This document shows positions 1 through 43,326 of a DNA stretch of 43,326 nt, piece after piece. The notes under the pieces are model-generated. The model saw only the letters and a list, made by a program, of their open reading frames with translations. It had not been told where the DNA came from and did no database searches. The stretch covers positions 1 through 43,326 of the forward strand of contig QIAU01000163.1 of NCBI GenBank assembly GCA_003225055.1, in the 5' to 3' direction. The position numbers and the translations under genes were made by a program. Numbering within the stretch: position 1 is the first letter of the stretch; every line of letters starts with the position of its first letter. The DNA is from Acidobacteriota bacterium (GTDB lineage: Bacteria > Acidobacteriota > Terriglobia > Terriglobales > Acidobacteriaceae).

Positions 1-119
1 CGCTCTTTGAGAGCATCGTTGTACAACTGGCGGCACACTTCCAGCGTCGAAAACAAGACTTGCCGCTGTTTGCGGTTTGGCCACAGCCGATATTTATACG
101 TTCTTCTGATTTTCGACAT
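1..119 (-). CDS. TnpB-like protein (OrfB of IS200/IS605), N-terminal fragment cut by window edge
   Basis: The minus strand from ATG at 119 reads MSKIRRTYKYRLWPNRKQ followed by a segment containing CRQLYNDAL. This is the usual opening of TnpB, the RNA-guided nuclease carried by IS605-type elements. Only about 39 codons lie in the window, so the RuvC-like catalytic part and zinc ribbon cannot be assessed. The start overlaps the end of the tnpA relic by 26 nt in another frame, the normal tnpA-tnpB arrangement. Whether this TnpB is intact is unknown, and any guide RNA region would lie outside the window. Confidence 0.75.
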   Translation of the reverse strand, partial: MSKIRRTYKYRLWPNRKQRQVLFSTLEVCRQLYNDALKE

Positions 120-488
120 ATGGTTGGATGACCGCTAGCGGCGCCCCCCCAACGGTGGACACGAAATAGCTGTTCGTCCACAGCGTCGGCAACCGTGATT
201 TCAGGGTGCGAAATTCCTGCCGCAAGCTGTGCCAGGAAACCCCCTTGAGGTGCTTAACCAACCGATGAATACCCAACTGCGGGTCTACTTCTACCAGCAC
301 GTGTACGTGGTCGGGCATGATTTCCAGAGCCATCACGATATTTGTTTGCCACTTGCCTAAGCACCTGTTCGCATCGTTTAGCGATTGGTCCGACCCGCAC
401 AGCTCGCCGATACTTAGTCGTCCACACGCAATGGTACTTTGCTTGAATAGACCACGTTGTGGTTTGATTTGTACCCTTCCAGGGCCAT
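94..488 (-). pseudogene. tnpA: IS200/IS605 TnpA (Y1 transposase), frameshifted
   Basis: TnpA is the HUH-type single-strand transposase of IS200/IS605 elements. The relic is read in pieces on the minus strand. ATG at 488 gives MALEGYKSNHNVVYSSK. A shift near 438 leads to YHCVWTTKYRRAVRVGP and then KRCEQVLRQVANKY. A second shift near 345 leads to ALEIMPDHVHVLVEVDP. The HUH motif (HVH) and the likely catalytic Tyr in IQPYVENQ both lie in the last piece (94-336), which is the only sizeable open frame left. With two frame breaks it should not make a full transposase. It sits between the IS end hairpin and the tnpB start, so the element is probably immobile unless served in trans. Confidence 0.8.
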
Positions 489-544
489 ACTGATGCTTAT
501 ACCTAATGAAGCAATCTAAGACAAGGCAAAATCACGCCTTATAT

Positions 545-572
545 CCCCAGCCCTAAAGGGCCGGGCTTTACG
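545..572. repeat. IS200/IS605-type end hairpin
   Basis: A short inverted repeat, GCCC TAAA GGGC (550-561), is flanked by C-rich and G-rich sequence about 60 nt upstream of the tnpA start. IS200/IS605 ends carry subterminal hairpins of this kind instead of terminal inverted repeats, so this is probably the tnpA-side end. The exact cleavage site was not identified. From here to 764 no gene is visible. Confidence 0.45.
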
Positions 573-764
573 GCGCTTCTCGGTAATGGCGATTGTCTAT
601 CGCATCAAAGCCGGACCTCGAGAATGGGTGGAATACCCGCTGCTTGGTCGGGTGGCCGCAAGATCCTGAAGATTGGACCGGAGTCAGGTTGTCGCCGTGA
701 CTAGAACGGGCCGGCCGGTGCCGATATTTCCCGAGTATCCTGCCTCTGCTTTACACTGAACAGT

Positions 765-1718
765 TTGAATGACCAATGGCAGCAATGGATTGAGCGGCTG
801 CGCGGCGGGGATCCGCGGGCGCTGGCGCGCGCCATCAGCATGGTGGAGAACCGCGAGCCCGGCTGGTCGGAACTGTTGAAGGCGCTTTTTCCGCATAGCG
901 GGCACGCGCGAATTTTAGGGCTGACCGGAGCTCCCGGGTCGGGCAAGAGCACCTTGGTTGATCAGCTCGCCAAACACTATCGCAAAGAGAATCGCATGGT
1001 GGGCATCGTTGCCGTTGATCCAACCAGTCCATACAGTGGGGGCGCGATTCTCGGGGATCGCATCCGGATGCAAGATCATTTTACCGATCCCGGCATTTAC
1101 ATCCGCAGCATGGCAACCCGGGGTTCGCTCGGCGGCCTGGCGCGCGCTACCGCCGATGTCAGTACCGTGCTCGATGCCTCCGGGCGCGACCTGATCATGA
1201 TTGAGACGGTCGGCGTGGGACAGGATGAAATCGACATCGTGCGTTTGGCGGATATTACGATTGTGATTCTGGTGCCGGGCATGGGCGACGATGTACAGAC
1301 GATCAAAGCTGGGATCATGGAGATCGCGGATATCTTTGTGATCAACAAATGCGATCGCGAAGGGGCGGAGCGAGTGGAGCGGGAGATTCGCGCCCTCGAG
1401 TCGCTGGCGACGCGCAGCGATCATTGGGTTCCTCCGATCGTGAAAACTGTGGCCAGTGAAGGAAAAGGGATCGCGGAGCTGGCGAAGACCATCGCGCAAT
1501 ACGATTCTTATTTGCAGAAGGAAAATCTCGTGCTGAAGCGCACCATTCAGAACTGGCGCGAGCGGTTGGTCGAAATGCTGCGGGATGCTATGTTGGAAAA
1601 GGCGCAGGCGCATCTTGGCGACGGCGAAGTCGGCCGATACGCCGCGGAAGTGGCCGAACACAAACGCGATCCTTACACGCTGGTGGAAGAGATTGTTGGC
1701 AAAGTGGGAAGGAATTGA
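765..1718 (+). CDS. meaB: MeaB/ArgK-type GTPase, methylmalonyl-CoA mutase chaperone
   Basis: 317 aa P-loop G3E GTPase that loads, protects and reactivates the adenosylcobalamin cofactor of methylmalonyl-CoA mutase in the cytoplasm. The Walker A motif GAPGSGKS is at residues 55-62. It is followed by the family segments VDPTSPYSGGAILGDR and ETVGVGQDE and the base-recognition NKCD. Length is normal. The start is TTG at 765: an in-frame stop at 702 and no ATG or GTG between leave it the best choice, and the N-terminus (DPRALARAISMVENRE) matches the family. It overlaps mce by 1 nt, so the pair is probably translationally coupled. The mutase genes are not in the window. Confidence 0.93.
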   Translation: MNDQWQQWIERLRGGDPRALARAISMVENREPGWSELLKALFPHSGHARILGLTGAPGSGKSTLVDQLAKHYRKENRMVGIVAVDPTSPYSGGAILGDRIRMQDHFTDPGIYIRSMATRGSLGGLARATADVSTVLDASGRDLIMIETVGVGQDEIDIVRLADITIVILVPGMGDDVQTIKAGIMEIADIFVINKCDREGAERVEREIRALESLATRSDHWVPPIVKTVASEGKGIAELAKTIAQYDSYLQKENLVLKRTIQNWRERLVEMLRDAMLEKAQAHLGDGEVGRYAAEVAEHKRDPYTLVEEIVGKVGRN

Positions 1719-2113
1719 TGAAGATTGATCACTTGGGTATCGCGGTGAAGTCGCTGGCGGCGGCCAAAGCCATTTACGAAAAGCTGGGGCTCAGCGTGTC
1801 TTCAGAAGAGACAGTCGAGGCCGAACAGGTGCGGCTGGTCATGGTGCCGGTGGGCGAAAGCCGGCTGGAGTTGCTGCAACCGACATCGGAAAATTCCACC
1901 ATCGCGAAATTTATTGCCAAGCGCGGCGAGGGATTGCATCACGTGTCGTTGCGCGTGCCCGACTTGCGGGCTGCCGTGGAACGTTTGAAGAACGATGGGG
2001 TGCGGTTGGTTTCAGAAGACATCAAGGTCGGGGCCGAGGGTCATCGCTATGTTTTTGTGCATCCGTCGAGCGCGGCTGGAGTGTTGCTGGAATTGGTGGA
2101 AGCCGCCGGTTAA
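1718..2113 (+). CDS. mce: Methylmalonyl-CoA epimerase
   Basis: 131 aa VOC-fold (glyoxalase/bleomycin-resistance) metalloenzyme that interconverts (2S)- and (2R)-methylmalonyl-CoA between propionyl-CoA carboxylase and the mutase. It begins MKIDHLGIAVKSL with the first metal-ligand His. Later motifs are SRLELLQP, GEGLHHVSLRV and GVLLELVE, which supply the other expected His and Glu ligands. The ATG overlaps the meaB stop (TGATG), with a purine-rich ribosome site GGGAAGGA just upstream. The linkage to meaB supports the assignment over other VOC proteins. Confidence 0.92.
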   Translation: MKIDHLGIAVKSLAAAKAIYEKLGLSVSSEETVEAEQVRLVMVPVGESRLELLQPTSENSTIAKFIAKRGEGLHHVSLRVPDLRAAVERLKNDGVRLVSEDIKVGAEGHRYVFVHPSSAAGVLLELVEAAG

Positions 2114-2176
2114 TCCGTCTCAGGAAATCGGCCGAAGATTTCACGGATCACGACGGATTTTAGCTCTGCTGATCAA

Positions 2177-2848
2177 ATGCTCCTTCTAGCCGCAGATACT
2201 TCCGGAAAACACGGCAGCATTGCATTCGCGCGCGCCGAGTCAGATTCGCTCGAGGTCGTCGAGATAGTGCCGCTCCTGGGGGGCACTTTTTCTGCGCAGC
2301 TGGTTCCGCAGATTGCGGCTTTGCTGTCCAAGCACGGATTCTCCAAGCAGGAGGTCGGCGGCTTCGCTGTGGCTTCTGGGCCGGGGTCATTCACCGGGCT
2401 GCGAGTAGGACTGGCGGCGATCAAGGCGCTGGCGGAAGTCTTGCACAAGCCAATTGCCGCGGTGTCGCGGCTGGAGGCGGTGGCGGTTGCGAGCGGAGCG
2501 CAGGGCAGACTGATGGTGGCGCTCGATGCGGGTCGCGGGGAGGTGTATGTCGGCGGATACGAGGTCAACGCCGGCTCGGCTAAATGCATCGAGGAGGGTA
2601 TTTTGACCCGAGAAGGCTTAGGGCACGCCTTCGATGATCGTGTGGTGGTTACGCCGGATGCGAGTGTTGCAGAGATGGCTAGATCGGCTGGCGTCAAAGT
2701 TCATGAAATCGAGCACCCGAGAAGTGATGTCATCGCGCAGATAGGGTGGAAAAAGATCCGGGCCGCAGAGACAGTCTCGCCGGAAGAGTTGGAGGCGAAT
2801 TACATCCGGCGGTCGGATGCAGAGATTTTCGCCAAGCCCGCGCGTTAA
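2177..2848 (+). CDS. tsaB: tRNA t6A biosynthesis protein TsaB
   Basis: 223 aa protein of the ASKHA fold. TsaB partners TsaD and TsaE in making N6-threonylcarbamoyladenosine at position 37 of ANN-decoding tRNAs. Hallmarks visible are the opening LLLAADTSGKHGSIAF, the segment GGTFSAQLVPQI, and FAVASGPGSFTGLRVGL (residues about 62-79), the family signature. Length is usual for TsaB, and it lacks the metal-binding HxxxH of TsaD. rimI follows, a common tsaB-rimI arrangement. A 63-nt gap separates it from mce. Confidence 0.9.
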   Translation: MLLLAADTSGKHGSIAFARAESDSLEVVEIVPLLGGTFSAQLVPQIAALLSKHGFSKQEVGGFAVASGPGSFTGLRVGLAAIKALAEVLHKPIAAVSRLEAVAVASGAQGRLMVALDAGRGEVYVGGYEVNAGSAKCIEEGILTREGLGHAFDDRVVVTPDASVAEMARSAGVKVHEIEHPRSDVIAQIGWKKIRAAETVSPEELEANYIRRSDAEIFAKPAR

Positions 2849-2856
2849 CCGGGACG

Positions 2857-2917
2857 CCCTGTCGCCGTACAGGGATGCTTCGGCTTCGCGGGTTCGTTCG
2901 CAAGCGAAGGGACCCGC
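2857..2917. repeat. Two adjacent palindromic hairpins (REP-like) in the tsaB-rimI gap
   Basis: The first hairpin has a perfect 6-bp stem, CCCTGT (2857-2862) with ACAGGG (2869-2874). The second has outer stem GCGGGT (2888-2893) with ACCCGC (2912-2917) and inner stem TTCGC/GCGAA around an AA loop. No T-tract follows, so these look like an interspersed palindromic element rather than a terminator. Copy number elsewhere cannot be judged from this window. Confidence 0.5.
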
Positions 2918-2958
2918 TGCGCTCAGGGATGACAACTTTATTGTCAATTTTACTGTCA

Positions 2959-3411
2959 ATGTCAATGAAGATACGTTGCGCGACGCCCGACGATACCCCG
3001 GCCATGATGGCATTGGAGCGCCACGCGGTCACGGCCGCGCACTGGGATCGCCAGAGCTACGCCAGCTTGTTTGCCGGCGCAGGGGCCGAGCGACTGCCGC
3101 TGGTGATCGAAACCGAAGCCGGCATTCAGGGTTTCCTGGTCGCGCGCGCAGTAGGCCCAGAATGGGAAATCGAGAACATTGCTATCGCCGCTCCGGCCCG
3201 GCGGCACGGGTTGGGAACCCGGCTGGTGGGGGAATTCCTGGAGCAGGCGAGGGCAACGGGCGCCGAGGCGGTTTTTCTGGAAGTTCGCGAGTCAAACCTG
3301 TCGGCGCGTGCGCTCTACGAGAAATGGGCCTTTATTGAAAACGGCCGTCGCAACCGCTACTATTCGAACCCCCAAGAGGATGCCATTCTCTACCGCCTTC
3401 GGTTGATTTAA
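2959..3411 (+). CDS. rimI: Ribosomal-protein-alanine N-acetyltransferase RimI-like (GNAT)
   Basis: About 150 aa GNAT acetyltransferase. RimI acetylates the N-terminal alanine of ribosomal protein S18; related proteins acetylate other N-termini. The acetyl-CoA loop is seen in IAIAAPARRHGLGTRL, followed by EVRESNLSARALYEKWAF and NGRRNRYYSNPQEDAILYRL, the usual RimI C-terminus. The frame stays open upstream to 2746, but that stretch overlaps tsaB and the palindromic hairpins. The start is therefore taken at ATG 2959 (MSMKIRCATPDD), with ATG 2965 as an alternative. Position after tsaB supports RimI over a generic GNAT. Confidence 0.82.
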   Translation: MSMKIRCATPDDTPAMMALERHAVTAAHWDRQSYASLFAGAGAERLPLVIETEAGIQGFLVARAVGPEWEIENIAIAAPARRHGLGTRLVGEFLEQARATGAEAVFLEVRESNLSARALYEKWAFIENGRRNRYYSNPQEDAILYRLRLI

Positions 3412-3513
3412 TTTGCTTGGTTGCTGGCGCAAAAATGGTCACTTGCTCTGGCGACCAAAGCCGCGAACCTATGGAAATTAGGATTGAAGCAGGGTAAGTC
3501 GTGTGGTAGGTTT

Positions 3514-3532
3514 AGCCCTGTAATGGGTTTTT
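3514..3532 (+). terminator. Possible weak intrinsic terminator or leader hairpin before the DUF465 gene
   Basis: AGCCC (3514-3518) can pair with GGGTT (3525-3529), including one G-T pair, followed by a run of five T. It lies inside the rimI-DUF465 gap, 27 nt before the next start codon. It could end the rimI transcript or belong to an attenuated leader. The short stem makes it weak. Confidence 0.3.
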
Positions 3533-3558
3533 AACAACCTGGGGAGGAGGTCTGCTGG

Positions 3559-3786
3559 ATGCTCACTCCGAAGGACCAGCTCCTGGCCAGCCACGAAGAG
3601 TTCCGCCGTCTGGCTCAGGAGCACATGCAGTACGCCCAACGCCTTGATTTACTCACTCAGAAACGATATCTCAGCGAAGACGAAAAATTAGAAGAGGTAC
3701 GGCTGAAAAAGCTGAAACTGCGCCTCAAGGATCAGATGGAGTCTATTGAGCGGCAGTACCGGCAAGGCCAGCATCAGGTCGCTTAA
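3559..3786 (+). CDS. DUF465 (YdcH-like) small protein
   Basis: 75 aa charged, helical protein with Lys/Glu/Leu-rich heptad-like sequence ([23 protein letters not shown]), typical of the DUF465/YdcH family of small two-helix proteins of unknown function. A strong ribosome-binding site, GGGGAGGAGG, precedes the ATG. It is flanked by a possible weak terminator upstream and a clear intrinsic terminator at 3842-3865, so it appears to be a single-gene transcript. No enzymatic motif is present and function is not known. Confidence 0.75.
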
Positions 3787-3841
3787 ACCCTTGGCCACTC
3801 CCGGCGGCTTTTGCCGTTTACGGGATGTTTCGTTTACCGCG

Positions 3842-3865
3842 AGGCGCGTCGAAGCGCCTTTTTTT
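3842..3865 (+). terminator. Intrinsic terminator after the DUF465 gene
   Basis: Stem AGGCGC (3842-3847) pairs with GCGCCT (3854-3859) around the loop GTCGAA and runs into seven T. It sits 55 nt past the DUF465 stop and separates it from the psd operon. Confidence 0.8.
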
Positions 3866-3902
3866 GTTGGTACTTAGAGCCGAACCAGGGCTGTACGTGA
3901 AC

Positions 3903-3908
3903 TATAAT
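3903..3908 (+). promoter_or_regulatory. Candidate -10 element for the psd operon
   Basis: A perfect TATAAT lies 14 nt before the psd ATG and downstream of a strong terminator, so a promoter is expected here. No convincing -35 hexamer is visible at 16-18 nt spacing. The leader would be very short. Confidence 0.4.
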
Positions 3909-3921
3909 CTGGAAAGGCCCC

Positions 3922-4587
3922 ATGGTTCGCGATGGCTACTATTACGGCGCCCTGCTGCTCGCCGCCGCCTGGCTGATCGGCTGGGTGACCCGAGCCCTAT
4001 GGGCAATACCGTGTGTGCTCCTGGCGGCCTTCTTTCTTTGGTTCTTCCGCGATCCCGAACGCGAAATTCCCGATACTCCCGGAGCCGTCGTCTCTCCGGC
4101 TGACGGCAAAGTCACCTCTGTGTCAACCATCATGCTGGATGGAGTGCCGCGGGCCCGCATCAGCATCTTCCTGAATGTCTTTGATGTGCACGTGAATCGC
4201 TCGCCTATTGCCGGAACCGTGCGCGATATCCGCTACCACGGTGGAAAATTCTTGAATGCGATGAGCGAGGTCTGCGCGGATCAGAACGAGCAGAATGTCG
4301 TCACGGTTGAAGGAGAAGGGCAGACGGTCGTCTTTAAGCAGATTGCAGGGCTGCTGGCGCGAAGAATTGTTTTCACCAAGAAGGTCGGTGATCGACTGAA
4401 GCGGGGCGAGCGCGTAGGATTGATCAAATTTGGGTCACGCACCGATATCCTGCTGGACTTAGGTTCCAAGCTGCAGGTCAACAAAGGTGATCGCGTGAAG
4501 GGCGGGTCCAGCGTCCTGGCGTATCTCGAGCCCAAACAGGCGCTGGTGGCGAGTATGGCAGTCGAGTCGGGCGAGGGAGATCGCTGA
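3922..4587 (+). CDS. psd: Phosphatidylserine decarboxylase proenzyme (short, archaeal-type)
   Basis: 221 aa membrane enzyme converting phosphatidylserine to phosphatidylethanolamine. The N-terminus carries hydrophobic segments (residues about 9-42), followed by [21 protein letters not shown] and the self-cleavage site [10 protein letters not shown]. Cleavage between Gly171 and Ser172 would create the pyruvoyl cofactor on the small C-terminal chain. The length fits the short family (about 210-230 aa), not the long E. coli type. Its stop overlaps the pssA start by 1 nt, so synthesis of PS and its decarboxylation are encoded together. Confidence 0.93.
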
Positions 4588-5471
4588 TGGGGACCGATTT
4601 TGATGCAGGAGTGCCCCGGCGGCGCAAAGAAGATCAACCTCCACGGCGTCTGCGGAAGGGGATGTATATCCTTCCCTCCCTGTTCACGACGGCTAACATC
4701 GCCGCCGGTTATTACGCCATCTTGCAGATCATGCACGCGTCAGTTAACGAGCCTTGGCACCTGGACAATGCTGCCAAGGCGATTGGCTTTGCCGTCCTAT
4801 TCGACGGCCTGGACGGCCGCATCGCGCGCATGACCAAGACGGCGAGCGATTTTGGCAGGGAATTGGACTCCCTGGCGGACGTGATCACCTTTGGTGTAAC
4901 CCCCGCCTTGTTGGCGTGGATGTGGGGCTTCCGTCTGCTGCCGGACGGGATACCTGACCCCCTGTGGCATACCAAGTTGCTGCAGATCGGCGCTATCGCC
5001 AGCTTCCTTTTCTTGATGGCCGGTACGAGCCGCCTGGCCAGATTCAATATCCAGGTCAACCCGCAGCCTTCCAATCCGGGGCGGCCGGGAAAGAAATATT
5101 TTGTCGGTATGCCGATTCCGGCCGGCGCCGGAGTCATTGCGGCGATTGTCCACTTCTCCGATGGCCAGCCCATCTCCTCGTGGTGGACGGCGCTGAGCTG
5201 GACGCTCATGGTGCTTGCCGTAGGTTACCTCATGGTGAGCACTTGGCGGTTTTACAGTTTCAAGGACATCGACTTCCGGACCCGCCAGCCCTTTCGCGTG
5301 ATCATCATTCTGGGCGCATTGTTTGCCGGTATCTGGTTTTTCTCCGGCCCTTTGCTGTTTGCCCTGGCCCTGCTGTACATGGCTTCGGGAGTATTCTGGC
5401 GACTGCAGTGGATTTTCCGCCGCCGCGAGGTCCCGCCTCCGCCCTATAAAGAGGTTTCGCAGACACCGTGA
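4587..5471 (+). CDS. pssA: CDP-diacylglycerol-serine O-phosphatidyltransferase
   Basis: 294 aa integral membrane CDP-alcohol phosphatidyltransferase making phosphatidylserine from CDP-diacylglycerol and serine. The family motif is present as DGLDGRIAR ... GRELDSLAD at roughly residues 74-99, containing the metal-binding aspartates and catalytic Asp. Several hydrophobic segments follow (for example ASFLFLMAGTSRLARF and VIIILGALFAGIWFF). It starts at the ATG overlapping the psd stop and overlaps the next gene by 4 nt (GTGA). The product feeds Psd directly. Confidence 0.93.
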   Translation: MGTDFDAGVPRRRKEDQPPRRLRKGMYILPSLFTTANIAAGYYAILQIMHASVNEPWHLDNAAKAIGFAVLFDGLDGRIARMTKTASDFGRELDSLADVITFGVTPALLAWMWGFRLLPDGIPDPLWHTKLLQIGAIASFLFLMAGTSRLARFNIQVNPQPSNPGRPGKKYFVGMPIPAGAGVIAAIVHFSDGQPISSWWTALSWTLMVLAVGYLMVSTWRFYSFKDIDFRTRQPFRVIIILGALFAGIWFFSGPLLFALALLYMASGVFWRLQWIFRRREVPPPPYKEVSQTP

Positions 5472-6547
5472 GTACGCCGCCTAAACCCGTTACTGCCCCT
5501 CACGCCGGTGCTACCAGAAGCGCTAACCTTTACCGGGTTGCCATCGTGGGCGCTGCCACGCTCAAGGGCAAGGAAGTTGCCGAGGTCCTCAATGACCGCA
5601 ACTTCCCTGCGCTGGACGTGAAGTTGCTCGATGACGATGAGTCGCTCGGCCAATTGGAGGCGATGGGCGACGAAGTCACGTTCATTCAGAACCTGCGAGC
5701 CGAGCAGTTTGAGCGCGTCGACTTCACGTTTTTCGCCTCCGACCAACACTGCACTCGCAAGAATTGGGGAACCGCGCGACGCGCCGGCAGCGCGATTGTC
5801 GACTTGTCCTATGCCCTGGAGGAGGACGAGAGTGCGGCGTTGCGTTCGACCTGGATTGAGCGCGAACTGGGCCAGGCGGTGCAGGTGGATTTGCAGCCTG
5901 GCCCCGCCGTCACGGCGCACCCGGCGGCTATCGTGCTAGGGCTGCTGATTCTACGCGCGCAAAAGGCGGGTGAGGTCAAGCGCGTGGTCGCCACCATCTT
6001 TGAACCTGCTTCCGAGCACGGCCAGCGCGGCATGGACGAATTGCACCAGCAGACCGTAAACCTGCTTTCTTTTCAGCAATTACCGAAAGCCGTCTTTGAT
6101 ACGCAGGTGGCCTTCAACATGGTCACGCGCTACGGCGATAAATCCACTCCTCCGCTTGAAAGCGTCGAACGGCGCGTCTTGAAGCACTACCAGCGAGTGG
6201 TCGGAGAGCGAGCCCCGAAACCATCCTTGCTGATGGTGCAGGCCCCCATTTTCCATGGACATGCGTTTTCGATTTACCTGGAAATGGAACAACCGGTGGC
6301 GCTCGGCGATTTGTCCCAGGTTCTGACCGGCGAGCATGTGACCATCACCCGACTGGCCGAAGATTCGCCCAGCAACGTGAATGCTGCGGGCCAGGGGGAA
6401 ATCCTGCTCTCGGTCGGGAGCGACGCTAATCATGAAAATGGGTGCTGGTTGTGGGCCGCCGCGGACAATTTGAGAATCGTGGCGTCCACCGCCGTCGAGT
6501 GCGCCGAAACCATGGCTGCCACCCGCCCACGAGGGAAGATCCAATGA
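5468..6547 (+). CDS. Aspartate-semialdehyde dehydrogenase-like protein lacking catalytic residues
   Basis: 359 aa. The N-terminal Rossmann motif (YRVAIVGAATLKGKEVAEVL, residues 22-41) and the overall layout match the ASADH/USG-1 family, including FFASD, IVDLS and IFHGHAFSIY. The active site is not conserved. Where ASADH has NPNCS with the nucleophilic Cys, this protein has HPAAI (residues 151-155, Ala154 at the Cys position). The Gln in the segment before SGxG is replaced by Pro180. The substrate-binding Arg before PxxxGH is replaced by Gln258. It is therefore unlikely to be a working dehydrogenase; a structural or regulatory role is inferred. The GTG start overlaps pssA by 4 nt and the stop overlaps lptE by 4 nt, so it is an integral part of the operon. 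Confidence 0.75.
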   Translation: MSTPPKPVTAPHAGATRSANLYRVAIVGAATLKGKEVAEVLNDRNFPALDVKLLDDDESLGQLEAMGDEVTFIQNLRAEQFERVDFTFFASDQHCTRKNWGTARRAGSAIVDLSYALEEDESAALRSTWIERELGQAVQVDLQPGPAVTAHPAAIVLGLLILRAQKAGEVKRVVATIFEPASEHGQRGMDELHQQTVNLLSFQQLPKAVFDTQVAFNMVTRYGDKSTPPLESVERRVLKHYQRVVGERAPKPSLLMVQAPIFHGHAFSIYLEMEQPVALGDLSQVLTGEHVTITRLAEDSPSNVNAAGQGEILLSVGSDANHENGCWLWAAADNLRIVASTAVECAETMAATRPRGKIQ

Positions 6548-7065
6548 GGCTTGTGACTGTCGTCCTGCCTGGCCTCCTTTCGCTGACCGTCTCCGGATGC
6601 GGTTACCACACTGCCGGGCACGTCAAGACGTTGCCGGAAGACATCCATACGATTGCGGTGCCCGCCTTCATTAACCAGTCACGGACTTACCGGGTGGAGC
6701 AGAGGCTTACCGCGGCGGTAGTCCGGGAACTGGTTACGCGCACCAATTATCATGTTGTAAACGAACCGGACCAGGCGGCCGACGCAACGCTGCAGGGAAT
6801 CGTGCTTGGCACGGTGGCTGTGCCGGCGACTTACGATTCCCAAACCGGCAGAGCCGCCAGTGTGCTGGTGGCGGTGACGGTCAAAGTCTCATTGACGGAC
6901 CGGCATGGTAAGGTGCTCTACGATAATCCGTCCTACGCATTCCGCGATCAGTACCAGGTCTCAAGGGAACTGTCCAGCTTTTTCGAAGAAGGCTCGCCCG
7001 CGTGGGAACGTCTCTGCCGGGAATTTGCGCGCTCTCTGGTGAGCAACCTCCTGGAGGGCTTCTGA
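6544..7065 (+). CDS. lptE: LptE-family LPS-assembly lipoprotein
   Basis: 173 aa. LptE plugs the LptD outer-membrane translocon and helps deliver LPS to the cell surface. A signal peptide ends in the lipobox VSGC, with the lipidated Cys in LTVSGCGYHTAGH, then IHTIAVPAFINQSRTYRVEQRLTAAV, typical of the Lipoprotein-DUF799/LptE group. The start is ATG at 6544, overlapping the previous stop (ATGA); the longer open frame upstream lies inside the asd-like gene. holA starts directly at the next base after its stop. The lptE-holA neighbourhood occurs widely in diderm bacteria and supports the call. Confidence 0.85.
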   Translation: MRLVTVVLPGLLSLTVSGCGYHTAGHVKTLPEDIHTIAVPAFINQSRTYRVEQRLTAAVVRELVTRTNYHVVNEPDQAADATLQGIVLGTVAVPATYDSQTGRAASVLVAVTVKVSLTDRHGKVLYDNPSYAFRDQYQVSRELSSFFEEGSPAWERLCREFARSLVSNLLEGF

Positions 7066-8187
7066 ATGCGGGCCTTTGCCCAGACCGACCGCTTCCTCTC
7101 GGACGTAGAAGCCCGCAAGCTGCGGCCCGCCTACGTCTTCGTGGGTGATGAGACTTTCTTCCGACGGCGCTGCCGCGAGGCCATTCTCCAGCATCTGGTG
7201 CCGCCTGACCTGCGCGATTTCAGCCTGTTTGAATTTGATCTTGCGGAAACCGAGCTCAGCGAAATTCTGGACCGGTCGCGGACACCCTCATTGATGGCGC
7301 CCTTCCAGGTGTTCTTCATTCGGGGGGTGAAGGCGCTTTTCGGCCGTGGGTCGAATGAAGACAAACTCGCCGCCATTGAGGACTACTGCAAGAATCCCAA
7401 TCCGGATGCCCTGCTCATCTTGGTTGCCGACCACATCAGCATTCCTGCCGATGCCCGCCGCATGGAGATGACGGACCGCGAGCGTTACCAGCGCATCCGC
7501 GAAACTTTGGGCGGATATTGCGGAATTGTGGAACTGGCGCGCGTCGAGGAAGGCGAGGCGGTTCGCTGGTTGACCGATTATTCCAGCGCTCGCAGCGTGA
7601 AAATCGACGCCGACGCTGCCCGCGAACTGGTCGACGCACTCGGCGGCGACATGATGATGATTTCCAACGAATTGGAGAAGCTGATTTTGTACGCTGGGGA
7701 GAAGAAACGGATCAGCCTTGGCGACGTTGAAACCATGGTTCTGGCCGCCAAACAGCGCAGCTTATATGAGCTGACCGATGCGATCTCGGCCAAAGACCGC
7801 GTGCGCGCTCTCGAAATGCTGGATGCCATTTTGAACACGGGCGAAGGTGACGAGGCGGCGATCGGACATCTTTACATGCTGGCCAAGACCTTCCGCCAGA
7901 TGCTGGTGATTACCGAGCGCAACGTGCGCGACACCCGCATGTTATGGGCGGCGCTCTGGCAGGGCTTCCGCGTCCCTCCGTTTGCCGCCGAAGACCTCAT
8001 CAAGCAAGCCCGGCGCTACAAGTCTAAACGGGAATTGACGCGCGCGATTCGCCTGATCGCAAAGACGGATTTGGCGCTTCGTTCCAATCCGCCCGGCAAA
8101 CGCATGGTGCTGGAGAAGCTGGTGCTGGACTTGACCAGCGAGCCCAAGCCGGAGGGGGGATGGCAACAGGAAGAGTTGCCGGGGTGA
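7066..8187 (+). CDS. holA: DNA polymerase III subunit delta
   Basis: 373 aa clamp-loader subunit that opens the beta sliding clamp. Recognisable are the opening PAYVFVGDETFFRRRCREAI, the segment FQVFFIRGVKALF, and the domain III boundary ISNELEKLILYAG followed by LYELTDAI and GHLYMLAKTFRQML. The C-terminal helical collar ends with LALRSNPPGKRMVLEKLVLDL. Length is close to the family norm (about 340 aa) with a modest insertion. It follows lptE without a gap and ends the coupled run, before a period-7 repeat at 8193-8227. Confidence 0.88.
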   Translation: MRAFAQTDRFLSDVEARKLRPAYVFVGDETFFRRRCREAILQHLVPPDLRDFSLFEFDLAETELSEILDRSRTPSLMAPFQVFFIRGVKALFGRGSNEDKLAAIEDYCKNPNPDALLILVADHISIPADARRMEMTDRERYQRIRETLGGYCGIVELARVEEGEAVRWLTDYSSARSVKIDADAARELVDALGGDMMMISNELEKLILYAGEKKRISLGDVETMVLAAKQRSLYELTDAISAKDRVRALEMLDAILNTGEGDEAAIGHLYMLAKTFRQMLVITERNVRDTRMLWAALWQGFRVPPFAAEDLIKQARRYKSKRELTRAIRLIAKTDLALRSNPPGKRMVLEKLVLDLTSEPKPEGGWQQEELPG

Positions 8188-8192
8188 AGAGA

Positions 8193-8227
8193 GCTCTTAG
8201 CTATTAGCCTTTAGCTCGCAGCTTGGT
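8193..8227. repeat. Period-7 degenerate tandem repeat
   Basis: Five 7-nt units in a row: GCTCTTA, GCTATTA, GCCTTTA, GCTCGCA, GCTTGGT. All start GC and drift along the array. It begins 5 nt after the holA stop. The rest of the gap to 8364 shows no gene. Confidence 0.6.
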
Positions 8228-8364
8228 GGTTAGGAGCGCTGAGGACACGAGCGGCGCCGCGCGGCGAGATCTTTCGCGGACTTGCAGCCCAGTCAGGATG
8301 ACGACATCTTGCAAGTTAAGAATTCTCCGAATCCCGAGCGCCCCTTGTGCGATCCTGTATAGAA

Positions 8365-9201
8365 ATGTCAGTGAATGTGCCAGCCTATCTGGAGCGAATC
8401 GGCTATTCGGGGCCGCGCGACCCTACCCTGGAGACGTTGCGGGGCGTGCATCGCGCGCACATGCTGACCGTCCCGTTTGAGAACTTAGATATTTGGCGAA
8501 AGCGAAAGATTGTCCTGGACCCAGAGCGGTTCGTCCATAAGGTGGTCGACGAGAGACGAGGCGGTTTCTGCTATGAGCTCAACGGCGCCTTTGCCGCCTT
8601 GCTGGAGGCGCTGGGATTCCGCGTGACACTGCTGTCGGCCCGCGTGGCCCGCGACGATGGAAGCTACGGCCAGGAATTTGATCATTTAACCTTGCGCGTG
8701 GACTTGCACGAACCCTGGTTGGCCGACGTAGGCTTCGGCGATTCTTTCCTCGAGCCATTGCAACTGAAAGTCGGTCTGGATCAGAAACAGGGAGTGCGCA
8801 AGTTTTCCATTATCAAATCCGACGGGGCACTCCTGTTAGCCAGGAAATATGGCTGGTTCAGGAAGCCCGAGTATTCGTTCAGGTTAACCGCGCGCAAACT
8901 GGACGAGTTTGCCGCCATGTGTCACTACCATCAAACCTCTGGCCATTCGCCGTTCACCCAGAAGCGCCTTTCGACGCGCGCAACTCCCGACGGCCGGATT
9001 ACCTTGACCGACAACCGCTTGATAGTAACCCGGCATAGCATCCGCGATGAGTATCCTGTCTCCAGTCAGGACGAATGGTATGGCCTGCTGCGTGAGCACT
9101 TCGGCGTAGTGCTCCATCAGACGGCGGAGTTGGGCAGGAAGGCAGGATCGAAGTCCAGCGCCGGAGTAGAAGCGTTCCAGACGACAACTGCTTCCAGTTA
9201 A
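8365..9201 (+). CDS. nat: Arylamine N-acetyltransferase
   Basis: 278 aa. Transfers acetyl from acetyl-CoA to arylamine or hydrazine nitrogen. The catalytic triad is visible: Cys69 in RRGGFCYELNGAF, His107 in EFDHLTLRV and Asp121 in WLADVGFGD, at the positions known for bacterial NATs. The N-terminal VPAYLERIGYSGPRDPTLETL and HRAHMLTVPFENLDI are family-typical. The frame is open from 8347, but ATG 8365 gives the standard N-terminus. Length is normal. It stands alone between a repeat-containing gap and the CDF relic; no linked substrate pathway is evident. Confidence 0.9.
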   Translation: MSVNVPAYLERIGYSGPRDPTLETLRGVHRAHMLTVPFENLDIWRKRKIVLDPERFVHKVVDERRGGFCYELNGAFAALLEALGFRVTLLSARVARDDGSYGQEFDHLTLRVDLHEPWLADVGFGDSFLEPLQLKVGLDQKQGVRKFSIIKSDGALLLARKYGWFRKPEYSFRLTARKLDEFAAMCHYHQTSGHSPFTQKRLSTRATPDGRITLTDNRLIVTRHSIRDEYPVSSQDEWYGLLREHFGVVLHQTAELGRKAGSKSSAGVEAFQTTTASS

Positions 9202-9209
9202 GCACCGGT

Positions 9210-9918
9210 TCCGGGGCACGCCCGTCGAATGCTCCTCACGATGGACATCAGCGTGGTCTTCCAGCGCTTCGAGGTGCGTGTTACCGCCTCTGGGGTACCC
9301 AAGTCGGAAACCGTACCCCGTGATAAGGCCCAATTCACTCGACAGGCCATCCCGTTTCTGGCGCAGGTCGCGGCCGACGACGGGGTTGGAATAGTCGAGC
9401 AAGCCTCGCGCGGGGCGCCACACCAGGTGCCCCCGGACCACAGAATTATTGAGCGCCACTCCGATGGCAAACAGCGGATCGAAAGGCTTCCCGCCGGGGA
9501 TCAGGACCAGACCCAGGCCGCCGACCACGCCCCAGCTGGTCCAGCTGTCGGTTAGGACGTGCTTGCCGTTGGATCAGCCAATGGTTCTTGCCTCCCGTGC
9601 GCGCACGAGATACCGCCCCAGTTCGGCATGGATGATTGAGGCGGCGAGCACGAACCGGGTTCCCATGCCGAGATTCTCAATCCACAGCCCGCTTAACCAT
9701 TTAGTGAATCGCGGCGCGGGTGCTGAGCCCCCGGCTGAAGGCGGCAAATCCCGCTGCCACAACATGGATCACTGACTCGGCGGCATGGGAGAGAATGGCC
9801 GCGGACCCGGTCACCAGATAGGCGGCGCCCTTTCCCAGAGCAGCATCAAGATGACGAAGACCAGCGACCGGCGCATGGCAAAGCGCGTCGCGTCGCCGCT
9901 TTTGCTGAACTCCGCCAT
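9210..9918 (-). pseudogene. Cation diffusion facilitator (CDF) transporter, multiply frameshifted with internal deletion
   Basis: CDF proteins are metal/proton antiporters. Pieces in order on the minus strand are: MAEFSKSGDATRFAMRRSL from ATG 9918; GKGAAYLVTGSAAILSHAAESVIHVV (9716-9835, second frame); WLSGLWIENLGMG and ASIIHAELGRYLVRA (9577-9699, third frame); then KHVLTDSWTSWGVVGGLGLV, FDPLFAIGVALN and RPARGLLDYSNP (9370-9565). Traces of the cytoplasmic domain (GGNTHLEALEDH) reach about 9225. About 45 residues between the STR and WLSGL blocks (including the usual PYGHGK segment) are missing. The TM2 metal ligand is changed: the usual LLSDALES is ILSHAAES. No frame can give a transporter. Confidence 0.8.
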
Positions 9919-10141
9919 AGAGGAGAATCCCGATGAGCGCAACCCTAACATCGGCACGCCAGGCATGTCTGTGACGTAGATTACGGGCGGCAAAAACGGG
10001 AGGCAGGCTCCCAGGTAGGGGAGTCCAATTGCTTAAGATACAAGCTGAAACCGAGCAAGAAGCTTCTCTACCTTGAATTCTTGTGGGCAGAGACGTGGCT
10101 TGCCGCGTCGCCAACTGTCTGATCGTGAGAGCCTGGATAGC

Positions 10142-10408
10142 TTATTTCGCCAACGCGTTCAAGCGGGCCGAAAGCCGGGATTTATAGCGCGAGGCGGTAT
10201 TGTCGTGCAGAACGCCCTTCTGAATAGCCTTATCCAGCGCGGATACGGTCTGCCGGAAAACCTGCTCGGCGGACTGCTTATCGCCCTTGGCGAGCGACTC
10301 ACGGAGCTGGCGCAGCGCGGTGCGCAGGCGGGAACGGTTGGCCCGGTTGCGGGCAGTACGTTTCTCGGTCTGACGGGCGCGTTTCAGCGCCGAAAAATGG
10401 TTTGCCAT
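10142..10408 (-). CDS. rpsT: 30S ribosomal protein S20
   Basis: 88 aa, Lys/Arg-rich, beginning [21 protein letters not shown] with the downstream signatures [18 protein letters not shown] and [23 protein letters not shown]. It binds 16S rRNA at the body of the 30S subunit. Length is exactly typical. It is transcribed away from the Ycf46-like gene and has its own promoter-like sequence (10467-10496). No clear intrinsic terminator is seen in the 220 nt beyond its stop. Confidence 0.95.
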
Positions 10409-10466
10409 CTAGGTCTAGTTACCTTCGTTTCTTTAGGAAGATGTTCCGGTTGCTGCCAAATACGTT

Positions 10467-10496
10467 ATTTTACGGGAGTAACTCCCCAGTGGTCAA
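10467..10496 (-). promoter_or_regulatory. Promoter for rpsT with internal palindrome
   Basis: On the minus strand TTGACC (10496-10491) is followed after 18 nt by TAAAAT (10472-10467), a good sigma-70-type pair about 60 nt before the rpsT start. The spacer holds a perfect palindrome, GGGAG TAA CTCCC (10474-10486), that could be an operator and also lies 16 nt upstream of the divergent AAA ATPase start. Confidence 0.55.
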
Positions 10497-10502
10497 ACGG
10501 AT

Positions 10503-12173
10503 ATGGCTGATCCAATAGAGCGGATGAAGGTCCTCATCAACTCCTCGACTCCGATCGTGGTGATCGAGACGGTAGAGGAAATGCGGGCCGTGGGCATGCT
10601 GCGGGCCGCCTGCGCCGAACTGAATCTGGCTGTGTTCGAGTGGAGTATTGCTGATGGCTTAGTTCGTTCCGGCACCAATGCCCCTGCCATTCCCGCAGCA
10701 GGGTTACAGATGCGCATAAACGCTCGCCGGCACGCTGCCGATGCCAATGCCCCGGAATCCAGCCAGGCGGCTATCTACAACACACAGGATCCGGTGCAGG
10801 TGCTGGCCAACCTGGAATCCATGACTGTCGAGGCGGTGTTCGTCCTGAAGGATTTTCACCGCCACATGGATAGTCCCGTGGTAGTACGCCGCCTGCGTGA
10901 TGTCGGGCAGAAGTTCTCGGCCAACCGCCGCACCTTGGTGATCACTGCACCCTCGATTGAGATGCCGCCCGAACTGACTGGCCTGGTCGAGTATCTCGAT
11001 CTTCCCCTGCCCGATCAGGACCGCCTGAGACAAATCATCGAGGAAACTTTCAAACGCCTGTCTCAGACCCACACCCTTCAACTCAAGCTGGACGCTCCGG
11101 GAGTTGATCTTATGGCAGCCAATCTAGGGGGCCTGACCGAGGAAGAAGCGGAGCGGGCAGTCTCGCAAGCACTGGTGGCCCGGTATGGGCTAGGTCCAGA
11201 GTCTGTGACCGATGTCCTCGAAGCCAAGAAGGAGCTGCTCCGGCATTCGGGGATGCTGGAATTCATTGACGCTTCCGACAACCTGGCGGAGGTGGGCGGG
11301 CTGGAGAACCTGAAACGCTGGCTGGCCCTGCGGCACGGGGCTTGGGAAGACGGTGCGCGCAAGTTTGGCCTGGAGCCTCCTCGCGGAATGATCATCTTGG
11401 GGGTGCAAGGCTGCGGCAAGAGTCTTTGCGCGCGGGCCGTCGCCGGTGAATGGAAGCTGCCGCTGGTGAAGTTCGATACGGCTGCGGTCTATGACAAGTT
11501 CATTGGCGAGACGGAGAAGCGGATTCGGAAGGTATTCCGGGTGACGGAAGGGTTGGCGCCCTGCGTCCTCTGGATTGACGAGCTAGAGAAAGTCTTTGCC
11601 GGAACCGGTCCGGACTCGGCTTCGGCCGATGCTGGTGTCTCGTCTCGCTTGCTGGCTTCGTTTCTGTCGTGGATGCAAGAGCGCAAGGCGCCAGTGTTTG
11701 TGGCGGCGACTTGCAACAATGTTGCGGCGCTTCCGCCTGAGTTGATCCGCAAAGGGCGGTTTGACGAGCTCTTCTTCGTAGATTTGCCGAATCAGACAGA
11801 GCGAAAGCAGATCTTCTCAATCCAGCTCAGTAAGCGGAAACGAGATCCCGGGAACTTCGACCTGGATCCGGTCGCCCTCGCCGCAAAGGGCTATTCCGGC
11901 GCCGAGATCGGGGCGGCGGTCGAGACGGCCATGTACGTGGCCTACGCCCAAGCGAAGGTTGTGAAGGGAGGGGAAGGCCGGGTCAAAGACCCGCCCCCCC
12001 ACGGGCAGGGCCCGGATGTCGACACCCAGACTCTCGTGGACGCCCTGAAATCCACCGTACCCTTGTCGACCACCCGGGCCGAGGAGATCGAAGCTCTACG
12101 GACATGGGCGCGAGACCGGGCGGTTCCGGCCTCAATCGCTGACGCCGACCTGGTTCGAGTCAGTTCGCGTTAG
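10503..12173 (+). CDS. Ycf46-like AAA+ ATPase
   Basis: 556 aa. The N-terminal half (about 1-250) has the layout of Ycf46 homologues: an opening PIVVIETVEEMRAV, then FVLKDFHRHMDSP and RRTLVITAPSIEMPPEL. The C-terminal AAA module has Walker A GVQGCGKS (300-307), Walker B CVLWIDE (354-360), sensor-type CNNVAALPPELIRKGRFDELFF and GYSGAEIGAAVETAMY. Ycf46 proteins in cyanobacteria and plastids are linked to photosynthetic carbon use; the role in this organism is unknown. It could remodel proteins as a hexamer (inference). Divergent from rpsT. No partner gene is evident. Confidence 0.82.
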   Translation: MADPIERMKVLINSSTPIVVIETVEEMRAVGMLRAACAELNLAVFEWSIADGLVRSGTNAPAIPAAGLQMRINARRHAADANAPESSQAAIYNTQDPVQVLANLESMTVEAVFVLKDFHRHMDSPVVVRRLRDVGQKFSANRRTLVITAPSIEMPPELTGLVEYLDLPLPDQDRLRQIIEETFKRLSQTHTLQLKLDAPGVDLMAANLGGLTEEEAERAVSQALVARYGLGPESVTDVLEAKKELLRHSGMLEFIDASDNLAEVGGLENLKRWLALRHGAWEDGARKFGLEPPRGMIILGVQGCGKSLCARAVAGEWKLPLVKFDTAAVYDKFIGETEKRIRKVFRVTEGLAPCVLWIDELEKVFAGTGPDSASADAGVSSRLLASFLSWMQERKAPVFVAATCNNVAALPPELIRKGRFDELFFVDLPNQTERKQIFSIQLSKRKRDPGNFDLDPVALAAKGYSGAEIGAAVETAMYVAYAQAKVVKGGEGRVKDPPPHGQGPDVDTQTLVDALKSTVPLSTTRAEEIEALRTWARDRAVPASIADADLVRVSSR

Positions 12174-12481
12174 AACCGAAAGGGTCTTTCCCAGCTTCTC
12201 TTGCTGCCCAAGTTCATCAAATTACCGGGAACCGGGAGTACCGGGAGACCGGGAGTGGTTGGCATTGACTCCCGGGGATACCGGGGGTACCCTAAGCGCA
12301 ATGGCAGTTGCTTGCACCTCGGTGGCGAGCATCCCGGCTGGTTCCTCTCCCTACAGAACAATCGTGCTTACCCGGTTTTGGCCGGACGCTGGGTATGCCT
12401 CGATGCCGGTAAACACATCCAAGCATTCCCGCGTGGGAGGGCCCGAGCCCACACGGTAAGGAGGGAAGCGCCAAAAACTTA
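12174..12481. other. Gap with ACCGGGA short repeats, no gene seen
   Basis: The 308-nt gap between the AAA ATPase and phoH holds four ACCGGGA units at 12224, 12231, 12240 and 12248, the first two exactly 7 nt apart. A diverged CCGGGG cluster follows near 12270-12292. A purine-rich GGTAAGGAGGGAAG lies near 12455-12468, rather far (about 17 nt) from the phoH ATG. Open frames here have no recognisable protein features. Confidence 0.5.
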
Positions 12482-13549
12482 ATGAAGAAAAATATTGAGA
12501 TCAGCCCGAATATAGAAACCCTGTTCGGCACGCGCGACGAAAATCTGCACGTGCTGGAAGACGGCCTGAATATCACTATCGACTTGCGCTCGGACTCTAT
12601 CGAACTGGAAGGGGCCGCCAAAGACGTCGCCCGGGCCGAGCAACTCTTCTCCGACTACGATAACCTGCAGCGCTCCGGATACAGTTTCAACAATGGCGAC
12701 CTGAACAGCATGCTGCGCGTGCTGGTGGCCGACCCCAAGGCAAGCCTGCGCGGATTGGCCGAGGCCGGCCGGCAGCGCTCGTTTGGGGGGCGTCGGACGG
12801 TGCTGCCCAAGAGCGTCAACCAGCGCCGTTACTTGGAAGCCATTGAAAAGTACGATATGGTTTTTGGGATCGGCCCTGCAGGAACCGGAAAAACCTATCT
12901 GGCTGTGGCCATGGCGATTTCGGCGCTGCTCGCCAAGCGCGTGAACCGCATCATCCTGGCCCGCCCGGCGGTAGAGGCAGGCGAGCGTCTGGGGTTTCTG
13001 CCCGGCACTCTACAAGAAAAGATTGATCCCTATCTGCGTCCGCTTTACGACGCGCTTTACGACATGCTCGATCCCGAGAAAGTGGATCGCTACCTTGAAA
13101 AGAACGTTATCGAGATTGCGCCTATCGCCTTCATGCGGGGACGTACGCTGAACGATTCGTTTGTCATTCTTGACGAAGCGCAGAATACAACTTCGGAACA
13201 GATGAAGATGTTTGTCACCCGACTGGGATTCAATTCCAAGGCAGTGGTGACGGGCGACATTACGCAGATCGACTTGCCGGCGGCGCGCCGCAGCGGATTG
13301 CTGGAAGCCGTGGATGTGCTGAAGAATGTGGAAGGCTTGTCGTTTGTCTATTTTGATCAAGGTGACGTGGTACGGCACCATCTGGTGCAGCGCATCATCC
13401 AGGCCTACGACGAGCACAAGGCGCGGATCGAGGAACAGATGTCGCTGCTTGAAAACAAAGCGAGCGCCAACGGGAAGACCAATGGCTCGGACACTGCGAT
13501 ACCGGGAAAGAACGAGACTTCGCCAGCGGAGAACCGGGTCGCGGAATAG
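12482..13549 (+). CDS. phoH: PhoH-like ATPase
   Basis: 355 aa. Cytoplasmic P-loop ATPase of the PhoH/YbeZ type, linked to RNA metabolism and found beside ybeY. Walker A GPAGTGKT is at 131-138. IILARPAVEAGERLGFLPG and the Walker B region SFVILDEAQNTT follow, and then VVTGDITQIDLP. A KH-like N-terminal region precedes the ATPase (about 1-110). The C-terminal tail after residue 320 is hydrophilic and variable. An intrinsic terminator lies 17 nt past the stop (13567-13602), so read-through into ybeY is likely partial. Confidence 0.93.
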   Translation: MKKNIEISPNIETLFGTRDENLHVLEDGLNITIDLRSDSIELEGAAKDVARAEQLFSDYDNLQRSGYSFNNGDLNSMLRVLVADPKASLRGLAEAGRQRSFGGRRTVLPKSVNQRRYLEAIEKYDMVFGIGPAGTGKTYLAVAMAISALLAKRVNRIILARPAVEAGERLGFLPGTLQEKIDPYLRPLYDALYDMLDPEKVDRYLEKNVIEIAPIAFMRGRTLNDSFVILDEAQNTTSEQMKMFVTRLGFNSKAVVTGDITQIDLPAARRSGLLEAVDVLKNVEGLSFVYFDQGDVVRHHLVQRIIQAYDEHKARIEEQMSLLENKASANGKTNGSDTAIPGKNETSPAENRVAE

Positions 13550-13566
13550 CAAAGACGGAGACTAGT

Positions 13567-13602
13567 CAGGAGGGTGCTTAAGTGGCCCTCCTGTTTGTTT
13601 TG
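13567..13602 (+). terminator. Intrinsic terminator between phoH and ybeY
   Basis: Perfect 8-bp stem CAGGAGGG (13567-13574) with CCCTCCTG (13586-13593), then TTTGTTTTG. A GTG at 13574 that would start the longest ybeY frame lies inside this hairpin, which argues against that start. Confidence 0.75.
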
Positions 13603-13648
13603 CCAAGAAAGCGAAGAATTCACCGCCGAGAACGCCAAGAAGACCCCA

Positions 13649-14104
13649 GTGGTGATCTTACGAAGCACCGTGTCCGGCCTGAGCGAAACTGCTCTGGTGC
13701 GATTTGTGGGCCGGGCAAGGCGAGCAGCTGGCTTACGCGGCGCGGTTAACGTGTTGATTACCACCAGCGGTGAGCTCCGTTCGCTCAACCGCCGTTTCCG
13801 CGGCAAAGACCAGCCCACGGATGTGCTGTCGTTTCCTGCCCCTCGGCACCTGCCGTTGAGCTATGCCGGTGATCTCGCCATCTCCGCCGACCTTGCCGCA
13901 CAGAATGGGCGCAAGCTGGGCCACTCGTCGGCCGCAGAAATCAAAATCCTGGTGCTTCACGGTGTCCTGCACTTGGCGGGATACGACCATGAGCGCGACA
14001 ATGGTCGGATGGCGCGCAAGGAAGAACGGCTGCGGCGGCAATTACGCCTGCCTGTGGGGTTGATTGAACGGAACAGCCAGTCTGCGCCGAGGAGCAAGCG
14101 ATGA
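13649..14104 (+). CDS. ybeY: Endoribonuclease YbeY (rRNA maturation factor)
   Basis: About 151 aa from GTG 13649. A single-strand-specific metallo-RNase for 16S rRNA 3' maturation and ribosome quality control. The zinc motif H-x3-H-x5-H is present as HGVLHLAGYDHERD. Upstream comes the signature RFRGKDQPTDVLSFPAP and then YAGDLAIS. The open frame runs back to GTG 13574, but that start lies within the phoH terminator hairpin and adds 25 residues without family similarity; GTG 13649 or 13652 gives the usual length. Its stop overlaps the next gene (ATGA). The phoH-ybeY-corC order is a conserved neighbourhood. Confidence 0.9.
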   Translation: MVILRSTVSGLSETALVRFVGRARRAAGLRGAVNVLITTSGELRSLNRRFRGKDQPTDVLSFPAPRHLPLSYAGDLAISADLAAQNGRKLGHSSAAEIKILVLHGVLHLAGYDHERDNGRMARKEERLRRQLRLPVGLIERNSQSAPRSKR

Positions 14105-15366
14105 GCTACGCCGTCGCGGGCGCGATTTTTACCCTCCTTGGCCTGCTCACTCTCCTCTCCTACGTCGATCGCCTTTATACAGAGATCGGCAAATTCCTCT
14201 CCCGGGAATTCCAGGACAACATTGATGTCTTCGAGAAGGAAGTCGAGCCCAGGCTGGGCGTGAGTCGGCAGCGTGCGTCGCTGTCGGTGGCCATTCTGGC
14301 GCAACTCACGACCGCAGCCATCGCCATGCTGATCGGCTTCACGGTATTTCGTGACCGGGCGTGGACCGTTTATGAGATTCTGCAAGCTACTGCCAGCCTG
14401 ATTCTCATTATCATCATTTGCAACCGGCTGTTACCCTTTGTTTTCTTTTCCCGCACCCGGGGGCGGTGGCTCACTCACTTTGTGCTCCTGCTGCGTCTTC
14501 TCAACTATCTGATGCTGCCTCTTACCCTGGGACTGGGCTTCTGCCAATCGGTAGCCTCCCTGACCAAGGAGCACGCCGACGAGCAGCCGGAGAGCCCCGC
14601 CGAAGCGGTAGACGCTCTGATCGAGGCGGGCCAGGAGGAGGGCATTCTGGACGAAGGTGATCGCGACCTCATCCAGTCGGTCGTGGAGTTCGGTGGCAAA
14701 ACGGTGCGGGAAGCCATGAAGCCTCGCCCCGACATGGTCGTCGTGTCCACCCATACGACCGTGGAGCAACTGGTCGAGCTTCTGCGCGCCAAGCCCTTCT
14801 CGCGCGTGCCCGTGTACGAAGGCACAATCCACAACATCCAGGGCATCGTTGTGGCTCAGGACGTTCTGCAGGTCCCCGACACGGAGGCTCGCACGCGCAC
14901 CGTAGATACGCTCATGCGCCGCGACGTGTATTTCGTGCCCGAGAGCAAGCTGGGCAGCGAACTACTCCGCGAGATGCAGAAGCGCAACATCAAGATGGCT
15001 ATCGTTGTCGATGAATATGGGGGCACGGCAGGCCTGGTCACCATTGAAGACCTGGTGGAAGAAATCGTTGGCGAGATCCACGACGAGCACGAAAAGGTGG
15101 ACATCGTCCGCGAGGGCGAGCACGCGTACGTCGTGACCGGCAATACGGACGTGGATCGCCTCGACGAGTTGTTTGGAGTCCGCCTGGAAGGAAAAGAGGC
15201 AGCGACGGTAGCGGGGCTGGTCAGCGAGTTGGCAGGGCGCATCCCGCAGGTCGGCGAAATCATCGAAGAGGATGGTTTGCGCTTTGAAGTGTTGGATTCG
15301 ACCGATCGCCGGGTCGAGCGCGTACGCATCACGATGACGCAGCCGAAACAGATGAGATTGATATAG
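14101..15366 (+). CDS. CNNM/CorC (hemolysin C-like) membrane protein with CBS pair
   Basis: 421 aa. The N-terminal third is hydrophobic with three to four membrane segments (residues about 5-20, 60-82, 92-112, 125-150), in the place of a DUF21/CNNM domain. It is followed by an acidic linker, VVEFGGKTVREAMKPRPDMV, a CBS pair (FSRVPVYEGTIHNIQGIV and MAIVVDEYGGTAGLVTIED), and a C-terminal CorC/HlyC domain (VVTGNTDVDRLDELFGV to FEVLDSTDRRVERVRI). Relatives are tied to Mg/Co efflux or homeostasis. It overlaps ybeY by 4 nt, matching the ybeY-ybeX (corC) arrangement. The substrate is not shown by sequence. Confidence 0.85.
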   Translation: MSYAVAGAIFTLLGLLTLLSYVDRLYTEIGKFLSREFQDNIDVFEKEVEPRLGVSRQRASLSVAILAQLTTAAIAMLIGFTVFRDRAWTVYEILQATASLILIIIICNRLLPFVFFSRTRGRWLTHFVLLLRLLNYLMLPLTLGLGFCQSVASLTKEHADEQPESPAEAVDALIEAGQEEGILDEGDRDLIQSVVEFGGKTVREAMKPRPDMVVVSTHTTVEQLVELLRAKPFSRVPVYEGTIHNIQGIVVAQDVLQVPDTEARTRTVDTLMRRDVYFVPESKLGSELLREMQKRNIKMAIVVDEYGGTAGLVTIEDLVEEIVGEIHDEHEKVDIVREGEHAYVVTGNTDVDRLDELFGVRLEGKEAATVAGLVSELAGRIPQVGEIIEEDGLRFEVLDSTDRRVERVRITMTQPKQMRLI

Positions 15367-15378
15367 GGGCAGGGCGGA

Positions 15379-15399
15379 GGTATCAGGTCTCAGGCGGGT
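15379..15399. repeat. Period-7 degenerate tandem repeat (upstream copy of an inverted pair)
   Basis: Units GGTATCA, GGTCTCA, GGCGGGT. The first 16 nt are the reverse complement of the consensus of the array at 15514-15555, so the two arrays flank the gap in inverted orientation. A related piece, CAGGTCTGATACC, lies at 15490-15502. Confidence 0.55.
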
Positions 15400-15513
15400 C
15401 CCAACGACTGAAGTTGAACCTGTCACGAAGCTTCTAAGGAGCCATGAACTCGCGCAGTTTAATCATCGCGGACAAAATACTTTGATCCTCAGGTCTGATA
15501 CCGGGGCCCTGTC

Positions 15514-15555
15514 CCCTGAGACCTGACCCCCGAGACCTGATACCCTCAACCCAAC
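15514..15555. repeat. Period-7 degenerate tandem repeat before era
   Basis: Six 7-nt units: CCCTGAG, ACCTGAC, CCCCGAG, ACCTGAT, ACCCTCA, ACCCAAC. The array ends 4 nt before the era ATG and overlaps the region where a ribosome site should be; none is visible. Confidence 0.6.
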
Positions 15556-15559
15556 CACC

Positions 15560-16495
15560 ATGCCCTTCCACTCCGGTTTCGTCTCGATTCTCGGACGCCC
15601 CAATGCAGGGAAGTCCACGCTGTTAAATGCGCTAGTGGGCGAGAAGCTGGCCATCATCAGTCCCAAGCCTCAAACCACGCGTAACCGCATACGAGGCATC
15701 ATCCATGTTCCGGCAAAACGGGGAAGCCCCGGCGGACAGGTGATCCTGGTTGACACTCCGGGCGTACACAAGCCGGACAGCTCTCTGGGCCGAAAAATGA
15801 TGGTTGAGGTGCGCCAGGCCCTGGAAGGCTGCGATCTGATCCTGGTAATGGTTGATGTGACCCAAACATCCGGTCCGGGCGCCGAATTTGTGCTGGACAT
15901 GGCCCGGCGGTCGGGTGCGCCCATCTTCCTGTTGCTGAACAAAATTGATCGCATCGAAAAAGGCAAGCTATTGCCGATCATCGATCAATGGAGAAAGCTG
16001 CACGATTTCCGCGAAATCATTCCCATTTCTGCGCTCAAGCGAAATGGCCTCGATGTCGTCCTCGACAGAGTGCTCGAAGCATTGCCGCAAGGCCCTAAAT
16101 ATTTCCCGGAGGATCAGATAACCGATCAGCCGGTGCGCTTCATGGCCGCGGAAATCATTCGCGAGCAGGTGCTGCGGGATACCCAGGAAGAACTCCCTTA
16201 CTCAACCACGGTGGTCGTCGACGAGTTCGAGGAAGGAGAGAGGCTGACCCGAATCGCAGCCACCATTTACTGCGAGCGCGAAGGACAGAAGGGAATCCTG
16301 GTGGGAAAAGGCGGCCAAATGCTCAAGAAAATCGGAACCGCCGCGCGCCTCGAGATCGAAAAGATGCTGGACACCAAAATCTTTCTGGAGTTGTTCGTGA
16401 AAGTACGGCCCCTCTGGCGGGATTCCCGCGAATTTGTGGACCAACTGGATTGGCGTCGGCAACTGGAAAAGCTGGTTCCTCCCGGAAAACCGTAA
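15560..16495 (+). CDS. era: GTPase Era
   Basis: 311 aa. Essential GTPase that binds the 3' end of 16S rRNA during 30S assembly. The G domain has G1 GRPNAGKS (12-19), the switch region PKPQTTRNRIRG, G3 DTPG and G4 NKID. The C-terminal KH domain is seen in ETTVVVDEFEEG-like sequence followed by GQKGILVGKGGQMLKKIG. Length is standard. It closes the phoH-ybeY-corC group of ribosome-maturation genes. The period-7 repeat immediately upstream leaves no clear Shine-Dalgarno sequence. Confidence 0.96.
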   Translation: MPFHSGFVSILGRPNAGKSTLLNALVGEKLAIISPKPQTTRNRIRGIIHVPAKRGSPGGQVILVDTPGVHKPDSSLGRKMMVEVRQALEGCDLILVMVDVTQTSGPGAEFVLDMARRSGAPIFLLLNKIDRIEKGKLLPIIDQWRKLHDFREIIPISALKRNGLDVVLDRVLEALPQGPKYFPEDQITDQPVRFMAAEIIREQVLRDTQEELPYSTTVVVDEFEEGERLTRIAATIYCEREGQKGILVGKGGQMLKKIGTAARLEIEKMLDTKIFLELFVKVRPLWRDSREFVDQLDWRRQLEKLVPPGKP

Positions 16496-16526
16496 TCAGG
16501 GCGCACACCGAAGTAATCGAAGAAAT

Positions 16527-16555
16527 TTGCCGTTCCTCCGCGCGGGCGATAGAAT
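16527..16555 (+). promoter_or_regulatory. Candidate promoter for the RsbW-like gene
   Basis: TTGCCG (16527-16532), 17-nt spacer, TAGAAT (16550-16555), ending 46 nt before the ATG at 16602 and downstream of the era stop. Confidence 0.5.
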
Positions 16556-16601
16556 CCAGGTGCAAACGACGGCATCTAATGCTGGGAACGAGAATAGCGG
16601 C

Positions 16602-17045
16602 ATGTCCAAACCTCCTGCGGTTTGCAATTTCGACTCCGACAAGCTGGTCATGAAGTTGAAGGTGACCTTGGCAGCGGAGCGCAAGTCGGTCGATCCGGTG
16701 GTGCGCAGCGTGATCGAAATCGTGCGCAACATCGAATGTGCCACGGGCAAGGAAGATAACATCGAAGTCGCGCTCACCGAGGCTCTGGCCAACGCGGTCG
16801 TACACGGGGCCAAAGAAGACCCCAACAAGATTGTCGAATGCCTGGTGGCCTGCGACGAGGAGCGCGGCGTGTTAATTATGGTGCGCGACCCAGGTTCCGG
16901 CTTCGATCCCACCTCTCTGCCTGATCCTTGCCATGGCGAAAACGTTTTTTCCGGTCATGGACGCGGGATTTTTCTGATTAACCAACTCATGGATGAGGTG
17001 GGATTTCACAAGAATGGGACGGAAATTCATATGGTGAAGAAATAG
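16602..17045 (+). CDS. RsbW/SpoIIAB-like serine-protein kinase (anti-sigma factor type)
   Basis: 147 aa GHKL ATPase of the HATPase_c_2 group. The N box is EVALTEALANAVVHGAKEDP, the G1 box VRDPGSGFDP and the G2-like box GHGRGIFLINQLMDEVGF. Such kinases phosphorylate STAS-domain anti-anti-sigma factors or sequester sigma factors. No STAS protein, phosphatase or sigma factor lies beside it, so the partner must be elsewhere and the target is unknown. The start is ATG 16602; the longer frame overlaps era and lacks similarity. It is convergent with ntrX. Confidence 0.8.
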   Translation: MSKPPAVCNFDSDKLVMKLKVTLAAERKSVDPVVRSVIEIVRNIECATGKEDNIEVALTEALANAVVHGAKEDPNKIVECLVACDEERGVLIMVRDPGSGFDPTSLPDPCHGENVFSGHGRGIFLINQLMDEVGFHKNGTEIHMVKK

Positions 17046-17102
17046 CGGTCAGTGGCTGGCGGCCCGGGGCCGGCAAAGACAGGATTCCATCTGACCCCGA
17101 AC

Positions 17103-18458
17103 CTACTCCTTGGCCGCAATTCCCAAGGTCTTCATCTTGCGATATAAATGGCTGCGCTCGAGGCCCAGCACTTCCGCGGTGCGGCTGACATTTCCGTGAT
17201 TCTCGTCCAGCTTTTTGAGGATGTAGTCACGTTCGTACGCTGCGCGGGCTTGGTGAAGGGTAGAAAATTCAGTTCCGGCAGCGCGTCGGCTACCGTCTCG
17301 ATACACTAAGGGTGGCAAGTGCTTGCGGTCGAAGCGGGAAGTGGTTGGGTTCATGATCACGATACGTTCAATTACATTCCTCAGCTCGCGCACGTTGCCC
17401 GGCCAGGAGTAACGCATCAGCGTTTCAATGGCATCGTCCACAATTTCCCGCGGTCGACGCCCATAGGCTAAAGAAAACTCCTTGAGAAAATGTCGCGCCA
17501 GAAGCGGAATGTCTTCCTTGCGCTCGCGCAGGGGAGGCACGTAGAAGGGGATCACATTGAGCCGGTAAAAAAGGTCCTCGCGAAAATTGCCCTTCGAAAT
17601 TTCTTCTTCCAAGTCTTTGTTGGTCGAGGCGATGAGGCGAGCGTCTACGGTAACGGCCTCCTCGCTGCCGACCGGTGTGAAGCGCTGTTCATCCAGCGTG
17701 CGCAGAACTTTGGACTGCGTCTTGAGGCTCATGTCGCCCACTTCGTCGAGGAACAGCGTGCCGCCATGGGCTTTCTGGAACTTGCCCTCTTTATCCCCTG
17801 TCGCTCCGGGAAAAGATGCTTTGACGTGTCCGAAAAGTTCGCTCTCGATCAGATCCTCGGGAATCGCGGCACAATTAAGCTCGACGAAGAGCGCATCTTG
17901 GCGGAGGCTCTGGGCGTGAATAGCATGTGCTACCAGTTCCTTGCCGGTCCCGGATTCGCCATAGATAAGGACACGGCCGTTGGTAGGCGCCATCAGCATG
18001 ATCTGCTGCCGCAGGGCCTTCATCGGAATGCTGTCACCCACGATAACGCTCTTGGATTGCAGCTGCCGCTTGAGATCGACGTTTTCCTGGCGCAGACGCC
18101 GGGTATCAATGGCATTCTTGATGAGAATAAGGGTTTTTTCGAGTGACAGGGGCTTCTCGAGAAAATCGAAAGCGCCAAATTTGGTGGCCCGCACGGCGGT
18201 CTCGATGGTGCCATGCCCGGAGATCATAATGACCTCCGGTCCACTATCCATTTCCTTGATTTTTTGCAGAGTCTCCAGCCCGTCGATACCCGTCAGCCAT
18301 ATGTCGAGCAGGATCACGTCGAAGCTGCGCTTGCGCAACATCTCCAGACACTCTTCTCCGCTCTGGGCCACGGCCGCTTTGTAGCCTTCATCCTCCAGCG
18401 CGCCTTGCAGGGACTGCCGGATTCCCGATTCATCGTCCACGATGAGGATGCTAGGCAT
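17103..18458 (-). CDS. ntrX: NtrX-type response regulator with altered GAFTGA loop
   Basis: 451 aa. Receiver domain with Asp8/Asp9 and phospho-acceptor Asp52 (VILLDIWL), sigma-54-type AAA+ domain with Walker A GESGTGKE (168-175), Walker B region GGTLFLDEVGDM, arginine-finger region, and a Fis-type HTH (NVSRTAEVLGLERSHLYRKM). The loop that contacts sigma-54, normally GAFTGA, is ASFPGA (214-219): the key Thr is Pro and the first Gly is Ala. It may therefore act without sigma-54 or bind it differently (inference). The start MPSILIVDDES at 18458 overlaps ntrY by 8 nt; the frame upstream is part of ntrY. Confidence 0.85.
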   Translation of the reverse strand: MPSILIVDDESGIRQSLQGALEDEGYKAAVAQSGEECLEMLRKRSFDVILLDIWLTGIDGLETLQKIKEMDSGPEVIMISGHGTIETAVRATKFGAFDFLEKPLSLEKTLILIKNAIDTRRLRQENVDLKRQLQSKSVIVGDSIPMKALRQQIMLMAPTNGRVLIYGESGTGKELVAHAIHAQSLRQDALFVELNCAAIPEDLIESELFGHVKASFPGATGDKEGKFQKAHGGTLFLDEVGDMSLKTQSKVLRTLDEQRFTPVGSEEAVTVDARLIASTNKDLEEEISKGNFREDLFYRLNVIPFYVPPLRERKEDIPLLARHFLKEFSLAYGRRPREIVDDAIETLMRYSWPGNVRELRNVIERIVIMNPTTSRFDRKHLPPLVYRDGSRRAAGTEFSTLHQARAAYERDYILKKLDENHGNVSRTAEVLGLERSHLYRKMKTLGIAAKE

Positions 18459-20724
18459 GTTCGCTGCGGGCCCGGGTAGGGTCCGGGATGGATTGAGGCA
18501 CAATCGGCAGTTCAACGATAAACTTCGCGCCGACGGGTTTGTTTTCCTCCACCCGGATGGAGCCGTGATGGTCCTCGATGATGCGGCTCACGATGGCGAG
18601 GCCGAGCCCAGTACCGCGCCTCTTGGTGGAGAAATAGGGAAGGAACAGCTTCTCTTTTAATTCCTGGGTGACGCCATGACCGCTGTCGGCGACCGCAATT
18701 TCCACCATTTCGCGGTTGTCCACTAGAGACGTCGAGATTTGAATCTCACGCACGAGCGCGTTCTGCATCGCTTCGGCAGCGTTGTCCACCAGGTTCGCCA
18801 GGGCACGCTTGATGGCTTCGGCATCGGCCATGACATTGGGCAGGTCCGGCGCGAGCTGGGTGCGCACCTGGATAGTGTCCAGCCGACCATTGAACATCGC
18901 CAGCGTGCTATCGACGACAGCATTGATGTTGGCCGGCTGGGGCTGGGCCGTGGGGAAGCGGGCGAGGGTCGAAAATTCATCGACCAGCGCGCGCACCGTC
19001 TCAACCGCTCCCCCGATTGTTTCTGCACATCCCTGGATAACTTCCAGCGAGGCAGCATCAGGTCGCGTGCCGCGCTCCAGGTGTCGCCGGATCCGTTCTG
19101 CCGATAGGGCGATGGGCGTCAGCGGGTTCTTGATTTCATGTGCGACACGGCGCGCCACCTCCCGCCAGGCAGCTTGCTTCTGCGCCCGCAACAAGTCCGA
19201 CAAATCTTCGAACACCAGGACATACCCCAGCCGCTGCCCCTCGTGTTCGAGGGTGGCTACGGTGATGGCGAAGTTGAGCTTGGCCCTCTCGAGCGGCATC
19301 TCCATCTGACTGCCGGTGGTACCCATGCGGTCGGCGCGACGCAGTAGCAATTCCAGATCTTCCAGAAGCTCTGCCGGAAACAGGTCGCGCAGGCCTGCCC
19401 CCGTCAGCGTGGCTCTCGGCTCGATCCCGTCAGGAAAAAACATGCGCATAAAGGCGCTGTTCACGTGCGTAACCCGCCGCCGGGCGTCGAGCGAAAGCAC
19501 CCCGGTCGGAATACTCTCCAGGATGGTTGCGATGTGTCGGCGGCGCTGCTCAAGCGCATCATTCGCTTCCGCCAGTTCCCGGGCCGACATGTCTACTTGC
19601 CGGCGGCTCGACTCCAACTCCTCGGCCATTCGGTTAAACGAGCGCACCAGGTCGCCAATCTCGTCGGCAGCACGGACTTCCACGCGGTGGTCCAGGCGGC
19701 CGCGCGAGATTTCCTGGGTTGCTTCGGCCAGGGCAGCTAGCGGGCGTGTAACCAGCTTGGAGAGGAATAAGGCCAGCCAGGTGGCGGCAAACAGCACCAG
19801 CACCGTCAGCAGCATGAGCAATCCCATGTAGGTGCGGCGCACCAGGCGGCGCTGCTTGGCTAGCTCCCAGTAGCGCTTCTGGCTTGCCTCCACCTGTTTC
19901 TCGGTCTCAGAAAATTTCGGCGGCAGCGGCATTGCGATCAGGATCTCGCCGTGCGCACCTACGGGAGCGCTGGCCAGAATGTATTCTGTCCCTCCCCAGG
20001 CGAATTGCGCAGGCCGCTGGTTGGCCGCCTGAGCCAAGGGCAGAACCGGTTTCAGGACCGGCCAGGGAGCGGGCACAGCCAGGCTGGCTTCGGCGTTACC
20101 GTCCAGCAATGCCAGGGCGAAGCCGCCCTGGAGAGTATGCTCGTGCTGGCGAAATTCGCTGACGACGGTCGTGAAGCCGTGGCCTAGAAACCCACGCTGG
20201 GTCTCCGGGGAGGCAGCGATGGCCTGTGCTTCCGAGCGGGCGTTCTCGGTTGCATAGTCAGCCAGGAGTTCAGCCATCGCATGGGTATCCGCCCTGACTT
20301 CTTCTACCGGACTGGAAAACCACTTGTCGATCGAGCGGTTCATCAGTCCGTAAGCGAACCAGAACATAACGATGACCGGCAGTATGGACAGCAGCAGTCC
20401 GACTACCACCATGCGGGTGCGGAACTTGGATCCCAGTACACCCAGACGACGCTCGGCAAACAATTTCAGCAGATTGCGCGCTAATACGAAGGTGAGCGCT
20501 ACAAACAGGAGAAAGACCACGGCAGAAAGGGTCGCGAAGAAGAGAAGCTGCTGGTTGGTATCGGGATTGAGGAAGGGCAGATCGAATGAGGTCTGGGACA
20601 GAACAATTCCAAAGACCAGCAAAAGAGCTACCGCCAGCAGGATGATCGTGCTCCTGCGCCGTGATCGTTCCTTGGAAACTCGAGTTGGATTAGGAGCCGA
20701 CACCGAGTTCTGCGCCCGCACCAA
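18451..20724 (-). CDS. ntrY: NtrY-type membrane sensor histidine kinase
   Basis: 757 aa. Order: membrane segments at about 28-44, 61-84 and 106-128, a periplasmic sensing loop, a fourth segment (about 305-325), HAMP (LSKLVTRPLAALAEATQEIS), PAS (ILESIPTGVLSLDARRRVTHVN), HisKA with phospho-His in RRVAHEIKNPLTPIALSAE, and HATPase (NLVDNAAEAM, DSGHGV, GTGLGLAIVSRI). This is the NtrY layout. It phosphorylates the overlapping NtrX-type regulator. The initiation codon appears to be TTG at 20724, with an adjacent GTG possible. Signals sensed by NtrY proteins vary (nitrogen, redox) and are not shown here. Confidence 0.88.
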   Translation of the reverse strand: MVRAQNSVSAPNPTRVSKERSRRRSTIILLAVALLLVFGIVLSQTSFDLPFLNPDTNQQLLFFATLSAVVFLLFVALTFVLARNLLKLFAERRLGVLGSKFRTRMVVVGLLLSILPVIVMFWFAYGLMNRSIDKWFSSPVEEVRADTHAMAELLADYATENARSEAQAIAASPETQRGFLGHGFTTVVSEFRQHEHTLQGGFALALLDGNAEASLAVPAPWPVLKPVLPLAQAANQRPAQFAWGGTEYILASAPVGAHGEILIAMPLPPKFSETEKQVEASQKRYWELAKQRRLVRRTYMGLLMLLTVLVLFAATWLALFLSKLVTRPLAALAEATQEISRGRLDHRVEVRAADEIGDLVRSFNRMAEELESSRRQVDMSARELAEANDALEQRRRHIATILESIPTGVLSLDARRRVTHVNSAFMRMFFPDGIEPRATLTGAGLRDLFPAELLEDLELLLRRADRMGTTGSQMEMPLERAKLNFAITVATLEHEGQRLGYVLVFEDLSDLLRAQKQAAWREVARRVAHEIKNPLTPIALSAERIRRHLERGTRPDAASLEVIQGCAETIGGAVETVRALVDEFSTLARFPTAQPQPANINAVVDSTLAMFNGRLDTIQVRTQLAPDLPNVMADAEAIKRALANLVDNAAEAMQNALVREIQISTSLVDNREMVEIAVADSGHGVTQELKEKLFLPYFSTKRRGTGLGLAIVSRIIEDHHGSIRVEENKPVGAKFIVELPIVPQSIPDPTRARSEHA

Positions 20725-20762
20725 TGAGCCTGAGACCCTGGATTATGCGGGCTGCGGACTTA

Positions 20763-20768
20763 ATTATA
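20763..20768 (-). promoter_or_regulatory. Candidate -10 element for ntrY-ntrX
   Basis: TATAAT on the minus strand 39 nt before the TTG start. No good -35 hexamer is visible at normal spacing, so this is tentative. Confidence 0.3.
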
Positions 20769-20819
20769 GCCAACCGTCGTGCGGCAGGTACTTCGTGGTC
20801 AGGAGTTACCGGTCCGCCT

Positions 20820-21245
20820 GAGGTGCGGGGAGCGGCTGACTCCCCGCCTGCTCGCCCGCATAGAGCAGGATCGAATCCGCGGTTTCGCCCCCGACAAGTT
20901 TCCGCCCCGGCCGTTGCTGCCGAAGTTTTTTCCGTTGGCGCGAACCGGCGGCTGAGCGATCCGCCGTAATCATGAGCCACCGACTCCAGGAACCTCTTCA
21001 GGCGTCTTGCCTTTTGGCGAAGATAGCCGCCGGAGCGAATCAGCGTTTCCAGCCGCGCCACCGGCGTTTCACGAACAGCGTGGATGGGTCAGCAAGCCCG
21101 CCGTGCGCAGCCGCCTTAAGGCGCCAGGTTTGTCCAGGCGGTATTTTGCGTGAGGAAAGTCCCGACAATCACTTCGAAACGCGTACGCGCCGGCCAGCCG
21201 TGCGGTTGTCCCCTAGCCGGAAAGAGGGGGAACACCTCAAGGTCG
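20820..21245 (-). pseudogene. Endonuclease III-like DNA glycosylase (COG2231 type), frameshifted
   Basis: HhH-GPD superfamily DNA repair protein relic. Pieces in order on the minus strand: HGWPARTRFEVIVGTFLTQN then TAWTNLA (about 21150-21210); LRRLRTAGLLTHP (second frame); ARLETLIRSGGYLRQKARR and LKRFLESVAHDYGGSLSRRF (20930-21060); then GETADSILLYAGEQA (20848-20889) in another frame, the end of the HhH motif. The C-terminal residues that normally follow (VDAYTRR block) are absent. Order and spacing match the family, so this is one decayed gene rather than chance. It lies between the divergent ntrY and pilB genes. Confidence 0.75.
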
Positions 21246-21549
21246 CTCGCGGATGAGCATTCTCAAGGCGATAGGACAGATCACGACTTACCGAAGTCCA
21301 TGTCCCTCGGGCCGCTGCGCGGCGGAAAGTTACGAAATTCCGGCTAATCTCCAGCAATTTCGCCTTGGCTATCAAGCCTTCAAGCATGGGGGTCCCGGGA
21401 CAAGTACCAAAGTTACTTTTAACCTCAGCCACTTACGTTGACAATTTGTGTCAACGCGAAGCGCTGCCCGTCTCCCCCCGAAAAAATAAGTAGCGTCTCC
21501 GCGCCAACTGGGCGTTTATCTATCTGCCTTTCAGACAGGAGTTCGAGGT
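21246..21549. other. Leader/intergenic region before pilB, no gene seen
   Basis: 304 nt without a recognisable coding frame. It holds a perfect 7-bp inverted repeat at 21437-21455 (separate entry) and a ribosome-site-like AGACAGGAG ahead of the pilB ATG. No sigma-54 GG/GC element (-24/-12) was found by eye. Confidence 0.5.
21437..21455. promoter_or_regulatory. Operator-like palindrome upstream of pilB
   Basis: GTTGACA (21437-21443), 5-nt spacer ATTTG, TGTCAAC (21449-21455): a perfect 7-bp inverted repeat about 95 nt before the pilB start. It contains a TTGACA hexamer. No T-tract follows, so a protein-binding site is more likely than a terminator. Confidence 0.45.
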
Positions 21550-23265
21550 ATGTCGCAACGGCTGGGTGACCTGCTCGTAAAAGAGAAGGTCATTACCCCG
21601 GAGCAGTTGGAGCACGCGGTCAAGACGCAGAAGCAGAACAACTGCCGTCTTGGCTCGGCTTTGGTGAAGCTGGGCTACCTCACGGACGAGGACGTCACCA
21701 ACTTTCTGTCGCGCCAGTACGGCGTACCGGCCATTAATCTTTCTTACTTCGAAATTGATGCCTCGGTCGTAAAGCTCATTCCTTTCGAGACCGCCAAGCG
21801 CTATCAGATTCTGCCGTTGAGCCGCGTGGGTGCGTCGCTGACCATCGCCATGGTTGATCCCACGAACGTCTTCGCCATGGACGATATCAAGTTCATGACC
21901 GGCTTCAACATCGAGCCGGTGGTGGCCTCCGAAAGCTCCATTAACGCGGGCATCGAAAAAGCCTACGGGACCAGCGATCAGGAAGACCTGGAAACCGTAA
22001 TGCAGTCGATGACCGACTTAGGGGATGCCGACGTCGAACTGCAAGCCGAGGAGCAGGAAATGGAGCTGGCCGACCTGGAAAAGGCGGCCGACGAAGCCCC
22101 CATTGTCAAGCTGGTCAATCTGGTCTTGACCGATGCAGTCAAGCGTGGCGCCAGCGACATTCACATGGAACCGTACGAGAAGGAATTTCGCGTGCGTTTC
22201 CGTATTGACGGTGTGCTGCAAAGCATTATGTCGCCTCCTCTGAAGCTGAAGGATGCGATCACCTCGCGCGTCAAAATCATGTCCAAGCTCGACATCAGCG
22301 AGAAGCGCCTGCCGCAGGACGGCCGCATCATGCTGAAAATGAACATCGGCGGCCGCAAGAAGCAGCTTGATTTTCGGGTCAGCACCCTTCCCACGTTGTG
22401 GGGGGAGAAGATCGTGCTCCGGTTACTGGACAAGGAAAACCTGCGGCTGGACATGACCAAGCTGGGTTTCGAATCGGAATCGCTGGTTAAGTTCGAGAAA
22501 GCCATCCTCAAGCCCTACGGCATGGTGCTGGTGACCGGGCCAACGGGATCGGGAAAAACCAACACACTGTACTCCTCAATTTCTCGTCTGAATCAACCCG
22601 ATACCAACATCATGACCGCCGAGGACCCGGTCGAATTCCAGTTGCAGGGCGTCAATCAAGTACAGATGAAAGAGCAGATCGGGCTGAATTTTGCCGCGGC
22701 TCTGCGTTCTTTTCTGCGCCAGGATCCGAACATCATCCTGGTCGGCGAGATTCGCGACTTCGAAACCGCGGAAATCGCGATTAAGGCCGCCCTCACCGGC
22801 CACCTGGTGCTTTCCACCCTGCATACCAACGGCGCGCCCGAAACCATCACACGCCTAATGAACATGGGCATCGAGCCGTTCCTGGTGGCGACGTCAGTGC
22901 ACCTGATCTGCGCGCAACGTCTGGTACGCCGCATCTGCAAGGAATGCGCTGAAGTGGTCGAGGTTCCTTACCAGACGCTGCTCGAGGAAGGCTATACGCC
23001 CGAGGAAGCCAAGACCGTGAAGATCCAGAAAGGCCGCGGCTGCAGCGTTTGCAACAACACCGGATACAAGGGCCGCACCGGCCTTTACGAGGTGATGGAA
23101 GTGGACGAGGAGATCCGAGAACTTGTGCTCATCGGCGCGTCCGCTGTCGAGCTGAAAAAGAAGGCAATTGAACGCGGCATGTTCACCTTGCGGCGCAGCG
23201 GTTTGATCAAGGTGGCACAAGGGCTGACCACGCTCGAAGAAGTGGCGCGCGAGACCATTCACTAA
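21550..23265 (+). CDS. pilB: Type IV pilus extension ATPase PilB
   Basis: 571 aa. Hexameric cytoplasmic motor for pilus assembly. N-terminal T2SSE_N/MshEN-like domain (MSQRLGDLLVKEKVITPEQL; about 1-150), then the GspE-type core: DIHMEPYEKEFRVRFRIDG, Walker A GPTGSGKT, Asp box EDPVEF, Walker B ILVGEIRDFETAEIA, His box LSTLHTNGAPETITRL. The zinc tetracysteine is intact (CKEC and CSVC). First gene of the pilB-pilT-pilC-pilS-pilR run, 23 nt ahead of pilT. Confidence 0.95.
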   Translation: MSQRLGDLLVKEKVITPEQLEHAVKTQKQNNCRLGSALVKLGYLTDEDVTNFLSRQYGVPAINLSYFEIDASVVKLIPFETAKRYQILPLSRVGASLTIAMVDPTNVFAMDDIKFMTGFNIEPVVASESSINAGIEKAYGTSDQEDLETVMQSMTDLGDADVELQAEEQEMELADLEKAADEAPIVKLVNLVLTDAVKRGASDIHMEPYEKEFRVRFRIDGVLQSIMSPPLKLKDAITSRVKIMSKLDISEKRLPQDGRIMLKMNIGGRKKQLDFRVSTLPTLWGEKIVLRLLDKENLRLDMTKLGFESESLVKFEKAILKPYGMVLVTGPTGSGKTNTLYSSISRLNQPDTNIMTAEDPVEFQLQGVNQVQMKEQIGLNFAAALRSFLRQDPNIILVGEIRDFETAEIAIKAALTGHLVLSTLHTNGAPETITRLMNMGIEPFLVATSVHLICAQRLVRRICKECAEVVEVPYQTLLEEGYTPEEAKTVKIQKGRGCSVCNNTGYKGRTGLYEVMEVDEEIRELVLIGASAVELKKKAIERGMFTLRRSGLIKVAQGLTTLEEVARETIH

Positions 23266-23288
23266 CAAGGGGAAAGGGAAAACGGATT

Positions 23289-24416
23289 ATGTCGCTCTCG
23301 TTAAGCGATCTGTTGAAACGAATGCTGGAGATGGGAGGCAGCGACCTCCACATCACCACCAACTCGCCGCCGCAGGTGCGCGTACACGGCCATCTTCATC
23401 CACTGGATCTGCCGCAGTTAACCCCGGCTGAGACCAAGCAGTTGGCTTACAGCGTGATGACCGACTCGCAGAAGCACCGCTTTGAGGAAAACCTCGAACT
23501 GGACTTTTCCTTCGGTTTAAAGGGCCTGGCTCGCTTTCGTGCCAACCTGTTCAACCAGCGCGGCGCCACGGCGGCCGTGTTCCGCCTCATTCCGTTTGAG
23601 ATCAAATCATTCAATCAGCTCGGTCTGCCTGCGGTGGTGGCCAAGCTATGCGAAAAGCCGCGTGGCCTGGTTCTGGTGACCGGACCCACGGGGTCGGGCA
23701 AATCCACGACCCTGGCGGCCATGATCGACAAGATCAACACCGAGCGCCACGATCACATCCTGACCATCGAGGACCCGATCGAGTTCGTGCACATGAACAA
23801 GAACTGCCTGGTCAATCAGCGTGAACTGCACGCCGACACCAAGAGTTTTGCCGATGCCCTGCGGGCCGCTCTTCGGGAAGACCCCGACGTGGTGCTGATC
23901 GGCGAAATGCGCGACCTGGAGACGATCGAGTCGGCTTTGCGAATCGCCGAAACCGGCCACTTAACCTTCGGCACGCTGCACACCAACTCGGCGGCCTCCA
24001 CCATCAACCGAATCATCGACGTGTTTCCGGCGCACCAGCAGCCACAAATTCGCGCCCAACTTTCCATGGTGCTGGAAGGCATCATGTGCCAAAGCTTGCT
24101 TCCCAAAGGGGACGGCAAGGGGCGCGCCATGGTGATGGAAATCATGCTGCCGAACTCGGCTATCCGCAACCTGATCCGCGAGGACAAGATCCACCAAATC
24201 TATTCGGCTATGCAATCCGGCCAGGATAAGTTCGGTATGCAAACTTTGAATCAAGCCTTGGCTACTGCCTATTTCCAGAAGCAGATCACCTTGGAGATGG
24301 CACTATCCCGCTCGAGCTCGGCCGATGAGCTGCAGGAGATGATCAATCGCGGTGCAGGCCTGGTGAATCGCCCGACCGCGCCGATAGCGAAGGCGGCTAC
24401 GCCCGCGCGCAGGTAA
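23289..24416 (+). CDS. pilT: Type IV pilus retraction ATPase PilT
   Basis: 375 aa. Motor for pilus disassembly and twitching. It has the PilT opening LLKRMLEMGGSDLHITTNSP, Walker A GPTGSGKS, Asp box EDPIEFVH, Walker B VVLIGEMRDLETIESALRIA and His box FGTLHTNSAASTINRIID. The PilT-specific C-terminal motif is present as AIRNLIREDK. The tetracysteine of PilB is absent, as expected. Spacing from pilB is short and a ribosome site AAGGGGAAAGGG precedes the ATG. Confidence 0.95.
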   Translation: MSLSLSDLLKRMLEMGGSDLHITTNSPPQVRVHGHLHPLDLPQLTPAETKQLAYSVMTDSQKHRFEENLELDFSFGLKGLARFRANLFNQRGATAAVFRLIPFEIKSFNQLGLPAVVAKLCEKPRGLVLVTGPTGSGKSTTLAAMIDKINTERHDHILTIEDPIEFVHMNKNCLVNQRELHADTKSFADALRAALREDPDVVLIGEMRDLETIESALRIAETGHLTFGTLHTNSAASTINRIIDVFPAHQQPQIRAQLSMVLEGIMCQSLLPKGDGKGRAMVMEIMLPNSAIRNLIREDKIHQIYSAMQSGQDKFGMQTLNQALATAYFQKQITLEMALSRSSSADELQEMINRGAGLVNRPTAPIAKAATPARR

Positions 24417-24539
24417 GAGACACCAGATCGTGAGCTCCCGTTCAGGCTACAGGCCGGCGGGAACAGAAAGACAAGGAATCGACCGGGGACGCCGAAGCAG
24501 GCGGCTCCGGAAGCAAGTCGCAACCAGGAGAGGCACACC

Positions 24540-25748
24540 ATGCCAGTTTTCACGTTTTCAGGTAAGGATGGGTCAGGGCAAAAGATATCGGGAGAGCGCA
24601 CGGCGGCAAACAAGCAGATGCTGGCGTCGCAATTGAGGCGGGAACGCATCACGCCAGGCTCGATCCGGCAAAAAGGCAAAGAATTTTCCCTGCCTACCTT
24701 CGGATCGAGCAAGGTCAAGACCAAGGACATCGCCATCTTCTTCCGGCAGTTCTCGGTCATGATCGACGCCGGACTTCCGCTGGTGCAATGTCTGGAGATT
24801 CTGGCGGCCAACCAGGAAAACCCGACTTTCCAGAAGACGCTCACCGGCGTGCGCACGACGGTCGAAGGCGGCGCTACTCTGGCCAACGCCATGCGCCAAT
24901 ACCCCAACGTGTTCGACGACTTGAGCACGAATATGATCGAGGCTGGCGAAACCGGCGGTATTCTCGACATCATCCTGCAACGCCTGGCGACCTACGTGGA
25001 AAAGGCGGTTCGCTTGCGCGGCGCGGTGAAGTCAGCGCTGATTTACCCCGTGTCGGTTATCTCGATCGCGGTGCTGATCGTGGGCGCTCTGTTGAAGTGG
25101 GTGGTGCCGATTTTCGCCAACCTGTTTGCCGGACTGGGCGTGGCCCTGCCTCTGCCCACCCGCGTCGTCATGGGCCTGAGCGCATTCGTGGGACAGTTCT
25201 GGTGGTTTTTCATCATCGCGTGCGTGGGCCTAGTGTTCGGCATCAAGCAGATCCGCAAACACCCCAAGGGCAAGTACGCTTTTGACAAGCTTCTGCTCAA
25301 TATGCCGATTGTGGGCATCCTGCTGCGCAAGATTGCGGTTGCGCGCTTTACCCGAACCCTGGGAACCCTGATTACCTCCGGCGTACCCATCCTGGAAGGA
25401 CTGGCTATCACGGCCAGAACTTCGGGTAATGCCGTTCTAGAAGAAGCCCTGATGAAGGTGCGAAAGGCGATCGAGGAAGGCCGCACCATTGTCGATCCGT
25501 TAAGAGAATCGGGCGTCTTTCCCAACATGGTGACCCAGATGATCGGCGTCGGCGAAGCGACCGGCGCGATGGATTCCATGCTGCAAAAGATCGCCGACTT
25601 CTACGAGGAGGAAGTCGACGCCGCGACCAAGGACCTGTTGGCCATGCTGGAACCGGCCATCATCGGCTTGCTGGGCGTTTGCGTTGGCGGCATCGTGATT
25701 TCTCTGTACATGCCGCTGTTCTCCATGATTGCCAAGCTGGCCGGCTAA
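24540..25748 (+). CDS. pilC: Type IV pilus inner-membrane platform protein PilC
   Basis: 402 aa with two T2SSF domains (about 70-190 and 270-395) and three predicted membrane segments (VISIAVLIVGALLKWVVPIF, FFIIACVGLVFGI, LLGVCVGGIVISLYM). It links the motors to the pilin-assembly site. Typical segments are FFRQFSVMIDAGLPLVQCLE, NMIEAGETGGILD, TRTLGTLITSGVPILEGL and QMIGVGEATGAMD. The ATG has a ribosome site (AGGAGAGG). The 123-nt gap to pilT shows no gene. Confidence 0.94.
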   Translation: MPVFTFSGKDGSGQKISGERTAANKQMLASQLRRERITPGSIRQKGKEFSLPTFGSSKVKTKDIAIFFRQFSVMIDAGLPLVQCLEILAANQENPTFQKTLTGVRTTVEGGATLANAMRQYPNVFDDLSTNMIEAGETGGILDIILQRLATYVEKAVRLRGAVKSALIYPVSVISIAVLIVGALLKWVVPIFANLFAGLGVALPLPTRVVMGLSAFVGQFWWFFIIACVGLVFGIKQIRKHPKGKYAFDKLLLNMPIVGILLRKIAVARFTRTLGTLITSGVPILEGLAITARTSGNAVLEEALMKVRKAIEEGRTIVDPLRESGVFPNMVTQMIGVGEATGAMDSMLQKIADFYEEEVDAATKDLLAMLEPAIIGLLGVCVGGIVISLYMPLFSMIAKLAG

Positions 25749-25829
25749 CCACCTTCACCGGGCTGCCGCGGGGCGCAAAGGGGCGGGCTGGCTTCCAGCA
25801 ACGCGAAGAAACAGAGATCGAGAGCCGAG

Positions 25830-27500
25830 ATGCAACGAATGTTTGACGAGCGGGTATGGCTGGAGTGGCTGGTCAAAGTCCGCGTCATCGTTCTCACCTT
25901 CTTGCTAGGCATCGAGCTGGCTATCACCCAGTTTACGCCGACGCCGCTGCCCATGCGGGCGTTCGTGAGCTCGATCGTGCTGTGGTATACGATCTCGGTT
26001 TTTTACATTCTGCTGCTCCCCTTCTGGCGCGAAAACCGGGTGCAAGCGGCAGTGCAGGTCCTGACCGACCTCGCGCTGGCTACCCTGCTGATTCAGGTAA
26101 CCGGGGGCGCAGAGAGTTCCCTGAACTTCCTCTATCCCCTGATCATTATCGTGGCCTGCATCCTGCTGCCTCGCGCCTGGGCCTATCTGACAGCGGCGTT
26201 TGCCTTCCTGCTCTATGGCTCGATGCTGGAGCTGAACTATTTCGGGATGATTCCCTCCTACACCGCCAGCCACCCGGAGTGGAAGTCGCTGCAGGCCATT
26301 ATCTTTATCAATCTCTTCGCTTACCTGATGGTCGCTTATCTGGCGGGACAGCTCGCGACCAAGCTGCGCCAGGTTGGCGTCCAGCTCGAGGACACCAGCG
26401 GCGCCTTGAAAGACTTAAGGGCCCTGCACGAAAACATCATTCAATCGATCAGCGGAGGGATCGTCACGACCGGTCTGGACGGCCACATCACCCTGGTAAA
26501 CGAGGCGGGAGAAAAGCTGCTGGAGCACAGCGAGAGCGAGCTGGTGGGAAAGCCAATCGGTGACTTGTTCATCGATCCACTTCCTTACGTGAGTACAGAG
26601 CGGACGCATGGGGAAGTCCGTAAGATTGCCGCCAATGGTTTCCGAAAAACCTTCCGCGTGATCGTCTCCACGCTGCGCGTGGCCGACCGGGGCGTGCTGG
26701 GACAGGTTTACAGTTTCGACGATCTGACCGAGATCCGCCGCCTGGAGCGCGAGGTACGCATGCAGGACCGGTTGGCGGCAGTGGGGCGGCTGGCGGCGGC
26801 CATCGCCCACGAAATTCGCAATCCTCTGACATCGATTGCCGGATCGGTGCGGATGCTGGAAGCAATCTCCAGCCTGACCGACGAGCAGCGCACGCTGGTT
26901 GAGATCGTCACCCGTGAATCGGAGCGGCTGAACAACATCATCACCGATTTCCTGGCCTATTCCCGAGGCAAGCAATACAAGTTCGAGAGAGTCGACCTGG
27001 TGCCGTTACTGGAAGACACGCTCACGCTGTTGGAAAACCGCCTGGTCAACGAAGAGCGGGGAATCCCTGTCCAACGAAGGTTCTCGACCGACAACGCCTT
27101 TGTTTTGGCCGATGGCGACAAAATCAAGCAGGTGTTCTGGAATTTTTGCGAGAACGCCGTGCGCGCCATGCCGAAGGGAGGCACGCTAACGGTCTCGGTA
27201 GAGGCCATCGGCGACGACTGGCAGGTCAACTTTGCCGACACCGGCCCGGGCATGACCCCGCAGCAGAGCGAAAAAATCTTCGAGCCATTCCAGTCGCAGT
27301 TTGAAGGGGGGACCGGACTGGGCCTGGCCATCGTCTACCAGATCGTGCAGGCACACGAAGGCAAGGTCTGGGTACGCTCCAAGCCAGGGCAAGGCACAAC
27401 CTTTGTGCTGCGCTTACGCCGCAGCCACGAACATGCGTTGGCTCCTCCCCGCGCCGCGCTGAACGCCGCCGCCGCAGCCGGTGGGAGGGCGCATGCCTAA
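25830..27500 (+). CDS. pilS: PilS-type membrane sensor histidine kinase
   Basis: 556 aa. N-terminal block of about six hydrophobic segments (residues 20-175), then a PAS-like domain (IIQSISGGIVTTGLDGHITLVN), HisKA with phospho-His in AAAIAHEIRNPLTSIAGSV, and HATPase with NFCENAVRAM, DTGPGM and GTGLGLAIV. This layout and the position after pilC match PilS, which senses pilin in the membrane and controls PilR. The C-terminal tail is Ala/Pro-rich. It overlaps pilR by 8 nt. Confidence 0.88.
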   Translation: MQRMFDERVWLEWLVKVRVIVLTFLLGIELAITQFTPTPLPMRAFVSSIVLWYTISVFYILLLPFWRENRVQAAVQVLTDLALATLLIQVTGGAESSLNFLYPLIIIVACILLPRAWAYLTAAFAFLLYGSMLELNYFGMIPSYTASHPEWKSLQAIIFINLFAYLMVAYLAGQLATKLRQVGVQLEDTSGALKDLRALHENIIQSISGGIVTTGLDGHITLVNEAGEKLLEHSESELVGKPIGDLFIDPLPYVSTERTHGEVRKIAANGFRKTFRVIVSTLRVADRGVLGQVYSFDDLTEIRRLEREVRMQDRLAAVGRLAAAIAHEIRNPLTSIAGSVRMLEAISSLTDEQRTLVEIVTRESERLNNIITDFLAYSRGKQYKFERVDLVPLLEDTLTLLENRLVNEERGIPVQRRFSTDNAFVLADGDKIKQVFWNFCENAVRAMPKGGTLTVSVEAIGDDWQVNFADTGPGMTPQQSEKIFEPFQSQFEGGTGLGLAIVYQIVQAHEGKVWVRSKPGQGTTFVLRLRRSHEHALAPPRAALNAAAAAGGRAHA

Positions 27501-28887
27501 CAACATTCTGGTCTGCGACGACGAGCGCTCCATCTGCGAAGTGCTGGACATTGCGCTGCGCCGCGAGGGGCACAAGGTCGAGACCGTGAATTCTGGCGAG
27601 GCAGCTAAGAAGAAGATTGATGGCGCCCTTTATGACGTGATCGTCACTGATATCAAGATGCCCAAGACCAACGGCATCGAGGTGCTGCGGCATGCCCACC
27701 AGGTCTCGCCTGACTCGGCCGTCATCCTGATCACCGCGGTTGACGACTACGAGGCCGCCGTACAGGCTGTCAAGGCCGGTGGCGCATCCGACTACATTCG
27801 CAAGGGCCCGGCTCTGGTGGACGAGATCAAGCTGGCAATCCGCCGATCGCTCGAGAAAGTTGCTCTCAGCCGCCAGAACTTCGCACTCAAGCGCGATGCT
27901 GCCACCCGCAATTCGCTGGACAACATCGTGGGTGTCAGCGCCGCCATGGAAAAGCTGAAGCAGACGATTCGCACGGTGGCTTCGACCAGCAGCACGATTC
28001 TGGTTCATGGCGAGAGCGGAACCGGAAAGGAATTGGTTGCTCGCGCCGTCCATGCCTGCTCGCCACGAGCTGCCGAACCGTTTGTTTCGGTGAACTGCGG
28101 AGCATTTCCCGAGACCCTGCTGGAAAGCGAGTTGTTCGGTTACGTGAAAGGCGCTTTTACTGGCGCCAATCAGAATAAGCGCGGCCTCTTCGAAGTGGCC
28201 GATGGCGGGACCATGTTCTTGGATGAAATCAGCGAGATGAGCCTGGCCATGCAGGTCAAGCTGTTGCGCGTCCTGCAGGAACGGACGGTGCGTCCCGTCG
28301 GCGGTACCGACGAGATCGCCATCGATGTTCGCGTGATTGCTGCGACCAACCGCGATCTTGACAGGCTGGTCTCGGACAACACCTTCCGGGAAGATCTGTA
28401 TTACCGGCTGAACGTAATCCCGATTTCGGTTCCGCCCTTGCGCGAGCGCCGCGAGGATGTCGCTTTGCTCGTCAATCATTTCCTCAAGAAGTATGCGCCC
28501 GCGGCAGGGAAGAGCATTGTGCGGGTGAACCAGCATGCTCTGAACGCACTCTGTGGTTACGAGTGGCCGGGCAACGTTCGCCAACTGGAGAATACCGTCG
28601 AACGCGCGGTTGCGCTGGAAATGGGTGAAGAACTCGAGGTGGAACTGCCGGTTGAGCGTCCCAAGGCCCGTCGGGCGGCGGCGGGCGTGGGCCTAGCCGG
28701 CACCCAAGTAAGCTCAGCCGGGGTTCTCCCTGAAGGCATGGACATGGAAAAGTACGTCGCCGATATCGAGCGCTCCTTGCTCCAGGCGGCCCTGGGGCAA
28801 TCCCACGGCGTGCAGACCAAGGCTGCCGATGTCTTGCATATTTCCTACCGATCGTTCCGGCATTTGATGAAGAAGTACGATCTGTAA
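27493..28887 (+). CDS. pilR: PilR-type sigma-54 response regulator
   Basis: 464 aa. Receiver with phospho-acceptor Asp in DVIVTDIKMPKTNG, AAA+ domain with Walker A GESGTGKE, canonical sigma-54 loop GAFTGA, Walker B GGTMFLDEISEM, and a C-terminal Fis-like HTH (QTKAADVLHISYRSFRHLMK). The start is ATG 27493 behind GGGAGGG; an upstream GTG at 27481 would add four residues. The intact GAFTGA contrasts with the NtrX-type regulator in this window. Expected targets are pilin promoters, and no pilin gene is in the window. Confidence 0.9.
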   Translation: MPNNILVCDDERSICEVLDIALRREGHKVETVNSGEAAKKKIDGALYDVIVTDIKMPKTNGIEVLRHAHQVSPDSAVILITAVDDYEAAVQAVKAGGASDYIRKGPALVDEIKLAIRRSLEKVALSRQNFALKRDAATRNSLDNIVGVSAAMEKLKQTIRTVASTSSTILVHGESGTGKELVARAVHACSPRAAEPFVSVNCGAFPETLLESELFGYVKGAFTGANQNKRGLFEVADGGTMFLDEISEMSLAMQVKLLRVLQERTVRPVGGTDEIAIDVRVIAATNRDLDRLVSDNTFREDLYYRLNVIPISVPPLRERREDVALLVNHFLKKYAPAAGKSIVRVNQHALNALCGYEWPGNVRQLENTVERAVALEMGEELEVELPVERPKARRAAAGVGLAGTQVSSAGVLPEGMDMEKYVADIERSLLQAALGQSHGVQTKAADVLHISYRSFRHLMKKYDL

Positions 28888-28888
28888 A

Positions 28889-28916
28889 GTGGCCAGTGGT
28901 CAGCGGTCAGGGGCCG
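28889..28916. repeat. Period-7 degenerate tandem repeat after pilR
   Basis: Units GTGGCCA, GTGGTCA, GCGGTCA, GGGGCCG in direct succession, starting 1 nt after the pilR stop. Confidence 0.6.
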
Positions 28917-28991
28917 GCCCACGCCGCCCACCGACTCACCCGTTCCCCCAGGCCGCATTCCACACTCAGCATTTATACTGAGTCGACGGTT

Positions 28992-29225
28992 ATGCGCTAC
29001 ATACTCGGTTTCCTCTGGAGTGCCACCCGCGGGCACCGTCTTGCGCCCTGGCGCAGTCCCTATCTTCTCTGGCGCATGGAAACCTACTGCGGCGTCAAGA
29101 TGCAGCAGATTCACTTCCTCGAGTTTTGGGGATTTGTCTGGAGGGAGCGCGGAAATCTGTGGCGCTTCTTGAAGTGGACCGCGGAGATGGACCGCTACGC
29201 GCATCCTAAGCCCAAGGCTTCTTGA
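28992..29225 (+). CDS. Small protein of unknown function, Trp/aromatic-rich
   Basis: 77 aa from ATG 28992 (MRYILGFLWSATRGHRLAPW). It is rich in Trp, Arg and aromatic residues, with the segments YLLWRMETYCGVKMQQIHFL and EFWGFVWRERGNLWRFLKW, then a charged tail ending HPKPKAS. No membrane helix is clear, but an amphipathic surface-binding helix is possible. The family was not recognised. The frame is open upstream to 28896, but that part overlaps the repeat-containing gap. It is convergent with the SAM-adenosyltransferase gene, 13 nt from its end. Confidence 0.55.
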   Translation: MRYILGFLWSATRGHRLAPWRSPYLLWRMETYCGVKMQQIHFLEFWGFVWRERGNLWRFLKWTAEMDRYAHPKPKAS

Positions 29226-29238
29226 ATTACCCGCCAGG

Positions 29239-30045
29239 CTAGGATTCAAACACGATGTTGACATCACTGCCTTTGCCCCCTTCTACCAGCTTGGAAGCGG
29301 CTCCGCGGTTGGCGGCGATCTCCAAATAGCCCATGCTGCCGAGGATGCCAAAAACTTCGCCGGGAGCGCCCTCGGCGTAGGCGTTGCGGATCTTGGAGAT
29401 CTCCTTGTTGCCAATCACAATCTTAAACCCACGCTTCTCTCCGCCAAACACCCTAGGCGCGTCCTCGGGGGTGATGTTGGTGATGAGATTACCGAAGCGG
29501 TCTACCCTTAGCACCACGCCGCGCAGGGTGCGGCCATCCACCGGTTTAGGACGCGGCGCCGAGAAGCGGACAAAGTCGCTAACCTCGTCGCCCATGCGGG
29601 CAGGATCGACACCCTTGGCCAGATAAGCCGCAATGGGTGAAAAAACATCGCGGGCGTGAAATGTGTTGCTCACCGGCTGCAGGAAATAGTGGTCGGCAGT
29701 GATGTGGCGCACGCTGAGGCGTTCCTCGCGATCGTAAATCAACGACAGAACGCCATTGTCGGGCGCTACGAAAAAATATTTCTCGGTAGAAACCGCCAGC
29801 GCCCGGCGTTCGGTGCCCACTCCCGGGTCCACGACCACCATGTGTACCGTGCCAGCCGGAAAATACGCATAGGACTGCGCAATCGTAAGCGCTCCGTCGA
29901 GCACGTCGAAGGCCTGGACCGCATGGCAGATGTCCACAATCCGGACATCAGGCACCGTCGCCATGAGGACCCCTTTGATGGTTCCTATGAAATGGTCCTG
30001 AATACCAAAGTCGGTGGTCAGGGTGATGATCGGGGGTTGAGCCAC
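29239..30045 (-). CDS. SAM hydroxide adenosyltransferase family protein (DUF62)
   Basis: 268 aa. Family members split S-adenosylmethionine with water/hydroxide to adenosine and methionine; relatives are the fluorinase and chlorinase. Signatures: ITLTTDFGIQDHFIGTIKGV at the N-terminus, VDICHAVQAFDVLDGAL, VHMVVVDPGVGTERRALAV, VAPDNGVLSLIYD, NTFHARDVFSPIAAYLAKG and the C-terminal VLRVDRFGNLITNI. The start is GTG at 30045 after AAAGGA. Downstream of the exporter cluster on the same strand, but 137 nt away with a period-7 repeat between, so co-transcription is uncertain. Confidence 0.87.
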   Translation of the reverse strand: MAQPPIITLTTDFGIQDHFIGTIKGVLMATVPDVRIVDICHAVQAFDVLDGALTIAQSYAYFPAGTVHMVVVDPGVGTERRALAVSTEKYFFVAPDNGVLSLIYDREERLSVRHITADHYFLQPVSNTFHARDVFSPIAAYLAKGVDPARMGDEVSDFVRFSAPRPKPVDGRTLRGVVLRVDRFGNLITNITPEDAPRVFGGEKRGFKIVIGNKEISKIRNAYAEGAPGEVFGILGSMGYLEIAANRGAASKLVEGGKGSDVNIVFES

Positions 30046-30116
30046 ACGGTCCTTTCTGTTAATCGGTTAGCGCTTGGGAGCGAAATTAAATGGGGATCGA
30101 AGGCGGAGTCAAGAGA

Positions 30117-30137
30117 GCGGCCAGTGGTCCGGGGTTC
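30117..30137. repeat. Period-7 degenerate tandem repeat
   Basis: Units GCGGCCA, GTGGTCC, GGGGTTC between the permease and the SAM-adenosyltransferase gene; similar in unit sequence to the array after pilR. Confidence 0.45.
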
Positions 30138-30182
30138 ACCAGCAGTCATTAAAACCTCCGGACGGGCCACTGCCCCTTGGCC

Positions 30183-31439
30183 CTATTCGTACCGCAAAGC
30201 TTCAATGGGGTTCAATCGCGCCGCCTTCCAGGCCGGAAAGAAACCCGACACCATGCCTACTAGCGACAGAAGGATGAAGGACGCGGCCATCACGCTGGTA
30301 GAGGCGTCAAGAAAGATGTCGCCCTCGTGATTCGTGGTCTTGTAGAACTCGCTGTACAAAGGCATGGGCGGGATGACCCAGGTTAAAAAGACGGCCAAAG
30401 CCATGCCCACGATCCCTCCCGCAAAGCTGAGCACCAGCGCTTCGAGCAGGAATTGAATCAGGATGTGCCTGGGCCGTGCACCGACCGCCTTGCGCAATCC
30501 GATCTCGCGGGTGCGCTCGCTCACCGAAACCAGCATGATATTCATCACGCCCACACCACCCACGCCCAGGGTGACGGCACCAATCAACCCAAGCACGGCC
30601 TCCAGTCCCAGCGAGAACCGATTGACCATGGCGCGGTCTTCGATGGTGTCCCAGGTTGGTGTTGCCTTGTCGTCCTTGGGGTCAAAATGGTGCCGCCGTG
30701 CCAAGACTTCGCGCACCGCTGCCAGCGCTTTCTTGTTCAGCTCTGGCGCCGTCGGCTGAATGACGATCATCTCCGGGTCTTTAATGTTCTTGAGATCGCG
30801 GAACAGTTGGAAGGGAATAAACCCGTCTTCGTTGTCGGGGCCGTTATACATCGAGTCCTGGATCTTGTTGCGCATCACGCCGATTACTTCAAAATCGAGG
30901 CCACCGATCGTGACGTCCTGCCCCACGGAAGGGGCTCCCTGGAAAATACGCCGTGCCGCCTGGTAACCGAGAATGACCACGCGGTGGTGCTCGGTGAAAT
31001 CAGTTTCGGTGAAGTAGCGGCCATCCTCCAGGTCGAGCTTGCGCATTTGCCCGTAGGGCATCTCGATGCCGCGGGTCATCACCGAGACAACTCGGGTTCC
31101 GGTTTTATACCCGAAGTCGCGTGTCGCTTCGGCGCTTACGGCTCGCACGATGGGGACCTGGTCGCGAATAGCTTCCACATCGGCGTATTCGTAAAGCACG
31201 CGCTTGCCGGCGCGCTGTCCTCCGGCCTGCATGCTGGTTTGCCCCGGCCAGAGGACCAGGACGTTATTGCCCATATTCAGGAAAGCATGCAGCACGCTGC
31301 TCCCCAGGCCGTGCCCGTAGGCCAGCAGAATGACCACCGAAGCCAAGCCCCAGACCATGCCCAGCATCGTAAGCAGGGAGCGCATAGGGTTGCAGATCAG
31401 CGCCTGCCAGCCTTGCAAGATGAGTTCTTTCAAGAACAT
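30183..31439 (-). CDS. MacB-like ABC transporter permease (FtsX family), copy 1
   Basis: 418 aa. N-terminal membrane segment (MRSLLTMLGMVWGLASVVILL), a periplasmic MacB_PCD domain (about 45-265), and three C-terminal FtsX segments (LGVGGVGVMNIMLVSVSERT, LSFAGGIVGMALAVFL, FILLSLVGMVSGFFPAWKAA). The family motif SERTREIGLRKAVGARPRHIL is present. It lacks a nucleotide-binding domain, so it needs a separate ATPase. It shares unusual local motifs with copy 2 (YNGPDN, RRHHF) and the two could form a heterodimer (inference). It follows the DUF4097 genes by 15 nt on the same strand. Confidence 0.87.
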   Translation of the reverse strand: MFLKELILQGWQALICNPMRSLLTMLGMVWGLASVVILLAYGHGLGSSVLHAFLNMGNNVLVLWPGQTSMQAGGQRAGKRVLYEYADVEAIRDQVPIVRAVSAEATRDFGYKTGTRVVSVMTRGIEMPYGQMRKLDLEDGRYFTETDFTEHHRVVILGYQAARRIFQGAPSVGQDVTIGGLDFEVIGVMRNKIQDSMYNGPDNEDGFIPFQLFRDLKNIKDPEMIVIQPTAPELNKKALAAVREVLARRHHFDPKDDKATPTWDTIEDRAMVNRFSLGLEAVLGLIGAVTLGVGGVGVMNIMLVSVSERTREIGLRKAVGARPRHILIQFLLEALVLSFAGGIVGMALAVFLTWVIPPMPLYSEFYKTTNHEGDIFLDASTSVMAASFILLSLVGMVSGFFPAWKAARLNPIEALRYE

Positions 31440-31454
31440 GGACCTGATCCCAAA

Positions 31455-32432
31455 TTACAAGATCTCGATGTTGCCGGAACCGGTTTGTACCTCGATCTCG
31501 ACACCGCCACCGCGCACTCTGCCGCGGATTTCTTTGCGGCCGAGGGTTCCTTGGACGGTGACCGGGTGCTCGAGCGAGATCGAACCGGAACTGGTTCGCG
31601 CATTCAGGTCAAAGGAGGCATCGCTCGGTAGGCGGAGATGAACGCCACCCGAGCCGGTATGCACGATCCAGCCACCGGTCGGATCTCCTTCGGCGCGGAT
31701 ATCTCCGCTGCCGGCGCGGGCTTCCAGCGACCCGCGCACCCCGCGCAATTCCATCCCTCCCGATCCGGTCTCGACCCGCACAGCGCCAGGTGATATCTGG
31801 CTCAAGGTGATGCGTCCGCTGCCGGTATTGGCTTGAAAGCCGCCGGCGACATCGGTCGCACGAATCGAGCCGCTCCCGGCGTGGGCGCGCACATTGCCCT
31901 TTACGCGATCGATATCAATGTTGCCCGAGCCCGTGTCCGCACGCACGGTGTCGCCGATGTTGGATATTCTCACGCTTCCTGAGCCGGCGTTGATCTCAAC
32001 TGGTCCCCGGATGCCGTCCACAGTCTGGTTACCGGAGCCGCTGTGCGCCTTCATTTCAGTCTCGGCCGGTACGGTCAGCTCGTAGCTGATGGAAACGTTG
32101 CGGCGCAGTTCGGGGTCCTCAATGTGGCCGATGTGAATGGAATTGCCGCTCTGCTGAATGGGAGGGTCCGCTTCCAGGCGCCGGACCTTCTCGCGGCCGT
32201 TACCCGACCAGTCGCTGGCACGGATCCGTCCTCGCACCTCGACCCTATCGGAGCCGCCGGCGTGCACCGTAATCGTGCCCGAACCGGTGTTGATGTCGAT
32301 ATCCACCGGCCCGCTCACCTTCAGGCTGCGCTCAAATGAGCCCTCGACTCGGGCGACGGCAGGTACGGCACAGGCGACCGCAATCGCCATGCAGACCTCG
32401 AACCCGACCCTGACGAATAGCGCTGGTTTCAT
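31455..32432 (-). CDS. DUF4097 (adhesin-like GSG-repeat) secreted protein, copy 1
   Basis: 325 aa from ATG 32432, preceded by GGAGGG. A signal peptide (MKPALFVRVGFEVCMAIAVA) precedes a body of about 20-residue repeats, each with a GSG turn and short beta strand, for example HTGSGGV, NTGSGRI and QTGSGNI at the end. Ten GSG turns can be counted, plus one SSG variant. This is the DUF4097 putative-adhesin type, expected to form a right-handed beta solenoid outside the cytoplasm. No enzymatic motif. It lies between a second DUF4097 gene and permease copy 1, with short gaps, so it is probably made with the exporter. Confidence 0.85.
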   Translation of the reverse strand: MKPALFVRVGFEVCMAIAVACAVPAVARVEGSFERSLKVSGPVDIDINTGSGTITVHAGGSDRVEVRGRIRASDWSGNGREKVRRLEADPPIQQSGNSIHIGHIEDPELRRNVSISYELTVPAETEMKAHSGSGNQTVDGIRGPVEINAGSGSVRISNIGDTVRADTGSGNIDIDRVKGNVRAHAGSGSIRATDVAGGFQANTGSGRITLSQISPGAVRVETGSGGMELRGVRGSLEARAGSGDIRAEGDPTGGWIVHTGSGGVHLRLPSDASFDLNARTSSGSISLEHPVTVQGTLGRKEIRGRVRGGGVEIEVQTGSGNIEIL

Positions 32433-32468
32433 AAGCCCTCCGACTCTATTCCGTCGCAAAGTCGATGA

Positions 32469-33392
32469 TCAGTAAACATGAATATCGCCCGAGCCCGTAT
32501 GCACGTTAATAAGCGGCCCACCACCGTGAACGGCGCCGCTGATGAAGCGCCGCGATTCCTCGACCCTGCCCTGAACCGTCATGGTGATCGAGGGATCGAC
32601 GATAACGGTGCCGGAGGTCGTGCGTGCTTCCAGGTTGAATCGAGCCTCTGGGGGCAGCCGCAGTCGGACATTCCCCGATCGGGTCCGGATTTCCCAATTT
32701 CCCGCCTGCGCACCTTCGACGGTGACATCGCCGCTGCCGGCATCGGCGCGCAGCCCGCCGCTGATTCCATTTATCTCGATGTTGCCCGAGCCGGTATGAG
32801 CGTTCACTTCGCCGTCGGTTTTTTCTTCCAGGCGAATATCTCCGCTGCCCGCCTCCGCGGTAATGGGGCCGGCGATGCTGCCAGCTTCGATATTACCCGA
32901 ACCAGTATGCACCTCGACGTGTCCTGTCAGGTGGGAAAGCCGCAGGTCGCCGGAACCGCTCTCCAGATCCAGGTCGGCGCCCAAATCCTGGATGGTCTGG
33001 TCTCCCGAATCGCTGCGGGTGCGCACCCGAGTATCCGCCGGAACCGCGATTTCGTAGTCAATCGAAATATTCCGCAGGTCCACGTAATCGATCCGAATAC
33101 TCCCTCCAGACTGGCGAATGGGAGGATTCTGTTCCAGTTTCTCGACCTCGGCCTGCTTGCCGCCATGCCACCAGGCCTCGCCCACGTGGATTTTTCCGGA
33201 GACCGCAACCGTGCCCGCCGGCCCACCGCGCACGATGACATCGCCCGAGCGAGTGAAAATCTCCAGATCGGCGTGGCCGTTTACTTGAAACGTGCGCTCG
33301 AATGCTCCCTCGACAGAAGAGGCGTGGGCCAGGCTAATCGACAGAAGGACGATGAGGGTTGCTATGCCGAATTTCCAGGCTGAGGTGCGCAT
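32469..33392 (-). CDS. DUF4097 (adhesin-like GSG-repeat) secreted protein, copy 2
   Basis: 307 aa from ATG 33392 (MRTSAWKFGIATLIVLLSIS, signal peptide ending near AHA). The body has the same GSG-turn repeats (HTGSGNI, EAGSGDI, DAGSGDV, HTGSGDI) and ends with GSGDIHVY. Both paralogues share the opening GSFERS/GAFERT block and a DPPIQQSG/NPPIRQSG block after a charged helix. Tandem duplication followed by divergence is likely. It starts 16 nt after the stop of permease copy 2. The longer frame upstream (to 33416) overlaps that permease and is not needed. Confidence 0.85.
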   Translation of the reverse strand: MRTSAWKFGIATLIVLLSISLAHASSVEGAFERTFQVNGHADLEIFTRSGDVIVRGGPAGTVAVSGKIHVGEAWWHGGKQAEVEKLEQNPPIRQSGGSIRIDYVDLRNISIDYEIAVPADTRVRTRSDSGDQTIQDLGADLDLESGSGDLRLSHLTGHVEVHTGSGNIEAGSIAGPITAEAGSGDIRLEEKTDGEVNAHTGSGNIEINGISGGLRADAGSGDVTVEGAQAGNWEIRTRSGNVRLRLPPEARFNLEARTTSGTVIVDPSITMTVQGRVEESRRFISGAVHGGGPLINVHTGSGDIHVY

Positions 33393-33408
33393 GGGAAGTC
33401 TCCTCGCT

Positions 33409-34665
33409 TCACTCATGGCGGAGCGACTCGACCGGCGTCATCTCTCGAGCTCGTTGCGCCGGATACATGCCGGCAATGAACGCGACCAGCGATAGTGTGA
33501 AAATGGCAGCCACGATCGATACCGGAGAAATAATCGGATGGGGAACGAAGTCGGGCAAAGGCACTGCCTGGAGTGCGAGACACAGGCCCATGCCGAGGAA
33601 CAATCCCAGGACGCCGCTAATCGAGGTCAACACCGCGGACTCAGCGAAGAACTGGCGCAAGATATCGCGCCGGGTGGCGCCAATCGCCTTGCGGACTCCG
33701 ATCTCGCGCGTGCGTTCCGTTACTGAGACCAGCATGATGTTCATGACACCAATGCCACCCAGGCAAAGGGTCATAATGGCTACACATCCGAAAAACAGGG
33801 TGACTACGTCGAAGATTTTCTTCAACTGTCGCGACCCGTCCATGGTGTCCCAGATGAAGAGTGCATCCTTGTCTTTATCATCAAAATGGTGCCGGCGGCC
33901 AAGCGAGCGCCGCACCTGGGCGACAGCCTCTTCGTGGGTCTCCGGGTCAGATACTTCGAACACGATGTTGTCGAGGTAGCCTTTCACCATGCCGGGTTTA
34001 TTCCCGGGCGGCGGGAAATCGCGCGAGACTGCCGAATATGGCGCAAACAGATAATCGTTATCTGGGCCGTTGTAATTCGAATTCTGCTTCTTTTCCTGGA
34101 GAACACCCACCACGGTGTAGGGAATGCTTTTCACCGAGATGGTCGACCCTACAGCCGGCTGTCCGGGAAAGAGCTGCCGGCGCGCGGCATAGCCCAAAAC
34201 GGTCACGCGCCGGCCATCGCGTTCATCCTCTTCGGTCAATAGCCTTCCTTCTCCCAGCAGCAGGGAGCGGAAATCCTGGTAAGTGGGCCACATCCCCACC
34301 ACACCGCGGTTCGCCGAGTTGAACTGGCTGACTTCGCGAATCGTGCGCCGCAGTTCCGGGCTGACATTCTTCACGTAATAGCACTCATCCCGAATGAGAC
34401 GGGCATCGTCGATGGTCAGCGTGATCTCGCGACCCGCGGCGAGTCCGCCGACCTGGGAGCTGGTGCGCCCGCCCCAGACGATCACCAGGTCTTTGCCCAG
34501 GGTTTTCATGTGCTCCTTCTGGTCCACCATGAAGCCCTTGCCCAGACCCACCAAGATGATCACCGACGCGATTCCCCAGATGATTCCGAACATCGTAAGG
34601 AAGCTCCGCATCTTGTGAGCCCGGAATGTGCCCAGCGTTTGGCGGAGGATTTCGAGGAGGTTCAT
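33409..34665 (-). CDS. MacB-like ABC transporter permease (FtsX family), copy 2
   Basis: 418 aa, the same length as copy 1. N-terminal membrane segment MRSFLTMFGIIWGIASVIIL, MacB_PCD periplasmic domain (about 45-270), then LCLGGIGVMNIMLVSVTERT, SGVLGLFLGMGLCLAL and VAAIFTLSLVAFIAGMYPAQ. The motif TERTREIGVRKAIGATRRDIL is intact. It shares YNGPDN and RRHHFDDKDKDA-type segments with copy 1. No ATPase domain. It is first of the four tightly spaced genes; the adaptor gene lies 156 nt upstream across a repeat-containing gap. Confidence 0.87.
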   Translation of the reverse strand: MNLLEILRQTLGTFRAHKMRSFLTMFGIIWGIASVIILVGLGKGFMVDQKEHMKTLGKDLVIVWGGRTSSQVGGLAAGREITLTIDDARLIRDECYYVKNVSPELRRTIREVSQFNSANRGVVGMWPTYQDFRSLLLGEGRLLTEEDERDGRRVTVLGYAARRQLFPGQPAVGSTISVKSIPYTVVGVLQEKKQNSNYNGPDNDYLFAPYSAVSRDFPPPGNKPGMVKGYLDNIVFEVSDPETHEEAVAQVRRSLGRRHHFDDKDKDALFIWDTMDGSRQLKKIFDVVTLFFGCVAIMTLCLGGIGVMNIMLVSVTERTREIGVRKAIGATRRDILRQFFAESAVLTSISGVLGLFLGMGLCLALQAVPLPDFVPHPIISPVSIVAAIFTLSLVAFIAGMYPAQRAREMTPVESLRHE

Positions 34666-34679
34666 GAAGCACCAAAAAA

Positions 34680-34700
34680 GGTCGCAGGTGGCAGGTCTCG
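34680..34700. repeat. Period-7 degenerate tandem repeat
   Basis: Units GGTCGCA, GGTGGCA, GGTCTCG in the gap between the adaptor gene and permease copy 2. Confidence 0.55.
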
Positions 34701-34821
34701 GGGATGGCAGCGATGTTTGCGGCGAGTTCGCAGGGAACTGATCGGCCGAATTCTGATAGCTGAAACCTTCAACCGATGCCTGAGCCCGGCGCCCTGCGGC
34801 CTTGGACCTGACACCCTCCTT

Positions 34822-36042
34822 TTACTGCAGAACGACCTGATCGCCTTCCTTCAGGCCGCTCAACAGCTCGGTCTTGGCGCCGTTGGAGATGCCAATATTC
34901 ACCGCCACCTTGCGCTTGCCATCCTTAGCTTTGGGGTCTGGCACCTCGACGGAAGCTTTCTTCTGGTTGTCGTACATGATGGAGCCTTCCGGAATCTGCA
35001 GCACGTTCTTGTGCTCTTCCAGGATGATTTCGGCGTTAGCGGTCATCTCGGATTTCAGCTCGCCACCCGGGTTGCTGATGGAAACCCGGACTTCGAAGGT
35101 CGTAACATTGTCCTTCTCGACCCCCATGGGGGAGATCTTAGTGACCTTGCCGGTAAAGGTTTTGTCTTTGAACGACTCGACTTTGATCCGGGCGGGCTGC
35201 CCCAGGTAGACCTTGCCGATGTCGCTCTCGTCCACCTTGCCTTTGACGTAGACTTCGCTGGTGTCGCCCAGGTTCATGATCAGGGTCGCCGAGGAACCCA
35301 GCACCAGGATGGAGCTGACCGCATCGCCAATCTCGACATCGCGGGAGAGCACGACGCCATCGATCGGTGATTCGATGTCGGTATAGCTGAGCTGCTCTTC
35401 CAGTTGCTTGAGGTTGGCGCGATCCTGCGCGACCTGAGCCTCAGCCTGGGCCGTCTTGGCGCGCAAGACGACGACTTGCGCCTTGGCCACATTCTGCTTG
35501 TTCAGAGCCAACTCATAGGCTTTCTGGGCATCTTCCAGAGCCGAGGTGGACACCACACCTTCCTTGGCCATGCCGACGGCACGTTCATAGGCCCGCTTTA
35601 ACAGGGGGACGTCCGGTCCTTCTGCATCCACCTTGGCGCGTTCAAAATCAGCTTCCGCACCCTTCATGCTGGCTTCAGCCGCCTGGAGCCCTGCCCGTGA
35701 CTGTTCTACCTGGGCCTGAATCTCTTCCTTATCCAGTTGAGCCAGCAATTGGCGCTTCTTGACCTTGTCGCCGGCATCGACGAAAAGCTTCTTGACGATT
35801 CCGCTGGCCTTTGACTTGACCTCAACCTTAGTGATAGGCGTGACCTTGCCGGTGGCAACCACGCTCTTGGCTAAGTCGCCCTTTTCGACCTTGGCCAGCT
35901 TCGACGGATCGATCTTAGTGCTGCCGCTGGTTGCGGCGATCAGTCCGCCTGCGATCACGAGAACCAGAGCCACACCGACCGAGACATAAATGATTCGTTT
36001 GCGCCGCTTCTTCCTGCCATTGCCGTTGATATTGCCGTTCAC
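34822..36042 (-). CDS. Membrane-fusion (HlyD/MacA-type) exporter adaptor
   Basis: 406 aa from GTG 36042. An ideal AGGAGG at 36048-36053 decides this start over an upstream ATG at 36078. A basic N-terminus (GNGRKKRRKR) is followed by a membrane anchor (VSVGVALVLVIAGGLIAA), a lipoyl half-motif (KSKASGIVKKLFVDAGDKVK), a long coiled coil (about 100-210), the second lipoyl half (ESPIDGVVLSRDVEIGD), a beta barrel and a membrane-proximal domain. Such adaptors bridge MacB-type permeases to an outer-membrane channel. No TolC homologue is in the window. Confidence 0.88.
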   Translation of the reverse strand: MNGNINGNGRKKRRKRIIYVSVGVALVLVIAGGLIAATSGSTKIDPSKLAKVEKGDLAKSVVATGKVTPITKVEVKSKASGIVKKLFVDAGDKVKKRQLLAQLDKEEIQAQVEQSRAGLQAAEASMKGAEADFERAKVDAEGPDVPLLKRAYERAVGMAKEGVVSTSALEDAQKAYELALNKQNVAKAQVVVLRAKTAQAEAQVAQDRANLKQLEEQLSYTDIESPIDGVVLSRDVEIGDAVSSILVLGSSATLIMNLGDTSEVYVKGKVDESDIGKVYLGQPARIKVESFKDKTFTGKVTKISPMGVEKDNVTTFEVRVSISNPGGELKSEMTANAEIILEEHKNVLQIPEGSIMYDNQKKASVEVPDPKAKDGKRKVAVNIGISNGAKTELLSGLKEGDQVVLQ

Positions 36043-36359
36043 AAACACCTCCTCGAGCAAAGTGTGGCTCTCCGGCACCCAATCCCTAGTACGAAGGTCT
36101 CTGGCGGATTGTTCCTGAGATTCATGGAGAACGTCCGAAGCAGGGCCGCGGGCTCAAAAACCAAGCCGGGTTCGGTGGTTAGACCGTCGAATCGAAAAAA
36201 TGGTAGCGGGAATTGCCTGGAAGCAGTGTACGGGAAATTGTCCTACTCTGCCAGTCAGTTAGCTCCATCCGCTCCATCTGGCGAGTCACCAGCGAACCGG
36301 CCCGAAGGATGGCTTGGAACCCGTGAGCAGAGCCTTTGGAATGTTAAAATTAGACTTCC
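36043..36359. other. Divergent intergenic region, no gene seen
   Basis: 317 nt between the adaptor (minus) and the CNNM gene (plus). The adaptor ribosome site is at 36048-36053. A TAAAAT lies about 10 nt before the CNNM ATG, without a good -35. No coding features or clear hairpins were recognised. Confidence 0.4.
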
Positions 36360-37736
36360 ATGATAACTTTTGCGCTGCTGCGGGTGTTTCTCATCCTGCT
36401 CCTGGTTGCGGCCAACGCCTTTTTCGCGGCCGCCGAGTTTGCCCTGGTCAGCGTCCGCGACACCCGAATCCAGCAACTGATCGAAGCCCGCCGCATCGGC
36501 GCCCGCATTGTCCAGAGGCTGCACCAGAACCTGGACGAGGTCATCAATGGAGTCCAGCTGGGCATCACCGTCGCCAGCCTCAGCCTGGGCTGGATCGGCG
36601 AGCCTGCGCTGGCTCGGCTGTTCGAAGAATTCCTGGGCCGGGTCCCCCACGTCGCGGTGTATGCCCACACCATCGCCATCGTCGTAACCTTCCTCCTGAT
36701 TACGTACTTGCACGTCATCCTGGGCGAGCTGGTACCCAAGTCCCTGGCCTTGCAACGAGCCGAGCGTGTCGCCCTGGCAGTAGCCGCGCCCATGGACGTC
36801 TTTCTGAAAATCACTCGTCCGTTCCTTTTTGTCATGCGCAAATCGGGCAGCTTTGCGCTGAAAATGTTCGGGTCCCGCGAGCTCCGCCGCAGCGGGCGGA
36901 GCGTGGTGCACTCGCCGGACGAGCTCAAGCTGATCGTGACCGCCAGCCGCCGTTTTGGCCAGATTCCGGAATTCCAGGAAGAAATGATCCACAATGCCCT
37001 GGAACTGGACAATACGACCGTTCGCGAGCTGATGGTGCCGCGCCCCGATATTTTCGCGCTGGGCGCCGACCTCACGCTGGAAGAAGCGCTGGCCCGGGTG
37101 GTGACCGGGCAACACTCGCGCGTTCCTGTCTATGACCCGCAGCGCGGCCCCGAACACATTGTCGGCGTGCTTTATGTCAAAGACCTGATGCGCTGGTTGC
37201 GGCTGCGCCTGGCGGTTGGCTTAAGCCAAGCCACGGCGGCACGAATTTCCACCATGCAGACCAGCCAGATCATGCGCAACGTGCTGGTCGTGCCGGAGAC
37301 TAAAATCGTCACCGATCTGCTCTTCGAATTTAAGGAACGCAGACGCCACCTGGCCGTCGTGGTCGATGAATTCGGCTCGACGGCGGGTGTGATTACCATA
37401 GAGGACGTCCTGGTGCGACTGGTTGGCGAGATTCAGGACGAGTTCGAAGCGGCCGAAGCGGAGCCGGTTCTGATTGGTCAATCCTCCATGGTGCTGGAAG
37501 GCTCGACCAGCCTGCGCGATCTGGAAGCGGAATTCCAGTTGATCCTGCCACGCGATGCCGGCTTTGAGACTCTCGCCGGGTTCATCTTGTCCCGCATGCA
37601 AAAAATTCCACGCGTCGGCGAAGCTGTCGAATTCGAAGGCCGCCGTTTCACCGTGCAGGAAATGGAAGGCCACCGCATCGCCAAAATAAAGATCGAAAAC
37701 ACTCCCAGCGCAGCTATGCAGCAGGCGGGAGATTAA
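36360..37736 (+). CDS. CNNM/CorC-type (DUF21, CBS, CorC_HlyC) membrane protein
   Basis: 458 aa. Typical complete layout: DUF21/CNNM membrane domain (FLILLLVAANAFFAAAEFALVS, IDEVINGVQLGITVASLSLG-like region, LHVILGELVPKSLAL; about 1-190), CBS pair (SRVPVYDPQRGPEHIVGVLYV and HLAVVVDEFGSTAGVITIED) and CorC_HlyC domain (VLEGSTSLRDLEAEFQL to RVGEAVEFEGRRFTVQEM). The conserved AAAEFALVS and GELVPKS motifs are much better preserved than in the ybeY-linked paralogue. The likely role is Mg/metal efflux or homeostasis. Single gene, ahead of the DinB relic. Confidence 0.88.
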   Translation: MITFALLRVFLILLLVAANAFFAAAEFALVSVRDTRIQQLIEARRIGARIVQRLHQNLDEVINGVQLGITVASLSLGWIGEPALARLFEEFLGRVPHVAVYAHTIAIVVTFLLITYLHVILGELVPKSLALQRAERVALAVAAPMDVFLKITRPFLFVMRKSGSFALKMFGSRELRRSGRSVVHSPDELKLIVTASRRFGQIPEFQEEMIHNALELDNTTVRELMVPRPDIFALGADLTLEEALARVVTGQHSRVPVYDPQRGPEHIVGVLYVKDLMRWLRLRLAVGLSQATAARISTMQTSQIMRNVLVVPETKIVTDLLFEFKERRRHLAVVVDEFGSTAGVITIEDVLVRLVGEIQDEFEAAEAEPVLIGQSSMVLEGSTSLRDLEAEFQLILPRDAGFETLAGFILSRMQKIPRVGEAVEFEGRRFTVQEMEGHRIAKIKIENTPSAAMQQAGD

Positions 37737-37781
37737 GAGGTCGGCGTACTCTCGGGGTTTTGCAAAAACGGGAGCTCTGAA

Positions 37782-38280
37782 ATGCAAGGTCTGATACGGC
37801 TGCGCGCGCTGCTTGATCAGGTTCCCGCCCGGCTGGAGCCGCTTCCAGCTGACCAGATCGAGCCCAAGCCTGCACCTTCGAAATGGTCTCCGAACCCGAC
37901 TTGTCAAATTCGGGCTAAAAGAGGAGCTGGAACACCTGCCGGATTCCGCCGCCGCCCGTCAGCCGCGAACGGTTCGCACACCCTGGGAAGACGGTCCGGC
38001 GATGCCAGGGTATGACGGTGATCGTGGGGTGGAACTACAGGCTTACCAAAAGCGGGATTGGCGTGAACGAATTGAGTTTTGGCGAGCCCTCCACCGGCAA
38101 CGGATGGCCGCTCGAGATGGGATGCCAGGTGCAGCCTGGCTAGGAACCTGCACGATCGCCGGTTCTGGTCCAGGCACGCTGCAGTTTGTCTTCTACGATT
38201 ATCTTGGGCACAGGGTTCGTCATCTCGCGCACATCGGGATTCGAGGGGATGAGCTGGAACGGTCGGCGATGACTGCGGAC
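37782..38280 (+). pseudogene. DinB-like four-helix protein (DinB_2), frameshifted
   Basis: The relic starts MQGLIRLRALLDQVPARLEP (ATG 37782), typical of DinB_2 proteins, and runs to APSKWSP near 37895. A shift near 37905-37930 moves the sequence into another frame: EELEHLPDSAAARQPRTVRT, PWEDGPAMPGYDGDRGVELQ, AYQKRDWRERIEFWRALHRQ and LGHRVRHLAHIGI. Members of this superfamily usually have metal-binding His; the expected HLID and NHQR blocks are HLPD and RQPR here. Function in the family is often bacillithiol- or mycothiol-linked transferase or unknown. The gene is broken by at least one shift with extra sequence at the junction. Confidence 0.72.
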
Positions 38281-38312
38281 CAGAGCGGTGGATTGAATAC
38301 CAATCAACAACG

Positions 38313-38340
38313 GAGAGCCGAGAACTGAGAACTGAGAACT
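38313..38340. repeat. Period-7 tandem repeat abutting the dppB-like start
   Basis: Units GAGAGCC, GAGAACT, GAGAACT, GAGAACT. The last T is the first base of the TTG taken as start of the next gene, so this array forms the immediate leader. Confidence 0.7.
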
Positions 38341-39257
38341 TGCTTCGCTATCTCTCCCAGCGCGTGCTGTACACCGTCCCGGTCGTTTGGCTGGTCGTGT
38401 CACTGGTGTTCCTGCTCATACATTTCGTGCCCGGCGATCCCATCCAGCAAATGCTGGGAGAAGGCGCACCGGCGGCCGACATAGAGGCCGCGCGGCATGC
38501 CTACGGACTTGATCTCCCGATTCGGGTCCAATACCTCAATTATTGGAGAGGCGTGTTACACGGCGACCTCGGTCCCTCGATCCGCTATAACCAGGGCGTG
38601 AGCAGCCTGATTGCTCAGCGCTATCCCTACACCTTGCAGCTAACTGCGGCGTCGCTGTTGGTCGCCATCGTGCTCTCGATTCCCGCCGGGGTGCGCTCAG
38701 CCCGAAGGCGTAATCGCTGGGATGACCGGGTGCTGGGCGTGGTCAGCCTGTTTGGGCTGTCGTTCCCCAATTTCGCGCTGGGTCCGGTGATGATCCTGTT
38801 TTTCGCGATCAAGCTCGGCTGGCTGCCGGTTTCAGGCTCGGGCACCCTGGCTCACTTAGTGCTTCCGGCCATTACCATGGGGAGCGCGCTCGCGGCCATC
38901 CTCACGCGCATGGTGCGGACATCCATGCTGGAAGAATTGGGTCAGGATTACGTCCGCACCGCTCGCGCCAAAGGACTCCCCGAGCGCACGGTGATTTATG
39001 GGCACGCATTGCGCAACGCGATGATCCCGATTGTCACCGTGCTCGGCCTGCAGTTCGGAGCCATGCTGGCCGGAGCCATTGTGACGGAAACCATTTTTTC
39101 CTGGCCGGGCATCGGGCGTTTGACTATCCAGGCAATTTCCAACCGCGATTATTACCTGGTCGAGGGTTCGATCCTGGCCATCGGCCTGACTTATGTGGCC
39201 GTGAATTTTCTGACTGACCTCGTGTATTCCGTCGTGAATCCACGGATACGGCAATAA
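38340..39257 (+). CDS. Dipeptide/oligopeptide ABC transporter permease (DppB/OppB type)
   Basis: 305 aa, six membrane segments. N-terminus MLRYLSQRVLYTVPVVWLVV with the TTG start at 38340; this is the canonical opening for the family, so the start is trusted despite the lack of a ribosome site. The segment LIHFVPGDPIQQMLGEGA and the EAA loop (DYVRTARAKGLPERTVIYGHALRN) are intact, and ETIFSWPGIGRL is the family signature. It pairs with the next gene (19-nt gap) as the second permease. No ATPase or substrate-binding protein is linked, so the substrate cannot be told. Confidence 0.9.
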   Translation: MLRYLSQRVLYTVPVVWLVVSLVFLLIHFVPGDPIQQMLGEGAPAADIEAARHAYGLDLPIRVQYLNYWRGVLHGDLGPSIRYNQGVSSLIAQRYPYTLQLTAASLLVAIVLSIPAGVRSARRRNRWDDRVLGVVSLFGLSFPNFALGPVMILFFAIKLGWLPVSGSGTLAHLVLPAITMGSALAAILTRMVRTSMLEELGQDYVRTARAKGLPERTVIYGHALRNAMIPIVTVLGLQFGAMLAGAIVTETIFSWPGIGRLTIQAISNRDYYLVEGSILAIGLTYVAVNFLTDLVYSVVNPRIRQ

Positions 39258-39276
39258 AAGCAACCGAGAGCGTTCC

Positions 39277-40134
39277 ATGTCTGCCGCCGCCATCTCGTTT
39301 CGCCGCGCCGCCGGGAGTAATCCACTGGCAACGACGGGCGTCGTGCTGGTGTCGATTTTTGTGGTGTTCGCGATTTTCGCGCCCTGGCTCGCGCCACAGG
39401 ATCCGGCCGCGATTGACTTGCCGCATCGCTTGTCGGGCCCTTCTCTTATGCACTGGTGCGGCACCGATGAACTGGGCCGGGATATCGTCTCCCGCCTGAT
39501 CTACGGGGCACAGATTTCCATGCTGGTGGGGAGCTCGGTGGTAGCGGGCTCGCTTTTCCTGGGACTCGTGATGGGCTCTATTGCGGGCTATTACGGGGGC
39601 CGGATTGATCGCTTCGTCAACGTCGTAGTCATGAATGCCTTTCTCTCCTTTCCGGGAATCCTGCTGGCCATTGCTTTCGTCGCGTTTCGCGGGCCGGGAA
39701 TTTTCAATCTGGTGCTGGCGCTCTCGCTGGGCGGGTGGGTCGGCTATGCGCGCCTGGTCCGGGCTCAGGTGCTTGCCACCCGTGAACGCGAGTATGTGGA
39801 AGCAGCGCGGGCTTTGGGCGCAAGCGACTGGCGCGTGATGGTTCGCCACATTCTGCCCAACATCATTCAGCCGATCATCGTGCAGGCGGCAATCGGTATG
39901 GCGGGCGCTATTCTTGCCGAAGCGACTATGAGTTTTCTTGGCCTCGGCGTGCCGCCGCCAACCGCCAGCTGGGGATCCATGCTCAACGACGGCCGCGCCC
40001 ACCTGTTCGATGCGCCCCATCTGGTGATGTTTCCGGCTGGCGCGGTCATGCTTGCCGTGTTGTCCTTCAATTTCATCGGAGACGCGCTGCGCGATTATCT
40101 CGACCCGCGCTCCCGAATCGAAGTCGGTCTGTAG
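39277..40134 (+). CDS. Dipeptide/oligopeptide ABC transporter permease (DppC/OppC type)
   Basis: 285 aa. N-terminal membrane segment (TGVVLVSIFVVFAIFAPWLAP), then HWCGTDELGRDIVSRLIYGAQ, the OppC_N/BPD_transp signature, an EAA loop (EYVEAARALGASDWRVMVRHILPN) and C-terminal TMSFLGLGVPPPTASWG. It is a partner of the preceding DppB-type permease; together they would form the membrane pore. It ends before a region of palindromes and a relic gene, and the usual ATPases (dppD/dppF) are absent from the window. Confidence 0.92.
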   Translation: MSAAAISFRRAAGSNPLATTGVVLVSIFVVFAIFAPWLAPQDPAAIDLPHRLSGPSLMHWCGTDELGRDIVSRLIYGAQISMLVGSSVVAGSLFLGLVMGSIAGYYGGRIDRFVNVVVMNAFLSFPGILLAIAFVAFRGPGIFNLVLALSLGGWVGYARLVRAQVLATREREYVEAARALGASDWRVMVRHILPNIIQPIIVQAAIGMAGAILAEATMSFLGLGVPPPTASWGSMLNDGRAHLFDAPHLVMFPAGAVMLAVLSFNFIGDALRDYLDPRSRIEVGL

Positions 40135-40300
40135 GGCTCGACCGCCGAGAGCGCCGCGGCCGGCGGTGAGGAGGAAAGGCCGGTGCCTGCCGGGATTCCA
40201 ATGCTCTCCCTAGGTCGCTGAAAACACGATCTTTAGCTTCGGATCGGCCACCTGCTGGGCAAAGCTCGCGCCCAATTCTTTGTAGCTCATTCTCAGCAGC

Positions 40301-40337
40301 GCCGGCGTCTCGCCGGCTGTCGCGAGGGCGTCCTCGC
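40301..40337. repeat. Two adjacent palindromes (REP-like)
   Basis: GCCGGCG TCT CGCCGGC (40301-40317) and GCGAGG GCGT CCTCGC (40322-40337), both with perfect stems and no T-tract. They lie immediately upstream of the carbonic-anhydrase-like relic and resemble an interspersed palindromic element. Confidence 0.5.
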
Positions 40338-40351
40338 CTTCGCATCTCGCG

Positions 40352-40810
40352 ATGGATGGGACCAGGCTCAGGCGCAAAGTCTTCCATTTCGACTCTCCGG
40401 CGGAGGCTTACACCGCCGACCCTGCGGTCGTCTGCTGCTTTGATCATCGAATCAACCTAACCGTAGGCAAATTTCTCCAGCGAAAAGCCATCCTGCATCC
40501 GGACATGATCATTGTCGCCGGTGGCGCCAAGACGCTGGCCTTCTCCCCGCAACGATTCTGAGCGCGAATTTATCCTTGAGCAGATTCGACTCTCGATTCG
40601 TTCGCGCGCATGCCGCCCGTGTCCTTCTCGTGAGCCATTCCGATCGCGCGACCTACGGCGCCTAGCCCATTTTCAGCATGGCCGCCCAGCCGAGCCAGCC
40701 CACCACCGGCAAGAACTCGAGCGGGCCGCGGATGGATGGGCGCCGAGTTCCCGGAGGTCGAAGTGGACTTACTTCGTTGCCTGGACGGAGTTGGGAAACT
40801 ACTTGGCGAG
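40352..40810 (+). pseudogene. Beta-carbonic-anhydrase-like protein, frameshifted
   Basis: Pieces in order: from ATG 40352, KVFHFDSPAEAYTADPAVVC then CFDHRINLTVGKFLQRK and HPDMIIVAGGAKTL (frame 1, to 40561); SEREFILEQIRLSIR (frame 2); ARVLLVSHSDRATYGA (frame 3); then HHRQELERAADGW and KWTYFVAWTELGNY (frame 2). The order CFDxR, IxxxGGAK, helix, HSDCxxYG matches a carbonic-anhydrase-like group. The Cys expected in SHSDC is Arg here. At least three shifts make it nonfunctional. The family call is by pattern memory and less certain than the fact of decay. Confidence 0.5.
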
Positions 40811-40915
40811 GCGGCGGAAAAAGTGGCGTGAAACCAGCGCGGCCAAGAGTGTCGGCGCCTCACAGATCGGGTAGAGTAGCTGATGTGGCTTTGTTCCGAT
40901 ACACTTTTACTGCGC

Positions 40916-40993
40916 GGCCCCATAGCTCAGTTCGGATAGAGCGGCAGCCTTCGAAGCTGACGGTCGGGGGTTCGAGTCCCTCTGGGGCCGCCA
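40916..40993 (+). tRNA. tRNA-Arg, anticodon TCG
   Basis: 78 nt including an encoded CCA. Acceptor stem GGCCCCA/TGGGGCC, D arm GCTC...GAGC, anticodon loop CTTCGAA (anticodon TCG, reading CGA), T arm GGGGG TTCGAGT CCCTC, discriminator G. The anticodon stem GCAGC/GCTGA has a G-A mismatch at its outer pair (27-43). All other stems pair apart from a wobble in the T stem. Confidence 0.93.
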
Positions 40994-41096
40994 GACGAGA
41001 GTAGCTAGTCGCCAGCGGCCAAACCCAAATGTCATCCTTCCGGATGAGCGCTTCCGGATGCGGCAAAAGCGCCCCGCTCTGAATAAACACGAAAAT

Positions 41097-42413
41097 TTAC
41101 GCGCTGGCCTTGTCGGTTAGCGCGCTGGTTTCTGTCGATTGGTCGAGTTCCAGTTGCTCCTGACCGCTGAGGGCGCTCACGCGGCCGCGATAGGTCTTCA
41201 GGTGTTTGGAGGCGGTGTCGAACGCTTCTTGCGCTTTGTTCAGGTTCTTGCCCACGCTCTCGAACTGCGTCTGGAAATAATCGAATGACTTCTGCGCCTT
41301 GTTGAGCTCGAGACGGCTCTTCTCAAAGCGGCTGGCGACCTCGTACCACTTGTGCACCAGCGCGATGGTTTGCAAGGTCATGAGCAGGGTATTCGGTGAG
41401 ACCGGGAACACGTGCTGCTGGTTGAGCCAGTCGGCCAGGTCGCGGTTGCGCACCGCCTCCATGTAGAGCGTTTCGCTGGGCAGGTACATGAGTGCGATGT
41501 CCGTGGTTCCGTTCTCCGGCTGAATGTACGCCTTGATGCGCTTGGCTTCGGTCTTCATCACGCGCACAAATTCGTGGCGCGCCGCTTCGATTTCCGCCTG
41601 ATCGCTGCTCTCAAACAGCGCCAACACTTGCTCGCGCGGGAACTTCGCGTCGATCGGAAGCCGCCGGTCGGGGAATTGAATCACGGCGTCGGCGCGGCCG
41701 CCGCCCTCGCCCGGCGACGACTGGAATTCGTATATGTGTGCGGGCAGAAAATCAGCCAAAAGGCGTTCCAGGCTCGCTTCGCCAAACTGACCACGCAGGT
41801 GCGGAAGCTTGAGAAGATTATTTAGATCGTTGATGGAATGTCCTAACGCACCCACCTCGCGAAGCTGTTCTTCGGCCGCCTTGAGGTGCTGCTGCACTTT
41901 TTCGAAGTGCGCGAACCCTTCTTTGATGTTTTGATCGAGCTTCTCCTGGACCTGCTGCCTGATCTCCAGCAGCTTGGCGTCTACCCGGTCGCGAATGGCC
42001 TCTAGGCTCTGAGCGGTTTTCTGGTTGAGGCCTTCGAACTCGGTCTTCAACTGGGCCGTGGTTAACGCCAGAGAACTCGTCAGCTCCGTGCGGGCATCCA
42101 GCAAATGCTGGGTCTGCTCCCGCCGGCCGTTTGCCAGCTGTCCGTCGACCGAGTCCCGGATATCCCGGAAGCCGCTGGCGACCCTGTCGGTGAGCACCTG
42201 GCGCAGGTCTCCCTTGGTGCTCTCGAGGCGCCCCGCCATGTCAGCGGTAGCCGATCTAAGTTCTTGAGTAAGGGATAGATCCAGATTCCCGAGCTGACTG
42301 GAGAGCTGCCTTAAGATTTCCGAAGGCTGGAAGAGCCGGCGAAAGGCGACCAGCAGTACGCCCAGCAGTATCAGGTTGAGACCGACGGCGATGACGAGCA
42401 AAACTGTCTCCAT
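41097..42413 (-). CDS. rmuC: RmuC-family DNA recombination limiting protein
   Basis: 438 aa. Starts with a membrane anchor (METVLLVIAVGLNLILLGVLL), followed by a long coiled coil (about 35-185) and the RmuC nuclease-like core: GHSINDLNNLLKLPHLRGQF, GEASLERLLADFLPAHIYEF, VIQFPDRRLPIDAKFPREQV, TDIALMYLPSETLYMEAVRN and SPNTLLMTLQTIALVHKWYE. RmuC proteins limit inversion and recombination at short repeats, which is notable given the repeats in this window. The C-terminal region is helical with a variable tail. It is convergent with the tRNA. Confidence 0.93.
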   Translation of the reverse strand: METVLLVIAVGLNLILLGVLLVAFRRLFQPSEILRQLSSQLGNLDLSLTQELRSATADMAGRLESTKGDLRQVLTDRVASGFRDIRDSVDGQLANGRREQTQHLLDARTELTSSLALTTAQLKTEFEGLNQKTAQSLEAIRDRVDAKLLEIRQQVQEKLDQNIKEGFAHFEKVQQHLKAAEEQLREVGALGHSINDLNNLLKLPHLRGQFGEASLERLLADFLPAHIYEFQSSPGEGGGRADAVIQFPDRRLPIDAKFPREQVLALFESSDQAEIEAARHEFVRVMKTEAKRIKAYIQPENGTTDIALMYLPSETLYMEAVRNRDLADWLNQQHVFPVSPNTLLMTLQTIALVHKWYEVASRFEKSRLELNKAQKSFDYFQTQFESVGKNLNKAQEAFDTASKHLKTYRGRVSALSGQEQLELDQSTETSALTDKASA

Positions 42414-42514
42414 GGTAAATTGGCTGACCTTGATTCTACGTTCTACCCTGAAGGAAACAAAGACAGAAGTTTGCCCTTGCTGGGCATCTCAATAGAGGTA
42501 AACAGGCGATGCTT

Positions 42515-42945
42515 TGGGCCCTGATCGCAGCGTTGGCTCTGCTCTCTCCCCGCTGCAGCCGAACCCCTGAATCCAGAATCCTCGCTGGCTTACGACTTCG
42601 AGGCCGAGCTGCGCCTGCTGGAGTTGACCAACCAGCAGCGTCCGAGGGCCGGAGCGCCGCCTCTCGAGCTCGACCGGGGGCTGACCCCGAGGTTGCCCGT
42701 CAACATGCTGCTCTGCTAGCCTCCAAAGGCGAGTTGTCGCACCAGTTTCCGGGCGATCGAGCGGCTGTCAAAAGCCTCCCCGCACCTGAACCATGCAGCA
42801 GAGAACGTAGCCTTCGACAGCGACGCCGATCAGGCGCACCAGGGCTTGATGCACTCGCCGCCCTATCGCTGCAACCTTTGAATGCCAAGTTCAACCTAGT
42901 TGGCTTCGGAGCCATCCGAGTTGGGGATACGATTTACCCCATTCG
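42515..42945 (+). pseudogene. CAP-domain (SCP/PR-1-like) secreted protein, multiply frameshifted
   Basis: Pieces in order: AYDFEAELRLLELTNQQRPR then AGAPPLELDRGLTPR; RQHAALLASKGELSHQFPGD (second frame); NHAAENVAFDSDADQAHQGL then MHSPPYRCNL (third frame); and LNAKFNLVGFGAIRVGDTIY. These are the successive CAP signatures: an N-terminal helix, the HAALLASKGELSH block, AENVA, the LMHSPPHR block and GxGxxxVGDTIY. An N-terminal hydrophobic stretch (LWALIAALALLSP) suggests a former signal peptide. At least three shifts. The usual end after the last block is missing or merges with the opposite-strand relic. Confidence 0.8.
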
Positions 42946-43161
42946 GGCGCAGCCGTACGAGCGTTTGGGGCTCGAGCGTATTCTTGATGTATTCCTCGCC
43001 GCCTGCATCCTCTGCTTCCACATACCCCAGGCGCGGCCGCAGTTCAGGAAGGCGATAGCCTCTTTGCGGGTCATGGCGGTGCCGAGTTGGCCGGCGAACT
43101 GGCTCAGATGAGCGGCTGTAATTTGTGCAACGACTTTTCCCCGTCTCCGGTTTCTCCTCAT
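42896..43161 (-). pseudogene. Small protein of unknown function, single frameshift
   Basis: From ATG 43161: MRRNRRRGKVVAQITAAHLS then QFAGQLGTAMTRKEAIAFLN and GRAWGMWKQRMQA. A shift of frame near 43000 leads into GGEEYIKNTLEPQTLVRLRP and a stop at 42896. The two parts join smoothly in composition (helical, one short protein of about 87 aa), which suggests one interrupted gene. I recognise no named family. It overlaps the 3' end of the CAP-domain relic on the other strand by about 50 nt. Confidence 0.45.
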
Positions 43162-43223
43162 GAGCCACCCCCGAGTCGCTAACATACCCCTGCTGAGCTA
43201 GCGGCAACCCCAGGGGGTCACAT

Positions 43224-43243
43224 GTGATGGTGACGTCCATCAC
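43224..43243. promoter_or_regulatory. Inverted repeat upstream of the small frameshifted gene
   Basis: GTGATGG (43224-43230), 6-nt spacer TGACGT, CCATCAC (43237-43243). Perfect 7-bp arms, about 63 nt upstream of the minus-strand ATG at 43161. It could be an operator. A direct repeat, ACCGGCTGG twice, follows. Confidence 0.35.
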
Positions 43244-43326
43244 AAAACCGGCTGGACCGGCTGGACCACGAGGGCAACTTGAGTCTTTGTCCTCCGTGCT
43301 AAGCTGGACGCCGGTTTCCGACCCAC

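Follow-up and report, generated by a model that had tools for sequence, protein, structure and literature searches.

A pair of MacB-type permeases without an adjacent ATPase in an Acidobacteriota locus: an exporter that probably borrows its motor

What drives a pair of MacB-type permeases whose own locus encodes no ATPase? The question is raised by five genes in a 43,326-nucleotide stretch of DNA from an Acidobacteriota bacterium (the whole stretch that was analysed, hereafter ‘the window’). As the initial annotation stated and the ORF list bears out, all five ORFs lie on the minus strand, in the transcriptional order adaptor, permease 2 (here permease A), DUF4097-2, DUF4097-1 and permease 1 (permease B). 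Its claim that the ATPase is missing also holds: none of the five proteins contains an ABC ATPase domain according to Pfam, and a motif scan of the 43-kb window was likewise empty. The features of the locus and its neighbors are:

34822..36042, minus strand: MacA-like periplasmic adaptor (membrane-fusion protein), 406 residues; HlyD_D23 (93.9 bits), HlyD_3 and RND_mfp (172.1 bits, above the cut-off of 94.9)
33409..34665, minus strand: permease A (permease 2), 418 residues, MacB_PCD and FtsX domains, no ATPase domain; Pfam scores above cut-off, clade A (100/98)
33661..33738, minus strand: major coupling-loop region of permease A, residues 310–335, from column identity across A-type proteins
32469..33416, minus strand: DUF4097-2, a Toastrack beta-helix protein of clade I that is probably exported; PF13349 (87.4 bits) and AlphaFold2 model
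31455..32459, minus strand: DUF4097-1, second Toastrack protein, clade II; PF13349 (88.3 bits); the ORF list gives a TTG start, which is uncertain
30183..31439, minus strand: permease B (permease 1), 418 residues, MacB_PCD and FtsX domains, no ATPase domain; Pfam scores above cut-off, clade B (100/99)
29239..30045, minus strand: SAM hydroxide adenosyltransferase (SAM_HAT), a neighbor outside the machine; 4 of 12 family loci, as well as L155 and L156, have it near the cluster
36360..37736, plus strand: CNNM/CorC-type membrane protein, a divergent neighbor outside the machine; same position in 8 of 12 family loci

By ORF starts, permease A and DUF4097-2 overlap by 8 bp, and gaps of 9 bp and 15 bp separate DUF4097-2 from DUF4097-1 and DUF4097-1 from permease B. 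The adaptor ORF at full length spans 34822–36078; a start at 36042 yields the 406-residue protein, and its orthologs (present in 8 of 12 family loci, 69–83% identical) have 402–405 residues in seven of eight cases and 391 in the remaining one. A sigma-54 promoter pattern, tried across the window, gave no match.

The two permeases are paralogous and of equal length, as had been proposed (418 residues each, 39% identical). The YNGPDN and RRHHF motifs are indeed present in both, but neither is general to the family: GP[DE][ND] occurs in 13 of 37 A-type and 9 of 34 B-type proteins and RHHF in 3 of 37 and 7 of 34, and neither appears in 20 ATPase-linked permeases. Both proteins combine a MacB periplasmic core with an FtsX domain carrying a coupling loop, the features that define MacB or type VII ABC permeases. 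The locus resembles MacB of MacAB-TolC (PDB 5lil, 5gko, 5nik) in the permease part along its length, in the coupling loop and in its MacA-like adaptor gene, and a permease A profile aligns with MacB residues 270–664 of 5lil (E 1e-67). Unlike MacB, which is a single permease with a fused ATPase domain, A and B are two different permeases that have no such domain; the two scores against the MacB equivalog PRK10535 are 197 and 206 bits (cut-off 966), and the adaptor scores 156 bits against the MacA equivalog PRK11578 (cut-off 342) while passing the broader RND_mfp model.

LolCDE comprises two different half-permeases of MacB architecture, with its ATPase on a separate chain (PMC5985334), and A and B are likewise two different half-permeases. 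The A–B locus differs from it in carrying an adaptor gene and in having no ATPase gene near the permease genes, and the LolC/LolE model TIGR02212 gives the two permeases scores of 42.6 and 24.4 bits (cut-off 362). The Acidobacterial duplicated orphan permeases (ADOP, TIGR03434), named for lacking a linked ATPase, also consist of two MacB-type permease halves, and A–B shares with them the lack of an adjacent ATPase gene (51 loci, in the stretch examined around each). ADOP is one chain, whereas A and B are separate genes; they score 128.7 and 137.7 bits (cut-off 622), and the fused proteins L169 and L170 score 218.6 and 204.1. Separately, a run of ADOP genes on contig C291 of this genome adjoins two ATPase genes.

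The missing ATPase is the rule among relatives and not a strain-specific loss. No MacB-type ATPase was found within up to 6 kb on each side of 51 A-type genes (at least 3 kb was covered on both sides in 43 loci, and 6 kb on both sides in 18), so that the contrary case considered in the initial annotation, an ATPase normally present here and lost in this strain, has no example in the 51 loci. Two ABC proteins near A-type genes were judged not to be MacB-type partners: one of 645 residues at L071 (31%), and an end-cut protein at L079 (34% over 107 residues, 56 bits), encoded on the opposite strand at a distance of 5.2 kb, which the locus survey itself missed because of its 60-bit floor for ATPase matches.

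B comes directly after A in all 50 assessable A-type loci (47 recognized from ORFs and a further 3 from tblastn, of which one is cut by a contig end; L077, at a contig edge, is left out), and this ATPase-less tandem is found across many taxa. In a 44-row tree, A (100/98) and B (100/99) form separate clades, and A, B and the fused proteins group together (100/100) apart from MacB and ATPase-linked permeases; the clade enclosing A and B holds no ATPase-linked rows. A 102-row tree recovers the same three subfamilies within A and within B, as expected of an inherited pair, and this co-inheritance suggests that A and B probably assemble as a heterodimer. Two double permeases encoded as one chain, L169 of KSB1 and L170 of Aminicenantes, were considered as A+B fusions and rejected as such: their halves cluster with each other (100/99), indicating a separate internal duplication that provides no Rosetta-stone proof of an A–B dimer. 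The L169 model aligns over 697 residues (Z 21.8, rmsd 8.5, 10% identity) with YbbP of E. coli YbbAP (PDB 9ge6/9ge7), whose ATPase is YbbA. YbbP has two linking helices (PMC5985334).

The coupling loop (residues 310–334) has the highest column identity of nine regions in A and is the best conserved in B too, with values of 0.75 (37 A), 0.78 (34 B) and 0.82 (22 ATPase-linked permeases), the misassigned ORF L012_9536 being excluded from these groups. The corresponding values are 0.65, 0.77 and 0.76 for the C-terminal tail and 0.44, 0.44 and 0.34 for the periplasmic core. Against ATPase-linked permeases the loop is 70–73% identical, compared with 21–25% for columns 20–404 outside it. Such conservation of the loop that contacts the ATPase, above every other region of A or of B, favors an ATPase supplied in trans. 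Together with the invariant tandem, the lack of nearby MacB-type ATPases and the existence of unlinked ones, the retained coupling surface makes the earlier suggestion of a heterodimeric permease powered from elsewhere probably correct. A and B belong to an old bacterial exporter family, whose members probably rely on a motor borrowed from another place in the genome.

The reading that we favor, with moderate confidence, is a split MacB/LolCDE-like (type VII, mechanotransmission) exporter with an ATPase acting in trans. The locus would supply a MacA-like adaptor and the two half-permeases as a heterodimer, and ATP binding would make an ATPase encoded elsewhere close as a dimer on the coupling loops, which are conserved in both A and B. 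By analogy with MacB, this movement would be relayed to the periplasmic domains and push a periplasmic cargo outward through the adaptor. The leading candidate for the motor would be the MacB-type ATPase of contig C226, which has an adaptor gene of its own beside it, and the two DUF4097 proteins would be exported Toastrack beta-helices, serving as accessories or cargo. One ATPase of the MsmX multitask type serves several sugar importers (PMC7658222), although those are type I importers and A–B would be a type VII exporter.

The C226 unit consists of a MacA-like adaptor and a MacB-type ATPase with no permease alongside. Among 39 loci (L149 and L150, with no C226 match, are dropped), an FtsX permease is absent in 27 of 27 from the window's family (25 with more than 2 kb downstream), and 9 of 12 from other families have a permease pair next to the C226 ortholog. 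A pair from this C226-linked permease clade sits unlinked at C24 in this genome; in G161 and G152, both one-contig genomes, megabases separate the best match to its A member from the C226 ortholog. C226 orthologs occur in 184 of 200 genomes of the class (65–88% identical among the matches listed), and the 16 genomes without one include 8 from one family and 4 from another. Within the class, C226 is present in 107 of 109 A-type-positive and 77 of 91 A-type-negative genomes (p 4e-4, phylogeny ignored). The corresponding counts in the phylum outside the family are 27 of 28 and 139 of 235 (p 4e-5, phylogeny again ignored), with A-type matches taken at E of at most 1e-80, which retains 28 of the 40 genomes outside the family that are listed at 1e-72; five of those 40 have no C226 at 1e-88 (G241, G259, G278, G427 and G454). 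G055 carries adaptor, A and B, yet an ortholog of C226 is missing from it at E 1e-95. An A-type match in the absence of C226 is also seen in G079 and G259, and G009 keeps C226 with neither an L013-type nor an A-type pair at the thresholds used.

Since C226 is kept in most class genomes that have no A-type match, its conservation is not due to the A–B pair. A better-supported in-trans partner of C226 than A–B is the L013-type pair, which is linked to it in other families and has a match in 51 of the 53 genomes of this family (E 1e-62; A-type in 44, E 1e-80). C226 is the leading candidate that may serve A–B, and another unlinked pair competes for it. We suggest, more tentatively and at less than even confidence, a hub-and-spoke arrangement in Acidobacteriota and neighboring phyla, in which one conserved adaptor–ATPase unit (C226) would energize several ATPase-less permease pairs scattered through the genome, including the DUF4097-decorated pair of the window.

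A different ATPase might instead drive A–B in trans, either C67 or one belonging to a full MacB system (C207 or C47). C67 has no FtsX permease alongside in G000 or in 13 other family loci; of 61 relatives, 58 have a match to it, and it occurs in G055, where C226 is missing. In the coupling loop, likeness to the permeases of C226 and to other MacB permeases is 0.716 versus 0.702 for A and 0.709 versus 0.728 for B, which does not discriminate among ATPases; the loop fits other MacB permeases as well. We nevertheless regard this as somewhat unlikely, because C207 and C47 come with their own permeases and C67, where it adjoins a permease at all (4 of 7 non-family loci), does so with a single, distant FtsX protein of ∼365 residues and no pair, whereas the C226 ortholog is linked to permease pairs outside the family. 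That the A–B pair no longer depends on an ATPase, and acts as a scaffold or sensor or uses another energy source, appears quite improbable: the lack of a MacB-type ATPase near the 51 A-type genes agrees with it and ADOP, by definition, offers a precedent, but the loop that contacts the ATPase is the most conserved region, the C-terminal tail follows closely in B, and 22 of 51 A-type loci retain a MacA-like adaptor, which points to transport.

The DUF4097 proteins are paralogous, as initially proposed (about 40% identical); DUF4097-1 and DUF4097-2 both pass the PF13349 test (88.3 and 87.4 bits, cut-off 22.9), and their two scores against the LiaG equivalog are 100.3 and 90.1 bits (NF049997, cut-off 285). 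The AlphaFold2 model of DUF4097-2 (pLDDT 83) matches the folds of PDB entries 3pet, 4qrk, 3lyc and 4opw with E of at most 0.001 and modest TM-scores (0.28–0.41 on the query); a sequence search of this protein against the PDB gave no match. 4QRK and 4OPW are named Toastrack in the PSP paper (PMC11237479). DUF4097-2 has an N-terminal hydrophobic segment ending in AHA|SS, and both DUF4097 proteins are probably exported, judging from signal peptides read by eye; the PSP paper predicts Toastrack to be intracellular (PMC11237479). The same paper reports a phage-shock Toastrack operon with an ABC ATPase and permease; the window proteins share its DUF4097 domain and fold, but that operon has its ATPase and the window locus does not.

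The other contrary case in the initial annotation, DUF4097 genes of this kind away from permeases, was addressed in part, by a search confined to the vicinity of A-type genes: DUF4097 genes adjoin A in 10 of 51 loci and are missing from 41, a distribution that argues against their being a core subunit. Five further contigs of G000 carry DUF4097 matches. The two window proteins belong to different clades (100/100), whose other members are single copies, and close relatives have one DUF4097 gene at the locus or none. Recent tandem copying of the two genes in this strain was rejected, since the tree assigns them to different clades. The same distribution refutes the initial annotation's duplicated permease–DUF4097 unit, suggested by the order permease–DUF4097–DUF4097–permease: most A–B loci are without DUF4097, the A/B split is far older and more widespread than DUF4097 at the locus, and the two copies come from different clades, leaving this origin hardly credible. 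The DUF4097 proteins could also be the cargo, taken by Sec to the periplasm and then outward by A–B and the adaptor. Their genes lie inside the operon and have apparent signal peptides, and DUF4097-2 diverges faster (51% identity to its G007 ortholog) than the adaptor (83%), A (78%) or B (79%); such variability would suit an accessory just as well, however, most loci have no DUF4097 gene beside A, and Toastrack figures in the PSP paper as a membrane-stress partner (PMC11237479), so we consider a cargo role unlikely. Within the favored explanation of an exporter with an in-trans ATPase, held with the moderate confidence stated for the whole, the DUF4097 proteins would be lineage-specific accessories or cargo, inserted between the permease genes.

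We found no report of separate MacB-type permease pairs that systematically lack an ATPase in the portions of the open-licence literature consulted. The nearest named precedent for an ATPase-less pair is the one-chain ADOP family. If A–B does borrow its motor, annotation that seeks complete MacAB or LolCDE operons may miss Acidobacteriota exporters, and the power source of orphan permeases would become testable with a named candidate gene. If the hub-and-spoke arrangement also holds, mechanotransmission ABC exporters would form a shared-motor network in which the permeases, and not the ATPase, diversify.

The initial annotation had described a gene order of adaptor, permease 2, DUF4097-2, DUF4097-1 and permease 1 lacking an ATPase. 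The sequence bears out this arrangement, with all five genes present in that order on the minus strand, and neither Pfam nor NCBIfam finds an ATPase domain in the five proteins:

34822-36042, minus strand: adaptor (HlyD/RND_mfp by Pfam and NCBIfam)
33409-34665, minus strand: permease 2, here permease A (MacB_PCD and FtsX by Pfam/NCBIfam)
32469-33416, minus strand: DUF4097-2 (DUF4097 by Pfam/NCBIfam)
31455-32459, minus strand: DUF4097-1 (DUF4097 by Pfam/NCBIfam)
30183-31439, minus strand: permease 1, here permease B (MacB_PCD and FtsX by Pfam/NCBIfam)

A gap of 156 bp separates the adaptor from A. From A to B the genes are separated by an 8-bp overlap, then 9 bp, then 15 bp, and this close spacing suggests that A through B form a single transcript. 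A PilS-like sensor kinase and an NtrC-type sigma-54 activator lie at 25830-28887 (plus strand); 3 of the 12 family loci have one or both near the cluster, and the Verrucomicrobia locus L161 has an activator relative immediately downstream of B. Beside a CNNM gene is an OppB/OppC-type permease pair (BPD_transp_1; 38340-40134, plus strand); a motif scan finds no ABC ATPase in the whole window, so this second ABC transporter, too, is without a local motor.

The absence of an ATPase proved to be the normal state of such loci rather than a loss in this strain. We scored 51 A-type loci with one script: the window, 12 orthologs of its A gene (59–78% identity, among 60 relatives), 20 paralog loci (40–45%, in other relatives of the same 60), 14 named loci, and four more A-B pairs from the same genome (7.4 Mb, 301 contigs; contigs C292, C114, C11 and C60), all four without an adjoining ATPase. 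No MacB-type ATPase was found in stretches searched up to 6 kb on each side, with at least 3 kb available on both sides in 43 loci and 6 kb on both sides in 18. Other ABC matches were a 645-aa protein in locus L071 (31%) and a protein truncated at the end of locus L079 (56 bits, 5.2 kb off, opposite strand). In 47 loci B comes next after A, and tblastn adds three more (L056, L163 and L160, the B of L160 being truncated where the contig stops); L077 runs out at a contig edge. Of the 51 loci, 22 have an adaptor near A and 10 a DUF4097 gene. Among the named carriers are Terriglobia bins, Granulicella sp. L46, Vicinamibacteria bins and one Verrucomicrobia bin. A genome of the same genus (G001, an assembly of 750 contigs) has no ortholog of the window's A, its best match being 41%; the distribution of the DUF4097 cluster may therefore be patchy even at genus level.

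Permease trees of 102 sequences (quick method) and 44 sequences (careful method) agree that A and B form two clades, with supports of 100/98 and 100/99 in the 44-sequence tree. There, both sit in a 100/100 clade without ATPase-linked rows, and MacB and the ATPase-linked pairs form a separate 100/100 clade. In the larger tree the A rows branch as several groups under the drawn midpoint root, and the A-B pair of L071 is labelled ATPase-linked owing to its 645-aa protein. The same three subfamilies recur in that tree within A and within B, the pattern expected of a pair passed on together.

The nearest named precedent for an ATPase-less pair is ADOP, a family of one-chain orphan permeases. KSB1 (L169:2727-5261) and Aminicenantes (L170:1302-3860) encode an adaptor and a single chain of 844 or 852 aa bearing two permease halves, again without a linked ATPase. 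These chains score 218.6 and 204.1 against the ADOP cut-off of 622, and so are not ADOP by score. Because their halves group with each other, rather than one with A and the other with B, the chain is an independent duplication ending in a similar design. The KSB1 model (pLDDT 81, pTM 0.66) aligns with E. coli YbbP over 697 residues (Z 21.8, rmsd 8.5) and has no additional membrane helices between the halves. ADOP-type double permeases also occur in a run in the window's genome (C291, ~14080-35852; L083, L084), with MacB-type ATPase genes at both ends, which fit oddly with the "orphan" label.

In MacB, two coupling helices contact the ATPase, the major one located between TM2 and TM3 and the minor one C-terminal (PMC5985334). 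The loop matching the major helix (310-334) is the best conserved of nine regions compared in A and B, with a column identity of 0.75 (37 A), 0.78 (34 B) and 0.82 (22 ATPase-linked permeases). The corresponding values are 0.44, 0.44 and 0.34 for the periplasmic core and 0.65, 0.77 and 0.76 for the C-tail; the loop of ADOP halves, from only six sequences, gives 0.52. The A and B loops are 70–73% identical to those of ATPase-linked permeases, and columns 20-404 outside the loop 21–25%. Such conservation is difficult to account for without an ATPase that still binds the A-B loop, although it does not indicate which one, and we consider it very probable that some ATPase drives A-B in trans.

A candidate motor is a MacB-type ATPase on another contig of the genome (C226:52994-53770), preceded by a MacA-like adaptor and with no permease nearby. 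Orthologs occur in 184 of 200 genomes of the class Terriglobia (E 1e-95). We read 39 of their loci: an FtsX permease lies within the stretch read in none of 27 from the window's family, Acidobacteriaceae (25 with >2 kb downstream), and permeases lie directly downstream in 9 of 12 from other families. Those linked permeases form their own clade, a pair of which is unlinked in the window's genome, on contig C24 (one member weakly placed in the 44-sequence tree, 91/64). In two one-contig genomes (G161, G152) the best match to the A-member of the C24 pair lies megabases from the C226 ortholog. Since the family loci are permease-less and the pair of this clade is unlinked, the C226 ATPase, if working, works in this family apart from its permease genes. 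Divergent from the adaptor-ATPase unit are genes for GWxTD-domain and CarboxypepD_reg proteins (L080:9598-13095); two similar-sized genes, matched by size only, occupy that site in many relatives, including other families. In Zixiibacteriota, another phylum, two loci (L233, L234) place a C226-type ATPase (70–71% identity) between an upstream adaptor and three consecutive permeases downstream.

The presence of the C226 ATPase is associated with that of A: it is found in 107 of 109 class genomes with an A-type match versus 77 of 91 without, and, in a phylum sample outside the family, in 27 of 28 versus 139 of 235 (Fisher tests, uncorrected for phylogeny). Its retention in the 77 class genomes without an A-type match counts against it as the A-B motor, as does a steadier partner: the permease pair linked to its orthologs elsewhere (L013-type) is found in 51 of 53 family genomes (E 1e-62), versus 44 of 53 for an A-type match (E 1e-80). 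One genome (G009) has C226 and neither pair, and another (G055) has adaptor-A-B without C226. A second permease-less MacB-type ATPase (C67; L081:6890-7609) weighs against it as well. C67 has matches in 58 of 61 relatives, and 4 of the 7 loci from other families link it to one distant permease; a small response-regulator gene often precedes it in the window's family. C226 as the ATPase driving A-B is a tentative assignment, falling a little short of probable. One ATPase serving several importers is documented (PMC7658222); among titles and abstract openings in the open-licence literature, we found no report of a shared ATPase for MacB-type exporters.

In the 12 orthologous loci a single DUF4097 gene lies between A and B in six, none is present in five, and in one (G026) a lone copy lies between the adaptor and A; two named loci (L155, L156) have one each between A and B. 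Among all these only the window has two, and because its copies fall in different clades (100/100), an older duplication seems to have been kept whole in the window and in part elsewhere. DUF4097-2 shares 51% identity with its ortholog in relative G007, where the adaptor shares 83%, A 78% and B 79%. The DUF4097-2 model (pLDDT 83) matches the structures 3pet, 4qrk, 3lyc and 4opw with E values no higher than 0.001. A hydrophobic N-terminal segment with an AxA-like end, identified by eye in both proteins, suggests that both are exported; the Toastrack (DUF4097) domain is predicted to be intracellular in other settings (PSP paper, PMC11237479).

On balance we favor, with some reservation, a split type VII exporter, in which the window locus would encode a heterodimeric permease and its adaptor, the motor would be supplied in trans, and the DUF4097 proteins would be a lineage-specific exported accessory or cargo.
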